Source: Ryuthela nishihirai (taxonomy: Eukaryota > Arthropoda > Arachnida > Araneae > Heptathelidae). Taken from it: a stretch of 64,000 nt of DNA. This document shows, one piece after another, positions 1-64,000 of this stretch (its first letter is position 1; each line of letters opens with the position of its first letter). Position numbers and translations under genes: made by a program. The stretch is taken from positions 1 to 64,000 of the forward strand of contig JAWZYU010000762.1 of assembly GCA_038380435.1 (NCBI GenBank), read 5' to 3'. The notes below the pieces were generated by a model that searched no databases, was not told the DNA's origin, and saw only the letters and a list, made by a program, of their open reading frames with translations.

Positions 1-430
1 ACTTTTACCGGAGGCGGAAGTTTATAAAAAAAAAACGTGAAGACGGAAGTTTAATCGCCTTGGCTTAACGTCCCATCGCACGTATTTATGAAAAGGCAGT
101 AGGTTAAGTCAACGATTTAGCATTCAAACTGTGAGATATAAAATATTTTCAACAGGATTCTGAATAGAAAGTAGTTGATTATGAAATAATACAAAGTCTG
201 AAGATTGGATATTACACTGACTTTTAATTTTTTTTTTATATTTAGAATTTTCATTTAGATTATTCATTGTCAATAATTTATTTTGAAATATTGAGAGGTT
301 TCGTAATTAGTAGATTAATTCAGGTCTTAGAGTATTAATTCAACGTTACATCATACTAGACGATCCTTCTCGAGGTTTTCCGAAATGCAATTAAAATTCG
401 AGTTTTGAATTTCGAAACAAGCTGTCAGTT
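1..430. repeat. AT-rich dispersed repeat, second copy at the far end of the window
   Basis: No coding signal. Bases 135-480 match 63654-64000 in the same orientation, including the run into an S1 SINE fragment, with small indels. Neither end of the repeat is visible because the second copy leaves the window. Confidence 0.7.
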
Positions 431-512
431 GGGTTGTTTCACCTCTGAGCGGCACTTTCTTCCACACCATCGTTAAATAGTTAGGTCACAAGGACGTAGA
501 AGACCCAGATAC
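431..512 (-). repeat. S1 SINE, 3' fragment
   Basis: Only the distal part of the S1 family is present (the conserved block with CCTCTGAGCGGCAC, then the degraded 'cacaccat..ttaaat' segment). The tRNA-like head is missing, as expected of a 5'-truncated retroposed copy. Confidence 0.7.
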
Positions 513-519
513 CATTCGA

Positions 520-1340
520 TGCAAATCCATTCCTAATTTTCTATCTTATTACATCACGACGTGCACCTAACTGTTAATTTACATTTCTGCGCCAAAACAA
601 TAATATCAATCTTCAGATTGCTCGCAAATACCAAAGTTTTTACCGAAAACGACTTTTCAAAAACCGGAATTTCCAAAGCTTTAACGGTTCGTAAACGTAT
701 AAATGGTTGCTGCCTACGTTAAGCCCTACCACATCGCAGTACATCACTAAAATCTCACCCAAAATATATCAAACAAAAGAATGGTTACTTCTTCCGTGGA
801 TCGTACGAGGGTGAGAAAAAACATCCAGTGGAACAACTCAAAAAAGCTTGCAATGCAAAACTCAAAGTATGCAACTTCCAACTTTTACTACGGCTTCACA
901 ATGTTTCGTCTATACTTCTCCGAAACTTTATATAACCATTTTTCTTCTCTGTAGAAAAATAAAAATGCATCTTACGTACCTGAGTTGATCGAAGCATAAC
1001 ATAAAAATATACCTCAAATAGCAACATTATTACGATTAAGAATAGCATTTTTGAAACTTCAACGTGATTGTAATATACCAAATCTGCTGGCAACACAACG
1101 AAAGAGTACTGGTGACGTCATCTCGGTGTTTTGCCTACTTTATTATTAACCCGTATTCACAGGCAGGCAGCAATAATTTTAGGAGATTTAAACATTTTCA
1201 TATCAATTTTTTCATATGCACTGTATTTTTTTTTTAAAGCTTTATTTTTTTACACGGTTTTCTCGGGAACCTATAAGAAACAGAATTGGGTGCATTGAAT
1301 TAGATTATTCCTATTATTTATTAAAAAAGATTTATTTTTT
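520..1340 (+). repeat. Non-coding mobile repeat, K end plus A-block
   Basis: Bases 520-1165 match 30185-30830 and, inverted, 43905-43370, with visible divergence. The segment ends in the K-family terminus with an exact TGACGTCA at 1113-1120 followed by the shared 'ctcggtgtttt'. Bases 1196-1340 match 31118-31265. The open frame at 896-1096 (minus) runs through repeat sequence seen also at 30551-30736 and 38647-38850 and is not a convincing gene. Confidence 0.7.
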
Positions 1341-1342
1341 TT

Positions 1343-1450
1343 TAAGTTGAGTGCTTAGCGCGCTTGGCTACTGATCTAAGGGACCTGGGTTCCAACCTAG
1401 GGTAAGGCATTGATGTTGCTTTTCTGCTGAGGTGCTTACTTACGGTAGCA
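1343..1450 (+). repeat. S2 SINE, diverged partial copy
   Basis: Contains the S2 head remnant (ttagcgcgcttggctactgatctaag spread over 1352-1380) and a decayed box B. It lacks the palindromic 3' end. Confidence 0.6.
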
Positions 1451-1646
1451 ACAATGCAATCAGTTTAGGTTAATGAGTGACAAATTTGAATCTCAATCAA
1501 GTATATATATTTTTTACACGTTTTTGATTTAACACAGATCAGAAAAGAAATTTAATTTCCCTATTTACACGATTTATTTTGATGTAACACGGTTCACACG
1601 GCGCCTTTTTAAAAAAAACCCATTTGAATTTAATTCGGAAAAAATT

Positions 1647-1984
1647 GTTTTACCTCTGAGCGGCACTTTTTGGCACACCATTGGCTAAATGGCCACATCA
1701 CATGGACCCCGAAGTCTCAGAGAAGGTTGGGGGACATATGGTAATCTCCCGCCAAGGCCATCCAGCGTGTTCTTCAACGTGCACAGGGTATGGCTCTCCC
1801 ACACACGGGGCCAAGGCTTAACGCCCCATCCGACGGACGGCGGCCTTTCCAAGCCCACCGGTGTCCCCTACTGACCGTGAGCAGGGCGGGGAATTTTGCG
1901 GAGATAAATCTCAACGCTGACCCAGCTGGGACTCGAACCTGCGAACTACAGATTATGAGCCCGGGGCGCTACCGACTGACTTAA
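1647..1984 (-). repeat. S1 SINE, nearly complete
   Basis: Reads on the minus strand from a tRNA-like head (ending near 1984; box B near 1930, GGTTCGAGTCC form) to the 3' block CCTCTGAGCGGCAC at 1652. The head end is truncated, then joins B-block sequence. Short open frames across it are chance frames of the GC-rich SINE body. Confidence 0.8.
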
Positions 1985-2194
1985 AAAACACGACAAATAT
2001 AAAAAAAACCCAAAAAATATTTAAGAATTCTTTATATATTTATTTTCTTTAAAACCAAACCGGTCGGTTTTAATTTGAAAACTTCTAAAGTTAATAAAAT
2101 TAGATATCTTAAAATTAATAAAAATGAAATAAAGACTTCAAGATTTTGATATGACTTGTTTAGAAACAACTCATTTGTATTCTGTTTTCACGTC

Positions 2195-2262
2195 TAAGGG
2201 ACCTGGGTTCGAGTCCCGGGTAAGGCATGGACTTATGGGTCGTTTTTCTGCTGAGGTATTTT
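2195..2262 (+). repeat. S2 SINE core without its 5' half
   Basis: Begins abruptly at the 'ctaagggacctgggttcgag' segment. Box B is intact and box A has been replaced by unrelated sequence. The same junction recurs at 33988 and, inverted, at 29012 and 53832, so the truncation is older than the duplications. Confidence 0.6.
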
Positions 2263-2351
2263 TTTACACGGTTTTCTCGGGAACCTATCAGAAACAGAAT
2301 TGGTTGCATTGAATTAGATTATTCCTATTGTTTATTAAGGATTTATTTTTT

Positions 2352-2505
2352 TTTAAGTTGAGTGGTTAGCGCGCTTCGCTACTGATCTAAGAGACCTGGG
2401 TTCGAGTCCCGGGTACGGCATGGCTATTTTGTGTCGTTTTTCTGCTGAGGGCGCCATTGTCTCAGACCGTCTACTATGGCATATAAACTGACAGGCTGAA
2501 TTGAA
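2352..2505 (+). repeat. S2 SINE, 3'-truncated
   Basis: Head with GAGTGGTTAGCGCGC, box B GGTTCGAGTCCC at about 2400, then the body as far as 'aaactgacaggct'. The terminal palindrome is missing. Confidence 0.7.
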
Positions 2506-2532
2506 ACCCCATTTGAATTTAATTCTGAAAAA

Positions 2533-2672
2533 AATCTTTTATCTCTGACCGGCACTTTTTTGCAACACCATGGGCTAAATGACCATGACAAATGGACACC
2601 GAATGCTCAGAGAAGGTTGGGGGAGGGGAACCCACTGCAACAACTGTTGGGACACAGATGGTAGCCTCCCAA
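2533..2672 (-). repeat. S1 SINE, 3' fragment
   Basis: The tail block begins at 2540 and the copy breaks off after the conserved 'acagatggtagcctccc' at about 2670. It belongs to a diverged subfamily (CTGACCGG instead of CTGAGCGG). Confidence 0.65.
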
Positions 2673-2996
2673 AATGTCGTAAAAACTAATATTGTCGTAA
2701 AACGTAATATTGTTAAAATAAAAACTGGTGAAAACCACAAGAAACGAGTGTAGAAATTCTGTATGTATCATACCCTATGCAGATTAAATAAAACGTTGGA
2801 TGGGAGGTTACCATCTGTCTCATAACAGCTGTTCCATTCGGTCACCTTCCCGCAACCTAAACTGATACCTCTGGTTCTTTATGACGTCGCCATTTAGACC
2901 CTTGTGTGCAAATAACTACCTGTCGGAGATAAAACAACCCAACCAAACGCGTATCTTCTATATGGCGTATTAAAGTAATCAAAGGGGTCACCACCC

Positions 2997-3078
2997 TCGC
3001 AGACCTTCGACTATGGCGGAGAAACTGACAGGCTCCTCTCAGATCGCTGTTGCAAGCAGCTGCTGGAGGGTGTGTGTT
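2997..3078 (+). repeat. S2 SINE, 3' fragment
   Basis: Only the distal part: the 'gcagaccttcgactatgg' segment, the aaactgacaggctcct segment and a mutated palindrome (caagcagctgctgg). Confidence 0.65.
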
Positions 3079-3339
3079 TTTTTTATTTCTTTATTATATT
3101 TTGGAAGATATTTTCACTCTTTTCTGTAACACGTTAAGCTTCTTTGGATTGGGAAATAAAATAATCAGAGGTTAAATGTTTAGGATGTGAAATGACTCCT
3201 CGACTAAGCAGTTAATCCCTGTGTAGTCTGTAAAACAGAAATTCGTTAAAATTATGCTGCTGTTATGGATATTTTTATATTTTGCATCTCAATGTAAAAC
3301 TTTTAACTGAGCTCAGAATTAATCAGAAGTAGATTTATT

Positions 3340-3728
3340 TGTGTTTTGAAGACAGAGATCAAGTTTTGGATTACCAATTTACATTACAGTGCTATAAAAA
3401 ATGTATTGAAAGTCAACTAATTACTCCTCAATTTCTAAAAAAAAGTTTTAATTTCGTAATATTCCATGATCTTTTAATAAAGTCACAATAAATTAGTTTA
3501 TTAATTGTCATTTTAGAAATAAATAGCTTATAATTAAATTTTAAATAAAATAAAATTTTAAATAAATTCAAATAATAAAAATAATCGCATTTTTTTTTTA
3601 CATTTTTCCTTGACTATTTATTTCAACAGATGTGAGGATTATATAGATATGACCGGCGTCGAACAGCTGAATAGCAGAAAAAGTGACAAAAGAAGAATAA
3701 TTACATATGTGTAAAGGACATCTGAGCG
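3340..3728. other. AT-rich unassigned stretch
   Basis: Very AT-rich, with A and T runs and no convincing open frame. I recognise no repeat or RNA here. Confidence 0.5.
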
Positions 3729-3729
3729 C

Positions 3730-4318
3730 CAATTTTTTTTTTGCCCACAGTGGGTTAAATGACCAGGTCACAGGGAACCCGAAGGCTCAGAGAAGGTTGC
3801 TGGAGGGGACCCACTGCAACAGATGGTAACCTACCTTCATGATCACCCAGCGTGTTCTTTAACGTGCACAGGGTGTGGCTCTCCCGCACACGGAGACACG
3901 GATTAACGTCCCATCCGACGGACGGCAGCCTTTCCAAGAGGGGCGGCTCAGTCGGTAGCGCGCCAGGCTCGTAATCTGTAGTTCCCAGGTTCGAGTCCAA
4001 GCTGGGTCAGCGTTGAGATTTATATCCGCAAAATTTCCTCGCCCTGCCCACGGTCAATAGGGGACACCGATGGCCTTGAAAAGGCCGCCGTCCGTCGGAT
4101 GAGACGCTAAGCCGTTGCCCCGTGAGCGGGAGAGCCATACCCTGTGCACGTTAAAGAACACGCTGGATGGCCTTGACAGGAGGCTACCATCTGTCTCCCA
4201 ACAGCTGTTCCAGTGGGTCCCCTCCCCCAACCCTCTCTGAGCCTTCTGGGTCCTTGTGGCCTGGCCATTTAGGCCACGGTGTGCAAAAAAGTGCCGCTGA
4301 GAGGTAAAACAATCCAAT
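3730..4318. repeat. Two S1 SINEs joined head to head
   Basis: A minus-strand S1 (3730-3937; head missing) abuts a plus-strand, nearly full-length S1 (3938-4318). The plus copy has box A (ggctcagtcggtagcgcg) at 3944, box B GGTTCGAGTCC at 3988 and a tail ending in AACAATCCAATCC. The inverted pair could fold into a hairpin of about 190 bp. Confidence 0.75.
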
Positions 4319-5595
4319 CCAAGCCTATCGGTGTCCACTACTGAACGTGGGAAGGGCGGGGAGTTTTACGGAGATAAATCTCAACGCTGAGGATTCTTTA
4401 TGAGTTCCGTATTTAAATAGAAATGGAAACCGAAACATATTTATCGCTCTTCCCAAAGAAATGTAGATTATTCCATTCTGCCTTCCTATAAACTTCTTTC
4501 TGTTAGGGTTTTAGACTAAATAAACAGATATCGCTGTTGTTAAACATCTGAACTTGCGTTACTAATTAAATACTGCATCAGTTGAAGTAGTAAAATAAAA
4601 TAGTTTTCCTAATGTCTCTTAATTATCAAGCGTATTTTTTTGTGTTTTAAAACCTATTATTGTTCGTAAATTTTATCCCAATGAGATGATACGGAATACA
4701 CCGTCATAACTTAACGAGTTGCGGAGTGTCATTTACTGCCTGTCACTGGCAGTCATAACTCATCGGGGAAATCAATGTACACACTCCAAATTTTCACAGA
4801 ATGGTTCAGGTTAAGGTCCAGTTTGCAGTGCGAAATTTCAGGTCAAAGTCCAAATAAGTTGAACTCTAACAAAAATAAATTCACATTTCCCCTCACCCAA
4901 AAAAGTGTCCTAAATTTATATTCCAACATACTATATGTGCTAATATTTAAATAGTGTTGATTAAAGTTTTGAAACATGAATGCATAAATATAACTTATGT
5001 ACTTAATTAAATTCACACATACAATTATTGCTAAATGAAATAAATTCCTCTAGGTGGCGTTAATTTTGTTTCTAATGAAATATCTGCTTCTTCCCGCCTT
5101 CCCCAACGGTTGTTCGTGTTCCTCTTCTACGATTGGTCAAATATGTTACAATGGCACGTGCACCTAGATAGCTTTACACGTGGCGCCCTTAGTTACGATA
5201 GCAACCATATATTCGCTTTCACTTCGGTGTCAAATTTTACTCTCAATTCATTTCTTCTTTTCCATAATATATTTTATTACGTATATTTAGAATAAAGTTC
5301 ATACACCACGTAAATTTTACCTACACAAGAATCGAACTACAGTTAGCAACGATTAATAGTAATATTATAATATTTCAGAAACGTTAATATTTAAAATATG
5401 CGAATTCAATTTAATATCAAAGCCGGAAATTAATACCACTTTAACGTTTCAGCTTAAATAACTGGGATTGATTAATTTAATTATCAAACTTTACTGGTTT
5501 TATTAACAATCTCACACCGTGGAGACATCCAATTCGAGAAATTAATTCATCGCGAAGATGATATCTGTTTCATAGCATTACAAATAGAAACTCAA
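4319..5595 (+). repeat. B-block repeat with promoter-like motifs
   Basis: Matches 34658-35880 and, inverted, 53160-51960. No coding capacity; the 61-residue frame at 5110-5295 recurs at 35455-35640 only because the repeat recurs. The conserved core at 5100-5210 carries an inverted CCAAT box (ATTGG at 5132), two CACGTG boxes and the near-palindrome GTTACGATAGCAAC at 5192-5205, which resembles an RFX X-box. Whether it has promoter activity is inference. Confidence 0.65.
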
Positions 5596-5601
5596 AACAC
5601 G

Positions 5602-5866
5602 GGGGGGGGCTCAGTCGGTAGCGCGCCAGGCTCGTAATCTTTAGTTCAAAGGTTTGAGACTTTGCTGGTTCAGATTTATCTCGGCAAAATTCCCCACCCT
5701 TCCCACTGTCAGTAGAGGACACCGATGGGCTTGAAAAAGCCGCCGTCCGTCAGATGGGACGTTAAGCCTTTGGCCCGTGTGCAGGACAGCCATACCTTAG
5801 ACACGTTAAAGAACACGCCAGATGGCGTTGACGGCAAGCTTCCATCCCTCCCAACAGCTGTTCCAG
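5602..5866 (+). repeat. S1 SINE, 3'-truncated
   Basis: Head intact through box A and a mutated box B (ggtttgagact). The body is lost after the 'ccaacagctgttccag' motif. Confidence 0.75.
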
Positions 5867-6480
5867 CCCCCAAATAAAAGTTTATTTATTTTTTACTCTA
5901 CATGATGCCCAGCTTCTGTCAAATATTCGGAACATGAATTGAGGGCCGAATGCAACAGGTTCCATGTCACATGAAAACTCGTTAAGTAGGTAATGCTGCT
6001 CTCCATAAAAGTAACCCACTTCGTTTACTTTCCACCTAAAAATAAAAAAAAATTACTAAATACTACATATTCGGAAAGCAAAGAATTGAGAATTTAGGTT
6101 GAAATCGAAGCTCCGGTACGAGATACCGTGTACGTCAGACATCCATACCCTGTATTGAACAACACACGCTGGATGCCATTCACAGCTGGAAAAACTTGTA
6201 TTGGCATTTCGAATGTGTCGAGTATTACCAGTATACTCTGATTAGGGTCTAAAATTAGTACCTTACATATATAGATTCTGTTCGCTATTTTCATTGTTAA
6301 CTTTTAAATGTCTCATTTCAGCATTTCCAGTGGTAACACCTTCAGTGGAAATAAACTAACATCATTCTTTCCTTATATTCTCAGTGTGAACGCTAATCTT
6401 TCCATATTCGGTAAATGTGATGTTTAAATCAGTCGTTAGTAAGGAACATTTACACATAATTATAACAGAAACGGTAATCT
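5867..6480 (+). repeat. Unclassified repeat, second copy at 44.3 kb
   Basis: Bases 5870-6270 match 44330-44620 and 44985-45075 (an S1 lies between the two parts of that copy); 5425-5595 likewise match 43910-44080. AT-rich and non-coding. Bases 6300-6480 show nothing recognisable. Confidence 0.55.
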
Positions 6481-6481
6481 A

Positions 6482-6892
6482 GGGGCAGAAGGATTGGATT
6501 GTTTTACCTCTGAGCGGCACTTTTTTGCACACCATGGGCTAAATGGCCAGGTCACATCGACCCCAAAGGCTCGGAGAAGGTTGGGGGAGGGGACCCACTG
6601 GAACAGCTGTTGGGAGAGAGATGGTAGCCTCCCGTCAAGGCCATCCAGCGTGTTCTTTAACGTGCGCAGGGTATGGCTCTCCCGCACACGGGGCCACGGC
6701 TTAACGTCCCATCCGACGGACGGCGGCCTTTTCAAGCCCATCGGTGTCCCCTACTGACCGTGGGCGGGGCGGGGAAATTTTGCGGGGATAAATCTCAACG
6801 CTGACCCAGCTGGGACTCTAACCTGGGAACTACAGATTACGAGCCTGGCGCGCTACCGACTGAGCCACCCCCGCCCCGAGGGGCAGAAGGAA
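6482..6892 (-). repeat. S1 SINE, full length, with target-site duplication
   Basis: The full S1 runs on the minus strand from head (6880) to tail (6499). It is flanked by GGGGCAGAAGGA at 6482-6493 and again at 6881-6892, a clean 12-bp duplication that shows insertion by target-primed reverse transcription. Tail ends in an AATCC repeat. The open frames on both strands (about 90 codons) are fortuitous. Confidence 0.85.
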
Positions 6893-7150
6893 ATGAATTT
6901 TTTTTTTATAAGTATATTTCAATAAAACTTTAACTATTTATTTATATTTCACGTGTATCTGTTGAATATTAAAAAAATAATTATGTCCTTCTACTTTCTG
7001 AAACAGTGGGCGAAAGGATAACCATATCTGCAACCCCGAGAAATATAATCTTTTATTTTTACATTCCGACTGCACGGAGTCCTTTCTCGAAACAACCTAG
7101 AAACGTTGCAGGTTTGGTAACCAAAGCTATTGTATGAACGCTTTAATTCT
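6893..7150. other. AT-rich spacer
   Basis: No open frame, SINE or RNA gene seen. Confidence 0.4.
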
Positions 7151-7151
7151 C

Positions 7152-7367
7152 CTTTATTTATTTATTTACTAACAATGTATTCGAACCCGACAACCAACGT
7201 AGAATAACCTAGACCAATATTTTAGGAGTAACAGCGCATACGAAAAAAAACTGCCAACTGCACGCGGTGTTTCCATGTTCTCACCCTCCGAAGTACTGAC
7301 CGCGCCCAAAGCTTAACCTCGGGCATCAGACGAGAACCAGTGTGTTCAACTTGCTATGGCCGTTGAC
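7152..7367 (-). repeat. 5S rRNA-derived cassette (copy 1)
   Basis: A full-length but decayed 5S rRNA reads on the minus strand from 7367 to 7253, with several substitutions and a small deletion in the central domain. A run of T follows, then a conserved 100-base tail ending in TAGTAAATAAATAAA-like sequence. Head and tail occur together at 33621, 41018 and 45236 as well, so they move as one unit. Confidence 0.8.
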
Positions 7368-8390
7368 ATGCTAATTTTTTCTTCCTGCCTTATAAAGTAA
7401 CACACATTATCAATAAGAGAACAATTCTTAAAGTAGGAAAAAACTGGAATGGTGCCAAAAAATTTCGTTAACGACAGTATTTAAAAAGAAATTACACTTT
7501 TTTAAAGATTGATTATTTTTCAATTTTTTAACGGTTGTTGGATATTTATATTTCCCATTTCTTTTTCAACATAATAGCGTGCAATTAAACGTTACACACA
7601 AAAGTAATAAACACAATAAAAATATTTCTATTTACCCTACTTCTGCAATCCCTCCGAAGAGACTAGACTTATTTACTTTCACAGAGTAATTTTAATTTTC
7701 GTTTCCATGGTTATTACAACGACAGAGACGCCATTTCTTGTCACACCTCGGGCTAAACTGATAAATCACGACGACTCCCGATAGCTAAGACCATATTTCG
7801 ATAACAGCACGCACTGCAAAAATTAAACAGATGGGATAGTCCAGTAAGTCGACCCACCGCGTGCTTCAACCTGAATGTTCTTTCGGACGGTGGCATAACT
7901 AAACGTCCCGTAGGATGGGTTTTCCAAGGCCATCGGTGTCGCATACTAACAGAGGAGAGGGGTAGGATTGTAACTCGGGAACGGTTTAAAATATTACGAT
8001 GTGTCGATTGCGGCTCCGAACGGTTGGAAAACTTCCAAGGTGTAATTTGACCGACTAATATTCAAAGCGATTCATATTATTTTTTGTAATTCGGTGGCCG
8101 TTAGAATTGCGTTGAGGAAAATGCAAATGGAACACCGGAAATAATTATCGTTTTATCCTATAAAACATACAACCTGTTTCCACTCTGAGGTTTCATTTTT
8201 CTTTACATGTTCATGCCGTTCTCATCGTAAAACGTAATGAAATTTAGTGCCATCGAACCGCGATATTTTGATCTGCATGCCAATATATACTAGGAATCAG
8301 TGTCCTAGCATTTTTACCCCGTCATTAAAAGTAAATAATTACATAGGAAATTAAAATTCTGCAGTGTAATATTTAACTGCATGAAAAAGT
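7368..8390. other. Non-coding stretch with a very old S1 remnant
   Basis: 7740-7975 keeps S1 landmarks on the minus strand (acgtcccgtaggatgg, then ccatcggtgtcgcatactaac) but is heavily mutated. The rest is AT-rich with no recognisable feature. Confidence 0.45.
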
Positions 8391-8890
8391 ATTAATCACC
8401 GTTGTTAAAAAAGACGTTTGCAAGAGATCCTACAGTTAAAAGTAATGAGTTTGATTTCGATTCGACAACGTTTATACGTAAATAGATAAAATAAAGACAA
8501 GTGAGTAAACCTCTGTTGCGAATAGGAAATACTGTTGCAGCCTCACTTCCGGCGAATGAGAAAACATTGCATTCCAAAACCTCAGTGTCGACGTCATTAC
8601 CTTATTATTGGAATTCAAATTTAAGTGATAGTAAATAAACTATCGGAAAGCGCCGTCTCGTTTCGGTCATTGCAGTTACCTTGTGAATACCATGATGAAG
8701 TGAACAGAGTTCGTGGAATCGCATTTACCTACACATTGCTTACCGCGAAACAATAGGAGTATAATAAACCTAGTTGTGTGAGATAAAACGAAACCTTAGT
8801 ACGCCAATAACGACACGGACTGTATTCCTTATCCCCTTCAAGTGTAACCAAGCACTGGGCCACTCGAAAAACATCAGGTAAATCTATTTA
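8391..8890 (+). repeat. Old repeat shared with 57.2-57.7 kb
   Basis: Shares a series of short blocks with 57230-57720 in the same order: 'aaacctctgttg', 'cacttccgg', 'acattgcattc', 'gtcgacgtcatt' and 'gagtataataa', among others. Divergence is high. No open frame is conserved between the two copies. Nature unknown. Confidence 0.45.
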
Positions 8891-9700
8891 ATTATTTTCC
8901 AATCTTCGCCACCACACGGAATTTAATGGTTTACAACCACTGGCTGGACTAACCCTTAAGTAATATAAGCACCTGCTTAGGATACCAAGGGAAGGGGGGC
9001 ACCGACGATTTTTCCCCTAGCAATAATGCCCTTATCTATCAATTCTTTCACTGACACACTCGACTTTTGACGTTACTTTTTCCATTGTCCTTATCTGCAG
9101 TGTTCGACTTTAATCTGAATTCTAAAAAAAAAATATTGAAGGTGACAGTCAAATCGCTAGAGTGCAATACGTTTGACTGTTTTTACAAATTTTTTATGAA
9201 TGAATTTCGCTGTTTTTCTATTCATTATAAATATATATAAAATCCATATTCTTTTTTGTGACTTTTTAAATTATAGCTTACGTATTTTCAGACGCCAAGA
9301 TCAAACGAATTCAATTAAGCAATGGAAAGGTCCCCGGAGTTACCATTGCTCGATCGTGGTTACGCCATTATTTGGCCTTATTTAAACCCTAATAAGAAAG
9401 TACCAAGTTGCTCTACGTCACCACCCGGAAAGGCGTATTTCAAGCCCTACAGTTAACTACAAAGTTGCTCTTCGCATTAAATGTAAGCGCACTATAAATC
9501 AAATTAATTATTATTCTTTAAATGTTTCGTGTTGTTTTCACATTTCCGTAACTAATAATCTTTCTAGTTTATATTTCAACTTTTTTGGTTACCGGCGTTC
9601 CGTGGCCGAGTGTTTTGCACGCATGGCTACTGTAAAGTTAGAGTGTTAGTTTAAATATCTTTATAAGTAAAGACCAACATGGCGACTACACAAGCGACAT
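8891..9700. other. Unassigned non-coding stretch
   Basis: No convincing gene. A S2-like box A remnant (cgtggccgagtgttttg) is visible at 9610-9626. The 61-codon frame at 9200-9385 has no recognisable content. Confidence 0.4.
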
Positions 9701-10010
9701 ATACGTACGGTGACCATATTTTTTCGGAGAAAATACACGACAAAACACAAATTGTTTCATAATGAAAAAAAACAGGTTGCGTTTATTTGTTTCATTAAAA
9801 CTAAAAATCTTTATAACATTTATTATAAAATATAAGCATACAATAGCATTTTAAACAACCATATTACTTAAAAAATTTATTTATGATTTTTTTCACAAGA
9901 ATGAACTTAATAAATCAGGTTTATGTTTTAAAAATCATGAAACTGTATACAATTCATATCAAAGTTGCATTTGGTATAAATGCAACTTTGATTGTTGTTT
10001 CGATTTTTTA
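9701..10010 (+). repeat. Dispersed repeat, second copy at 27.36 kb
   Basis: Bases 9702-9905 match 27357-27505, both starting at 'accatattttttcggagaaaata'-type sequence. The GGTGACCATATTT start is like some hAT-type terminal sequences, but no matching opposite end was found. Confidence 0.5.
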
Positions 10011-10351
10011 TTTTGAATGAATGTTTTCAAATTGAATGTTTCGATTTTTAATTTTGTTTTTTCACTGCTCCATATATTGTTCGCTAATCAAAATACTCGT
10101 GCAGTTTCCGTTACAAAATTTTATTTCCGATGGAAGATATATGGGACCCGATCCGGTGCTCTGTATTTGACATTTGATCTTACGAATACGTTAAATATTC
10201 CACTGCTTCGGTGTAATGGAAGCATTGATCACCATCTACGGATTACGATCCATCTGGCAAATTTGCAAACTCGAGAAAACTATCACTTTCAATCATCTTA
10301 ATGAAACAGCACTATGCAGGGAAAAAAACTTTACTTATGCAGAAAATCTGT

Positions 10352-10765
10352 ACGAAATGCCCATCAGTTGGGTTGTTTTACCTCTGAGCGGCACTTTTTT
10401 GCACACCATGGGGTAAATGGCCACGTCACATGGACCCCGAAGGCTCAGAGAAGGTTGGGGAAGGGAACCCACTGGAACAGCTGTTGGGAGACAGATGGTA
10501 GCCTCCCGTCAAGGTCATCCAGCGTGTTCTTTAACGTGCACAAGGTATGGCTCTCCCACACACGGGGCCACGACTTAACGTCCCATCCGACGGACGGAGG
10601 CCTTTCCAAGCCCACCGGTGTCCCCTACTGACCGTGAGCTGGGCGGGGAATTTTGCGGCGATAAATTTCAACGCTGACCCAGCTGGGAGTCGAACCTGGG
10701 AACTACAGATTACGAGCCTGGCGCACTACCGACTAAGCCACCTCCGCCCCGAATGCCCATCAGTA
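10352..10765 (-). repeat. S1 SINE, full length, with target-site duplication
   Basis: Head ends at 10751 (minus strand), tail at 10372. Flanked by AATGCCCATCAGT at 10354-10366 and again at 10752-10764. Overlapping open frames of up to 105 codons lie in the SINE body and are not genes. Confidence 0.85.
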
Positions 10766-11300
10766 CAATTTATGAAGAATCATGATAACGAGCCTTCAGT
10801 CGAACAAACAACCACTTTCACAGAAGTAATCGCACTCCAGCTATGGGAATAAAAGGAAACAGTTAATAAATAAAACAATGACACAGAGGAAATTGCATTC
10901 TACCCAAAAAACTAAATTATGGACTCGTTAATGAAATATCCTTTCGAAATACAAATGCAACCAAAATAAGTAATCATATGGCAAAACACCAACTAGTATG
11001 CATATATATATATGGCACAATCACCGTCAAAGATAAATCTCGCTGACTATCAGGGACCATGTAACTCTTCTGGCAAATGAAACGTCAAAAACCAACTGTA
11101 CAGATCATAAAAATGTTACCGAAATGATATTGGAAAAGAAAAAGTAACAGGAGTATTGTTAATAATGAAGAAAACAACACACTAGCAGCAAAAGTATGTG
11201 GTAACTATTTATGTTGCACTACGGGTTCGCAACTTTTGTCGTGGTATTTTTGCAAACTGAGTGTGCACACCCGATAGCCTTATTAAATGAAAAAAATAAA
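10766..11300. other. Unassigned non-coding stretch
   Basis: AT-rich, with a (TA)n run near 11001. No open frame of interest. Confidence 0.4.
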
Positions 11301-11304
11301 ATAA

Positions 11305-11446
11305 AACACCCCCTCAAGCAGCTGCTTGTCACAGAAGTCCGTCAGCAGAAAAACGACACAAACAGCGATGCTTTACCCGGGACTCGAACCCAGGTCCCTT
11401 AGATCAGTAGCCAAGCGCGCTAACCACTGGGCCATGAGACGGCGAA
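11305..11446 (-). repeat. S2 SINE with internal deletion
   Basis: Minus strand: head ending at 11443, box B at 11382-11397, then directly the 3' palindrome CAAGCAGCTGCTTG at 11312-11325. The middle of the body (the 'gaccttctac..cctgtcag' part) is deleted. Confidence 0.75.
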
Positions 11447-11519
11447 TAACCGACTTCCCCCTTTTCCACTGCATGCGTTCTGTTTCTGGATCTCATGCTA
11501 CTCTCTCCCACCACCTTTT

Positions 11520-11610
11520 ACCATTCCGCATCGCCTTTTCCTTTTGCCTGCCTTCTGCATAGCCTTTTCTTTTTTCATTAGCGCCATGCACGTTGCCACC
11601 GCGCCATTCA
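11520..11610 (+). repeat. Short repeat shared with 36.26 and 51.58 kb
   Basis: The stretch with 'ttttgcctgccttctgca' and 'agcgccatgcacgttgcc' recurs at 36256-36320 and, inverted, at 51590-51520, next to S1 copies. Non-coding. Confidence 0.5.
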
Positions 11611-11907
11611 CAAATTTCGTTGATTTCGATTCCAGGCGTCGAAAATGCTGCGAATGACATTAGGATTCCTTGTAGAGTTGTATATTAATAAATATGAAAA
11701 AATTTTCTAAAGCGTAGCCTTCTTTTAAAAAAATATCATTCTTGAAGTTTGAGAAACGATGCTGTATTGAAGTCATTGACTGATGTGAGAACTTTCCACC
11801 AGTTTTAGTGAGTTTTTTCAGTGTTTTTCTTCGTTTCTCTAAGTGGTTTCGGTTTGACGTGAACTTGTTTACAAGTTGGTGCCAGCGGCCATTGCTACGG
11901 GGCCAAC

Positions 11908-13237
11908 ATGGCTACCCGTCAACAGCTGGAAACCGAGCGGCGGTTGCAGCGTAAACTCACCTGCTGCTTCAAACACGAGTCCTTGGACTATAAAACGATA
12001 GCCAAGGACATTATGAAAAAAGATGGGAAAGGGGCACTTGAAACTGTGCAGTTCGTCGCTCCTGGAGTGGCATATATAACCTTCGTCAAACAAGAAGTTG
12101 TGATGAGTTATGTCACTAAGTCCCCGTATGTATTGGAAGGAGTTACGACTTCGGTTAATCGCCTTGACAACGATGAGACGATTGTATATATTAAGCGCTT
12201 ACCGATTGAAATGGACTCGGAAGTCATTTCGAGCCATTTCAGTCAATATGGCAAAATAAGTTCCAATGTCCGTGAGAGATATAAAGACGAAGAAATGTCG
12301 CATCTCTATACGGGAACAAGAGTGATCAAAATAGCAATGACCAAGCCGATCCCTAATTTCTTCAAGATCGGACGCTTCAACGGCATGGTCTCATACTCTG
12401 GATTGCAAAAAGTGTGCAAGAAATTCAACCAGAGTGGTCATGTCGCGAGCGATTGTGAAGTAGAGATCTGCAGTAATTGCAAAGGCGTAGGACACGTCTA
12501 CGATAAATGCGTTGAGCCTTGCGGGAACTGCCGCGACGTAGCGCACAAACGCTACGAGTGCACGCGGCGTACTTTCGCCAATGCGGCAGCGCTCGCGTCA
12601 ATGTTGAACCTACCGAGGAAATCAAGGATAAGACGGAGGAAGCTCCAATAAGCTTGAGAATACTAGAGAGGAAGTTAAAACCTCGGAAGCTAGTAGTAAG
12701 GGCGATAACCCCTTGAATAGCACCACAGAGGTTATCAAGAAAGACGAAGAAAATGCGAAAACAAGCCCCTCCCAGAGTCCTCAAATAGAGAAGGACACAG
12801 ATGCAACAATTTTTCCTGAAACCCCACGTGCAGTGGAAGAAAATCAGGAAGTTGAGGAAATACAAAAAGAAGAAGTACAAAATAACGAGCCCAATACAGG
12901 GGAAAAAAATTCTTGTGAAATGGTCCAATCGACCTCAAACATAGAAGAAGGAATGTCAACTGACATTGAAGAAACCGACAGCTCCAAGCAAAATTTAAAA
13001 AGAAAGTTGGCAAAAAAAATCTGAAAGCCAATGAAAGAAGAAAAAAAAAAAATTCTTACAACCAGCAAGCAAAGGAAAAACAAAAAGACAGAGAAATTAA
13101 AACCCAAGAAGAAATTAAGTTTTGCAGACTTCTTGACCGACGAAGCAAAAAGTTCGGTGCAGCATGGCACGCCTGACCTGGCCAATGACCTCTTCCTCAC
13201 CGACATTGATGCTTCGTCGAGTGGTATGGAAGACTGA
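11908..13237 (+). pseudogene. LINE-2 ORF1 (zinc-knuckle RNA-binding protein), frameshifted
   Basis: The first open part (11908-12651, 247 codons) has an RRM-like region at about residues 90-165, then three CCHC knuckles in the order seen in element A ORF1. Knuckle 1 has lost a ligand (C170, F173 instead of Cys, H178, C183). Knuckle 2 (C188, C191, H196, C201) and knuckle 3 (C205, C208, H213, C218) are intact. A frameshift just after the conserved ANAA motif moves the coding sequence to other frames: an acidic stretch to 13024 and a Lys-rich C-terminus to 13237. In an intact element this protein would bind the element RNA. Long minus-strand frames here are shadows. Confidence 0.8.
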
Positions 13238-14749
13238 ACCCTCCCTCAGGCCCTTTGTTGGCCTTTATTTTCCCCTCTTTCTGTATTATGCCACTCATGG
13301 GAGTGGCCTTTTGGACTTTAAGTACTCCAAGTTGTTAAATTATAAGTACTATGTTTTTAAGTTTTTCTCTAAAGAACTTTCAAGATTTGCCAGGCTTTTT
13401 TTAAAAAAACAGTAATTATAACAGGTATTATATTCATTTTATTTACCTTATTATCTATTTACATTTCTTTTTCCTTATTTATCTAACAAATTTTCTATAT
13501 ATTCATTTTTTCAATTACTCACCTGTGAGTGAGTATCATTCCCTAATTGAGAATAGTAATAAAACATACCACAATTACTTATCCAGAACCTTTATGGGAC
13601 ATAATTAATTATGTTTATCTAAAATTACTTGAAAAGTATTTTAATCTTATGATTTTAAGAGTTATTTATTATTTTACTCATTGTATTGTTTCCTTTTGCA
13701 GCAACTCTAAAGTGGCTGCTGACACAGGGGCCCTTTACAAGGGTTCTCTGTTAGTCCTCACTTGTTATATCACCTTTGGGTGTCAATTCCTTTGCTGCAA
13801 CTTAAATGTTTGTATAATTTGGTATATCTTTATGATTCTTTCTCCTATATTTATCCCACTCACACATCCCCACATCACACCTGTCATTGCCACAACAACA
13901 GTACATGACAGTCTCTCACATTGATTTCTTCTCCAACATTTATTTATACATAATTACTCCTCTCCTACTTTACTACATCTGGATCTTTCCGAGCAATCTG
14001 GTTGATTTTTATATATTTGTTTTTATTATAACAACTATCTTACACTTTGTTTTGACTTGCATTATTCACTCATATGTTCAGAAAACAATAATGTGTTAAA
14101 ATTATCTCTCTGGCAAACTAACAAAAAATAACTCCAAACATGGATATCATTCTTAAGTTCTACCTAGCAAAAATAAAGAACAGTACTGTAAAACTTTAAA
14201 CTTTCATCCATCTATAGCCATTACTGCTACAAAGTCTCATCTACTTGTGTTGCACATTTCCAGACATTATTCATAATATGAAGAAACTGAATCATAACTA
14301 CTTCTTCAACTCTATCCTCACTAATTATACCATCATCTTTACTCGAAAAAAAATTAATCCACATGAACTTGTCAATTTATTAGGTGCCATTAAATTACAT
14401 TCATGTGTCCAACAAGTCTTGAAGAAAATATGTGACAAAAATATTTATTATCTTGGCACTCTTAAATTTATTATTTTACTAATTGATATTTTTAATTTGA
14501 CTATCTTGCTTTTTTTAAAATGTTGTGTGACAGGTCAGTTCAGGCCACCAAGTAGCCAAATTTTTTTTCTTTTTCTTATTTTATTTCTTTTTTTTCTCCT
14601 ACTTTTTGGTGGACCCTTACTGGCCTGCCACTTCTGGTCTACTGTATATGGAGTCTCCTTTTTTTATTATTGGATCTCTCTGGTTTCTTTTCCTCCCCTT
14701 CTTTTTGTTTGCATTTTTTTCCTTTTTCTTTTATGGCCAATTACTGCAA
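13238..14749 (+). other. AT-rich spacer between LINE-2 ORF1 and ORF2
   Basis: About 1.5 kb with no credible coding sequence, against 77 bp in element A. The 199-codon frame at 14245-14844 is a run of F, L and I codons from T-rich DNA. It may be an unrecognised insertion or an inter-ORF region peculiar to this family. Confidence 0.55.
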
Positions 14750-17700
14750 ATATTCAGATAGACACTAAGGTGTCAGTCCCTCAATGTGAGAGGCTTTACA
14801 CTGGAGAAACAGAGTGTCATCATTGGTCACTTTATGCAGACTGATTGTGACATTCTGTTTCTCCAAGAAACTTATTTCCCCAACACTAGAAGAATACTAC
14901 ATTTTAGACATTTGTTTCCACAGTTATCCTACTTCTCAAATGGTACCTCTATGAGCAGAGGAGTAGGCATAATTATTAACCACAACAACAGAAACATACA
15001 GCTACTCAGATACAACACAGACACTGAGGGCAGAATATTATCAGTCGACATTCAATTTCGCAACTATGTTATTAAACTCATCACTGTATATTTACCCAAA
15101 CATACCACATCACATTACAATTTTTATCAAGACTTAAGACAACACATACAAAGCAACTATGATGGACTTATAATTGGAGAGGACTTTAACAGTATTGTTG
15201 CCCCACACCTGGACAGAGTTCCTGCTACAAATTACACGCCTACCTCACAGGCACCTCATTTTTCAAAATTTGTACATGACATGGACCTCATTGACATTTG
15301 GAGGCATATGAACCCATACAGTGCAGGCCATACAAGATTTGACAAAACACATAAAACAGGTTCCAGGCTGGATAAAATATTAGTCAGCAGAAACATTGTC
15401 AAGACATACTACAGAAGCTACACTACTGATATCAACTCACATACGTGTGAGGTCAGTGATCACCTCCTTGTGCATGCACACTTTGATTTACACCCGAGAA
15501 CACAGGAAGATGAATACAACACTCCTAGAAGACAAGGAAATACAGGAAAAAATTGCTGACTGCATTAATGAGGATGTCAACAAGACCACCAAGTTTGATC
15601 AGAACTGGTGGTAAAATTTACAAACTAAAATTAGAAGACTCTTCAGAACAGAAGGTATCTTTAAAGCACAACACCTAAAAAATGAAATTAATGAAACCAA
15701 AGCACTTTTAAAAGCAGCCACAAATGGTACACACTTCCTTAAAAAACAGAGATTAGACACCACATATCACGAACAACAGATACACAAACTTAAACACAAT
15801 CTTCAGCAATTATACAAACAACAGGGACATATTATCATAGAGAGAAATCATGATGTCCAAATTGCTGAAGAAGAAAATTGCAACAACTTACTTACCAGAT
15901 TAAAACATAAAAATAGACAAAACACAAACCTAACTGAATTAGAAGTAAATGGATTAAGAACACATGACACACAAATTATCTTAAAACACATACATGAACA
16001 ATATACCAAACAATATCGACATAGACAGACAGACAGACACCAATAAACTTTATGAAACAGAACAATTTGCCAACAAAATTTCTCCACACACAAAAGACAA
16101 GTTAGAAAGTGATATTACAATACAAGAAGTTAAACAAGCTATTTTCAGTTTTAAATTAAAGAAGAGCCCCAGAATAGATGGTCTTCCTATAGAATTCTAT
16201 AGAACATTCTGGAATATCTTAGAAATACCTTATACAGAATTTTTACACACTATAATAACACTGAAACAAATGACACAAGACATGTAAACAGGTCAAATAG
16301 CACTGCTATGCAAAAAACCTGAACAAGCACACTTATTAGACAATTGGAGACCCATAACACTTCTTTAAACAGACTACAAAATACTCAGTAAAATTATCAC
16401 CAACAGACTAACACAGGCAATGCCAGAAATAATTTCAATTTATCAATCCTGTGCAGTCCCCAAGAGACACATTCATAACAATAACAGACTCCTCACAGAC
16501 ATAATAGAATATATCAATCACAAAAACATAAGAGCTGCCATTATATCTTTAGATCAGAAGAAGGCCTTGAACTCGAGACTCGCTATCACAGGAAGCAATA
16601 TACACTGCACTAGAAATATATGGTATTGGACCCCGATTTATTAACATTATACATACACTTTATTCGGACATACACTACACTGTTCATCTCAATGGACATT
16701 TCTCTAACAAAATAGCAGGGAACAGAGGGGTGAGGCAAGGATGCCCTCTGTCACCATTGCTTTTTGTTGTAGTTAATGACTTTTTCATTAGACATATACA
16801 AAATGATACGCAGATTTCTGGAATCCCCATACCAGGAACCAGAAACAGATTAAAAGTTTCAGCCTACGCTGATGACCTGGTTCTTTTTACAACAAATGAG
16901 TTTTCCATAGATAGAGTTTTTAAAATTTATGATCTTTTCTCTAAAACTACAGGCCTGTCCCTTAACACCAGTAAAACAGCTTCCCTATGTTGGGGCACAT
17001 GGGACAGGTCATTCCTGACAAAGATTGGTTGTACAGATGACCCTATCAAAATTTTACGAATACAATATAATAGATTTGGATTTTGTAAACAAACCTATAC
17101 AAATTTATTAAATAATATAGAAAACACAATTACAAATTGGAAGGATTACGAAATTTCTACGTATAACAGAGCTAAACTCATAAAATCCAGCATAATTCCC
17201 AAAATCACCTACATAGCCACTGTAAATCCTCCTGACAAGACACACATAAACAAATGAAACAAACTTATCTATGACTTTATTTGGAATGGCAAGCCAGAGT
17301 TGATTAAACGTGAAACATCACAAAATCCAATCAACCTGGGTGGACTTGCCATTCCAATTATTACCACAATGTCAAAGATTATTTATTTAGAACATATACA
17401 AAGAATATTAAGCACACCTACTGTCCCCTCTTTATTTCTCTTGAATTACTTTGCCTTCTTTCACACCAAACACATATGCACACATAACAGTTATAATGGG
17501 CCCAAAAACACAGAACACAACACAAATTACAAACTTCTACCTTCCATAGTTACACTAGTACACAAAAAAGGTCCAATCCCCAACCCTATTAATAAAACAC
17601 AGCTATACACAACTATCCAGACTTTCAACCCTACCAACTTTCAACAGTTATACCCAAATATCAATTGGCCTAAGGCCTGGACCAACATTGCCAGCACAGA

Positions 17701-18007
17701 CATTGAGAAAACTATGAGGAATTTTAATTGGAATGTAGCTCATAATATTGTTTACACAAATTCGAGAAGAAGACATTGTGGCTTCATTGCTTCTCATAAT
17801 TGCTTTAGATGCCCTACCAGAGAAAGTATTGATCATCTAGTTTACCATTGCTGGTATGCTATCAAGATCTGGACAAAAGTAAGCCAATGGCTCCAGATAG
17901 CAAGACCTTTGTTAAGAGCAGTTAGATTCCATGATTTACAACAGTACCCCAACAAGAAACATTACATCATCAATTTGGTAATTAGCATTGTTAAATACCA
18001 AATTTAG
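14750..18007 (+). pseudogene. LINE-2 ORF2 (APE endonuclease / reverse transcriptase), disabled
   Basis: Endonuclease at 14757-15500: N motif SLNVRG just upstream of the first Met, LQET, YLP, GEDFN where element A has GGDMN, and VSDH. Reverse transcriptase at 16100-17250: DGLPIEFYR, RQGCPLSPLLF and AYADDLVLF are intact. The C-terminal CCHC (CFRC...DH....C, about 17800-17850) matches the L1-group pattern. Lesions include a frameshift after 15540 and in-frame stops near 15612, 16286 and 17256 (TGA where the family has Trp). The retained motifs and mostly single-base lesions suggest moderate age. Confidence 0.85.
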
Positions 18008-18711
18008 TTATCCAGATGCCAACTACAGCACGAACATACCACCACGGCTATTTTGGAAAAAACTAAATTGATTACGAAAGTTTATAGAAAGAGACACAAG
18101 TCTGTCTTTGCACATGATAAATATATTCTTTTGTGGTGTTTACCACATATTTAATCAGTTCACACTTCCTTCTTGCTCCACTCATTTGTATTATTTTTCC
18201 TGTCTTCCTTCTTCTTTCCTCTTCTCACCTTTCGCTCAGTCCCTCCCCCCCTGTTATATTCTTTCCCCCCCCCTTCTATTTCTCTTGCCACCTCTCCTTT
18301 TTCATATTACCTTTCATTCTCACTATCAAATTATCCTTGCCTTTTTACTTTACCCATATGCTTCAATTAACTCCTTTTGTTTCAAACCCATTACACACTA
18401 TCAGAACTTTAGCGCCCCCCCCCCCTTATCGTAACCAATTTTTTTATCACTTTTAACCCTATCATAAGACAATGCATATTTTTAACAGTTCATAGAGTGT
18501 TTACTTGTGGGAATCAGCCATGGGGTTCTCTTGCAATTTGCATTCCCATGGCCCCCCACAATTTTTCTTTTCGGTTTGTTTTAACAAGTTTGAGTAAACA
18601 GGTTGCAAGGTATCTGCCCCCACTGGTCGCATTTGGCCATATGAGTAGACACCAGCATAGAGCAATACTGTAGTGTGTTGGTGGCCGCATTTTCCGCCCC
18701 CCTCCCTAATT
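18008..18711 (+). other. LINE-2 3' UTR, pyrimidine-rich
   Basis: C/T-rich sequence with C runs at about 18242-18272 and 18414-18424, directly after the ORF2 stop. Overlapping frames at 18108-18456 are translations of the C/T tract. Confidence 0.55.
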
Positions 18712-18739
18712 GTGGGAGCTGTGGGAGGGGAGGGGGGTG
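18712..18739 (+). other. G-quadruplex-like tract near the LINE-2 3' end
   Basis: Four G tracts (GGG, GGG, GGGG, GGGGGG) within 28 bases with loops of one to six bases, preceded by a C-rich segment. It sits in the 3' UTR position where mammalian L1 elements also carry G-rich polypurine tracts. Confidence 0.55.
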
Positions 18740-18789
18740 TAGTGGCCTCACTTCACTGCAGTGTTTAAGATTTCAAAAGTAGACCTTGC

Positions 18790-19411
18790 CCATTGAAATT
18801 TTCAAACAAATGAAAAATTTCTAATTACCGATGGAATATTTTTGGATAGCCCGGTTTGTTTCGCTAAGAACCGGGACTGACAAATGGAGATAGAGTTTGG
18901 AAAGTAGTGAGTGAATTTGTAATGTAAAACAATTCGAAGTTGATAAAAGGATTATTCTAATAGAAAAGGTTTTTAAGGGGATAATAGGCTTTCTATGGTG
19001 AAGGGAATTAGAGGTATAAAGCATTAGTATTGTATATTTTTTTCTTTGTTGGCTATGGCTAGGCTTCGTGATTTCTATTTCTTTTTGTGAATGCTAGGTG
19101 TTAGGGTACGTTTATACGATGTGTGTGTGTGTGGGGGGGGGGTTATGTTGTCAGGGGCTGGAATTGTTGGGCGAGTGCGTTTCTCAGATGGCCATGTTAA
19201 TACTTGCTGGGTGTGTGGGGTGGGGATGAATAAGGCAAAGGGAGATTCAGGCGAAGTGAGGATGGGCGGGTGGAGGTGGTTGCGACTGCGTTTCCCGGCA
19301 TCCGACGGACTTTTCAAAAAAATACATCAGACGGACTTCCTGTTTTGCTTTACATCTGATACGATTACTAAAGAACTTTAAATGTTGCATGTACTAATTT
19401 TGGATTAAATA
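18790..19411. other. U2 3' flank, no gene
   Basis: Unique-looking sequence with a (GT)n then G10 run at 19122-19141. The 96-codon frame at 19091-19381 and its antisense partner have simple composition and no recognisable domain. Immediately 3' of the U2 end (minus strand) the sequence 'atttaaagttcttta' at 19366-19384 is loosely like a snRNA 3' box; weak. Confidence 0.4.
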
Positions 19412-19561
19412 TGTGGGCCGCTACCGGAAGTAGTGCAATACCGGTCCAACCCGTGACAGAGGTTGAGCAAGCTCAAAGCACTCCGTCGAACTACAAAAAT
19501 AAGATTAATATCTTGATTTCATATAGAAATCGTATCAGATATTAAGCTGATAAGAACAGAT
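19412..19561 (-). ncRNA. U2: U2 snRNA gene, 3' part (bases 39 to about 188)
   Basis: Reading minus from 19561, the sequence follows U2 from ATCTGTTCTTATCAGC onward. Stem IIa and IIb pair well (GATTTC with GAAATC), the Sm site ATTTTTG is at 19500-19494, and stems III and IV follow, ending in GGTAGCGGCCCACA. Length (38 missing + 150 = 188) fits normal U2. The stem-IV loop reads TTGCACTAC where most animal U2 has TTGCAGTAC, in the U2B'' recognition loop, so this half may be drifting. It is separated from its promoter and first 43 bases by two retroelements. Confidence 0.9.
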
Positions 19562-19722
19562 TAAATTTATTAATTCGATAATGCTTACAGAAAGAATTGT
19601 CAAAATATATATAGATCGGCCCTAAGGCCCAGGTCGTCTTCTTAAACACAGCACAAACACTCTTCGTCCCCTTAGGGCACATGTAAACATTATATCTTCT
19701 GCTCAGTGAGCCACATAAAAAC

Positions 19723-19764
19723 ACGTCACTAATAACTCACTCGTTTATAAATACACTATCACCA

Positions 19765-19819
<55 letters not shown>

Positions 19820-19856
19820 GTCACTAATAACTCACTCGTTTATAAATACACTATCA

Positions 19857-19889
<33 letters not shown>
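19723..19889. repeat. 40-bp direct repeat with two long A tracts
   Basis: The 40 bases at 19723-19762 recur at 19818-19857, each followed on the plus strand by a long poly(A) (about 52 and 32 bases; T tracts on the element's own strand). This could be slippage or an assembly artefact at a homopolymer. It lies where the coding sequence of element B ends, so it may hide a deletion. Confidence 0.8.
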
Positions 19890-19890
<1 letters not shown>

Positions 19891-21128
19891 ATATCCAAGA
19901 TGGGAGAAATCATAAAAAATAATTCTCCATAGAACGTCATCAACTCCATTTGGGTATTCAGTTGATGGCGTAATGGGATCCACCATTTCGGCACAATGCC
20001 TAAAACAATCCAGAGGAGGTATACAACACACCAACAAGGGATCCAAGACTGAAGTTCCTCATAAGATAATAACTTCTTCGGGAATAATATCACAAATCCA
20101 TGAGTATCAAAATTCCCAGTAATAAACGTGATGGTGCCCCAGCCAGGCTCACAAGGAGCCCCGACCCCACAAGCACTGTTAACCATCATACTCGTATCCA
20201 TTATCAAAAGGGAACAGTCTCCCTTAGAGCTCAAGGAATCGACTAAAACCAAGCTCCTCGCTCCCATCACAGGTCGATGATTCATCCTAAAAAAGAAATG
20301 GTCACCAATAGAAGAATCAGCAGGTACAGTACGATTAGAATCAGCAAGGTCACAGTCATTGGAATCATGATCCACTGTCATTTCTAGGGTCCCAAAATCC
20401 AGGAGATCAGTAGCCCTCGCTGAAACCGGGCTCTCAAAATCAAGTAAGTCCAAGTCATTTAGCATATCATCCAATAAGGCCACAGACGGGGCAAACATGC
20501 AATCCAGATCAAGTGCTCCGAAGTCGCAAGCCAGATCGGAAAAACCCGCCGTATCGCATATTGGCGAAACCGCCTCTATGTCACAAGTGTCACAGCCCTC
20601 AGGCTCAACATTGTAAGAAGGGTAAACCATAAAATCCCTGTATATAGCCTCAATCGCTTTACAGTTGTCAGATTTTACAGGAGAAATATTAGAGTTCGTA
20701 GTAATGGTTAAATCCCAACTCTTTTCATCCTCTACCATTGACTCTAGACTCAACAGCAACGAATCTAGAGAGGGAGAAAGATCACATGTAGTCGTCAAGT
20801 GAAGAATCGGATCAGGGTCAATTCTACATTTGTGAATATTCATATCCTTCATGCTCAATGTTTCAGCATCACAAAATCTACATTTAAAACAGAACTTCTT
20901 GACCGGGTGAAATAAAATGAAATGATCAAGTAGCCGGCCATAGCTAGGAAAAGAGGTCGACGAATAAGAGCCGTCCTCTTCCATACACAAGTGACAACAT
21001 GAAGGCTCGTAGGGCACTATAATAGTTAGTTCCTCCATCCTAAAAAGTAGCACACATTCAATAATCTTCCTCCAGTCCCACAATACAGAAAATCCCACAA
21101 TCCCCAGACCAACAGTCAATCTCACCAA
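19854..21128 (-). CDS. Element B zinc-finger ORF
   Basis: Open for 424 codons. A start at Met31 (21038) is more natural than 21128, because the fingers follow it directly. Finger 1 is C45, C48, H69, H74 (C2H2 with a long loop). A second, C2HC-like finger is C83, C86, H99, C101. The rest is acidic and Ser/Asp-rich, without a recognised domain. The frame runs into the T tract at 19889-19858 and ends in a phenylalanine run, so the natural C-terminus is lost. C2H2 fingers at the N-terminus are typical of R2-like and Utopia-type proteins, where they bind target DNA; a role in finding U2 is inferred. I do not recognise it by sequence alone. Confidence 0.6.
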
Positions 21129-21532
21129 AAACGTCCCATCATGTAAAGAGTCCCAAGGTCCAGCACTCCTCGTCCGTTACATCCGACGACAGTCAGCTCC
21201 CTTTCCAACGGCAAGGATCCCTCGTCACCACACAGCAGGCTTCCAAACCGGCAAGCAAGTGGCACGCTTCTCAATTCATCCAGCAAGCAACCCGGTACAC
21301 AGGACCACACAACAGCAGCAGGCAGGCAGGTGGCTCCCTTCACTATTCTTCAGACGGAAAAAAAAGGCAAAAAGTCCACAGCAGAGAATGGCCAGGGCAA
21401 CTCCAGAAAGACTCCACAACGGTCGGTATGCAGCTCCCTCCAAGTCAATGATCGCCTCCCGGCCTTTGGCATCAGCTTCCAGCAGCAAAAAACGACGTCT
21501 AAAATCTGTATAGGGGTGAAAAAAGCAATAAA
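21129..21532 (-). other. Element B 5' leader
   Basis: About 400 bases between the U2 junction and the long ORF. Two short overlapping frames (21276-21488 and 21122-21343) have no recognisable content. Confidence 0.5.
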
Positions 21533-21553
21533 ATTAAGCTGATAAGAACAGAT
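21533..21553 (-). ncRNA. U2: 21-base internal piece of U2 (bases 39-59)
   Basis: Exact match to U2 bases 39-59 on the minus strand. It is at once the 3' junction of element A and the 5' junction of element B, and duplicates the start of the U2 3' part at 19561. It separates the two elements and shows both used this U2 site. Confidence 0.9.
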
Positions 21554-21821
21554 GTTTTTTGTTACCGGTACTGGAAGAAACTATAGAAGTTACTCACAGC
21601 ACTATACCGACACAAAAAGTTTACTCTCTGACCAGGAAGCCATGAACAGGGGTATAGCTACCACAAGTTCGACAGGCTTCTCGGTCGCAGCGATGCCCGC
21701 TACGCAATCCACCGCGCCACGGACACCGCTGCTTACTCCTGAAAGGAAACACAACATTAATACATACAAAAACACTTTAGGGAACGGAAAAAGAAACCCT
21801 ACAACAAGAGAGAGAAGAAAG
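21554..21821 (-). other. Element A 3' UTR
   Basis: 268 bases between the ORF2 stop and U2 base 39. T-rich just after the stop, then moderately GC-rich; the last bases before the junction are GGTAACAAAAAAC on the minus strand. Confidence 0.75.
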
Positions 21822-24800
21822 TTAAACTTTAAAAAGAAGGCCATCGCCAAGAAAATAGCAGAGAAACGGAGGCCGACACCACAGTTTGGTGAACTCCGTC
21901 TTACCTCTTCGGAAGTGTTCGACCCTCAGAAAGTTACGAACACTACCGGATACGCGGGCCTTGACATCCAAAAGGCCCGTCTTCGTCTTCTGGAACAAGG
22001 CCTTGTTCCTTGTCTTCCAAAGATGGTAGCGGACCTCGCTGGACACCAACAGGAACTGATTCCGGGCAGCCACTCGGACCGGCATGGGTGTCGAGTAGAG
22101 CGCCGTGGTCACTCCCGGTGTCGCGATGCCGAAGACGTCGCCGACATGTCGCCACATGGCCGCAGCAAGGAAGCAGCTGTACATCGCATGGGTGATGGTC
22201 TCCACCTCCCCGCAGTGAGGGCACCTGTCGTTTCGTATGTGACCGTAGCGATACAGGCGGTCCCGGACAGGGAGGACCTCGTTGGCGACTCGCCAATTGA
22301 AGTCCTGCCGGCTCTGCATCAGATGACGATCGGTCACATTACGCCAGGCCTCGTTCCAATCCAACTGCGGTTGCCTCCTCTGAACGCGAGGCTCAAAGGG
22401 GGGCAGGAGGCCGCGGTACAGGCTCCTTGTGGTACTCTGGAATAAATCAAAGTCAATAACATTATGTTTAATGCACTCTACGTTCCGAAGAACGTCACTA
22501 TAGAAACGGGTGGGTTTCTCAGACCTGGGGCCATTGAATACAAGATCCGGCGACAGGAACCTGAGAGAAAGCCCTAACCAGTATAACATAAAATTGGACA
22601 TGGAAGTACCGGAATCTAAAATCCTGACAACGGAAGAGATTGCCGCCGCGGCAAAATGGTGTTGGAGGTCCGGAATTCCCCATCCACCTGAGTCGATGGC
22701 CTGGGTCACTCCTTCTCTCTTCACCAACTCCTGTCCACCTCCCCAAAAGAAGGTGAACAGCAGTCTGGTCCACTGACGGACCACATGCCGCGGGACTGGC
22801 AGAACTTGTGCAGCATACGTGAGGCATGGCACGAGGACCTGTCGGACGACGTGGGCGCGAGCTCGGTAAGACAGGTCGCGCCCGGCCCACGTGGAAGCTA
22901 TGGCCTGAACTTTCAGAGTGCTAGTCCTCCAGTTCATCCACAGACTACGACCAAAGTAAACGCCGAGAACCTTTACCGGGTCACATGTCCATCGCAGGTC
23001 GTGGGGGGTTTCGGGGCAGCCCCTACTCCGCCCAAGCCACGAGGCGACGGTCTTCTCCTGGTTAAGCAGGGCGCCAGTGGCCCTGCAATAACTACCGACT
23101 TCCCTCAAGGCCCAGGTGAGGGAGTGTTGGTCGGCTAGGAGAAGTGTGACATCATCGGCATACATCACGCACTTCAGATCAACGGAGGAATTACCAGGGA
23201 CAGTGATGCCCCTGATGCGTTTGTTGCTCCGGATCTTCTGGCCGAGACACTCAATGACAAGAACAAACAAGAGGGGCGACAGGGGACATCCCTGCCGGAC
23301 CCCCCGGGCCACCTTGACCTCTTTGGAGAGAAACCCGTTGATTAGAACGGAACTGCAATCCTCAGTGTAGAACAACCGAACCCAACGGATGAAGTTGGGA
23401 CCGAAGCCGAAGGCACCCAAGCACGCAAACAGGAAGCCGTGATCCACTCGATCGAAAGCTTTGCTCTGATCGAGATTCACAAGACAGGCTGGAAGGTCCT
23501 TGGATTCGACGTAATCCAGTACGTCTCTAACCATGTGGAGAGAACTGGAGATGGAACGACCAGGGACCGCGCAGGTCTGGTCGGGACTCACCAGCTGGGA
23601 GAGTACACCCCCCAGTCGGTTACAAAAAACTTTGGTAAGGATCTTGTAATCGACGTTGAGGAGGGTGATGGGTCTCCAATAGGAGAGGTCGTCCCGCTTC
23701 GCATCATCCTTGCAAAGAAGCGTTACGACCCCCCCACGCTGGGAAGTGGACAGCAAACCTTCATCGAAGCAACGTTGGTAAACCTCAACCAGGAGAGGGC
23801 CCAGAGTGGGCCAAAACCTGCGGTAAAATTCGACCGGTAGTCCATCGTTACCGGGACTCTTACCGTTGCGGAGTTGTGAGAGAGCTTTGGTGCACTCCTG
23901 TAAATTAACAGGCTGCTCCAAAGTCGCGCTCACCTCGGGCTGGAGTCGAGGCAACAACTCGAAGAAAGAGTCCCATTCGCTGCGTTCAACGGTGCCTTCG
24001 GCAAACAAATCCTGATAAAAGTCGGCGGCATGGGCCAGCATGTCTTCAGTGCGACTAAGCCGCTGACCATCCCGGCCGACTAAGGAAACGAAACCTCTAT
24101 CATGACCATTGTCTCTCTCTCGCTTGAAGAAGTGGCGAGAGAATTTCTCCTCGGCTTCCAGGCGGTAGGCGCGTGACCTGACGCGGTATCCCTCCCGCTG
24201 CTTATCGAGTAAGCTCTGGATCTGGTTCCGTAGATTAACCATTTCCAACTGGATGGCCGGCACAGAGGAGTTTCCACGAGCCAAGATATTTAACGTCGAG
24301 TACAGCCGTGAAAGCTGCGCTCTCCGTTCCCTGGCCCGCTTCTTCCCCCACTGCTGGAAGAACTGCTGGAAAAGCACTTTGCACTCCTCCCACCACTCAG
24401 CATCGTGAGATGGACTCTGGGTGGCGGAGGTGAGAAGCTCGAGGAAATTCCTAGAAATTTCCTCATCCTCCAGGAGGGAGGTGTTAAGCTTCCATAAACC
24501 TGGACCTCTAGGCGAGCGAATAAAATCCCGTAAGGTTGTGAGCACCAGCTTGTGGTCACTGACGTGAACAGAAGCGGAGCCCACTGGGTATGCGTCACAA
24601 TTGACAACATGGGGGGCCAGGCCTCGTGGGACGTAGATCTGGTCTAGCCTACAGGACACTCCTCTTCCGGACCAAGTGACGCAAGCGTCGGTCGGATGGA
24701 GGGACCTGTAGGCATCAACCAAATCGAAGTCCCGGCAGAGCTCCTGCAGTTGCAGGGACCCATAAGTGCCGTTGGAGGACAGACCACCCGTCTTGTCAAT

Positions 24801-25271
24801 ACTGGGATCCATGATGCAATTCATGTCTCCCCCAAGGAAGGTATCGGAACTGGAAAAAAGGAACTCATCGAGCGACCTGAAAAAAGAAGTGCGATCGTGT
24901 GTGCCGTTAGGGGCATACACATTCACGAAGCGCAGTGGGTGGCCGTGGAGAGAGACGTCTACAGAAATGATTCTGCCATCCTGGTCTCTACGACTGCATA
25001 TGACAGAACCCTGAAAATTGGAACTAAAAATCACACCCACACCCCGGGCACGGTGCGTCCCGAAGCTCCAGCAGGAGCGACAACCAAACAGTCTCTCCAG
25101 CCGTTTGATTTCGCTCAACTGCGAAAAGTGGGTTTCCTGAAGGAAAAGAACATCAATCTGGAAGTGACGCATCAAAGAAAAAACAATGTCCTGCTTCTCT
25201 GAAAGGAGGAATCCCTGAACATTCAGAGTCGCGAGGGCTAACTTGCAAAGTGCCATTGTCGACCCAAGCAA
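21822..25271 (-). CDS. Element A ORF2: APE endonuclease / reverse transcriptase
   Basis: 1149 residues, complete. Endonuclease (1-250): N17 in TLNVQG, E46 in LQETH, Y119, GGDMN at 147-151, and S238-D239-H240. It nicks the target. Reverse transcriptase (about 460-720): GKSPGNDGLPVEFYR, motif A LDQSKAFD with D601, RQGCPLSPLLF at 659-669, and YADD at 704-707; it copies element RNA from the nick. The C-terminal CCHC knuckle (C1017, C1020, H1028, C1033; CX2CX7HX4C) is the L1-group nucleic-acid-binding motif. All catalytic residues are present. Met6 is an alternative start. Opposite-strand frames are shadows. Confidence 0.92.
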   Translation of the reverse strand: MLGSTMALCKLALATLNVQGFLLSEKQDIVFSLMRHFQIDVLFLQETHFSQLSEIKRLERLFGCRSCWSFGTHRARGVGVIFSSNFQGSVICSRRDQDGRIISVDVSLHGHPLRFVNVYAPNGTHDRTSFFRSLDEFLFSSSDTFLGGDMNCIMDPSIDKTGGLSSNGTYGSLQLQELCRDFDLVDAYRSLHPTDACVTWSGRGVSCRLDQIYVPRGLAPHVVNCDAYPVGSASVHVSDHKLVLTTLRDFIRSPRGPGLWKLNTSLLEDEEISRNFLELLTSATQSPSHDAEWWEECKVLFQQFFQQWGKKRARERRAQLSRLYSTLNILARGNSSVPAIQLEMVNLRNQIQSLLDKQREGYRVRSRAYRLEAEEKFSRHFFKRERDNGHDRGFVSLVGRDGQRLSRTEDMLAHAADFYQDLFAEGTVERSEWDSFFELLPRLQPEVSATLEQPVNLQECTKALSQLRNGKSPGNDGLPVEFYRRFWPTLGPLLVEVYQRCFDEGLLSTSQRGGVVTLLCKDDAKRDDLSYWRPITLLNVDYKILTKVFCNRLGGVLSQLVSPDQTCAVPGRSISSSLHMVRDVLDYVESKDLPACLVNLDQSKAFDRVDHGFLFACLGAFGFGPNFIRWVRLFYTEDCSSVLINGFLSKEVKVARGVRQGCPLSPLLFVLVIECLGQKIRSNKRIRGITVPGNSSVDLKCVMYADDVTLLLADQHSLTWALREVGSYCRATGALLNQEKTVASWLGRSRGCPETPHDLRWTCDPVKVLGVYFGRSLWMNWRTSTLKVQAIASTWAGRDLSYRARAHVVRQVLVPCLTYAAQVLPVPRHVVRQWTRLLFTFFWGGGQELVKREGVTQAIDSGGWGIPDLQHHFAAAAISSVVRILDSGTSMSNFMLYWLGLSLRFLSPDLVFNGPRSEKPTRFYSDVLRNVECIKHNVIDFDLFQSTTRSLYRGLLPPFEPRVQRRQPQLDWNEAWRNVTDRHLMQSRQDFNWRVANEVLPVRDRLYRYGHIRNDRCPHCGEVETITHAMYSCFLAAAMWRHVGDVFGIATPGVTTALYSTPMPVRVAARNQFLLVSSEVRYHLWKTRNKALFQKTKTGLLDVKARVSGSVRNFLRVEHFRRGKTEFTKLWCRPPFLCYFLGDGLLFKV

Positions 25272-25348
25272 AGGGAAAAAGGAGAACGGAGGAAAGAACC
25301 TCGGAAAACTACGACGAAGAGAAAACCACCAAAAGAACTACTAACTGC

Positions 25349-26665
25349 TTACTTACCCTTCTTCTGCTTCTTCTTCCTACTGCGGCTCCTGCTGCCCTTA
25401 CTGGAAGAAGGGCTGGCGTCGTCGCGTCTTCTGACGAACAGGGATGCCGCCTGCGATACCCCACGTGGAATGTGTGGGGCCTGGGTCTCCATGACCTCTT
25501 CCTCGGCGTCGCTGACCTCCGACGTTTCCGAGAGGGGGACGTCCGCGGAGCAGGTGCTGTCCTCCATCTGTGGCTCCAACTCGTCGCCGCTCTCTACACT
25601 GGGGATAAGAATGCCCCCATCCGACCCTGGGTCCGACTCGACAGACGACTCGCCGCAAGGGGGAGCCGCCTGAGAGGAGGGCCCAGAAGTGGTGGAGGAG
25701 GTGGGTTCGTCCACTGTTCCATCCTCCTGAGGTGTGGACGCAGCTGACTCAGTTGCAGCTACGCTCTTCCCCGAGGCAGTGGAAGCAGCTTTCTTGCCCC
25801 CCTTCTTACCCTTCTTCGCCTTGGGGACTACGGCGGTCCACTCGCCGCTGCCAGACGACACCTCTGGCTCGGCGGGAGTTTCCTCCGCAGCCTCCTTGGC
25901 CTTCTCCAGCGGCGCCTCCTTGGCCGGGTCTTCTACAGCGTCCGTCGCCGACTCTCCTGACGTCTCGGTAGCCTCCGTCGACGGCTCCTTCCCACCAGCA
26001 GCGTTGGCGTAGGAGCGCTTCGGGCAAGCTGACCGGAGGTGTTCCCCTCCGCAGATGCCGCACGGTGAAGTGCACTTCCCGGCGGTGTGGCCCCTCAAAT
26101 GGCAGTTGCCACACACAGCCTGAGTGCATTCAGCCACCAGGTGCTCGGTCGAACCACACCGGCGGCAAGCTCTGGCCATCCCGGAGTAATTCACCATTAA
26201 CCGGAAAGAGCCCGCCTGAATAAAATTTGGCACAGGCTGGCTCATCTCCATTGTTACGCACCGGTTTCCAGTTTCCCAACTGGAAGCAGGGTAGCACTCA
26301 CGAACAACTCGTACAATCTTGCCGTATCTAGACAAACAACTACTCACCACAGTGTCGTCCATTTCATATGGAACGTTCTTCACAACCAAGATCTTCTCCT
26401 TGGAGTCAAGGGCCTTCGTGCCGACCCTCTTCCCTTTGAAGGAGAAACCTAGACCAATCAGCTTCTGATGAATCTCTTTGCTGCGCACAGTCACTATGAA
26501 ACGTCCAGGTCCAAAACTGGAGAGACAGTTGCCACAGTTCTCTCCAAACGCCGTTTCCAGTTCCTTGATGACCTCTCCAGCAGTTGCAGTGTCGTCGCTA
26601 ATTGTGAGCGACACCGATAGATGGCGCCTCAGAACGCCCGTCATCCTGAAAGAAAGATCAGACAC
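25349..26665 (-). CDS. Element A ORF1: zinc-knuckle RNA-binding protein
   Basis: 438 residues. An RRM-like segment (about 90-160, ILVVKNVP...) precedes three CCHC knuckles: C167-C170-H175-C180, C185-C188-H193-C198, and C202-C205-H209-C214 with a shortened loop. Then comes a long Ala/Glu/Ser/Thr-rich, disordered tail ending in SRSRKKKQKKGK, a likely nuclear-localisation or RNA-binding patch. In related elements ORF1 coats the element RNA. It ends 77 bases before ORF2. The knuckle region aligns with LINE-2 ORF1, where knuckle 1 is broken. Start: first Met after a T-rich leader ending CTTTCAGG. Confidence 0.9.
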   Translation of the reverse strand: MSDLSFRMTGVLRRHLSVSLTISDDTATAGEVIKELETAFGENCGNCLSSFGPGRFIVTVRSKEIHQKLIGLGFSFKGKRVGTKALDSKEKILVVKNVPYEMDDTVVSSCLSRYGKIVRVVRECYPASSWETGNRCVTMEMSQPVPNFIQAGSFRLMVNYSGMARACRRCGSTEHLVAECTQAVCGNCHLRGHTAGKCTSPCGICGGEHLRSACPKRSYANAAGGKEPSTEATETSGESATDAVEDPAKEAPLEKAKEAAEETPAEPEVSSGSGEWTAVVPKAKKGKKGGKKAASTASGKSVAATESAASTPQEDGTVDEPTSSTTSGPSSQAAPPCGESSVESDPGSDGGILIPSVESGDELEPQMEDSTCSADVPLSETSEVSDAEEEVMETQAPHIPRGVSQAASLFVRRRDDASPSSSKGSRSRSRKKKQKKGK

Positions 26666-26880
26666 AAAAACACAATAATATTAAAACTACTACAAAGAAA
26701 TACCTGGTGTCAGCACGCAGGAACAGCAACCGGAAGTGAAGCTAAGTGCAGTCTCATGCACTGGCACACCGCCGGTAGCAGGCAACGCTAGATCCGTCCA
26801 ACCAGCGATCGAGCACCTTGATGCGAGCGTCGCCCGTTAAACGAAAAAAGCAAAACTAGACTTAGTGCAGTACCAACTCT

Positions 26881-26916
26881 CAATAAGGGCAGGTCATGCA
26901 CACGGATCCCTTATTG
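26881..26916 (-). other. Hairpin at the 5' end of element A
   Basis: A perfect 9-bp inverted repeat, CAATAAGGG and CCCTTATTG, with an 18-base loop. It lies 6 bases inside the element from the U2 junction, so it would form at or near the 5' end of the element RNA. Confidence 0.8.
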
Positions 26917-26922
26917 AACTCC

Positions 26923-26965
26923 CAGATACTACACTTTGATCTTAGCCAAAAGGCCGAGAAGCGAT
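26923..26965 (-). ncRNA. U2: U2 snRNA gene, 5' part (bases 1-43)
   Basis: Minus strand from 26965: ATCGCTTCTCGGCCTTTTGG and onward is the canonical, invariant U2 5' end, through the branch-point-recognition segment GTAGTA (bases 33-38) to ATCTG at 39-43. Then element A begins. The 5' part has no visible mutation. Alone it lacks the Sm site and stems II-IV and cannot make a snRNP. Confidence 0.95.
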
Positions 26966-27002
26966 AAACAGTATTCTTTTTAAATTATTAATAATTTTCA
27001 TA

Positions 27003-27025
27003 ATCAGAAATTCATACACGGTAAT
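27003..27025 (-). promoter_or_regulatory. Probable proximal sequence element (PSE) of the U2 gene
   Basis: The minus-strand sequence TTACCGTGTATGAATTTCTG lies at -38 to -60 from the U2 start. It resembles the vertebrate-type snRNA PSE (ACCGTGA...TGAAAG), with the expected spacing and no TATA box. It would load SNAPc and Pol II. The match is by eye only; no upstream octamer was found. Confidence 0.5.
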
Positions 27026-27029
27026 TCGC

Positions 27030-27356
27030 GCGTAAGAATCCAAAAGTCCGTAGGCGAAGTCGCGGTAAAGTTGTTAGCGTGTGCGTTAAATCAGTCTGTT
27101 CTCCTGAACGGTTAGTCGACTTTATCCCACACAGAGACCGACATATTTTTTAAGCCTCCATTCCCACCCTCGAGCGAACAACACGGGCCCGGCTGTCCGT
27201 CCGTCCGTCCAATAGCATCACTGATCACCGCGGACCGCACCTCTCGAGCCGACAAGTGGTGCCATCTATGGGTAGAGCGAAGGGACTAAGCGCATATGTA
27301 GATTGGGAGGTTGTAGGCCGTGAGGAGCAATTAGACTTTCCTGCTTCACCATATAT
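27030..27356. other. U2 upstream flank
   Basis: More GC-rich than its surroundings, with a short (CCGT)n run at 27198-27212. No gene or recognisable distal element. Confidence 0.4.
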
Positions 27357-28060
27357 TTATTCACCATATTTTTTCGGAGAAAATAAAGGACAAATCACAA
27401 ATTGTTTCATAATGAAAAAAACAACAGTTTGCATTTATTATAAAATATAAGCATATAATAGCATTTTAAGCAATCATAATTTGGAAATTTTTCACAAGAA
27501 TGAACTTTTCTTAACCCTTTCAAGTGTCTAGCCTGAAAAACAGGTTTACATCCAGAGGCCAAATTTAACTTTAGAACTTTTTTCCCAAATAATTAGTGAA
27601 AGGAATTATGGCATGTTATATGCCAAATTAATCAACATTTAAATCAGGATTTTTTCAAAATAAAATATTTAACAAAAAAGACCATATCTTTCATTTTAAT
27701 AGGACTTTTTTAGTCATGTAGTAAAAAAATGCATCTTGCAACACAAATAAAAATTTATAAAAAAAAAGAACTAATAGAAATGATTTCTAAATAAAAAAAA
27801 AAATTCTTGTTTAAAGAAAACATTTCTTCCTTTCTTTCCACCTTTAAAAAAAAATACAGTGCATATGAAAATCTTTAAGTATTCATTTGATTTTTTTTAA
27901 TTTAAACACATTTTTAATTATATAAATGTTACTTATCTCGTATAAAAGTGTAAGTTAAAATAGAGTGGCGGCATGAGAAATAACTGAACTCCTAAAATTA
28001 GTGCTGCCAGCCTGTAAATACGGGTTAATAGTAAAGTAGCAAAAACACCGAGATGACGTC
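27357..28060 (-). repeat. AT-rich repeats ending in a K-type terminus
   Basis: 27357-27505 matches 9702-9905. 27840-28061 is the inverse of 31170-30770 and ends with TGACGTCA at 28054-28061. The long AT-rich middle (27510-27840) has no open frame. Confidence 0.55.
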
Positions 28061-28331
28061 AGTACGTTGAAGTTTTAAAAAAATATATATATATAACTTT
28101 TATATATTTATTTTTTTAAAACCAAACCGGTCGGTTTTATTTTGAAAAAAAGAAAAATTAGTTCTTACGCTGAAAATCTTCCTTAGTATTTCCATAATAG
28201 TTAATATCAAAAATTATCAGCCCAAGTTTTTTTTAGGTCTCCTTAAAGTCTTTACATGCACATAGCAATAAAAACAACACTGAGGAGAAAGGAAACAAAT
28301 TGTAAATCCGTGCCTAGCATAATACATATGC

Positions 28332-28437
28332 AGCGGCGGGGGTGGCTTAGTCGGTAGCGAGCCAGGCTCGTAATCTGTAGTTCCCAGGTTCGAGTCCCAG
28401 CTGGGTCAGCGTTGAGATTTATCTCCGCAAAAATTCG
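28332..28437 (+). repeat. S1 SINE head fragment
   Basis: tRNA-like head only: box A (ggcttagtcggtagcga) and box B GGTTCGAGTCCC, ending after 'gagatttatctccgcaaaa'. It joins B-block sequence in the minus orientation. Confidence 0.75.
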
Positions 28438-28439
28438 AG

Positions 28440-29225
28440 GAGTCATTTCAAACCCTAAACATTTAACCTCTAATGATTATTTTATTTCCCAATTCAAAGA
28501 GGCTTAACGTGTTAGGGAAAAGAGTGAAAATATCTTCATAAATATAATAAAGGAATAAAAAAACACCCCCTCAAGCAGCTGCTTGCAACAGCGATCTGAT
28601 AGGAGCCTGTCAGTTTCTCCGCCATAGTCGAAGGTCTGTGAGGATGGTGACCCCTTTGATCACCTTTAATACGCCACAGAGAAGATATGCGTTTGGTTGG
28701 GTTGTTTTATCTCTGACCGGTAGTTATTCGCACACAAGGGGCTAAATGGCGACGTCATAAAGAACCAGAGGGATCAGTTTAGGTTGCGGGAAGGTGACCG
28801 AATGTTATGAGACAGATGAAAAAATAGGAGATTGGTTCCAGACGTGAAAAAAAACAACATACCCCCTCAAGCAGCTGCTTCCCACAGAGATCTGACAGGA
28901 AGCTGTCAGTTTATATGCCATAATAGAACGTCTGTGAGGATGGCAGGACCTCAGCACAAAAACGACACATACGTCCATGCCTTACCCGGGACTCGAACCC
29001 AGGTCCCTTAGACGTGAAAACCGAATACAAATGAGTTGTTTTCAAACAAGTGATATCAAAATCTTGAAGTCTTTATTTCATTTTTATTAATTTTAAGACA
29101 TTTTTAATTTTATAAACTTAAAAGTTTTCAAATTAAAACCGACCGGTTTGGTTTTAAACAAAATAAATATATAAAGAATTCTTAAATATTTTTTAGTTTT
29201 TTTTTTTACCTTTGTCGTGTTTTTT
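28440..29225 (-). repeat. B-block fragment, inverted, with S2 and S1 pieces
   Basis: Minus-strand copy of the 33780-34600 part of the B-block. It includes an S2 tail (28564-28655), the S1-tail variant (28695-28830) and an S2 copy lacking box A (28860-29012). Confidence 0.65.
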
Positions 29226-29227
29226 AA

Positions 29228-29404
29228 CTCTGTAGTTCCCAGGTTCGAGTCCCAGCTGGGTCAGCGTGAGATTTATCTCTGCAAAATTCTCCGCCGTGCT
29301 CACGGTCAGTAGGGGACACCGGTGGGCTTGGAAAGACCGCCGTCCTTCGGATGGGGCGTTAAGCCTTGGCCCCGTGTGTGGGAGAGCCATACCCTGTGCA
29401 CGTG
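29228..29404 (+). repeat. S1 SINE, head-truncated and 3'-truncated
   Basis: Starts at 'ctgtagttcccaggttcgag', runs through the conserved ccgtccttcggatgg segment and stops at 'gtgcacgt', where a K element begins. Confidence 0.75.
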
Positions 29405-30840
29405 CGCCATAATAATAATAAATTGGAGAAAACACAGAGGTGACGTCAGCAACGCGGTTTCGGTTACTTCCCAGCATAATTTCTATAATGTGAAGAGGAA
29501 AAGTATTTTCAGTGTCTCCTGAAAGCCATACAACAAAACTATATTGTGAAATCACACTTTATTATTCAGTTCAATACATTTTCCAAACATATTTTCTCCT
29601 GAGGTCACTCACAATACCTGTCTGATGGACGAAATAAAAGGTGACATTGGCATAATACCTTAGTAGCAAAATATCTTATTCGATATCTTTTGCATTAGAT
29701 ATCTCTCACACCTGTACGACCTACGTGTAATATCGAATATAAAAAACGTTGGTTGCCGTAATATATAAATGAAGAACGCTGGAATATTTAACACGCAAAA
29801 AAAACAAACATTAAACGCAAAGTTGACATGAAACCTCAAATCACGTTCCGATTTCAGTTTTACTCTTAATAATTAGTGTATTGCACCGGATAATTATTTT
29901 CCATCTTGGCATTTGTAAAATTATCTTATCGTTCTTAACTTTAAAAACGCAAATAACGTAGTTCAAAAATAGGCCATTTCCATGGCTACAATTAATGGGA
30001 ACCCTATTTCGTGTCAACACAAATATTTCGTACTCAATTCCTATTTATAGAAATATAATTGCAATTCTTTATTTCATCTCTCAATAAATAAGTTTTACCC
30101 CACCATTCACTATAGAACGAAATATTTATTCACCATAATCATAATTTTTAAACACTACAAACGTTCGGAAAAAGGGTTAAGGTGCGATGCCAATCCATTC
30201 CTATTTTTCTATCTTATTACACCACGACGTGCACATAAGTGTTAATTTTCCTTTCTGGGCCAAAAGAATAATATTAATCTTGAGATTACTCGCAAAAACC
30301 AAATTTTTTAGCGAAAATGACTTTTCAAAAACCGGAATTTCCAAAGCTTTAACGGTTGGTAAACGTACGTAAAGCCCTTCCACATCGCAGTACATCACTA
30401 AAATCTGAACCAAAATATATAAAATAAAAGAATGGTTACTTCCTCCGTAGATCATACGAGGGCGAGAAAAAAAAAATCCAGTGGAACTACTCAAAAAAGC
30501 TTGCAATGCGAAACTCAAAGTATGCGACTTCCATCTTTTACTACGGCTTTTTATTTATACTTCTCCGAAACTTTATATAACCATTTTTCTTCTCTGTAGG
30601 TAGAAAAATAAAAATGCATCTTACGTATCTGAGATGATCGAAACATAATATAAAAATATACCTTAAATAGGAACATTGTTACGATTAAGAAAAGCATTTT
30701 TAAAACTTCAACGTGGCTGTAATATATATTATGCAAAATCTACTGGCAACACAACGAAACAGTACTCCTGACGTCATCTCTGTGTTTTTGCTCTTTATTA
30801 TTAACCAGTATTCACAGGCAGCACTAATTTTACGAGTTCA
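29405..30840 (+). mobile_element. K-family element, about 1.4 kb, with imperfect terminal inverted repeats
   Basis: Left end AAAACACAGAG-G-TGACGTCAG (29430-29449). The right end, read inverted, is AAAACACAGAG-A-TGACGTCAG (to 30768). Similarity between the ends continues inward (a gcataat..ctataat segment on each side). No transposase. Other copies: 37285-38400, 48121-49165, inverted 50545-49440, plus isolated ends. It looks like a non-autonomous DNA transposon; superfamily unknown. Confidence 0.6.
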
Positions 30841-30910
30841 CTTATTTCTCATGCCGTCACTCTATTTTAACTTACATTTTTATACGAGATAAGTAATAAT
30901 AATAAAAATA

Positions 30911-31063
30911 CCCCCTCAAGCAGCTGCTTGCCACAGAGGTCTGACAGGATGGCAGGACCTCAGCAGAAAAACAACACATACAACCATGCCTTATCCGGGG
31001 CTCAGAACCCAGGTCCCTCAGATCAGTAGCCAAGCGCGCTAACCACTCGGCCATGGGACGGCT
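30911..31063 (-). repeat. S2 SINE, full, with empty-site comparison
   Basis: Minus strand: head CCATGGCCGAGTGGTTAGCG near 31060, box B at about 31005, palindrome CAAGCAGCTGCTTG at 30917-30930. Flanked by ATAAGTAA on both sides (30887 and 31064). The same locus without the SINE is at 38485 and, inverted, near 49355. Part of the body is deleted relative to 39026-39218. Confidence 0.8.
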
Positions 31064-31265
31064 ATAAGTAACATTTATATAATTAAAAATGTATTTAAAT
31101 TAATAAAAATCAAATGAATATTTAAAGATTTTCATATCTATTTTTTTCATATGCACTGTATTTTTTTTTAAAGGTTTATTTTTTTACACGGTTTTCTCGG
31201 GAATTGGGTGCATTGAATTAGATTATTCCTATTGTTTATTAAGAAGGATTTATTTATTTTTTTTA

Positions 31266-31490
31266 ATTTGAGTCGTTAGCGCGCTTGGCTACTGATCTAA
31301 GACACCTGGGTTCGAGTCCCGGGTACGGCATGGCTGTTTTGTGTCGTTTTTCTGCTGAGGGCGTGCCATCCTCTCAGACCTTCTACTGTGGCATATGACA
31401 CTGACAGGCTCCTGTCACACCTCTGTGGTAAGCAGCTGCTTGAGGGGGTATTTATTTATTTATTTATTTATTTATTATTAAATGTTGAGA
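31266..31490 (+). repeat. S2 SINE with (TTTA)n tail
   Basis: Plus strand: head at 31270, box B GGTTCGAGTCCC at 31310, palindrome at about 31432-31445, then a (ATTT)n microsatellite to 31485. Copied at 39424-39640 and, inverted, at 43063-42860. Confidence 0.8.
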
Positions 31491-31663
31491 AACATCCTGA
31501 AACAATTTTTAGAGAATATAATAGCAGGAATACGCTGTGATGCATACGAATAAACATCTTTGTAAGCTGGATGCTTTTAAATGTAAACACAATCAATTTG
31601 AATATCTGACTGGAATTGCATAGAATAAAATGCATATGATATCATATAGCGCTCAGAGTTGGT

Positions 31664-31790
31664 AGTTTTACATGTGATCGGCATTTTTTTTGTAGACAAT
31701 GGGCTAAACGGGCAGGTCACGAGGACCCCGAAGGCTCAGAGAAGGTTGGGGGAGGGGCCTCACTGGAACAGCTGTTGGGAGACATATGAC
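31664..31790 (-). repeat. S1 SINE, 3' fragment
   Basis: Diverged tail block (GTGATCGGCA instead of CTGAGCGGCA) through the acagctgttgggag segment. Mirrored at 42548-42672 and repeated at 39824-39947. Confidence 0.7.
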
Positions 31791-32006
31791 TTATTTGCAG
31801 AATGACTACAGACTATACTTATCTGCAGAAATGACTCTTAAGTGTCGTTTCGAAGACTCCCGGAAAGATCTTAATAACACAAATAACCATATCTAAATAA
31901 CCAATGAAATCTATTTCAGTTGAAAACCTAAGTTTTATATTCACTAATAAATGTTACATTGTGAGTTTCACGATTAAAGAGAAAGGAAGAAAACAAACCT
32001 TATGTA

Positions 32007-32628
32007 CAGTCGCTCAAAAAAGTATTCGAACACCATGGTTGATTACAGAACAGAATTCAGGAAAAAAATCTGGAACGATTTCTTTTTTAATAATTAATGA
32101 TTTGGCAACCTTCCTGTACGTATGCGAAGGTTGTCAGATCAGTAATTTCTAAAAAAATCGTTGCCAGGTATTCTTCCTGAATTCTACAATCAACCACATT
32201 GGGGACGGGGTGGCTCAGTCGGTAGCGCGCCAGGCTCGTAATCTGTAGTTCCTAGGTTCGAGTCCCAGCTGGGTCAGCGTTGAGATTTATCACTGCAAAA
32301 TTTCCCCGTCCTGGCCACGGTCAGTAGGGGACACTGATGGGCTTGAAAAGGCCGCCGTCCGTCGGATGGGACGTTAAGCCGTGGCCCCGTTTGCGGGAGA
32401 GCCCATACCCTGTGCACGTTATAGAACACGCTAGATGGCCTTGACGGGAGGCTACCATCTGTCTCCCAACAGCTGTTCCAGTGGGTCCCCTCACCCAACC
32501 ATCTCTGAGTCTTCGGGGTCCTTGTGGCCTGGCCATTTAGCCCATGGTGTGCAAAAAAAGTGCCGTTCTGAGGTAAAACAATCGAATGCAATCCAATCAA
32601 CCACATTGTTCGGATACTTTTTCGAAGG
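32007..32628 (+). mobile_element. Palindromic Tc1/mariner-like MITE, split by an S1 insertion
   Basis: Starts at TA-CAGTCGCTCAAAAAAG. Its right end (32609-32628) is an imperfect inverse, GTTCGGATACTTTTTCGAAG. The inside, 32037-32195, is a near-perfect hairpin centred at 32116 (GGTTGATT with AATCAACC, GAATTCAGGAA with TTCCTGAATTC, CAACCTTC with GAAGGTTG). Plus-strand S1 lies at 32201-32593. An inverted copy is at 41725-42305. Confidence 0.7.
32201..32593 (+). repeat. S1 SINE, full length, with 15-bp target duplication
   Basis: Complete plus-strand S1 with box A at 32207 and box B at about 32253. It is flanked by CAATCAACCACATTG at 32187-32201 and 32594-32608. It inserted into the MITE before the A-block was duplicated, since the inverted copy carries it at the same place. 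Confidence 0.9.
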
Positions 32629-32687
32629 AATGGACAAGAATATATTTCGGATTTTACTTTAAACCACGGAAGGAAAATTAAATTTTT

Positions 32688-33620
32688 TGGCGCCCTGTCG
32701 TAATCTTAAGTTCCAGGGTTCGAGTTCCAGCTGGGGTCAGCGTTAAGATTTATCTCCGTAAGACTCCCCGCCCTGCCGTCGGTCAGTAGAGGACACCGAT
32801 TGGCTTGTAAACGTCGCCGTCTTCCTAACGGGACATTAAACCATGGTTCCGTGTGCCGGAGAGCCATACTGTGTGCGCGTTAAAGAACGCACTGGATGGC
32901 TTACCTTCAGGCTACCATTCGTCTTCCAACAACTATTCCAATGGGTCCCCTCGCCCAACTTCTTTTGAGCCTTCGAGGTCATTGTGACTTGGCCATTCAG
33001 CCTATTCTATGCAAACAAAGTGCCGTTTAGAGGTATAACTACCGAACGTTAAAGAACACGCTGGACGGCCTTGACTGGAGTCTCCCATCTGTCTCCTACA
33101 GCTGTCCAGTGTGTCCCCTTTCCCTCAACTTTCCCTGAGCCTTCAGGGTCCTTGTGGCGTGGCCATTCAGCCTATTCTATGCAAACAAAGTGCCGTTTAG
33201 AGGTAAAACTACCGAACGTTAAAAGAACACGCTGGACGGCCTTGACTGGAGTCTCCCATCTGTCTCCTACAGCTGTCCAGTGTGTCCCCTTTCCCTCAAC
33301 TTTCCCTGAGCCTTCAGGGTCCTTGTGGCGTGGCCATTCAGCCTATTCTATGCAAACAAAGTGCCGTTTAGAGGTAAAACTACCGAACGTTAAAAGAACA
33401 CGCTGGACGGCCTTGACTGGAGTCTCCCATCTGTCTCCTACAGCTGTCCAGTGTGTCCCCTTTCCCTGAGCCTTCAGGGTCCTTGTGACCTGACCATTCA
33501 GCTCATTGCATGCAAAAAAAGTGCCGTTTAGAGGTAAAACTACCCAACGTTAAAGAACACGCTGGATGACCTTGAGTGGAGTCTGCCATTTGTCTCCTAC
33601 AGCTGTCCAGTGTGTCCCCT
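32688..33620 (+). repeat. Old S1 SINE with tandemly amplified tail
   Basis: A diverged S1 (32688-33034; box B 'gggttcgag') runs into three further tail units starting at 33041, 33211 and 33382 and a partial one at 33542 (periods 170, 171 and 160). Units 2 and 3 are almost identical, so amplification is recent. The 132-codon frame at 33071-33469 merely follows the repeat. Confidence 0.8.
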
Positions 33621-33755
33621 CGCGGTCAGTACTTGGGAGGGTGACCACCTGGGAACACCGTGTGCAGTTGGCAATTTTTTTCCCCCAAGCGCTGTACTCC
33701 TAGAATATTAGCCAAATTCATTCTGCGTCGGTCGCCGGGTTCCATTCCACTACGA
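33621..33755 (+). repeat. 5S rRNA-derived cassette (copy 2), 5'-truncated
   Basis: The last 52 bases of 5S (CGCGGTCAGTACTTGGGAGG onward to 33672), a T run, then the family tail 'ccaagcgctgtactcctag' to about 33750. Mirrors the copy at 41018. Confidence 0.8.
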
Positions 33756-33987
33756 GCCTACAGCGCTACCGACTGAGTCAAAAAAAACTACAGAGATAAA
33801 AAAAACCCAAAAAATATTGAAGAATTCTTTATATATTTCTTTTCTTTAAAACCAAACCGGTTGGTTTTAATTTGAAAACTACTAAGTTTATAAAATTAAA
33901 AATGTCTTAAAATTAATAAAAATGAAATAAAGACTTCAAGATTTTGATATCACTTGTTTGAAAACAACTCATTTGTATTCGGTTTTC

Positions 33988-34142
33988 ACGTCTAAGGGAC
34001 CTGGGTTCGAGTCCCGGGTAAGGTATGGACGTATGTGTCTTTTTTGTGTGAGGTCCTGCCATCCTCACAGACCTTCTATTATGGCATATAAACTGACAGC
34101 TTCCTGTCAGATCTCTGTGGGAAGCAGCTGCTTGAGGGGGTA
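33988..34142 (+). repeat. S2 SINE without box A
   Basis: Starts within the anticodon-arm region (ctaagggacctgggttcgag) and runs to an intact CAAGCAGCTGCTTG-type end (gcagctgcttgagggggta). One of several copies with the same old truncation. Confidence 0.7.
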
Positions 34143-34185
34143 TGTTGTTTTTTTTCACGTCTGGAACCAATCTGCTATTTTTTCA

Positions 34186-34436
34186 TCTGTCTCATAACAT
34201 TCGGTCACCTTCCCGCAACCTAAACTGATCCCTCTGGTTCTTTATGACGTCGCCATTTAGACCCTTGTGTGCAAATAACTACCGTTCAGAGATGAAACAA
34301 CCCAACCAAACGCATATCTAATATATGGCGTATTAAAGTAATTAAAGGGGTCACCACCCTCACAGATCTTCGACTATGTCGGGTAAACTGACAGGTTCCT
34401 GTTAGATCGCTGTTGCAAGCAGCTGCTTGAGGGGGT
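34186..34436 (+). repeat. S1-tail variant followed by S2 tail
   Basis: 34186-34306 is the diverged S1 tail (gacgtcgccatttagaccc). 34347-34436 is an S2 3' fragment with a full CAAGCAGCTGCTTG. Confidence 0.65.
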
Positions 34437-34657
34437 GTTTTTTTATTCCTTTATTATATTTATGAACATATTTTCACTCTTTTCCCTAACACGTTAAGCC
34501 TCTTAGGATTAGGAAATAAAATAATCATTAGAGGTTAAATGTTTAGGGTATGAAATGACTCCTCGGCTAAGCACTTAATCCCTGTGTAGTCTGTAATACA
34601 GAAATTCGTTAAAATTATGTTGCTGTTATGGATAATTTTATATTGTGAATGTTGTAT

Positions 34658-35877
34658 TCCAAGCCTATCGGTGTCCAGTACTGACCGTGGGAAGGGCGGG
34701 GAGTTTTGCGGAGATAAATCTCAACGCTGAGGATTCTTTATGAGTTCCGTACTTAAATAGAAATGGAAACCGAAGCATATTTATCGCTGTGCCCAATGAA
34801 AGGTACATTATTCCATTCTCCCTTCCTTTAAACTTGTTTCTTTTAGGGTTTCAGACTAAATAAACAGATTTCGCTGCTATTAAACATCAGAACTTGCGTT
34901 ACTAATTAAATACTGCATCAATTGAAGTAGTAAAATAAAATAGTTTTTCTAATGTCTCTTAATTATCAAGGGTATTTTTTTGTGTTTTAAAACCTATTAC
35001 TGTTCGTAAATTTTATCCCAATGAGATGATACGGAATACAGCGTCATAACTTAGCGAGTTGCGGAGTGTCATTTACTACCTGTCTCTGGCAGTCATAACT
35101 CATCGGTGAAATCAATGTACACGCTCGAAATTTTCACAGAAAGTTTCAGGTTAAGGTCCAGTTTGCAGTGCGAAATTTCAGGTCGGAAGTCCAAATAAGT
35201 TGAACCGTAACAAAAAAAAAAATTCACATTTCCCCTCACCCAAAAAAGTGTCCTAAATTTATATTTCAGCATACTATATGTGGTAATATTCAAATAGTGT
35301 TCATTAAAGTTTTGAAACATGAATGCATATATATAACTTATGTACTTAATTAAATTCACACGTACGACAATTATTGCTAAATGAAATAAATTCCTCTAGG
35401 TGGCGTTAATTTTGTTTTAACGAAATATTTGCTTCTTCCCGCCTCTCCTAACGGTTGTTCGTGTTCCTCTTCTACGATTGGTCAAATATGTTACAATGGC
35501 ACGTGCACCTAGATAGCTTCACACGTGGCGCCCTTAGTTACGATAGCAACCATATATTCGCTTTGACTTCAGTGTCAAATTTTACTCTCAATTCATTTCT
35601 TCTTTTCCATAATATATTTTATTACGTATATTTAGAATAAAGTTCATACACCACGTAAATTTTACCTACACAAGAATCGAACTACAGTTAGCAATGATTA
35701 ATAGTAATATTACAATATTTCATAAACGTTAATATTTAATATATGCGAATGCAATTAAATATCAAAGCCGGAAATCACATACAATTCCACTATAACGTTT
35801 CAGCTTAAATAACTGGGATTTATTAATTTAATTATCAAACTTCACTGGTTTTATTAACAATCTGACACCGTGGAGAC
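34658..35877 (+). repeat. B-block promoter-like repeat, copy 2
   Basis: Same unit as 4319-5595. ATTGG, CACGTG and the near-palindrome GTTACGATAGCAAC (35537-35550) are conserved here and in the inverted copy (52275-52288). Confidence 0.65.
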
Positions 35878-36250
35878 GGGGGCGGGGTGGCTCAGTCGGT
35901 AGCGCGGCAGGCTCGTAATCTGTAGTTCCCAGGTTCGACTCCCAGCTGGTTCAGCGTTCAGATTTTTCTCCTCAAAATTCCCCGCCCTGCCCACTGTCAG
36001 TAGGGAACACCGATGGGCTTGGAAAGGGCGCCGTCCGTCGGATGGGACGTTAAACCGTGGCCCCGTGTGCGGGAGAGACATACCCTGTGCACGTTAAAGA
36101 ACACGCTGGATGGCCTTGACGGGAGGCTACCATCTGTCTCACAACACCTGTTCAAGTGAGTCCCCTCCCCCAACCTTCTCTCACCCTTCGGGGTCCATGT
36201 GACCTGGCCATTTGGCCCATGGTGTGCAAAAAAGTGCCGTTCAGAGGTAG
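35878..36250 (+). repeat. S1 SINE, full length
   Basis: Plus strand, head through tail, box B GGTTCGACTCC (one change). It abuts the short repeat with 'tttgcctgccttctgca' at 36256. Inverted partner at 51583-51953. Confidence 0.8.
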
Positions 36251-36586
36251 GCAGGTCTTTTGCCTGCCTTCTGCATCGCCTTTTTGTTTTTTCATTAGCG
36301 CCATGCACGTTGCCAGCGCGCCTAGAAGAAAACTGAAAAATGTCGACGGTACTACGTACGTTTCACTTCAACAGATTTCATTAACTGTATACTGTTTGAA
36401 AGTAATCGTAATAATTCTTTGCTGACGTCTGAAAATAGCATTGTTGATTTAATTGTTTTCCGACTTCGAAGGAAGTGACACCTCTCCATATCCGCAACAA
36501 AGTTCTGTTTCTTTAAGCTTCCTTTCTCACCATTTCTCGTACCTGGCCGAAGCCATTTAGTGAATATTACAGGAACGAATATTATT

Positions 36587-36985
36587 CAACATAACGTGGG
36601 GCGGGGGTGGCTCAGTCGGTAGCGCGGCAGGCTCGTAATCTGTAGTTCCCAGGTTCGAGTCCCAGCTGGGTCAGCGTTGAGATTTATCTCCGCAAAATTC
36701 CCCGCCTTGCCCACGGTCAGTAGGGGACACCGATGGACTTGGAAATGCTGCCGTCCGTCGGATGGGACGTTAAGCCGTGGCCCCGTGTGCGGGAGAGCCA
36801 TACCCTGCGCACGTTAAAGAACACGCTGGATGGCCTTGACGGGAGGCTACCATCTGTCTCCCAACAGCTGTTTCCAGTGGGTCCCCTCCCCCAACCTTCT
36901 CCGAGCCTTTGGGGTCTATGTGACCTGGCCATTTAGCCCATGGTGTGCAAAAAAGTGCCGCTCAGAGGTAAAACAACCCAACATA
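36587..36985 (+). repeat. S1 SINE, full length, with target duplication
   Basis: AACATAACGT at 36587-36596 and again after the AACCC tail at about 36974. Box A (ggctcagtcggtagcg) and box B GGTTCGAGTCCC are intact. Inverted partner at 50853-51235, carrying the same site. Confidence 0.85.
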
Positions 36986-37155
36986 ACGTAGCAGTGGGGA
37001 TCGCCATCAAATAACCAAAGTTAATCGAATAACGAAAACTTTCCCTGCCTAGACTTGTTAAAGGATAAAATATCCCACGTGTACCGTGTAAGAGCTACGT
37101 ATTGCCATAAATAAGCAAACTAAAATATGTGTAAATAATAAATATAATAATAAAT

Positions 37156-37284
37156 ACCCCCTCAAGCAGCTGCTTGCCACAGAGGTCTGACAGGAGCTTG
37201 TCAGTTAATATGCCACAGTAGATCTGAGAGGATGGCAGGACCTCAGCAGAAACAACACGAACATCCATGCCTTACCCGGGGCTG
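37156..37284 (-). repeat. S2 SINE, head-truncated
   Basis: CAAGCAGCTGCTTG at 37161-37174; the copy stops in the box B region ('ttacccggggct'), where a K element starts. Confidence 0.75.
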
Positions 37285-38400
37285 CGCCTTAATAATAAGA
37301 AATTGGAGAAAACACAGAGATGACATCAGCAACGCGGTTGCTTTACAGCATAATTTCTATAATGTGAAGAGGACAAGCATTATCAGCGTCTCGTGAAAGC
37401 CATACAACAAAACTATATTGTGAAATCACAGTTGATTATTCAGTTCAATACATTTTCCAAATCATATTTTCTCCTGAAGTCACTCACAATACCTATCTGA
37501 TGGACGAAATGAAAGGTGACATTGGCATAATACCCTAGTAGCAAAATATCTTATTCGATGTCATTTGCATTAGATATCGCTCACGTCTGTACGACCTACG
37601 TGTAATATCGAATATAAAAACGTTGGTTGCCGTAATATATAAATCACGAACGCTGGAATATTTAACACGCAAAAAACAAAATATTAAACGCAAAGTTGAC
37701 ATGAAACTTCAAATCACGTTTAGATTTCAGTTTTACTCTTCATAAAATAATTAGTGTATTCCACCGAATAATTATTTTCCATCTCGGCATTTGTAAAATT
37801 ATCCTATCGTTCTTAACCCTAAAAACGCAAATAACGTAGTTCATTTCCATAGCTACAATTAATGGGAACCCTATTTCGTGTCAACACAAATATTTCGTAG
37901 TCAATTCCTATTTATAGAAATATAATTGCAACTGTTTAATTCATCTCTCAATAAATAAGTTTTACCCCACCATTCACTCTAGAACGAAATATTTATTCAC
38001 CATAAACGTAAATTTTAAAACACTGCAAACGTTCGGCAAAACCCTTTAGGTGCGATGCCAATCCATTCCTATTTTTCTATCTTATTACACCACGACGTGC
38101 GCATAACTTTTAATTTTCATTTCTGGGCAAAAAAAATAATATTAATCTTGAGATTACTCGCAAAAACCCAAGTTTTTACCGGAAACGACTTTTCAAAAAC
38201 CGGAATTTCCAAAGCTTTAACAGTTCGTAAACGTATAAATGGTTGCTGTCTAGGTAAGCAACATTATCATGATTAAGAAAAGCATTTCTAAAACTTTAAC
38301 TGCGTGTAATATATTATACAAAATCTGCTGGCAACACAAACAAAACAGTACTGCTGACGTCATCTCGGTGTTTTTCCTACTTTATCGTTTAATCCGTATT
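37285..38400 (+). mobile_element. K-family element, internally shorter copy
   Basis: Left end AAAACACAGAGATGACATCAG (one base off TGACGTCA), right end with TGACGTCA at 38355-38362. About 300 bases shorter inside than 29405-30840. Non-coding. Confidence 0.6.
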
Positions 38401-38632
38401 CACAGGCAGCACTAATTTTAGGAGTTGACTTATTTCTCATAATCCGCCATTTTCCTATTGTAACTTCCACTTTTATACGAGATAAGTAACATTTATATAA
38501 TGAAAAATGTGCTTAAATTAATAAAAATAAAATTAATAGTTAAAGATTTTCATATCTATTTTTTTCATATGCACTGTAATTTTTTTTTTTTTTAAAGGTT
38601 TTAAGGCATCGGAAATAAGTGAATTCACTAAA

Positions 38633-40050
38633 ATTTCCAACTTTTATTACGGCTTCACAATGTTTCGTCTATACTTCTCCGAAACTTTATATAACCATTT
38701 TTCTTCTCTGTAGGTAGAAAAATAAAAATGCATCTTACGTATCTGAGATGATCGAAACATAATATAAAAATATACCTTAAATAGGAACATTGTTACGATT
38801 AAGAAAAGCATTTTTAAAACTTCAACGTGGCCGTAATATATATTATGCAAAATCTACTGGCAACACAACGAAACAGTACTCCTGACGTCATCTCTGTGCT
38901 TTTCCTACTTTATTATTAAACCCGTATTCACAGGCAGCACTAATTTTACGAGTTCACTTATTTCTCATGCCGTCACTCTATTTTAACTTACATTTTTATA
39001 CGAGATAAGTAATAATAATAAAAATACCCCCTCAAGCAGCTGCTTGCCACAGAGGTCTGACAGGAGCCTGTCAGTTTATATGCCATAGTAGAAGGTCTGA
39101 GAGGATGGCAGGACCTCAGCAGAAAAACAACACATACAACCATGCCTTATCCGGGGCTCGAACCCAGGTCCCTCAGATCAGTAGCCAAGCGCGCTAACCA
39201 CTCGGCCATGGGACGGCTATAAGTAACATTTATATAATTAAAAATGTATTTAAATTAATAAAAATCAAATGAATATTTAAAGATTTTCATATCTATTTTT
39301 TCATATGCACTGTATTTTTTTTTTTAAAGGTTTATTTTTTTACACGGTTTTCTCGGGAATTGGGTGCATTGAATTAGATTATTCCTATTGTTTTTTAAGA
39401 AGGATTTATTTTTTTTTTTTTAATTTGAGTCGTTAGCGCGCTTGGCTACTGATCTAAGACACCTGGGTTCGAGTCCCGGGTACGGCATGGCTGTTTTGTG
39501 TCGTTTTTCTGCTGAGGGCGTGCCATCCTCTCAGACCTTCTACTGTGGCATATGACACTGACAGGCTCCTGTCACACCTCTGTGGTAAGCAGCTGCTTGA
39601 GGGGGTATTTATTTATTTATTTATTTATTTATTATTAAATGTTGAGAAATATCCTGAAACAATTTTTAGAGAATATAATAGCAGGAATACGCTGTGATGC
39701 ATACGAATAAACCTCTTGGTAAGCTGGATGCTTTTAAATGTAAACACAATCAATTTGAATATCTGACTGGAATTGCATAGAATAAAATGCATATGATATC
39801 ATATAGCGCTCAGAGTTGGTAGTTTTACATGTGATCGGCATTTTTTTGGTAGACAATGGGCTTAACGGCATGGTCACGAGGACCATGAAGGTTCAGAGAA
39901 GGTTGGGGGAGGAGCCTCACTGGAACAGCTGTTGGGAGACAGATGACTTATTTGCAGAATGACTGCAGAATAAACTTGTATGCAGAAATGACTCCTAAGT
40001 ATCGTTTCGAAGACTCCCGGAAAGATCTTAATAACACAAATAACCATATC
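38633..40050 (+). repeat. Partial direct copy of the A-block
   Basis: Follows 30536-31860 with high identity: K right end (TGACGTCA at 38883), S2 minus (39026-39218, with the complete body missing at 30911), S2 plus with (TTTA)n (39424-39640), S1 tail minus (39824-39947). It begins exactly where the B-block inverted match stops. Confidence 0.75.
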
Positions 40051-40056
40051 TAAATA

Positions 40057-40290
40057 ATGGAACAGCTGATATGAGACAGATGGTAACCTCCCATCCAACG
40101 TTTTATTTAACCTGCACAGGGTATGATACATACAAAATTTCTACACTATTTTACTGTGATTTACATCACTTTTTATTCTAACAATATTAAGTTTTTAAGA
40201 CATTTTGGTATTTTTTGTCTTCTACTATTGACTTTGGTAACTTTAGTCTTATGACGTCATATCTTTGAACTTTATGTATATATAATAGAG
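40057..40290 (-). repeat. S1 tail fragment plus unclassified repeat
   Basis: 40057-40130 is an S1 body fragment. 40130-40290 matches 47090-47219 and contains TGACGTCA at 40252-40259. Confidence 0.5.
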
Positions 40291-40760
40291 CAGTGGTTCT
40301 CAAAACCTTTTAGGCCTCACGTACCTTCTGGAAAAGTGTATGTTACTGGCGTACCCCATGTATAGATATAATTATACCATAACAATTGGAATAAAATAAA
40401 ACGTATATATATACACACACACATTCTTTATTGTAAAATTTTCGATCAAAATATTATCAGATTTATTCCGGATATCGGAGCAATCTTCCGATGTCTGTCG
40501 TTTTAAAAATGTTCGGTAATATATGGTCAGTGACTTAATTGTTTATACGAGAGTTGTTAAAGCTAAAACTAATTCGTGACGGAAATGGAAATTACGAAAC
40601 AAAAGGCGTATCCGGTTTAACGATTCGAAAAGCATTGTTGTGTCTTCGATTCTTTAGCATACAAGCTGTTTTATTCGATTCTTTTTCATCGTGATAGGTT
40701 ATTTATTTTTTTAAGTCTCATTGTACGATGAGAAGGAACTGTTTTAGGTGCATTGTAACA
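40291..40760 (+). mobile_element. hAT-like non-autonomous element (copy 1)
   Basis: Begins CAGTGGTTCTCAAAACCTTT, the terminal sequence typical of hAT elements, followed by 'gcctcacgtacc' and 'ttactggcgtacccc'. No transposase. The opposite terminus was not found. Second copy at 47220 with the same left flank. Confidence 0.55.
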
Positions 40761-40917
40761 GTCACTAGTGAATATAGAACTTAGGTTTTCAACTGAAATA
40801 TATTTCATTGGTTAGATGTCGTTATTTGTGTTATTAAGAGCTTTCCGGGAGTCTCCGAAACGACACAGAGCAGTCATTTCTGCACGTAAGTTGCAGGTTT
40901 TGTAACCAAAACTAAAA

Positions 40918-41069
40918 CTCCTTTATTTATTTACTAAAAATGGAATGGGACCCGGCGACCGACGCAGAATGAATTTGGCTAATATTCTAGGAGTACAGCG
41001 CTTGGGGAAAAAAAATTGCCAACTGCACACGGTGTTCCCAGGTGGTCACCCTCCCAAGTACTGACCGCG
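40918..41069 (-). repeat. 5S rRNA-derived cassette (copy 3), truncated
   Basis: Minus strand: the final 52 bases of 5S (41069-41018), T run, then the tail to 'taaataaataaaggag' at about 40918. Inverted partner of 33621. Confidence 0.8.
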
Positions 41070-41640
41070 AGGGGACACACTGGACAGCTGTAGGAGACAA
41101 ATGGCAGACTCCACTCAAGGTCATCCAGCGTGTTCTTTAACGTTCGGTAGTTTTACCTCTAAACGGCACTTTGTTTGCATAGAATAGGCTGAATGGCCAC
41201 GCCACAAGGACCCTGAAGGCTCAGGGAAAGGGGACACACTGGACAGCTGTAGCAGACAGATGGCAGAGTCCAGTTAAGGCAGTCCAGCGTGTTCTTTAAC
41301 GTTCGGTAGTTTTACCTCTAAACGGCACTTTTTTTGCATAGAATAGGCTGAATGACCTCGAAGGCTCAAAAGAAGTTGGGCGAGGGGACCCACTGGAATA
41401 GTTGTTGGGAGACAGATGGTAGCCTGAAGGTAAGCCATCCAGTGCGTTCTTTAACGCGCACACAGTATGGCTCTCCGGCACACGGAACCACGGTTTAACG
41501 TCCCGTTAGGAAGACGGCGACCTTCACAAGCCAATCGGTGTCCTCTACTGACCGACGGCAGGGCGGGGAGTCTTACGGAGATAAATCTTAACGCTGACCC
41601 CAGCTGGAACTCGAACCCTGGAACTTAGGATTACGACAGG
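41070..41640 (-). repeat. S1 SINE with repeated tail units
   Basis: Two and a half tail units, starting at about 41145, 41310 and 41395 on the plus strand, lead into the diverged S1 body and head that ends at 41640 (box B 'ctcgaaccctgg'). Mirror of 32688-33620. Confidence 0.7.
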
Positions 41641-41724
41641 GCGCCAAAAAATTTTATTTTCCTTCCGTGGTTTAAAATAAAATCCGAAATACATTCTTGT
41701 CCATTCCTTCGAAAAAGTATCCGA

Positions 41725-42305
41725 ACAATGTGGTTGATTGGATTGGATTCGATTGTTTTACCTCAGAACGGCACTTTTTTGCACACCATGGGCTAAATGG
41801 CCAGGCCACAAGGACCCCGAAGACTCAGAGATCGTTGGGTGAGGGGACCCACTGGAACAGCTGTTGGGAGACAGATGGTAGCCTCCCGTCAAGGCCATCC
41901 AGCGTGTTCTTTAACGTGCACAGGGTATTGGCTCTCCCGCAAACGGGGCCACGGCTTAACGTCCCATCCGACGGACGGCGGCCTTTTCAAGCCCATCGGT
42001 GTCCCCTACTGACCGTGGGCAGGACGGGGAAATTTTGCGGTGATAAATCTCAACGCTGACCCAGCTGGGACTCGAACCTAGGAACTACAGATTACGAGCC
42101 TGGCGCGCTACCGACTGAGCCACCCCGTCCCCAATGTGCTTGATTGTAGAATTCAGGAAGAATACCTGGCAACGATTTTTTTTAGAAATTACTGATCTGA
42201 CAACCTTCGCATACGTACAGGAAGGTTGCCAAATCATTAATTATTAAAAAAGAAATCGTTCCCAGATTTTTTTCCTGAATTCTGTTCTGTAATCAACCAT
42301 GGTGT
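41725..42305 (-). mobile_element. Palindromic MITE with S1 insertion, inverted copy
   Basis: Same structure as 32007-32628. S1 minus at 41748-42133 is between two copies of the CAATGTGGTTGATTG-type target; the second has one substitution. Hairpin centre near 42217. Confidence 0.7.
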
Positions 42306-42547
42306 TCGAATACTTTTTTGAGCGACTGTACATAAGGTTTGTTTTCTTCCTTTCTCTTTAATCGTGAAACTCACAATGTAACATTTATTAGTGAATATAA
42401 AACTTAGGTTTTCAACTGAAATAGATTTCATTGGTTATTTAGATATGGTTATTTGTGTTATTAAGATCTTTCCGGGAGTCTTCGAAACGACACTTAAGAG
42501 TCATTTCTGCAGATAAGTATAGTCTGTAGTCATTCTGCAAATAAGTC

Positions 42548-43063
42548 ATATGTCTCCCAACAGCTGTTCCAGTGAGGCCCCTCCCCCAACCTTCTCTGAG
42601 CCTTCGGGGTCCTCGTGACCTGGCCGTTTAGCCCATTGTCTACAAAAAAAAAAATGCCGATCACATGTAAAACTACCAACTCTGAGCGCTATATGATATC
42701 ATATGTATTTTATTCTATGCAATTCCAGTCAGATATTCAAATTGATTCTGTTTACATTTAAAAGCATCCAGCTTACAAAGAGGTTTATTCGTATGCATCA
42801 CAGCGTATTCCTGCTATTATATTCTCTAAAAATTGTTTCAGGATGTTTCTCAACATTTAATAATAAATAAATAAATAAATACCCCGTCAAGCAGCTGCTT
42901 ACCACAGAGGTGTGACAGGAGCCTGTCAGTGTCATATGCCACAGTAGAAGGTCTGAGAGGATGGCACGCCCTCAGCAGAAAAACGACACAAAACAGCCAT
43001 GCCGTACCCGGGACTCGAACCCAGGTGTCTTAGATCAGTAGCCAAGCGCGCTAACGACTCAAA
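42548..43063. repeat. S1 tail (+) and S2 SINE with A-rich tail (-)
   Basis: S1 3' fragment at 42548-42672 (plus). S2 on the minus strand at 42882-43063 with palindrome CAAGCAGCTGCTTA (one change) at about 42889 and an (AAAT)n tail at 42865-42882. Confidence 0.7.
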
Positions 43064-43905
43064 TTAAAAAAAAATAAATAAATCCTTCTTAAAAAACAAT
43101 AGGAATAATCTAATTCAATGCACCCAATTCCCGAGAAAACCGTGTAAAAAAATAAACCTTTAAAAAAAAAATACAGTGCATATGAAAAAATAGATATGAA
43201 AATCTTTAAATTAATAAAAAACAAATGAATAGTTAAACACATTTTTAATTATATAAATGTTACTTATCTCGTATAAAAGTGTAAGTTAAAATAGAGTGGC
43301 AGCATGAGAAATAAGTGAACTCCTAAAATTAGTGCTGCCTGTGAATACGGGTTTAATAATAAAGTAGCAAAAACACCGAGATGACGTCAGGAGTACTGTT
43401 TCGTTGTGTTGCCAGTAGATTTTGCATAATATATTACAGGCAGGTTGAAGTTTTAAAAATGCTTTTCTTAATCGTAACAATGTTCCTATTTAAGGTATAT
43501 TTTTATATTATGTTTCGACCATCTCAGATACGTAAGATGCATTTTTATTTTTCTGCCTACAGAGAAGAAAAATGGTTATATAAAGTTTTGGAGAAGTATA
43601 GACGAAACATTGAGAAGCCGTAATAAAAGTTGGAAGTCGCATACTTTGAGTTTCGCATTGCAAGCTTTTTTGAGTAGTTCCACTGGATTTTTTTTTTCTC
43701 GCCCTCGTATGATCCACGGAGGAAGTAACCATTCTTTTGTTTTATATATTTTGGGTGAGGTTTTAGTGATGTACTGCGATGTGGAAGGGCTTTACGTAGG
43801 CAGCAACCATTTATACGTTTACGTTGAACCGTTAAAGCTTTGAAAATTCCGGTTTTTTAAAAGTCATTTTCACTAAAAAATTTGGTTTTTGCGAGATTTG
43901 AAGCT

Positions 43906-45080
43906 GGAAATTACATACCATTGCACTGTTTCGTTTGAGCTCAAATAACTACGTTTTATTAATTTAATTATAAAACTTTACAGGTTTTACTAACAATTGT
44001 GACACCGTGGAGACACCCAATTTATTGAAATTAAATCATCACGGACATGATATGTTTTATAGGATAAGGTCTGCCGCATTACTAAATACAATCTCAAAAC
44101 ATATGCGGTCAGAAGGAGTAAAGATGGAAGAAGCAATGGTCAAGTCGTTAGGTGTCCATGCTGCGAATATGAAATTTTGAGGTTTGAGTCACACTTCGGT
44201 CAACGTTAAGATTTAATCCCGTTGTTCTGCGAATGAATAAGGAAACACCAATAGGTTTGCAAAGTCGCTGTGAAGTTAACTCATGGTTGACCAATGCAGG
44301 AAATAAATGCTCCGTATAAATCCCCGTCCCAAAAAATAAAAAAAATTATTTCTTATTCTACATGCGGCCCAGTTTATGTTAAATCTTAGGAACGTGAGGC
44401 CCGAACGCAACAAGATCCATGTCACATGAAAACTCGTTAAGTAGGTAATGCTGCTGTCCATAAAACTAAAAACCTTCGTTTACTTTCCCCTCAAAATTGA
44501 AGAAATTTACTAGTCAGTACATGTTCTGACAGCAAAGAATTACGAATTTCATATGAAATGGAAGCTCGTATGAGGATCCGTGTGTGGGAAACATCCATAC
44601 CCTGTACATGTTAAACACGCTGTATGCCCTTGATTGGGCTTAGTAGGTAGCGCACCAGGCTTGTAATCTGCAGTTCGCAGATTCGAGTCCCAGCTGGGTC
44701 AGCGTTGACACATATCTGTGCACAACTGTCCGCTACTGCCCCGATGGGCTTGGAAAGGCCGTCGTCCGTCAGATGGGACGTTAAGCCGTGGCTCCGTGTC
44801 TGGGAGAGGCATACCCTGTGCAAGTTAAAGACACTGGATGGTCTTGACGGGAGGATACCATCTGTCTCCCAACAGGTGTTTCAGTGTGGGTCCCCTCCCC
44901 CCCAACCTTCGAGGTCCTTGAGACCTGGCCATTTAGCCCATGGTGTGAAAAATAATGCCGCTCACGGGTAAAACAACCGAACCCTTGAGAGGCGGACAAG
45001 CTGGAATTGGCATTTCGAACGTGTCGAGTGTTACCAGTATACTCTGACGATGGTCTTAAATTCGTACCTTACATATATAG
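43906..45080 (+). repeat. Unclassified repeat interrupted by S1, copy of 5.4-6.3 kb
   Basis: 43910-44620 and 44985-45080 follow 5425-6290. S1 plus (44634-44985, diverged; box B 'gattcgagtcc') lies between. No coding capacity. Confidence 0.6.
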
Positions 45081-45130
45081 TTTTTGTTCGAGATACGTAG
45101 AACCAATGCAGGTTTTGTAACCAAAGGAAA

Positions 45131-45353
45131 TTCTCCTTTATTTATTTACTAAAAATGGAATGGAACCCGGCGACCGACGTAGAATGACTTTGGCTAATAT
45201 TCTAGGAGTACAGCGCTTGGGGGAAAAAAAAAAATGTCAACTGCACGCGGTGTTCCCAGGTGGTCACCCTCCCAAGTACTGACCGCGCCCAAAGCTGCTT
45301 AACTTCGGGGATCAGACGAGAACCGGTGCTTTCAGCTTGGTATGGCCGTTGAC
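45131..45353 (-). rRNA. 5S rRNA: Complete 5S rRNA-like unit with conserved tail (copy 4)
   Basis: 118 bases on the minus strand from 45353 to 45236 carry a full 5S: GTCAACGGCCATACC start, internal control region AGTTAAGCAGC, TGGGAGGGTGACC, and a GTTGAC end that pairs with the start. An 11-base T run follows at once, a strong Pol III terminator. Then comes the tail (to 45131) shared with copies 1-3. It may be transcribable. Either a dispersed 5S gene or a 5S-derived SINE. Confidence 0.8.
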
Positions 45354-45511
45354 ATTCCAATTCTTTCTTATCTGCCTTATAAAGTTACTCGCATTATCAA
45401 TAACGGAACAATTCTTAAAAATCAGTTATTAAATGGCGTGGAATAGTGCTAAAGGATTTCCTTCACGATATAGTATTTCATAGATTTATATAAATAAGTA
45501 AAAAAAAATAA

Positions 45512-45895
45512 ATACCCCCTCAAGCACCTGTTTGCCACAGAGGTCTGACAGCAGCCTGTCAGTTTACATGCCATAGTAGATGTTCCGAGAGGATGGCAGG
45601 ACCTCAGCCAAAAAACAACATGCACATTCATGCCTTACCAGGGACTCGAACCCAGTTCCATTGGGTCACTAGCGAAGCGCGTTACGCACTCGGTATATTT
45701 AAAAAAAAAAATTTTAATACTTACTGATTCGTTTTAAAATGTTTAAATTTAAACTTTTTACGGTGGTTAATATAGAATTCATATTAACATTTTTTTCGAC
45801 ATAATAGCGTACAATTAAACGTAACACAGAAAAGTAATAAATAAATAAATACCCCCTCAAGCAGCTGCTTGCCACAGAGGTGTGACAGGAGCCTG
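45512..45895 (-). repeat. S2 SINE and a separate S2 3' fragment
   Basis: 45512-45692: full S2 on the minus strand, mutated palindrome (caagcacctgtttg), box B near 45645. 45851-45895: 3' end of another copy with CAAGCAGCTGCTTG at 45861-45874, joined to old sequence resembling 7650-7760. Confidence 0.7.
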
Positions 45896-46029
45896 ATAAT
45901 TATTTACATTTCATCACCCTACTTCTGCGACCCGTCCGAAGAGAGTAGACTTAATTACTTTCACAGAGCAAGTTTGTTTTTCATTTCTTTGTTTGTTTCA
46001 ACGACCGAGAGGCCATTTCCTACAACGCC

Positions 46030-46893
46030 GTGGCCTACCAAACCAAAGGTTTCTGAAACTCTAAACATTTCTCAAGAATCTGCGTAAGTGAAAATATCTG
46101 ATCCACACATCCCTTACCTCTTTCTGAATCCACATTGCTCATAACGCAATTGCCTGTCAACCAGATTCTTAATTCTATTAAGCACAATCATGGAAAGAAC
46201 TTTACCTGGAGCAGAGATTAGGCTGATACCCCTATAGTTATCACAAGCACTGCGATCACCTTTTTTGAAAAGAGGGATAACAATAGCTCTGGTAAAAACC
46301 TTACCATGCCTTTATCATAAAAGATATTCAGAATTTCGGTCATCCAAGTGGTAACCGAAACATTCCCAGTTCTGAGCATTTTTGTAGTAATTTCATCTAT
46401 CCCTGGGGATTTATGAAGTTTAAGCTAAGTAACCTATCATGGTAAGTTTTGGCTATCACTGGGTCTTTCAGATGCTTCAGTATTAAAAGCAATTTTTTTA
46501 ACCCTAGCACAAAACTTTTTAAGTTTAAGTTGCAAGACACTTTTAACAAGATAAAGGTCAGATCCAATTTCAGTTCCCCTATATGACCTGGTATTCCTAA
46601 CAGAACTAGCCCATTTGATGTTAATTAATATATAATCAGTCATATTCTTATGCAGCCCATCGGGTGAAACCCATGTGTACTTATCTATGTCGCAGTGTTT
46701 GTAATAATTGTTAGTTATTCTGAATCCATTGAGTTTACTTACCTGCAGGAGATGCTGCCCATTGCAGCTACCTATACCAAAAGGGCCTATTACTCCTCCC
46801 CAAAGGTCAGAGTCAGTATCAACTTTGGCATTGAAGTCACCAAGAACAAGGGTAATATCTCCTTTCTTGACAGAATTCAAAATATCCTGAAGT
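46030..46893 (-). pseudogene. RTE-like retrotransposon fragment with internal deletion
   Basis: 46030-46429 matches the RT part of the element at 60370-60760. 46429-46893 matches its endonuclease part at 61330-61800 (LGDFN, YTWVSPDGLHKN, GSD.YLVKS). The roughly 570 bases between are missing, so the endonuclease joins directly to mid-RT. The SDH-type site reads GSDLYLV, with the catalytic His lost. An S1 variant adjoins at 46908. Confidence 0.8.
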
Positions 46894-46907
46894 TGTTCAT
46901 AAAATGC

Positions 46908-47090
46908 GTTTGGTTGCGTTGTTTTATCTCTGACCGGTAGTTATTTGCACACAAGGGTCTAAATGGCGACGTCATAAAGAACCAGAGGGATCAGTTTAGG
47001 TTGCGGGAAGGTGACCGAATGGAACAGCTGTTACGAGACAGATGGTAACCTCCCATCCAACGTTTTATTTAATCTGCACAGGGTATGATA
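46908..47090 (-). repeat. S1-tail variant
   Basis: Diverged S1 tail (CTGACCGGTAG form) as at 28695 and 53508, extending through 'acagctgttacgagac' into the repeat that leads to the hAT-like element. Confidence 0.65.
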
Positions 47091-47219
47091 CATACAGAAT
47101 TTGTACACTATTTTCTTGTGGTTTTCACCAGTTTTTATTTTAACAATATAAGTTTTTACGGCATTTTGGTATTTTTACGCTTATGACATCATCTCCTTGA
47201 ATTTATATATATAATAGAG

Positions 47220-47660
47220 CAGTGGTTCTGAAAACCTTTTATGCCTCACGTACCTGCTGGAAATGTGCATGTTACTGGCGTACCCGATGAATCGATAAAG
47301 AAAACTATAGTTATAAGAATGGGAATAAAATAAAACATATATATATACACACATTCTTTATTGTAAAATTTTGAATGAAAATATCATTACCAGATTTATT
47401 CCGGATATCGGAACAATCTTCCGATGTGTGTCGTTTTTAAATAGTTTCGTTTATACGAAAGTTGTTAAAGCTAAAACTAATTCGTGACGGAAATGAAAAT
47501 TACGAAACGAAAGGCGTATCCGGTTGGACGATTCGAAAAGCATTGTTGTGTCATCGATTCTTTAGGATGGAAGCTGTTTTATTCGATTCTCTTTCATCGT
47601 GAAAGGTTAATTATTTTTTTAAAAGTGTCATCGTATGATGAGAACTGTTTTCGATGCATT
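47220..47660 (+). mobile_element. hAT-like non-autonomous element (copy 2)
   Basis: CAGTGGTTCTGAAAACCTTT start with the same flank (tataatagag) as 40291. Since flank and element are both shared, this is a copy of a larger segment, not an independent insertion. Confidence 0.55.
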
Positions 47661-48120
47661 GTAACAGTTACTAGTGAATATAGAAATTAGTTTTCAACTG
47701 AAATAGATTTCACTGGTTATTTAGATATGGTTATTTGTGTTATTAAGAACTTTCCGGGAGTCTTCGAAAAGACACTTAGGAGTCATTTCTGCAGATAAGT
47801 TTGGTCGAAATAGGATTTCATCAATTACGAATAGTTATGGAATACAACGGACTCGTTTATGACGGCATCATACTGTTGCAAGTAACGTTCACTTCAGTGA
47901 ACTCTTATTACGACGGATGTTATGCAAATATGACTTTACAGAAACCATCGGTGTTCGCTTTTCTAACCGATATAACGATGGGGTGTTTAACGTAAAGTTT
48001 TTTTTTTTTTCAAATTAAAACCTACCAGTTTGGCTTTAAAGAAAATAAATATATAAACAATTCTTAAATATTTTTTGACTATTAACCATAAAATTACCTA
48101 GCCTTATTAATGAACTGTAT
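47661..48120. other. Repeat fragments
   Basis: 47680-47800 matches 42385-42530. 48000-48090 is a diverged B-block end in minus orientation. 47800-47995 carries a 64-codon frame with no recognisable content. Confidence 0.45.
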
Positions 48121-49165
48121 AAAACACAGAGATGACGTCATGAACGCGGTTTCGACTGCTTTCAGAGATAAATCGTATGGTATGCACGTATGGAAAAAGC
48201 ATTTCTAATGTGTCATCAACGCCATACAAGAAAAATATAAATCGAAAGAAACATTCATATTCCAATATTCATCTCAATACATTTTTTCTCCTGAGGTCAA
48301 TCGCAACACGTAGGTCAATGATCAAAAAATCGGAAACATTTCCGTAATACCTCAGTAGCAAAATAACAGACCGATCTCAAGAACTTATACAATATCATTT
48401 GCATTTCACATCTGTAACACCTACACAAGATATCTAAATGTCGTTAAAATTACCCCACCAATCACTCTAAATCGGAATATTTATTGACATAGTCTACCTT
48501 TAGCATAAAGAGAATTTTTTTTTTTGAACACTTGAAACATTGAAGAAAACGTTTATGGTGCCATGCAATTCCTTTCCTAATTTTCTATATTATTATACCA
48601 TGACGTGCACATAAGTGTTAATTTTGATTTGTCAGCCACAACAGAAATATTAATCTTGATATTATTATTCGTAAAAAAAAAAAAGTTTTTACCGAAAATG
48701 AATTTTCAAAGCTTTAACGATGGGTAATCATATGAATGGCTGCTACGAACTAAAAAGCCCTGCAATATCGCAGTCCATCACTAGAATCTCACCCGAAATA
48801 TATTTAATACAAAAATTGTTTATACCCTCTACCTCCTTGCCACTGTGGATGGTAGTAGCGTAAGACAAATCTTCCCGTGGATTTCTCATCATACAGAAAT
48901 CTTTTTCCAACTTCCAACTTTTCACTACGGCTTCGCAATGTTTCGTCTGTACCTCTACGTACCTTACACAAGCATTTTCAATTTTCTCTAGAAAATTATT
49001 TATTACGTAACAGGTACATCGAAATATTTCACTTTTCAGATATTCGTTCCCCTAAAGTAGCAATATTATGATTTACAAAAACATTTGTAAAACTTGAATA
49101 TGCATCTAATATACAAAATGTACTGACAACACAAGAGTACTGCGGAAGTCACCTCGCTGTTTTAC
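48121..49165 (+). mobile_element. K-family element, diverged copy
   Basis: Left end AAAACACAGAGATGACGTCAT (TGACGTCA at 48133-48140). The right end 'gaagtcacctcgctgtttt' is decayed. The body follows 29440-30780 with many changes. No transposase. Confidence 0.55.
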
Positions 49166-50852
49166 CTACTTTATTTCTAACCCTTATTCACATGCGGCAC
49201 TAATTTTAGTGAATTCACTTATTTCCGATGCCTTAAAACCTTAAAAAAAAAAAAATTACAGTGCATATGAAAAAATAGATCTGAAAATCTTTAACTATTA
49301 ATTTTATTTTTATTAATTTAAACACATTTTTCATTATATAAATGTTACTTATCTCGTATAAAAGTGGAAGTTAAAATAGGAAAATGGCGGATTATGAGAA
49401 ATAAGTCAACTCCTAAAATTAGTGCTGCCTGTGAATACGGGTTAAATGATAAAGTAGGAAAAACACCGAGATGACGTCAGCAGTACTGTTTTGTTTGTGT
49501 TGCCAGCAGATTTTGTATAATATATTACACGCAGTTAAAGTTTTAGAAATGCTTTTCTTAATCATAATAATGTTGCTTACCTAGACAGCAACCATTTATA
49601 CGTTTACGAACTGTTAAAGCTTTGGAAATTCCGGTTTTTGAAAAGTCGTTTCCGGTAAAAACTTAGGTTTTTGCGAGTAATCTCAAGATTAATATTATTT
49701 TTTTTGCCCAGAAATGAAAATTAAAAGTTATGCGCACGTCGTGGTGTAATAAGATAGAAAAATAGGAATGGATTGGCATCGCACCTAAAGGGTTTTGCCG
49801 AACGTTTGCAGTGTTTTAAAATTTACGTTTATGGTCAATAAATATTTCGTTCTAGAGTGAATGGTGGGGTAAAACTTATTTATTGAGAGACGAATTAAAC
49901 AGTTGCAATTATATTTCTATAAATAGGAATTGACTACGAAATATTTGTGTTGACACGAAATAGGGTTCCCATTAATTGTAGCTATGGAAATGAACTACGT
50001 TATTTGCGTTTTTAGGGTTAAGAACGATAGGATAATTTTACAAATGCCGAGATGGAAAATAATTATTCGGTGGAATACACTAATTATTTTATGAAGAGTA
50101 AAACTGAAATCTAAACGTGATTTGAAGTTTCATGTCAACTTTGCGTTTAATATTTTGTTTTTTGCGTGTTAAATATTCCAGCGTTCGTGATTTATATATT
50201 ACGGCAACCAACGTTTTTATATTCGATATTACACGTAGGTCGTACAGATGTGAGCGATATCTAATGCAAATGACATCGAATAAGATATTTTGCTACTAAG
50301 GTATTATGCCAATGTCACCTTTCATTTCGTCCATCAGATAGGTATTGTGAGTGACTTCAGGAGAAAATATGATTTGGAAAATGTATTGAACTGAATAATC
50401 AACTGTGATTTCACAATATAGTTTTGTTGTATGGCTTTCACGAGACGCTGATAATGCTTGTCCTCTTCACATTATAGAAATTATGCTGTAAAGTAACCGC
50501 GTTGCTGATGTCATCTCTGTGTTTTCTCCAATTTCTTATTATTAAGGCGCAGCCCCGGGTAACGCATGGATGTTCGTGTTGTTTCTGCTGAGGTCCTGCC
50601 ATCCTCTCAGATCTACTGTGGCATATAAACTGACAAGCTCCTGTCAGACCTCTGTGGCAAGCAGCTGCTTGAGGGGGTATTTATTATTATATTTATTATT
50701 TACACATATTTTAGTTTGCTTATTTATGGCAATACGTAGCTCTTACACGGTACACGTGGGATATTTTATCCTTTAACAAGTCTAGGCAGGGTAAGTTTTC
50801 GTTATTCGATTAACTTTGGTTATTTGATGGCGATCCCCACTGCTACGTTATG

Positions 50853-51235
50853 TTGGGTTGTTTTACCTCTGAGCGGCACTTTTTTGCACACCATGGGCTA
50901 AATGGCCAGGTCACATGGACCCCAAAGGCTCGGAGAAGGTTGGGGGAGGGGACCCACTGGAACAGCTGTTGGGAGAGAGATGGTAGCCTCCCGTCAAGGC
51001 CATCCAGCGTGTTCTTTAACGTGCGCAGGGTATGGCTCTCCCGCACACGGGGCCACGGCTTAACGTCCCATCCGACGGACGGCGGCATTTCCAAGCCCAT
51101 CGGTGTCCCCTACTGACCGTGGGCAAGGCGGGGAATTTTGCGGAGATAAATCTCAACGCTGACCCAGCTGGGACTCGAACCTGGGAACTACAGATTACGA
51201 GCCTGCCGCGCTACCGACTGAGCCACCCACGCCCC
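50853..51235 (-). repeat. S1 SINE, full length
   Basis: Minus strand, head at 51235, tail at 50856; intact boxes. Frames of 85-149 codons on both strands are SINE shadows. Partner of 36587-36985. Confidence 0.85.
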
Positions 51236-51582
51236 ACGTTATGTTGGATAATATTCGTTCCTGTAATATTCACTAAATGGCTTCGGCCAGGTACGAGAAA
51301 TGGTGAGAAAGGAAGCTTAAAGAAACAGAACTTTGTTGCGGATATGGAGAGGTGTCACTTCCTTCGAAGTCGGAAAACAATTAAATCAACAATGTTATTT
51401 TCAGACGTCAGCAAAGAATTATTACGATTACTTTCAAACAGTATACAGTTAATGAAATCTGTTGAAGTGAAACGTACGTAGTACCATCGACATTTTTCAG
51501 TTTTCTTCTAGGCGCGCTGGCAACGTGCATGGCGCTAATCAAAAAACAAAAAGGCGATGCAGAAGGCAGGCAAAAGACCTGC

Positions 51583-51953
51583 CTACCTCTGAGCGGCACT
51601 TTTTTGCACACCATGGGCCAAATGGCCAGGTCACATGGACCCCGAAGGGTGAGAGAAGGTTGGGGGAGGGGACTCACTTGAACAGCTGTTGTGAGACAGA
51701 TGGTAGCCTCCCGTCAAGGCCATCCAGCGTGTTCTTTAACGTGCACAGGGTATGTCTCTCCCGCACACGGTTTAACGTCCAATACGACGGACGGCGCCCT
51801 TTCCAAGCCCATCGGTGTCCCCTACTGACAGTGGGCAGGGCAGGGAATTTTGCGGAGAAAAATCTGAACGCTGAACCAGCTGGGAGTCGAACCTGGGAAC
51901 TACAGATTACGAGCCTGGCGCGCTACCGACTGAGCCACCCCGCCCCCGTCTCC
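51583..51953 (-). repeat. S1 SINE, full length with small deletion
   Basis: Partner of 35878-36250. Box B GGTTCGACTCC as in the partner, confirming the pair arose by duplication after that mutation. Confidence 0.8.
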
Positions 51954-53379
51954 ACGGTGTCAGATTGTTAATAAAACCAGTGAAGTTTGATAATTAAATT
52001 AATCAATCCCAGTTATTTAAGCTGAAACGTTATAGTGGAATTGTATGTAATTTCCGGCTTTGATATTAAATTGCATTCGCATATTTTAAATATTAACGTT
52101 TCTGAAATATTATAATATTACTATTAATCCTTCCTAAATGTAGTTCGATTCTTGTTTAGGTAAAATTTACGTGGTCTATGAACTTTATTCTAAATATACG
52201 TAATAAAATATATTATGGAAAAGAAGAAATGAATTGAGAGTAAAATTTGACACTGAAGTGAAAGCGAATACATGGTTGCTATCGTAACTAAGGGCGCCAC
52301 GTGTGAAGCTATCTAGGTGCACGTGCCATTGTAACATATTTGACCAATCGTAGAAGAGGAACACGAAGAACCGTTGGGAAAGGCGGGAAGCAGGAAATAT
52401 TTCATTAGAAACAAAATTAACGCCACCTAGAGGAATTTATTTCATTTAGCAATAATTGTATGTGTTTAAGTACATAAGTTATATTTATGCATTCATGTTT
52501 CAAAACTTTAATGAACACTATTTGAATATTACCACATATAGTATGCTGGAATATAAATTTAGGACACCTTTTTGGGTGAGGGGAAATGTGAATTTTTTTT
52601 TTTGTTACGGTTCAACTTATTTGGACTTCCGACCTGAGATTTCGCACTGCAAACTGGACCTTAACCTGAAACTTTCTGTGAAAATTTCGAGCGTGTACAT
52701 TGATTTCCCCGATGAGTTATGACTGCCAGAGACAGGTAGTAAATGCCACTCCGCAACTCGCTAAGTTATGACGCTGTATTCCGTATCATCTCATTGGGAT
52801 AAAATTTACGAACAATAATAGGTTTTAAAACACAAAAAAATACGCTTGATAATTAAGAGACATTAGGAAAACTATTTTATTTTACTACTTCAACTGATGC
52901 AGTATTTAATTAGTAACGCAAGTTCGGATGTTTAATAGCAGCGATATCTGTTTATTTAGTCTGAAACCCTAAAAGAAACAAGTTTAAAGGAAGGGAGAAT
53001 GGAATAATCTACCTTTCATTGGGCACAGCGATAAATATGCTTCGGTTTCCATTTCTATTTAAGTACGGAACTCATAAAGAATCCTCAGCGTTGAGATTTA
53101 TCTCCGCAAAACTCCCCGCCCTTCCCACGGTCAGTACTGGACACCGATAGGCTTGGAATACATTATTCACAATATAAAATTATCCATAACAGCAACATAA
53201 TTTTAACGAATTTCTGTATTACAGACTACACAGGGATTAAGTGCTTAGCCGAGGAGTGATTTCATACCCTAAACATTTAACCTCTAATGATTATTTTATT
53301 TCCTAATCCAAAGAGGCTTAACGTGTTAGGGAAAAGAGTGAAAATATCTTCATAAATATAATAAAGGAATAAAAAAACA

Positions 53380-53832
53380 CCCCCTCAAGCAGCTGCTTGC
53401 AACAGCGATCTAACAGGAGCCTGTCAGTTTCCCCGCCATAGTCGAAGGTCTGTGAGGGTGGTGACCCCTTTAATTACTTTAATACGCCATATATTAGATA
53501 TGCGTTTGGTTGGGTTGTTTCATCTCTGAACGGTAGTTATTTGCACACAAGGGTCTAAATGGCGACGTCATAAAGAACCAGAGGGATCAGTTTAGGTTGC
53601 GGGAAGGTGACCGAATGTTATGAGACAGATGAAAAAATAGGAGATTGGTTCCAGACGTGAAAAAAAACAACATACCCCCTCAAGAAGCTGCTTCCCACAG
53701 ATATCTGACAGGAAGCTGTCACTTTACATACCATAATAGAAAGTCTGTGAGGATGACAGGTCCTCAGCACAAAAACGACACGTACGTCCATGCCTTACCC
53801 GGGACTCGAACCCAGGTCCCTTAGACGTGAAA
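53380..53832 (-). repeat. S2 tail, S1-tail variant and S2 lacking box A
   Basis: 53380-53465 S2 3' fragment (CAAGCAGCTGCTTG at 53387-53400), 53508-53625 S1-tail variant, 53672-53832 S2 without its head. Same order, mirrored, as 33988-34436. Confidence 0.7.
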
Positions 53833-54042
53833 ACCGAATACAAATGAGTTGTTTTCAAACAAGTGATATCAAAATCTTGAAGTCTTTATTTCATTTTTAT
53901 TAATTTTAAGACATTTTTAATTTCATAAACTTAGTAGTTTTCAAATTAAAACCAACCGGTTTGGTTTTAAAGAAAAGAAATATATAAAGAATTCTTCAAT
54001 ATTTTTTGGTTTTTTTTTATCTTTGTAGTTTTTTTTTTAACT

Positions 54043-54395
54043 CAGCTCGTAGTCTGTAGTTCCCAGGTTCGAGTCCTAGCTGGGAAAGCGTTGAGATTTA
54101 TCTCCGCAAAATTCCCCGCCCTGCTCACGGTCAGTAGGGGAGACCGGTGGTCTTGGAAAGGATGCCGTCCGTCGGATGGGGCGTTAAGCATTGGCCCCGT
54201 GTGTGTGAGAGCCATATCCTGTGCACGTTAAAGAACACGCTGGATGGCCTTGACGGAAGGCTACCATCTGTCTCCCAACAGCTGTTCCAGTAAGTCCCCT
54301 CCGCCAACCTTCTCTGAGCCTTCGGGGCCCATGTGACCTGGCCATTTAGCCCATGGTGTGCAAAAAAGTGCCGCTCAGAAGTAAAACAACCCAAC
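54043..54395 (+). repeat. S1 SINE, head-truncated
   Basis: Begins in the anticodon region, box B GGTTCGAGTCC at about 54066, complete tail with AACAACCCAACC. An 87-codon minus-strand frame is a shadow. Confidence 0.8.
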
Positions 54396-54840
54396 CTATT
54401 AGATTATCTAAATATTGTTTCAGGATGTTTCTGAAGGGTAAAATAATTCATTTATACTACAGAAAATAAATGATCTAAATAAATGCACCAAATTCTGTTT
54501 TAAATTTTTAAACGGTAAATAGGTTCCGGAAAAAAACGTGTAAAAAAAAAATTCTAAAACAAAACACAGTGCATATGAAAAAATAGAAGATTGGTTCCAG
54601 ACGTGAAAAAAAAAACATACCCCCTCAAGCAGTTGCTTGCCACAGAGATCTGATAGGAACCTGTCAGTTTATATGCAAGTGTTAGTTTAATTATCTTTAT
54701 AACTTTAAACACATGAGAGACCAAGACTAACGTATATTGCAGATAAAAATGAGGGGAATTCCCAGAACTCAAAGTTACCATTTTTTCTAAATGGTTTCGT
54801 AGTTTTTCGATCAAATGGAAAATAAAATGCATTAAAATGT
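54396..54840. other. AT-rich repeats with an S2 fragment
   Basis: S2 3' fragment at 54617-54677 (minus; one change in the palindrome). The rest resembles A-block AT-rich sequence or is unassigned. Confidence 0.45.
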
Positions 54841-54842
54841 TG

Positions 54843-55590
54843 AGTTGTTTTACCTCTGAGCGGCTCTTTCTTACACACCATGGGCTAAATGGCCATGCCA
54901 CATGGACCCCGAAGGCTCAGAGAAGGTTGGGGGATGGGACCCACTTGAATAGCTGTTGTGAGACAGATGGTAGTCTCCCGTGAAGGCCATCCAGTGTGTT
55001 CTTTAAAGTACACAGGGTATGGTACTTTTTTGAAAACCATGGGCTAAATGGCCATGCCACATGGATCCCGAAGGCTCAGAGAAGGTTGGTGGAGGGTCCT
55101 CACTGGAACAGCTGTTGGGAGACAGATGGTAGCCTCCCGTCAAGGACATCCAGCGTGTTCTTTAACGTAAACAGGGTATGGTACATTTTTGCAAACCATG
55201 GGCTAAATGGCCAGGTCACATGGACCCCGAAGGCTCAGAGAAAGTTGGGGGAGGCTAAACAGCTGTTGTGAGACAGATGATAGCCTCCCGTCAAGGCCAC
55301 CCAGCGTGTTCTTTAACGTAAACAGGGTATGGTACTTTTTTTGCAAACCATGGGTTAAATGGCCATGCCACATGGACCCCGAAGGCTCAGAGAAGGTTGG
55401 GGGAGGGTCCTCACTGGAACAGCTGTTGGGAGACAGATCATAGGCTCCCGGCAAAGCCATGCAACGTGTTCTTTAACGTGCACAGTGTATGGCTTTTCCG
55501 CACACGGGGACACGGCCTAAGATCCCATCCGACGGATGGTGACACGGCCTAAGATCCATCCGACGGCCTTTCCAAGTTTATCGATTAGTA
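54843..55590 (-). repeat. Tandem array of S1 tail units
   Basis: Four units on the minus strand with the shared 'accatgggctaaatggcca' landmark at 54878, 55036, 55195 and 55347 (periods 158, 159 and 152), then a decayed S1 middle with an internal 'gacacggcctaagatcc' duplication near 55510-55555. Separate from the array at 33.0 kb. Confidence 0.8.
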
Positions 55591-56309
55591 GAACTAATGG
55601 TTGGGCGAGGAAAAAAAAATTCTTTGCTTAATTTTTGATTTCTTCATTTTCGTATTTGTCGTTACAGTAGGCGTAGAAATATATCTATATCGTAAATGAT
55701 CAAACGGCAGTTTTTTTTTATGTACAGGTTTTCACATCTATTTGACCCATTACCGCCTGTCTGGATAGCCTTCTACAAAAAGAGCGAAAATAGATATGCC
55801 TAAACAAGCAATTCCATTCATTGGTTTAAGATAACTTAAAGTTAATTTATTTTAATAACATTCAAAATAATTTACTTATTAAGATTTTATTTAAATGTTT
55901 CCGAATATTTTAAAAATATTTCAAATAACTAGCAGTTAATATTTTAGGATTAGAAATTCTTTTTGATTTACACACTTTGTTTCTGAAATATATTGTAAAA
56001 ATTAAAGTGGGAACATTGGACATTCTCATTCTACTGGGTGACGTCACTTCCGTGTTTTCGCGATATCGTTTGTAATCCTTATTTAACCGCTGTATTCTTC
56101 TAGTAATTTAACTTTTAATTTATATTCACACGTTATAGTTTTTATTCTGAGGAAGTCATACAATCTGTAGCTGAATTTCTTATCACTGTGGTAAATAATA
56201 ATTATTGATGACACATTTGAAATTTCGGTACGAGAATAGATAGTTTCGTCGCTGCAGTGTAAAATTTTACCTTTAGGCCTTTGTAATTACTTTACGAGTT
56301 ATTTGTTTC

Positions 56310-57190
56310 GCAGAGTTGCCTGGTATAGCTCTGTGCTGTCCAACTGCTTCTTCGGCTCTGTCATCCAAAGATTATTATCAGGAGCTAACTGATCCTTTAC
56401 ACGTTTATTAAGCTCTCTATAATGTTTTCTATTAGAATTAATATTGATTCAGGACATTCCTGTAGTTCTTTCTTTCTAAAATAAACTCAAGTGCCTTGTC
56501 ACTCGGATAATTATGCGTCCTCTGTTTCATTTTACGTAAGAGTACCTGTTAGTTTGCAAAAAAGTCTATTTTAGGTGGTCACATTTTTCCTGAACTTAAG
56601 TAGCAAGTAAACCACGACTGTCATAATGAGTAAGTAACCTATCATGATAAGATGTACTCTAATTAGGTCTTTCACAGCTTCATAATTAAAGGTAAATTTT
56701 TTAACCTTAACACAACACTTCTTAAGTTTAAAACGCAAAACGCTTTTAACAAGATAATGGTCAGATCCAATTTCAGCTTCCGAATATGACCTGTTCTTTG
56801 TAACAGAAGTAGTCCATTTGCTGTTAATTAATATATAATCTACAAAGTTCTTATGCAGCCCATGAGATGAAACCCACGTGTACTTATGTATGTCGCGGTG
56901 TTTGTAATAAGTGTTAGTTATTGTAAAACCATTGAGGTTAACATTGACATTGACGTCACGAAGAACAAGGGTAACATCTCATTTCTTCACAGAATTCGAA
57001 ATACCTTGAAGTTGTCTGTAAAACCTATTTTCTCATCGTCATCGGCATTCAAAGTGGTGGCATAACAGTAGATAAGTTTGAAGTCCTTAACCCTTGTCTG
57101 TAATTTTGCTGTAAAGAACCTTTCATTAATATCCTAGGAGAGCATCACTAGCGTCTCATGCCTTGGTGATGTTTATTCTCTTTCTTCACC
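56310..57190 (-). pseudogene. RTE-like retrotransposon fragment, badly decayed
   Basis: Parallels 60990-61900 of the element at 59.47-62.3 kb: the linker region at 56310-56630, then endonuclease sequence to about 57130. Many stops and indels, and a deletion near 56935. No usable frame. Confidence 0.7.
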
Positions 57191-57199
57191 GAAAATTTC

Positions 57200-58190
57200 A
57201 GATAGTCACGGTGAATCCGAAAAACTTTTGAAAGAGGTACTAGGTTAAAAGGAATGCATCTTATTTCTCGTCTATAATTTTTAGTAAATTTGGTATACAA
57301 GATATCGAAAAATATTAGTGCGGAAGAGGAAACAAACTCCTCTGTTGGGAATACGAAACAATGTAAATGTCACTTCCTCCGGATTGTGTAAACAATGCAT
57401 TCTGAAACGTCACTCTCCGATGTCATTCGCCTCTTATTGAATTCGTCCAACGCTTTTGTCGCTGTTCCATTAGTCGCGTTAGCTATTAAAATATGGCGAA
57501 GAAGTCATCCTATTTTGAGGGTCTGTAATTATCAGAGCTTTGCCTATCGCGAACAGATTCGAGTATAATAAGGAGCCACAGACAAGGTCCTTGCGGTTGA
57601 TAAATAACGTCAGCCTGTCCTTCCGTAACTTAGATCTCTGGTGGTCGAAAAGTTTCAGCTAAAGCCAGTTAAATAATATTCGTGAAGTGTTTGTGGTTCT
57701 TTTATATTTTCCTTCAGGTAAGTAATTTTGTAATGAATAATTAGTTAAGAGTATAGGTAATCTAATTCTACAGTTTTTAGCCTAAGAGCTATGAAATTTC
57801 GGACGGTTTCGAACCAACAAATAGTACGCAGCACATTATTCTGATTATGGGACATAAAATTGATAGCTAAGCGCTATTTGACGTGTCGACCACTTTATTT
57901 TGGCTCGTCATACGGACATTATTCATTTCCTATGCTTTTCACACACCCTACGGAACGGCAACAGAATTTCCTTGTTATGCCAGTGAGAAACGTTACTTGG
58001 AAGCTCTAAAATATGCATTTAATGGAAAAATGTCACTGATGATAAATTAAAGATCATAATCAAATATTTTTTTTAAATATCGGTTTTAAAAAACATTGTT
58101 TTAGTTATATAAAAATATTGTTTAGTCTTCAGTGGTATGCCAGTGAGAAACTGGAATTATTATTTCAGCAGGTAAATTAGAATTACTAAT
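57200..58190. repeat. Interior of the fold-back structure, old repeat
   Basis: 57230-57720 shares blocks with 8391-8890. The remainder to 58190 has no open frame or recognised element. Confidence 0.4.
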
Positions 58191-59045
58191 CCTATCGCGA
58201 AAATACGGACATGACGTCATCTATCGTATGTCCAAGTGTTGCCACCATAATTTCTATAAGATCTTTCAAAACCAAAGTATGTATAAATCGAAAAGAATTT
58301 CTAATCCTAAAATATTAACTGGTAGTAGTTATTTCCTTTTTTTAATTTTGGTAAATATTTTTATAATATTCTGAAATATTTAAATAAAATCTTAATAAGA
58401 AAATTATTTTGAGTGTTATTAAAATAAGTTAACTTTAAGTTATCTTAAACCAATGAATGGAATTGCTTGTTTAGGCATATTTATTTTCGCTCTTTTTGTT
58501 GAAGGCTGTCCAGACAGGCGGTAACTAGGTGGCTTTCACGAAACGCGTTTCCCTATGGTGTCCAACGAGAAATTCCTAGATCGAGGCTAGGTGTGAATCT
58601 CTTACGTATGTCATAGGCAACTTTGTCCTTAGGGGTAAAGAACGGTTTTTCCTGTGTTCACAAAGAACAACTCTGTGGTTTAATCTAAGGCTTCTATTAC
58701 ACGTTTCGCTGTACTGTACATTACCTTCTTCTTAGCTCTGAGCAATGCGTTTCCGTGTAGTGGGTAAATTATATATTTATCGCCACGTTGACATTTCTTG
58801 GGCTCGTTACGTCACCCTATCAGCTCGATATATCTGTTGCGAATATGAGACGTTGGTTTCAAACTTCGTCCACGATAATGGGCAAATACATCTGAAAGCA
58901 TGTACATAAAAATACTGCCGTTTGATCATTTACGATATAGAACTATTTATACGCGTACTGTAACGACGAATGGCGAAATGAAGAAATCAAAAATTAAGCA
59001 AAGAATTTTTTTTCCTCGGACAACCATTAGTCCTACTGACCGAGC

Positions 59046-59461
59046 CTAAATGAAAGGGGTGGTTTGTGGTCGACAGCGACAAATAGCGTTTAACTATAAA
59101 ATTTATATCTCATAATCAGATTAATGTGCTGTACAGTAGCTCTCGGTTGAAATTTCATAACTCTCGTGTTAAAAAGTGGAAAATTACACTACCTCTACTG
59201 TAAATTAATTATTCAGTACAAAGTTACTTACCTGAAAGAATTTATAAACGAACCACCAACACTTTATGAATATTATTAAACTTGATTCACCTGATATTTT
59301 TTCGAACAGCAGAATGGTGGTTTAGAGAAGGGAATAGGGAATACAGTCCGTGTGTATTTTTTAATCGCATAGACCTTGCCAATGATTGCTTATTACACTG
59401 TAATGTGTTCCCGGCTATGCAAAGGTCCAAAAATATGAAAAAAAAAAAAACTCAAATTATA
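59046..59461. other. Unassigned non-coding stretch
   Basis: The 88-codon frame at 59282-59548 has no recognisable domain and runs into the RTE 3' end. An A run at 59438-59450 is present. Confidence 0.4.
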
Positions 59462-60776
59462 TCAATTATTATTCGCCAATCTATAATTATTCGTACGGGC
59501 AACATGGCGAAACCAACGGAGTCTCTCTCTGCAAAATATGCTGCTTAAAGGAGGTTGCAAACTCCTTTGCCTAACCTGATCATTAGTTTCAAAGTTGAAC
59601 CACCTAATGCCCAAGATACTGCGTATGCATCTGGAATCAAAAGCATCTAGTTTCCTGTTATCTTGTTTACAAAGTGTCCAAGTTTCACTACCGTAACTAA
59701 CCCTAGAAAGAACCAAACTATTATACAGTCTAATTTTAGTCTTTAGGTGTATACGCCTATTTCTCCACACTCTACATAGGTTCTTAAAAGTCCCGGCAGC
59801 AATCCCTATTCGTCTGTTAATCTCGTGCCGCACATCACCATTATCTGTTAGATAGCTCCCAAGATAATTAAACTGTGATACCTGCTCAAGACTACAACCA
59901 TTCAGATTAACTGAATCACAGCCTGCCTGACCAATTTTCATCACTTTAGTTTTCTCTCTGTTTATAACCAAACTTACTCTACTTCCAGTCTCATCAACAG
60001 CTCGAATGAAAGAGTTCATCTCATCAACATCTTTTGCCAAAAGGGCTAAATCATCAGCCTAATCTATATCAGAAATTTTCGTATCTCCAGTCCATTAAAG
60101 GCCAAAATCTTTCCCTTGAAGTGAATTTCGCATAACGTAATCAATAACCAATATAAAGATAAAAGGCGACAAAATGGACTCTTGTGGAACAGCAGAAGTA
60201 ATGCTAAAGCAATTGCTACAAGCCTTACAAGCTTTCACACACGACTCAGTGTTATTATAGAGAGTTTTCAGTATGTTAACTAACTTGTCACGTATACCAT
60301 ATGATCTCACAATCAAGTACAAATCATGACGATCAACAGAGTCGAAAGCCTTTTGGAAATCAACAGAGCTACCAACCAAAGGTTTTGGAAACTCTAAACA
60401 TTTCTCAAGAATCTGCGTAAGTGAAAATATCTGATCCACACATCCCTTACCTCTTTCTGAATCCACATTGCTCATAACGCAATTGCCTGTCAACCAGATT
60501 CTTAATTCTATTAAGCACAATCATGGAAAGAACTTTACCTGGAACAGAGAGTAGGCTGAAACCCCTATAGTTATCACAAGAACTGCGATTACTTTTCTTG
60601 AAAATTGGGATAACAATAGCTCTGGTAAAATTCTTAGGAACCATGCCTTTATCATAAAAGATATTCAGTTTTTCAGTCATCCAAGTGGTAACCGAAACAT
60701 TCCCAGTTCTGAGCATTTCTGTAGTAATTTCGTTTACCCTTGGGAATTTATGAGGTTTAAGTTTAGAAACATCCAA
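59462..60776 (-). pseudogene. RTE-like reverse transcriptase domain
   Basis: Pieces at 60776-60447, 60520-60095 and 60040-59462. Seen: IVIPIFKK, DNYRGFSLLSVPGKV, QCGFRK, motif A VDFQKAFDSVD, motif B decayed from the family's QGS to VPQESILSP, and motif C where the Tyr codon of YADD is TAG (60062-60060) followed by ADDLALLAKDV. Then FNYLGSYLTDNG, SYGSETWTL and RWFRHVAR. The stop in the active site makes it inactive. Confidence 0.85.
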
Positions 60777-61199
60777 AATAAATTCAGATTGTCTTATAGG
60801 GCCACCATTAAAGGCATCAATGCATGTATCATCATTCGAAAAAATGATGAAGAACTAACCGCATTGTTTAGAACATCACTGAAATGCTCAGCCCATCTAG
60901 CCATGAGAGAATCCTCACCTTCTATAACCTTACCTTGTTTATGCTTCAATCCCTGTATACCTGTCTGTTTTTCACCACACAAAACATTAACTATCTGGTA
61001 CAGCTCTCTGGTGTTGTGCTGTCTAACTGCTTCCTCGGCTTGTCAGTCAAACCATCATGCCAAAGATTCTTATCAGCAGCTAACTGATCTTTTACACGTT
61101 TATTAAGTTCTCTGTAATGCTTTCTATTAGGACTAGTAGGGTATTGGATCAAGGACATTCCTGAAGTTCTTTCTTTCCAAAATAAGCTCAAGTGCCTTA

Positions 61200-62140
61200 T
61201 CACTCAGATAATTCTGCCCTCCATTGTTCCTTTTTTCCTAAAAGAGTACTGTTAGTGTCCAAAAAAGTCTGTTTAAAGTGGTCCCATTCATCCTCAACTT
61301 CAGTAGTAAGCATACCATGACTGTCATAATGACTAAGTAACCTATCACGGTAAGCTTTGGCTATAACTGGGTCTTTCAGAGCTTCAGTATTAAAAGTAAA
61401 TTTTTTAACCCTAACACAACAATTTTTAATTTCAAGTTGCAAGACACTTTTAACAAGGTAATGGTCAGATCCAATTTTAGCTCCCCTATATGACCTGGTA
61501 TTCCTAACAGAACTAGCCCATTTGCTGTTAATTAATATATAGTCAATCATATTCTTATGCAGCCCATCGGATGAAACCCATGTGTACTTGTGTATGTCGT
61601 GGTGTTTGTAATAAGTGTTAGTTATTCTGAATCCATTGAGTTTACTTACCTGGAGGAGACGTTGCCCATTGCCATTGCAGCTACCGATGCCAAAAGGGCC
61701 AATTACCCCTCCCGAAAGGTCAGAGTTAGTACCAACTTTGACATTGAAGTCACCAAGAACAAGGGTAATATCTCCTTTCTTGACAGAATTCAAATATCCT
61801 GAAGTTGTCCATAAAACTTATCCTTCTCATCCTCATCCTCGGTGGGGGCATAACAGCCTATAACATTCAAGTCTTTAACGCTTGTCTGAAATTTTGCTGT
61901 AAGAAGCCTTCCATTAATGCACTCATATCCTAGAAGAGCATCACTAGCGTGTCTGGTGAGAAGCAGACCCCCGCCTTGCTGAATCTTATTGTCGTCCTCC
62001 CTTAAAATTTTCTTTTTATGAATCTGACCTTTATCTGTCGATTTGCTCTCTTGCAAGCCGAGAATATCTAAATTAGAATTCTTGTGTGAGAACATTAAGA
62101 GAGTAAGCTCTGTGCAGAGTCCTCACATTCCAACTACCTA
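61200..62140 (-). pseudogene. RTE-like endonuclease domain
   Basis: From SWNVRTL (62133, minus strand) through LQESK, CYAPTEDEDEKDKF, a frameshift near 61792, LGDFNVKVG, YTWVSSDG, MIDYILI and GSDHYLVKS to about 61200. The N, E, Y, D/N and S/D/H motif residues of APE endonucleases are still present, so the lesion is mainly the frameshift. Linker pieces follow at 61203-60991 and 60982-60794. Confidence 0.8.
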
Positions 62141-62300
62141 TGGAGAGAAAATGGTTAGTGGGATGTTTAAAGAAACTATGTTTATTGAGAGAGAGAATGC
62201 CGAGAATATCAAACAGCCCCCTAATCGCAGACATGTTCCCCCACCACTAAAGGCTCAAGTCATCTACACTGGAAGACTTCCTCCAATGTAGAATTTGACG

Positions 62301-63650
62301 ATGCCAATAGAAGCAAAGAGTTCAGGTGGCTGCGATGACCTCTGCTCAGGATTATCCACCAGCTGATAAACATATCCTGTGAATCTATTCACTTGGGGCT
62401 GTCAACCCAGAAACAAACAGAAAACATAGCGGAAGATCATCCCTCCACAGAAGCCCACCAGTGCAGCAAAATCAGGATCCATAATCAAGCTCAGAGCCAT
62501 ATATCTGTCCAGTCCAGTGGGTATATGGTCAGCACCTGGACCCTGTGTGGTTGACCACTCCTCAGTAGGGTGGAAAAATGAGAAAAGTAGCCGTAGTTGT
62601 CGAGATCAGTAGGCCACACTGATCTGGCAGCCCTTCCCTTCCGTTAACTTCCACAAGAGAGTATCTCTTTTGAAAGGTCCCCCACATTTCCACCCCGCTA
62701 AGAACCCATTGAAATTCTTCTCAATTTACATAAATATCACGGCACTTTCAACATAAGGAAAACTTTAAAACATATTACTATCGACTAAATTAAAACCGTT
62801 TTCTCGAATTCTTTAGAATACACCACTGTACACTATTCATGAGACAAAATCATATTAACTCCAACATTGCCACCAAATACACCTGAACAGTAGAAATATC
62901 AAATACCCTATATATATATACACACAACATACCGAGAGGAAAAATATAAATACTTAAAAAGAAAGAAACCAATCCTGCTATTCTTAAAGAGATTTTCTCC
63001 AAACCTCAATTAGAAGTTTAGAAAACACAGCTCAAAGCTAAACTCTATAAATTACACAGATTCAATTATTTTTAAACCTCTTAACAGGAAAGGAAATTAA
63101 AAAAAGAATCAACAATAAACTATATTCTAGTGAGCTACGTAACTCATAACTTATGATCATTTCCGCTTCCTTTCTGCTAAACTGTCACTTTACATTATCA
63201 GATTTAAACATCATTCGAACATGGAAATTTTTTCTCACCAAATATCTACAGTTGATTAATCATTTCACCGTCTAATACAGAAAATAAATCACATCAGATC
63301 TACATATTATGAAATTAAAATCTTGTAAATAATCTCTCTCATATCAACTTCATCTTACACCTAAAATATGTTCATATTTGCAATAATACTACACATACGT
63401 TGCTACTTTGACGAAAGAATATCATGCACTTCCGGTTATAGCGATATAATTGTTGGAAATTTTAGTATTTCCGGCTACGCGTAGAAGATTAAGCAGGTTT
63501 GGTTTCCGAATATAAAAAATAGACCTGGTATTTTAAGACGTATACCTGATTTGAAAACCATATATTGCGATAACAGACGTTATATAGCGAATGGTTAGTC
63601 ACAGCGAGGTAATTATCAGAGTTTATAATTCAAATAGGAAAGGGGGATAT
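62301..63650. other. RTE upstream region and AT-rich stretch
   Basis: 62300-62700 is moderately GC-rich and may be the RTE 5' UTR ('ccactcctcagtagggtgg' at about 62550). 62700-63650 is AT-rich with no open frame or recognisable repeat. Confidence 0.45.
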
Positions 63651-64000
63651 GTTTTCAACAGGATTCTGAATAGAAAGTAGTTGATTATGAATTAATACAA
63701 AGTCTGAAGATTAGATATAACACTGTGACTTTTAAAATTTTTTTATATTTAGATTATTCATTGTGAATAATTTATTTTGAAATTTTTCATTGTCAATTAT
63801 CATTGATTATTCATTGTCAATAATTTATTTTGAAATTTTGTGAGGTTTCGTAATTAGTAGGGTAAATCCGGTCTTGGGATATTAATTCAACGTTACATCA
63901 TACTGGGCGATCCTTCTCGAGGTTTTCCAAAATGCAATTTAAATTCGAGTTTTGAATATCGAAAAAACCTGACATTTCGGTTGTTTCACCTCTGAGCGGC
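63651..64000 (+). repeat. Second copy of the repeat at 135-480, running into S1
   Basis: Matches the window start, with a local duplication of 'attattcattgtcaataatttattttgaaatt'-type sequence at 63745-63835. Ends in an S1 tail fragment (63977-64000, minus) cut by the window edge. Confidence 0.7.

Follow-up and report, generated by a model that had tools for sequence, protein, structure and literature searches.

Stacked retroelements in a U2 snRNA gene of Ryuthela nishihirai: some U2 elements apparently copy their own landing site

RESULTS

A U2 snRNA gene in three pieces

The window (the whole stretch analysed, 64,000 nucleotides) is positions 1–64,000 of contig JAWZYU010000762.1 in the Ryuthela nishihirai assembly GCA_038380435.1, a genome of 3.1 Gb. 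On its minus strand lies a U2 snRNA gene split by two elements, A and B.

26923..26965, minus strand: U2 snRNA gene, 5′ part (nt 1–42, plus a G that is possibly U2 nt 43); sequence comparison, Rfam
21554..26922, minus strand: element A, 5369 bp, an APE-type non-LTR retrotransposon resembling Keno, both ORFs intact; domains, genome copies
25349..26644, minus strand: A ORF1 (ATG at 26644), gag-like, containing CCHC knuckles; zf-CCHC E 0.0014, short of the Pfam threshold
21822..25256, minus strand: A ORF2, AP-like endonuclease, reverse transcriptase (RT) and zf-RVT, 1144 aa; Pfam
21533..21553, minus strand: U2 nt 39–59 piece between A and B; 3′ flank of A and upstream copy of the 20–21-bp target duplication of B
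19562..21532, minus strand: element B, 1971 bp, RT-less Utopia relative; genome copies, tails, fingers
21506..21532, minus strand: 5′ end of B, pyrimidine tract plus ACAG, resembling a 3′ splice site; family comparison
19854..21038, minus strand: B ORF, 394-aa zinc-finger protein; fingers, acidic part, C-terminal hydrophobic PxWWxxxRH-like part
20826..20999, minus strand: zinc-finger pair of B, resembling the N-terminal end of autonomous Utopia-type elements from this genome; alignment, carrying no E-value
19717..19889, minus strand: 95-bp tandem duplication in the B 3′ UTR, T tracts of 53 nt and 32 nt; sequence
19562..19601, minus strand: B 3′ tail, TCTGTAAGCATT..AATTAATAAATTTA; outline common to autonomous Utopia-type elements
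19408..19561, minus strand: U2 snRNA gene, 3′ part (nt 39–192); Rfam, alignment to intact U2

The original prediction had U2 nt 1–43 at 26965–26923, nt 39–188 at 19561–19412 and a 21-base piece (nt 39–59) between the elements, with U2 sequence on both sides of each element. This layout holds, with nt 39–59 at 21553–21533 and U2 from nt 39 onward at 19561–19408; the 5′ part is surely U2 up to nt 42 and uncertain at base 43. The assignment of the 3′ part to the U2 family is borne out by an Rfam U2 match of 121.7 bits (19598–19408). The match at the 5′ part (26965–26763) scored 50.5 bits, and by eye only about its first 43 nt are U2. Alignment to intact U2 from the same genome also went as proposed: once joined, the two halves equal the U2 of all eight intact loci fetched (L001–L008; 192/192 each), and an identical top score was found in 33 of the 46 scored U2 matches. 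U2 genes are spaced roughly 120–145 kb along contigs.

Both elements end at the same U2 nick, before TCTG, at nt 40 of this gene, which presumably carries an extra U2 nucleotide, a feature of the fruit fly gene but not of the human one. The duplications differ. That of B is TCTGTTCTTATCAGCTTAAT, 20 bp, or 21 bp if the preceding A is counted. At the 5′ junction of A, U2 runs to nt 42 and is followed by G or A in all 14 copies with a located 5′ end (13 plus the window), so that base 43 is not certain and the target duplication of A is given as 3–5 bp. No A 5′ end was found in the fifteenth stretch examined (L107), which was fetched for the third A+B locus, L053.

Element A resembles Keno

ORF2 of A matched Exo_endo_phos (2.9e-13), RVT_1 (6.5e-37) and zf-RVT (5.4e-8) in Pfam, and its best matches among solved structures were LINE-1 ORF2p. 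A protein search returned 83 matches, the best 10 at 30–34% identity and mostly unnamed. The 3′ end reads ...GTAACAAAAAAC(A), then TCTG of U2. A has the AP-like endonuclease and RT of Keno in its ORF2, and its 3′ flank starts at the Keno/Utopia U2 nucleotide; domain content and U2 site suggest that it is Keno-like.

At least 21 full-length copies, 97–100% identical, were present among the 28 scored genome matches, a lower bound, as these were scored out of 421 first-look candidates. In 20 copies sampled from the 28 matches, what lies behind A is a normal U2 3′ half (16), a rearranged U2 (one, L089) or another element (three). Wherever the 5′ end was located (14/14), A came first after U2 nt 1–42. 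A sister family, T03, is RT-less and keeps ORF1.

Element B and the autonomous Utopia-type elements

The genome carries autonomous Utopia-type elements (T10 and T04) inserted at the U2 site, with N-terminal zinc fingers, RT and C-terminal CCHC and RLE in a single protein. Fingers, CCHC and RLE were called by eye against R2 motifs; RVT_1 was the only Pfam match above cut-off, and T04 was read across two adjoining loci (L069, L011). The RT found its best solved-structure matches in R2, the C-terminus is R2-type, and a search with the T10 protein returned seven distant RTs. Absence of a Myb domain has been used as a criterion for Utopia (PMC13188248). Two duplication modes coexist in this genome, 20 bp (L069, B) and none to 1 bp (T10, L109+L073).

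That B is a full restriction-endonuclease element is not supported: ORFs and Pfam revealed no frame or domain for RT or endonuclease in its 1971 bp. The frame of its ORF ends within a poly-T tract. The protein had no homologue at E ≤ 1 among 5.8 billion proteins (5773 word-sharing candidates) and nothing in Pfam at E ≤ 0.1; Rfam found no ribozyme in 19300–27300 at E ≤ 5, and AlphaFold run without an alignment on residues 1–133 gave an unusable model (mean pLDDT 32). Among the 44 genome matches listed for B, 16 were whole-length and two split. The pyrimidine tract plus ACAG at the 5′ end is common to four RT-less families (B, B2, T09 and T14) and recurs in the ∼146 bp seen of an element that follows A in L079.

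Derivation of B from Utopia is supported by its zinc fingers, 3′ tail and 20-bp duplication, which match autonomous partners in the same genome; the duplication is that of autonomous L069. Set against the SIDE criterion, by which an element retains both parental ends and loses the coding region, B has a 3′ tail in common with autonomous elements, a 5′ end unlike those seen in autonomous elements, and a long frame that was kept. Two unlike U2-targeted elements do stand in tandem in one U2 gene, as predicted, one APE-type and the other from the Utopia side.

The zinc-finger protein of the RT-less lineage looks to be under selection. The frame, ∼390–410 aa in B and its kin, has signs of purifying selection, with dN/dS near saturation at synonymous sites. 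B against L057 gave a pN/pS of 0.23, with a wide range of 0.09–0.66. In the finger region, pN/pS was 0.34 for T14 against B (bootstrap 0.19–0.53) and 0.55 for T14 against B2 (0.30–0.95), comparisons of 42–43 codons in which the signal is weaker. The T14 copies appear broken or different, since their PxWWxxxRH-like part lies in another frame. Part of the selection seen on the B-type frame could predate the loss of RT.

Pile-ups across the genome

The arrangement is not singular in this genome. In 210 places (100 listed) the 20-base U2 piece stands, in exact form, between apparent elements, and 21 of these are in fetched loci (23 matches, two being repeat views). Of the exact U2 3′ halves, 300 have a base at −8 that is not that of U2 and 34 read through; the 300 are defined by a non-G at −8 (100 places listed), and a minority of them were read. 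A few listed candidate junctions have atypical tails, for example two on contig C19, and tails with G at −8, such as one in L057, escape the junction patterns. When up to two mismatches were allowed in U2 nt 40–67, 469 sites were found, diverged copies included. The 30 of these loci that come earliest along the contigs, a non-random sample, were fetched with 1.5 kb of upstream sequence and comprised 25 with a Utopia-type tail, three with a Keno-type tail, L017 with a partial U2 5′ end and L024, unassigned. The genome searches score the best candidates only, so that copy numbers are lower bounds. Reversed-pattern controls gave 0 matches in six genome pattern searches, which excludes chance, and the U2 pattern gave 0 in viral contigs. 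An assembly artefact is an unlikely source of the stack, given that many contigs show these junctions with varying partners.

The search for other states of the locus, suggested by the prediction, found all of them: A alone, B alone and A+B. Of 17 B loci, four have B alone with U2 upstream (L040, L047, L051 and L052), three have A+B (L039, which is the window, L043 and L053), and B was also found behind four other upstream tails, T03, T10, T18 and T19. That A and B adjoin in the same orientation would suit a single composite element with an internal 21-nt U2 piece, but their separate occurrence, including B behind those other tails, rules this out.

Order of the insertions

We favour, with a probability of roughly 0.8, the reading that one U2 gene was struck twice by target-primed reverse transcription, by B and then by A. 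Both machineries would nick one and the same bottom-strand position, ahead of TCTG (nt 40). An autonomous Utopia would copy the RT-less B in trans by recognizing its 3′ tail, and staggered top-strand cleavage would duplicate the 20 bases TCTGTTCTTATCAGCTTAAT. The upstream copy would then read U2 nt 1–59, so that the target is complete again, and the Keno-like A would land later in this rebuilt target with its 3–5-bp duplication. Reverse transcription itself, mobilization of B in trans and the order proposed for the window are what we infer; the probable reason for the order would be that the upstream copy keeps U2 nt 1–39, which the downstream copy does not.

Six loci (L040, L041, L042, L043, L044 and L046) carry B with 0–1 differences and have in common a downstream haplotype that none of the remaining 39 among the 45 compared entries shows (L060 and L061, among those 39, repeat L054 and L055). 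Their upstream neighbours are, respectively, none, T10, T10, A-type, T10 and RT-less Keno. L047, L048 and L049 follow the same pattern (none, RT-less Keno and RT-less Keno). Since identical B and an identical downstream flank go with differing or no upstream neighbours, B, judged by flank comparison, predates its upstream neighbours in these two other lineages. Had A come first and B entered the leftover U2 3′ half (the 3′ end of A plus U2 nt 39–192), the same junctions would result, and the entire duplication of B does lie within that half. This order is nevertheless improbable: it would need several B insertions into units sharing one exclusive downstream haplotype, into a target without U2 nt 1–38.

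Somewhat less probable again is recombination or conversion of A-bearing and B-bearing array units within U2 nt 40–59, perhaps at an endonuclease-made break. Its sequence results would be the same and the flanks of the window are compatible with it; exchange is expected among U2 genes so spaced, and the rearranged U2 behind A in L089 fits as well. However, the homology is just 20 bp, and 210 candidate junctions with many tails would be hard to generate in this way. Moreover, both flanks of the A+B locus L043 match B-alone L040, not the five A-alone units; its upstream flank (L101) is identical to those of B-alone L040 and L051 and differs by 2–5 from those of five A-alone loci whose A belongs to the same subfamily.

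For the window, where we likewise favour B before A, B is without an identical B-alone partner (the nearest are L054, with 5 differences, and L040, with 8). The flanks match intact L005, B-alone L052 (25 differences in B) and, upstream, A-alone L098. Flanks differ little everywhere, mostly by 0–9 per 1.3 kb; several loci resemble duplicates of one another within the array, and gene conversion could blur flank comparisons.

DISCUSSION

Some U2 elements of this genome apparently copy their own landing site at each insertion, giving many pile-ups. An occupied gene would stay open because the 20-bp duplication rebuilds the target, which suggests a route of persistence for a target-specific element on a low-copy gene. 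Kojima and Jurka call it a surprise that several Utopia families are upheld on ∼10 intact U2 genes (PMC4640811). A self-renewing target would be a testable answer, with 300 against 34 U2 3′ halves here. Two endonucleases of unrelated folds meet at one nick in one gene, and this genome thus keeps a record of which rival machinery used the shared target first and which later.

RT-less elements that keep the first protein occur on both sides, B-type beside Utopia and T03 beside Keno, and raise the question of the role of that protein in trans. Tentatively, and with the odds somewhat against it, we suggest that the RT-less elements are old, self-standing parasites of retroelements, coding only a zinc-finger protein with its own C-terminus, which selection might have kept for steering borrowed Utopia machinery to U2 or for joining its complex. 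The 20-bp duplication would then make a self-renewing landing pad, which would account for clusters of eight or more mixed elements, and a chain would stop at families whose duplication is short or lacking (Keno-like, T10).

Comparison with known systems

The original prediction knew of no description of such a stack. Tandem Utopia in U2 is, however, published: according to PMC4640811, Utopia-1_NVit is ‘occasionally inserted in tandem in U2 genes’, and among 94 N. vitripennis junctions of Utopia 20 have Utopia again as the 3′ flank. A stack of a Keno-type and a Utopia-type element was not met in the U2-element literature, which was surveyed mostly at listing level, and to that extent the claim stands. 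The mixed-clade pile-ups and the RT-less zinc-finger lineage are the less expected features. Two Dada-U1 DNA transposon families (Dada-U1A and Dada-U1B) in tandem are named in a supplementary figure title of PMC3706591.

Keno (Tx1 clade, U2-specific) shares with A an APE endonuclease and RT, a gag-like ORF1 with CCHC, and a U2 3′ flank beginning at the same nucleotide (site as given in part of PMC4640811), whereas A has an RT-less sister with ORF1, T03, and stacks on Utopia-type elements. Utopia (NeSL clade, U2-specific) is like the autonomous relatives here in its N-terminal fingers, R2-like RT and C-terminus, and U2 site. Reptile Utopia has a 20-bp duplication, like L069 and B, and arthropod Utopia none to 1 bp, like T10 and L109+L073. 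Here, in contrast, B is without RT and endonuclease, a single genome shows the two duplication modes, and stacks combine different families, also with Keno-like elements.

SIDEs (R2, R2/R1 hybrid and Persaeus) are, like B, internally deleted and thought to be mobilized in trans, and those of R2 and R2/R1 are site-specific (from parts of PMC3414825 and PMC6740152). R2 SIDEs consist of a 5′ ribozyme and the 3′ end (PMC3414825, in part). B and its kin, by contrast, keep a zinc-finger frame. HAL1 of mammals, an ORF1-only L1 that is not known to be site-specific, is like T03 in being RT-less with the first protein kept. R1 and R2 form double insertions in 28S genes, at separate sites. Both this pair and Dada-U1A/U1B resemble the stack as two target-specific families in one RNA gene, but where R1 and R2 use separate sites, two endonuclease types here share one nick.

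Structure of the split U2 locus

The window, contig C762 of the 3.11-Gb genome, carries a U2 snRNA gene in two parts, with two elements between them:

26965–26923, minus strand: U2 nt 1–43
26922–21554, minus strand: element A, 5369 bp
21553–21533, minus strand: U2 nt 39–59
21532–19562, minus strand: element B, 1971 bp
19561–19408, minus strand: U2 nt 39–192

The original prediction of a split gene was confirmed as a whole, the joined halves being identical to U2 of the eight intact loci read from the same genome. Its interpretation, two unlike U2-targeted retroelements in tandem, held in outline; B is not a full element, and the stack is one of many. Elsewhere in the window, a second, degenerate LINE (11863–18007, plus strand) has an ORF1 with an RRM-like part and cysteine motifs and an ORF2 (endonuclease, RT, zf-RVT) interrupted by stops; no U2 12-mer was found near its ends. 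The 5S-like and tRNA-like matches of this repeat-rich window (7252–7367, 45235–45353, 32204–32276 and 42057–42129) are possibly SINE heads.

Element A and its relatives

The ORF1 of A has CCHC knuckles, and its 1144-aa ORF2 combines an AP-like endonuclease, RT and zf-RVT; the best solved-structure matches are LINE-1 ORF2p. Judged by endonuclease type and site, A is classed as Keno-like. Because 21 of the 28 matches scored in the genome are full length at 97–100% identity, A looks like a young family; five others (one on the edge of a contig) are short at the 5′ end by 144 to 733 bases, one lacks 12 bases and one lacks the 3′ end. An RT-less relative on the Keno side, T03, retains an ORF1 53% identical to that of A over 279 aa, and its ends match those of A (90% over 125 bp, 80% over 182 bp); no ORF2 was found in the one copy read. 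In L108 (1490–1557), the 5′ junction of one RT-less Keno copy shows a 24-bp duplication of U2 nt ∼17–40. The U2 after an A copy in L089 is rearranged, with ∼37 bases of the 3′ half fused to U2 from ∼nt 10 on.

Element B and its relatives

B lacks both RT and endonuclease. Its 394-aa frame opens with two zinc fingers and is open in all 18 B loci with both ends (393–409 aa from the first ATG); a frame of 380 codons in the same phase occurred in none of 2000 base-shuffled versions. Genome matches to B comprise 16 whole-length and two split; L057 and L058/L059 are additional copies, split by other sequence. The same genome has autonomous U2 elements in which B-like fingers precede RT and an R2-type C-terminus. 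One, L069 with L011, has U2 nt 1–59 upstream, hence a 20-bp duplication; another, T10 (L109+L073), has a 1613-aa frame and U2 nt 1–40 upstream, hence a duplication of 0–1 bp. A 3′ tail patterned as CTGTAAACATT...TTGAATAAA.AATTTTTAA ahead of TCTG, the U2 flank at the nick, is common to autonomous and RT-less elements. Given the fingers and tail in common, B is best read as a Utopia relative that lacks RT and would be copied in trans.

Other RT-less families are B2 (1962 bp, near the length of B, and 68–69% identical to it over 1.1 kb), T09 (L018) and T14 (L027, L034–L038), the latter two with related proteins. All four share a 5′ end consisting of a pyrimidine tract and ACAG (window 21532–21440; L057, L059, L062, L071, L072), also present in the L079 element (∼146 bp seen); a conserved stretch like GGAAGCTGATGCCAAAGGCCGGGAGGCGATC comes after ACAG, and the tract with ACAG resembles a 3′ splice site in sequence. 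Soon after the 5′ end, autonomous-type 5′ UTRs (L056, minus strand, from 3440; L090; L069 from 2338) have GGTAAGCATG or GGTGAGTAT, which look like a 5′ splice site. The three RT-less elements read at both ends are near-equal in length despite belonging to two clades (B 1971, B2 1962, T03 about 1968 bp). In the 3′ UTR of B, 95 bp are tandemly duplicated, with T tracts 32 and 53 long (window 19717–19889, minus strand), which is unusual inside a retroelement.

Among B, B2 and T09, pN/pS was 0.21–0.27 in the finger region (bootstrap upper bounds 0.31–0.43) and 0.60–0.79 in the last part of the protein; comparisons with T14 were weaker (finger region 0.34 and 0.55). Finger regions of autonomous and RT-less elements split with support 0.953 in a small tree (n = 10 finger regions). 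A C-terminal PxWWxxxRH part is common to B, B2 and T09; T14 has a similar part in a different frame, and the two autonomous frames show none over the stretch read. Together, the pN/pS values, the tree and the common C-terminal part suggest that the RT-less families form a single old lineage whose protein has been maintained, though selection on the zinc-finger protein could partly be older than the loss of RT.

Abundance of stacks

An exact-pattern genome search found 300 U2 3′ halves in which position −8 is not G and 34 exact 3′ halves in which the site is read through, 33 of them full U2 genes; the other, L017, has only a partial U2 5′ half. By exact pattern, U2 nt 40–59 flanked on each side by a non-U2 base occurred 210 times, with element–element junctions confirmed at 21 of these sites, those in loci read; the first-insertion state (U2 nt 32–59, then a non-A base) occurred 69 times. 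Among the 100 of 210 junctions listed, clusters in one orientation comprise 10 in 43.5 kb on contig C5 and 11 in 57 kb on C10, where another part has a U2 5′ half followed by eight junctions in 48 kb. Spacings are often near 2 or 4–5 kb and the tails differ. At the one C10 place read (L056), an upstream tail, B and autonomous-type fingers follow each other with the exact 20-base U2 piece between each. We read these clusters as probable chains of separate insertions. U2 3′ halves lie mostly every ∼118–146 kb on C86, C127, C93, C78, C14 and C3, with some gaps shorter or longer, as in a giant tandem array; unit homology was covered to ∼1.5 kb each side.

Order of insertion

The upstream neighbour in 17 B loci was U2 (4), A-type (3), RT-less Keno (3), T10 (5) or other tails (2); L056, outside this set, has a further kind. 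The same B (0–1 differences) is common to six loci, as is a downstream haplotype missing from the remaining 39 of the 45 entries compared, of which two repeat others. Upstream, one of the six has no neighbour, three have T10, one has A-type and one RT-less Keno; three more loci, with another B, have none, RT-less Keno and RT-less Keno. Identical B and haplotype with varied upstream neighbours indicate that B came first in those lineages and that the others landed upstream. Two of the three T10 pieces (L041, L042) are short and adjoin inverted U2. This head-to-head arrangement, a T10 3′ piece before B against an inverted U2 5′ half with B2, is present on two contigs (C159, C93). One A+B locus has the same upstream flank as a B-alone locus (0 differences), against a difference of 2–5 bases from five A-alone loci with the same A subfamily. 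For the window we infer B, then A; an intact locus, a B-alone locus and, on the upstream side, an A-alone locus are equally good matches to its flanks, and no B-alone partner with an identical B was found.

Proposed mechanism

Stacking probably proceeds by two-step target-primed reverse transcription at one U2 gene. The 20-bp duplication made by B restores U2 nt 1–59, so that the gene would remain a target. In all 14 copies of A with the 5′ end found, window included, A takes the upstream-most position; this fits a need of new insertions for U2 nt 1–39, and A may terminate the chain since its short duplication would leave the site unrebuilt.

Comparison with known systems

R1+R2 double insertions and HAL1 are known cases. 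A limited literature search, thin on subscription papers, turned up no description of stacks that mix Keno and Utopia, of a genome with both duplication modes or of RT-less Utopia or Keno relatives that retain a protein. In the parts consulted, published precedents include tandem insertion of Utopia into U2, the presence of several Utopia families within one U2 array and a common Keno/Utopia site (PMC4640811), Dada-U1 families in tandem, named in a figure title (PMC3706591), and SIDEs for R2 (PMC3414825) and CR1 (PMC6740152). Element 3′ ends read here join U2 at TCTG, the junction given for both Keno and Utopia by Kojima and Jurka (PMC4640811, in part). The 5′ side shows a duplication of 3–5 bp in A, 20 bp in both B and L069 and 0–1 bp in T10. 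For Utopia elsewhere, the same source describes 20 bp in reptile and none in arthropod, whereas in this one genome the 20-bp and 0–1-bp modes coexist.
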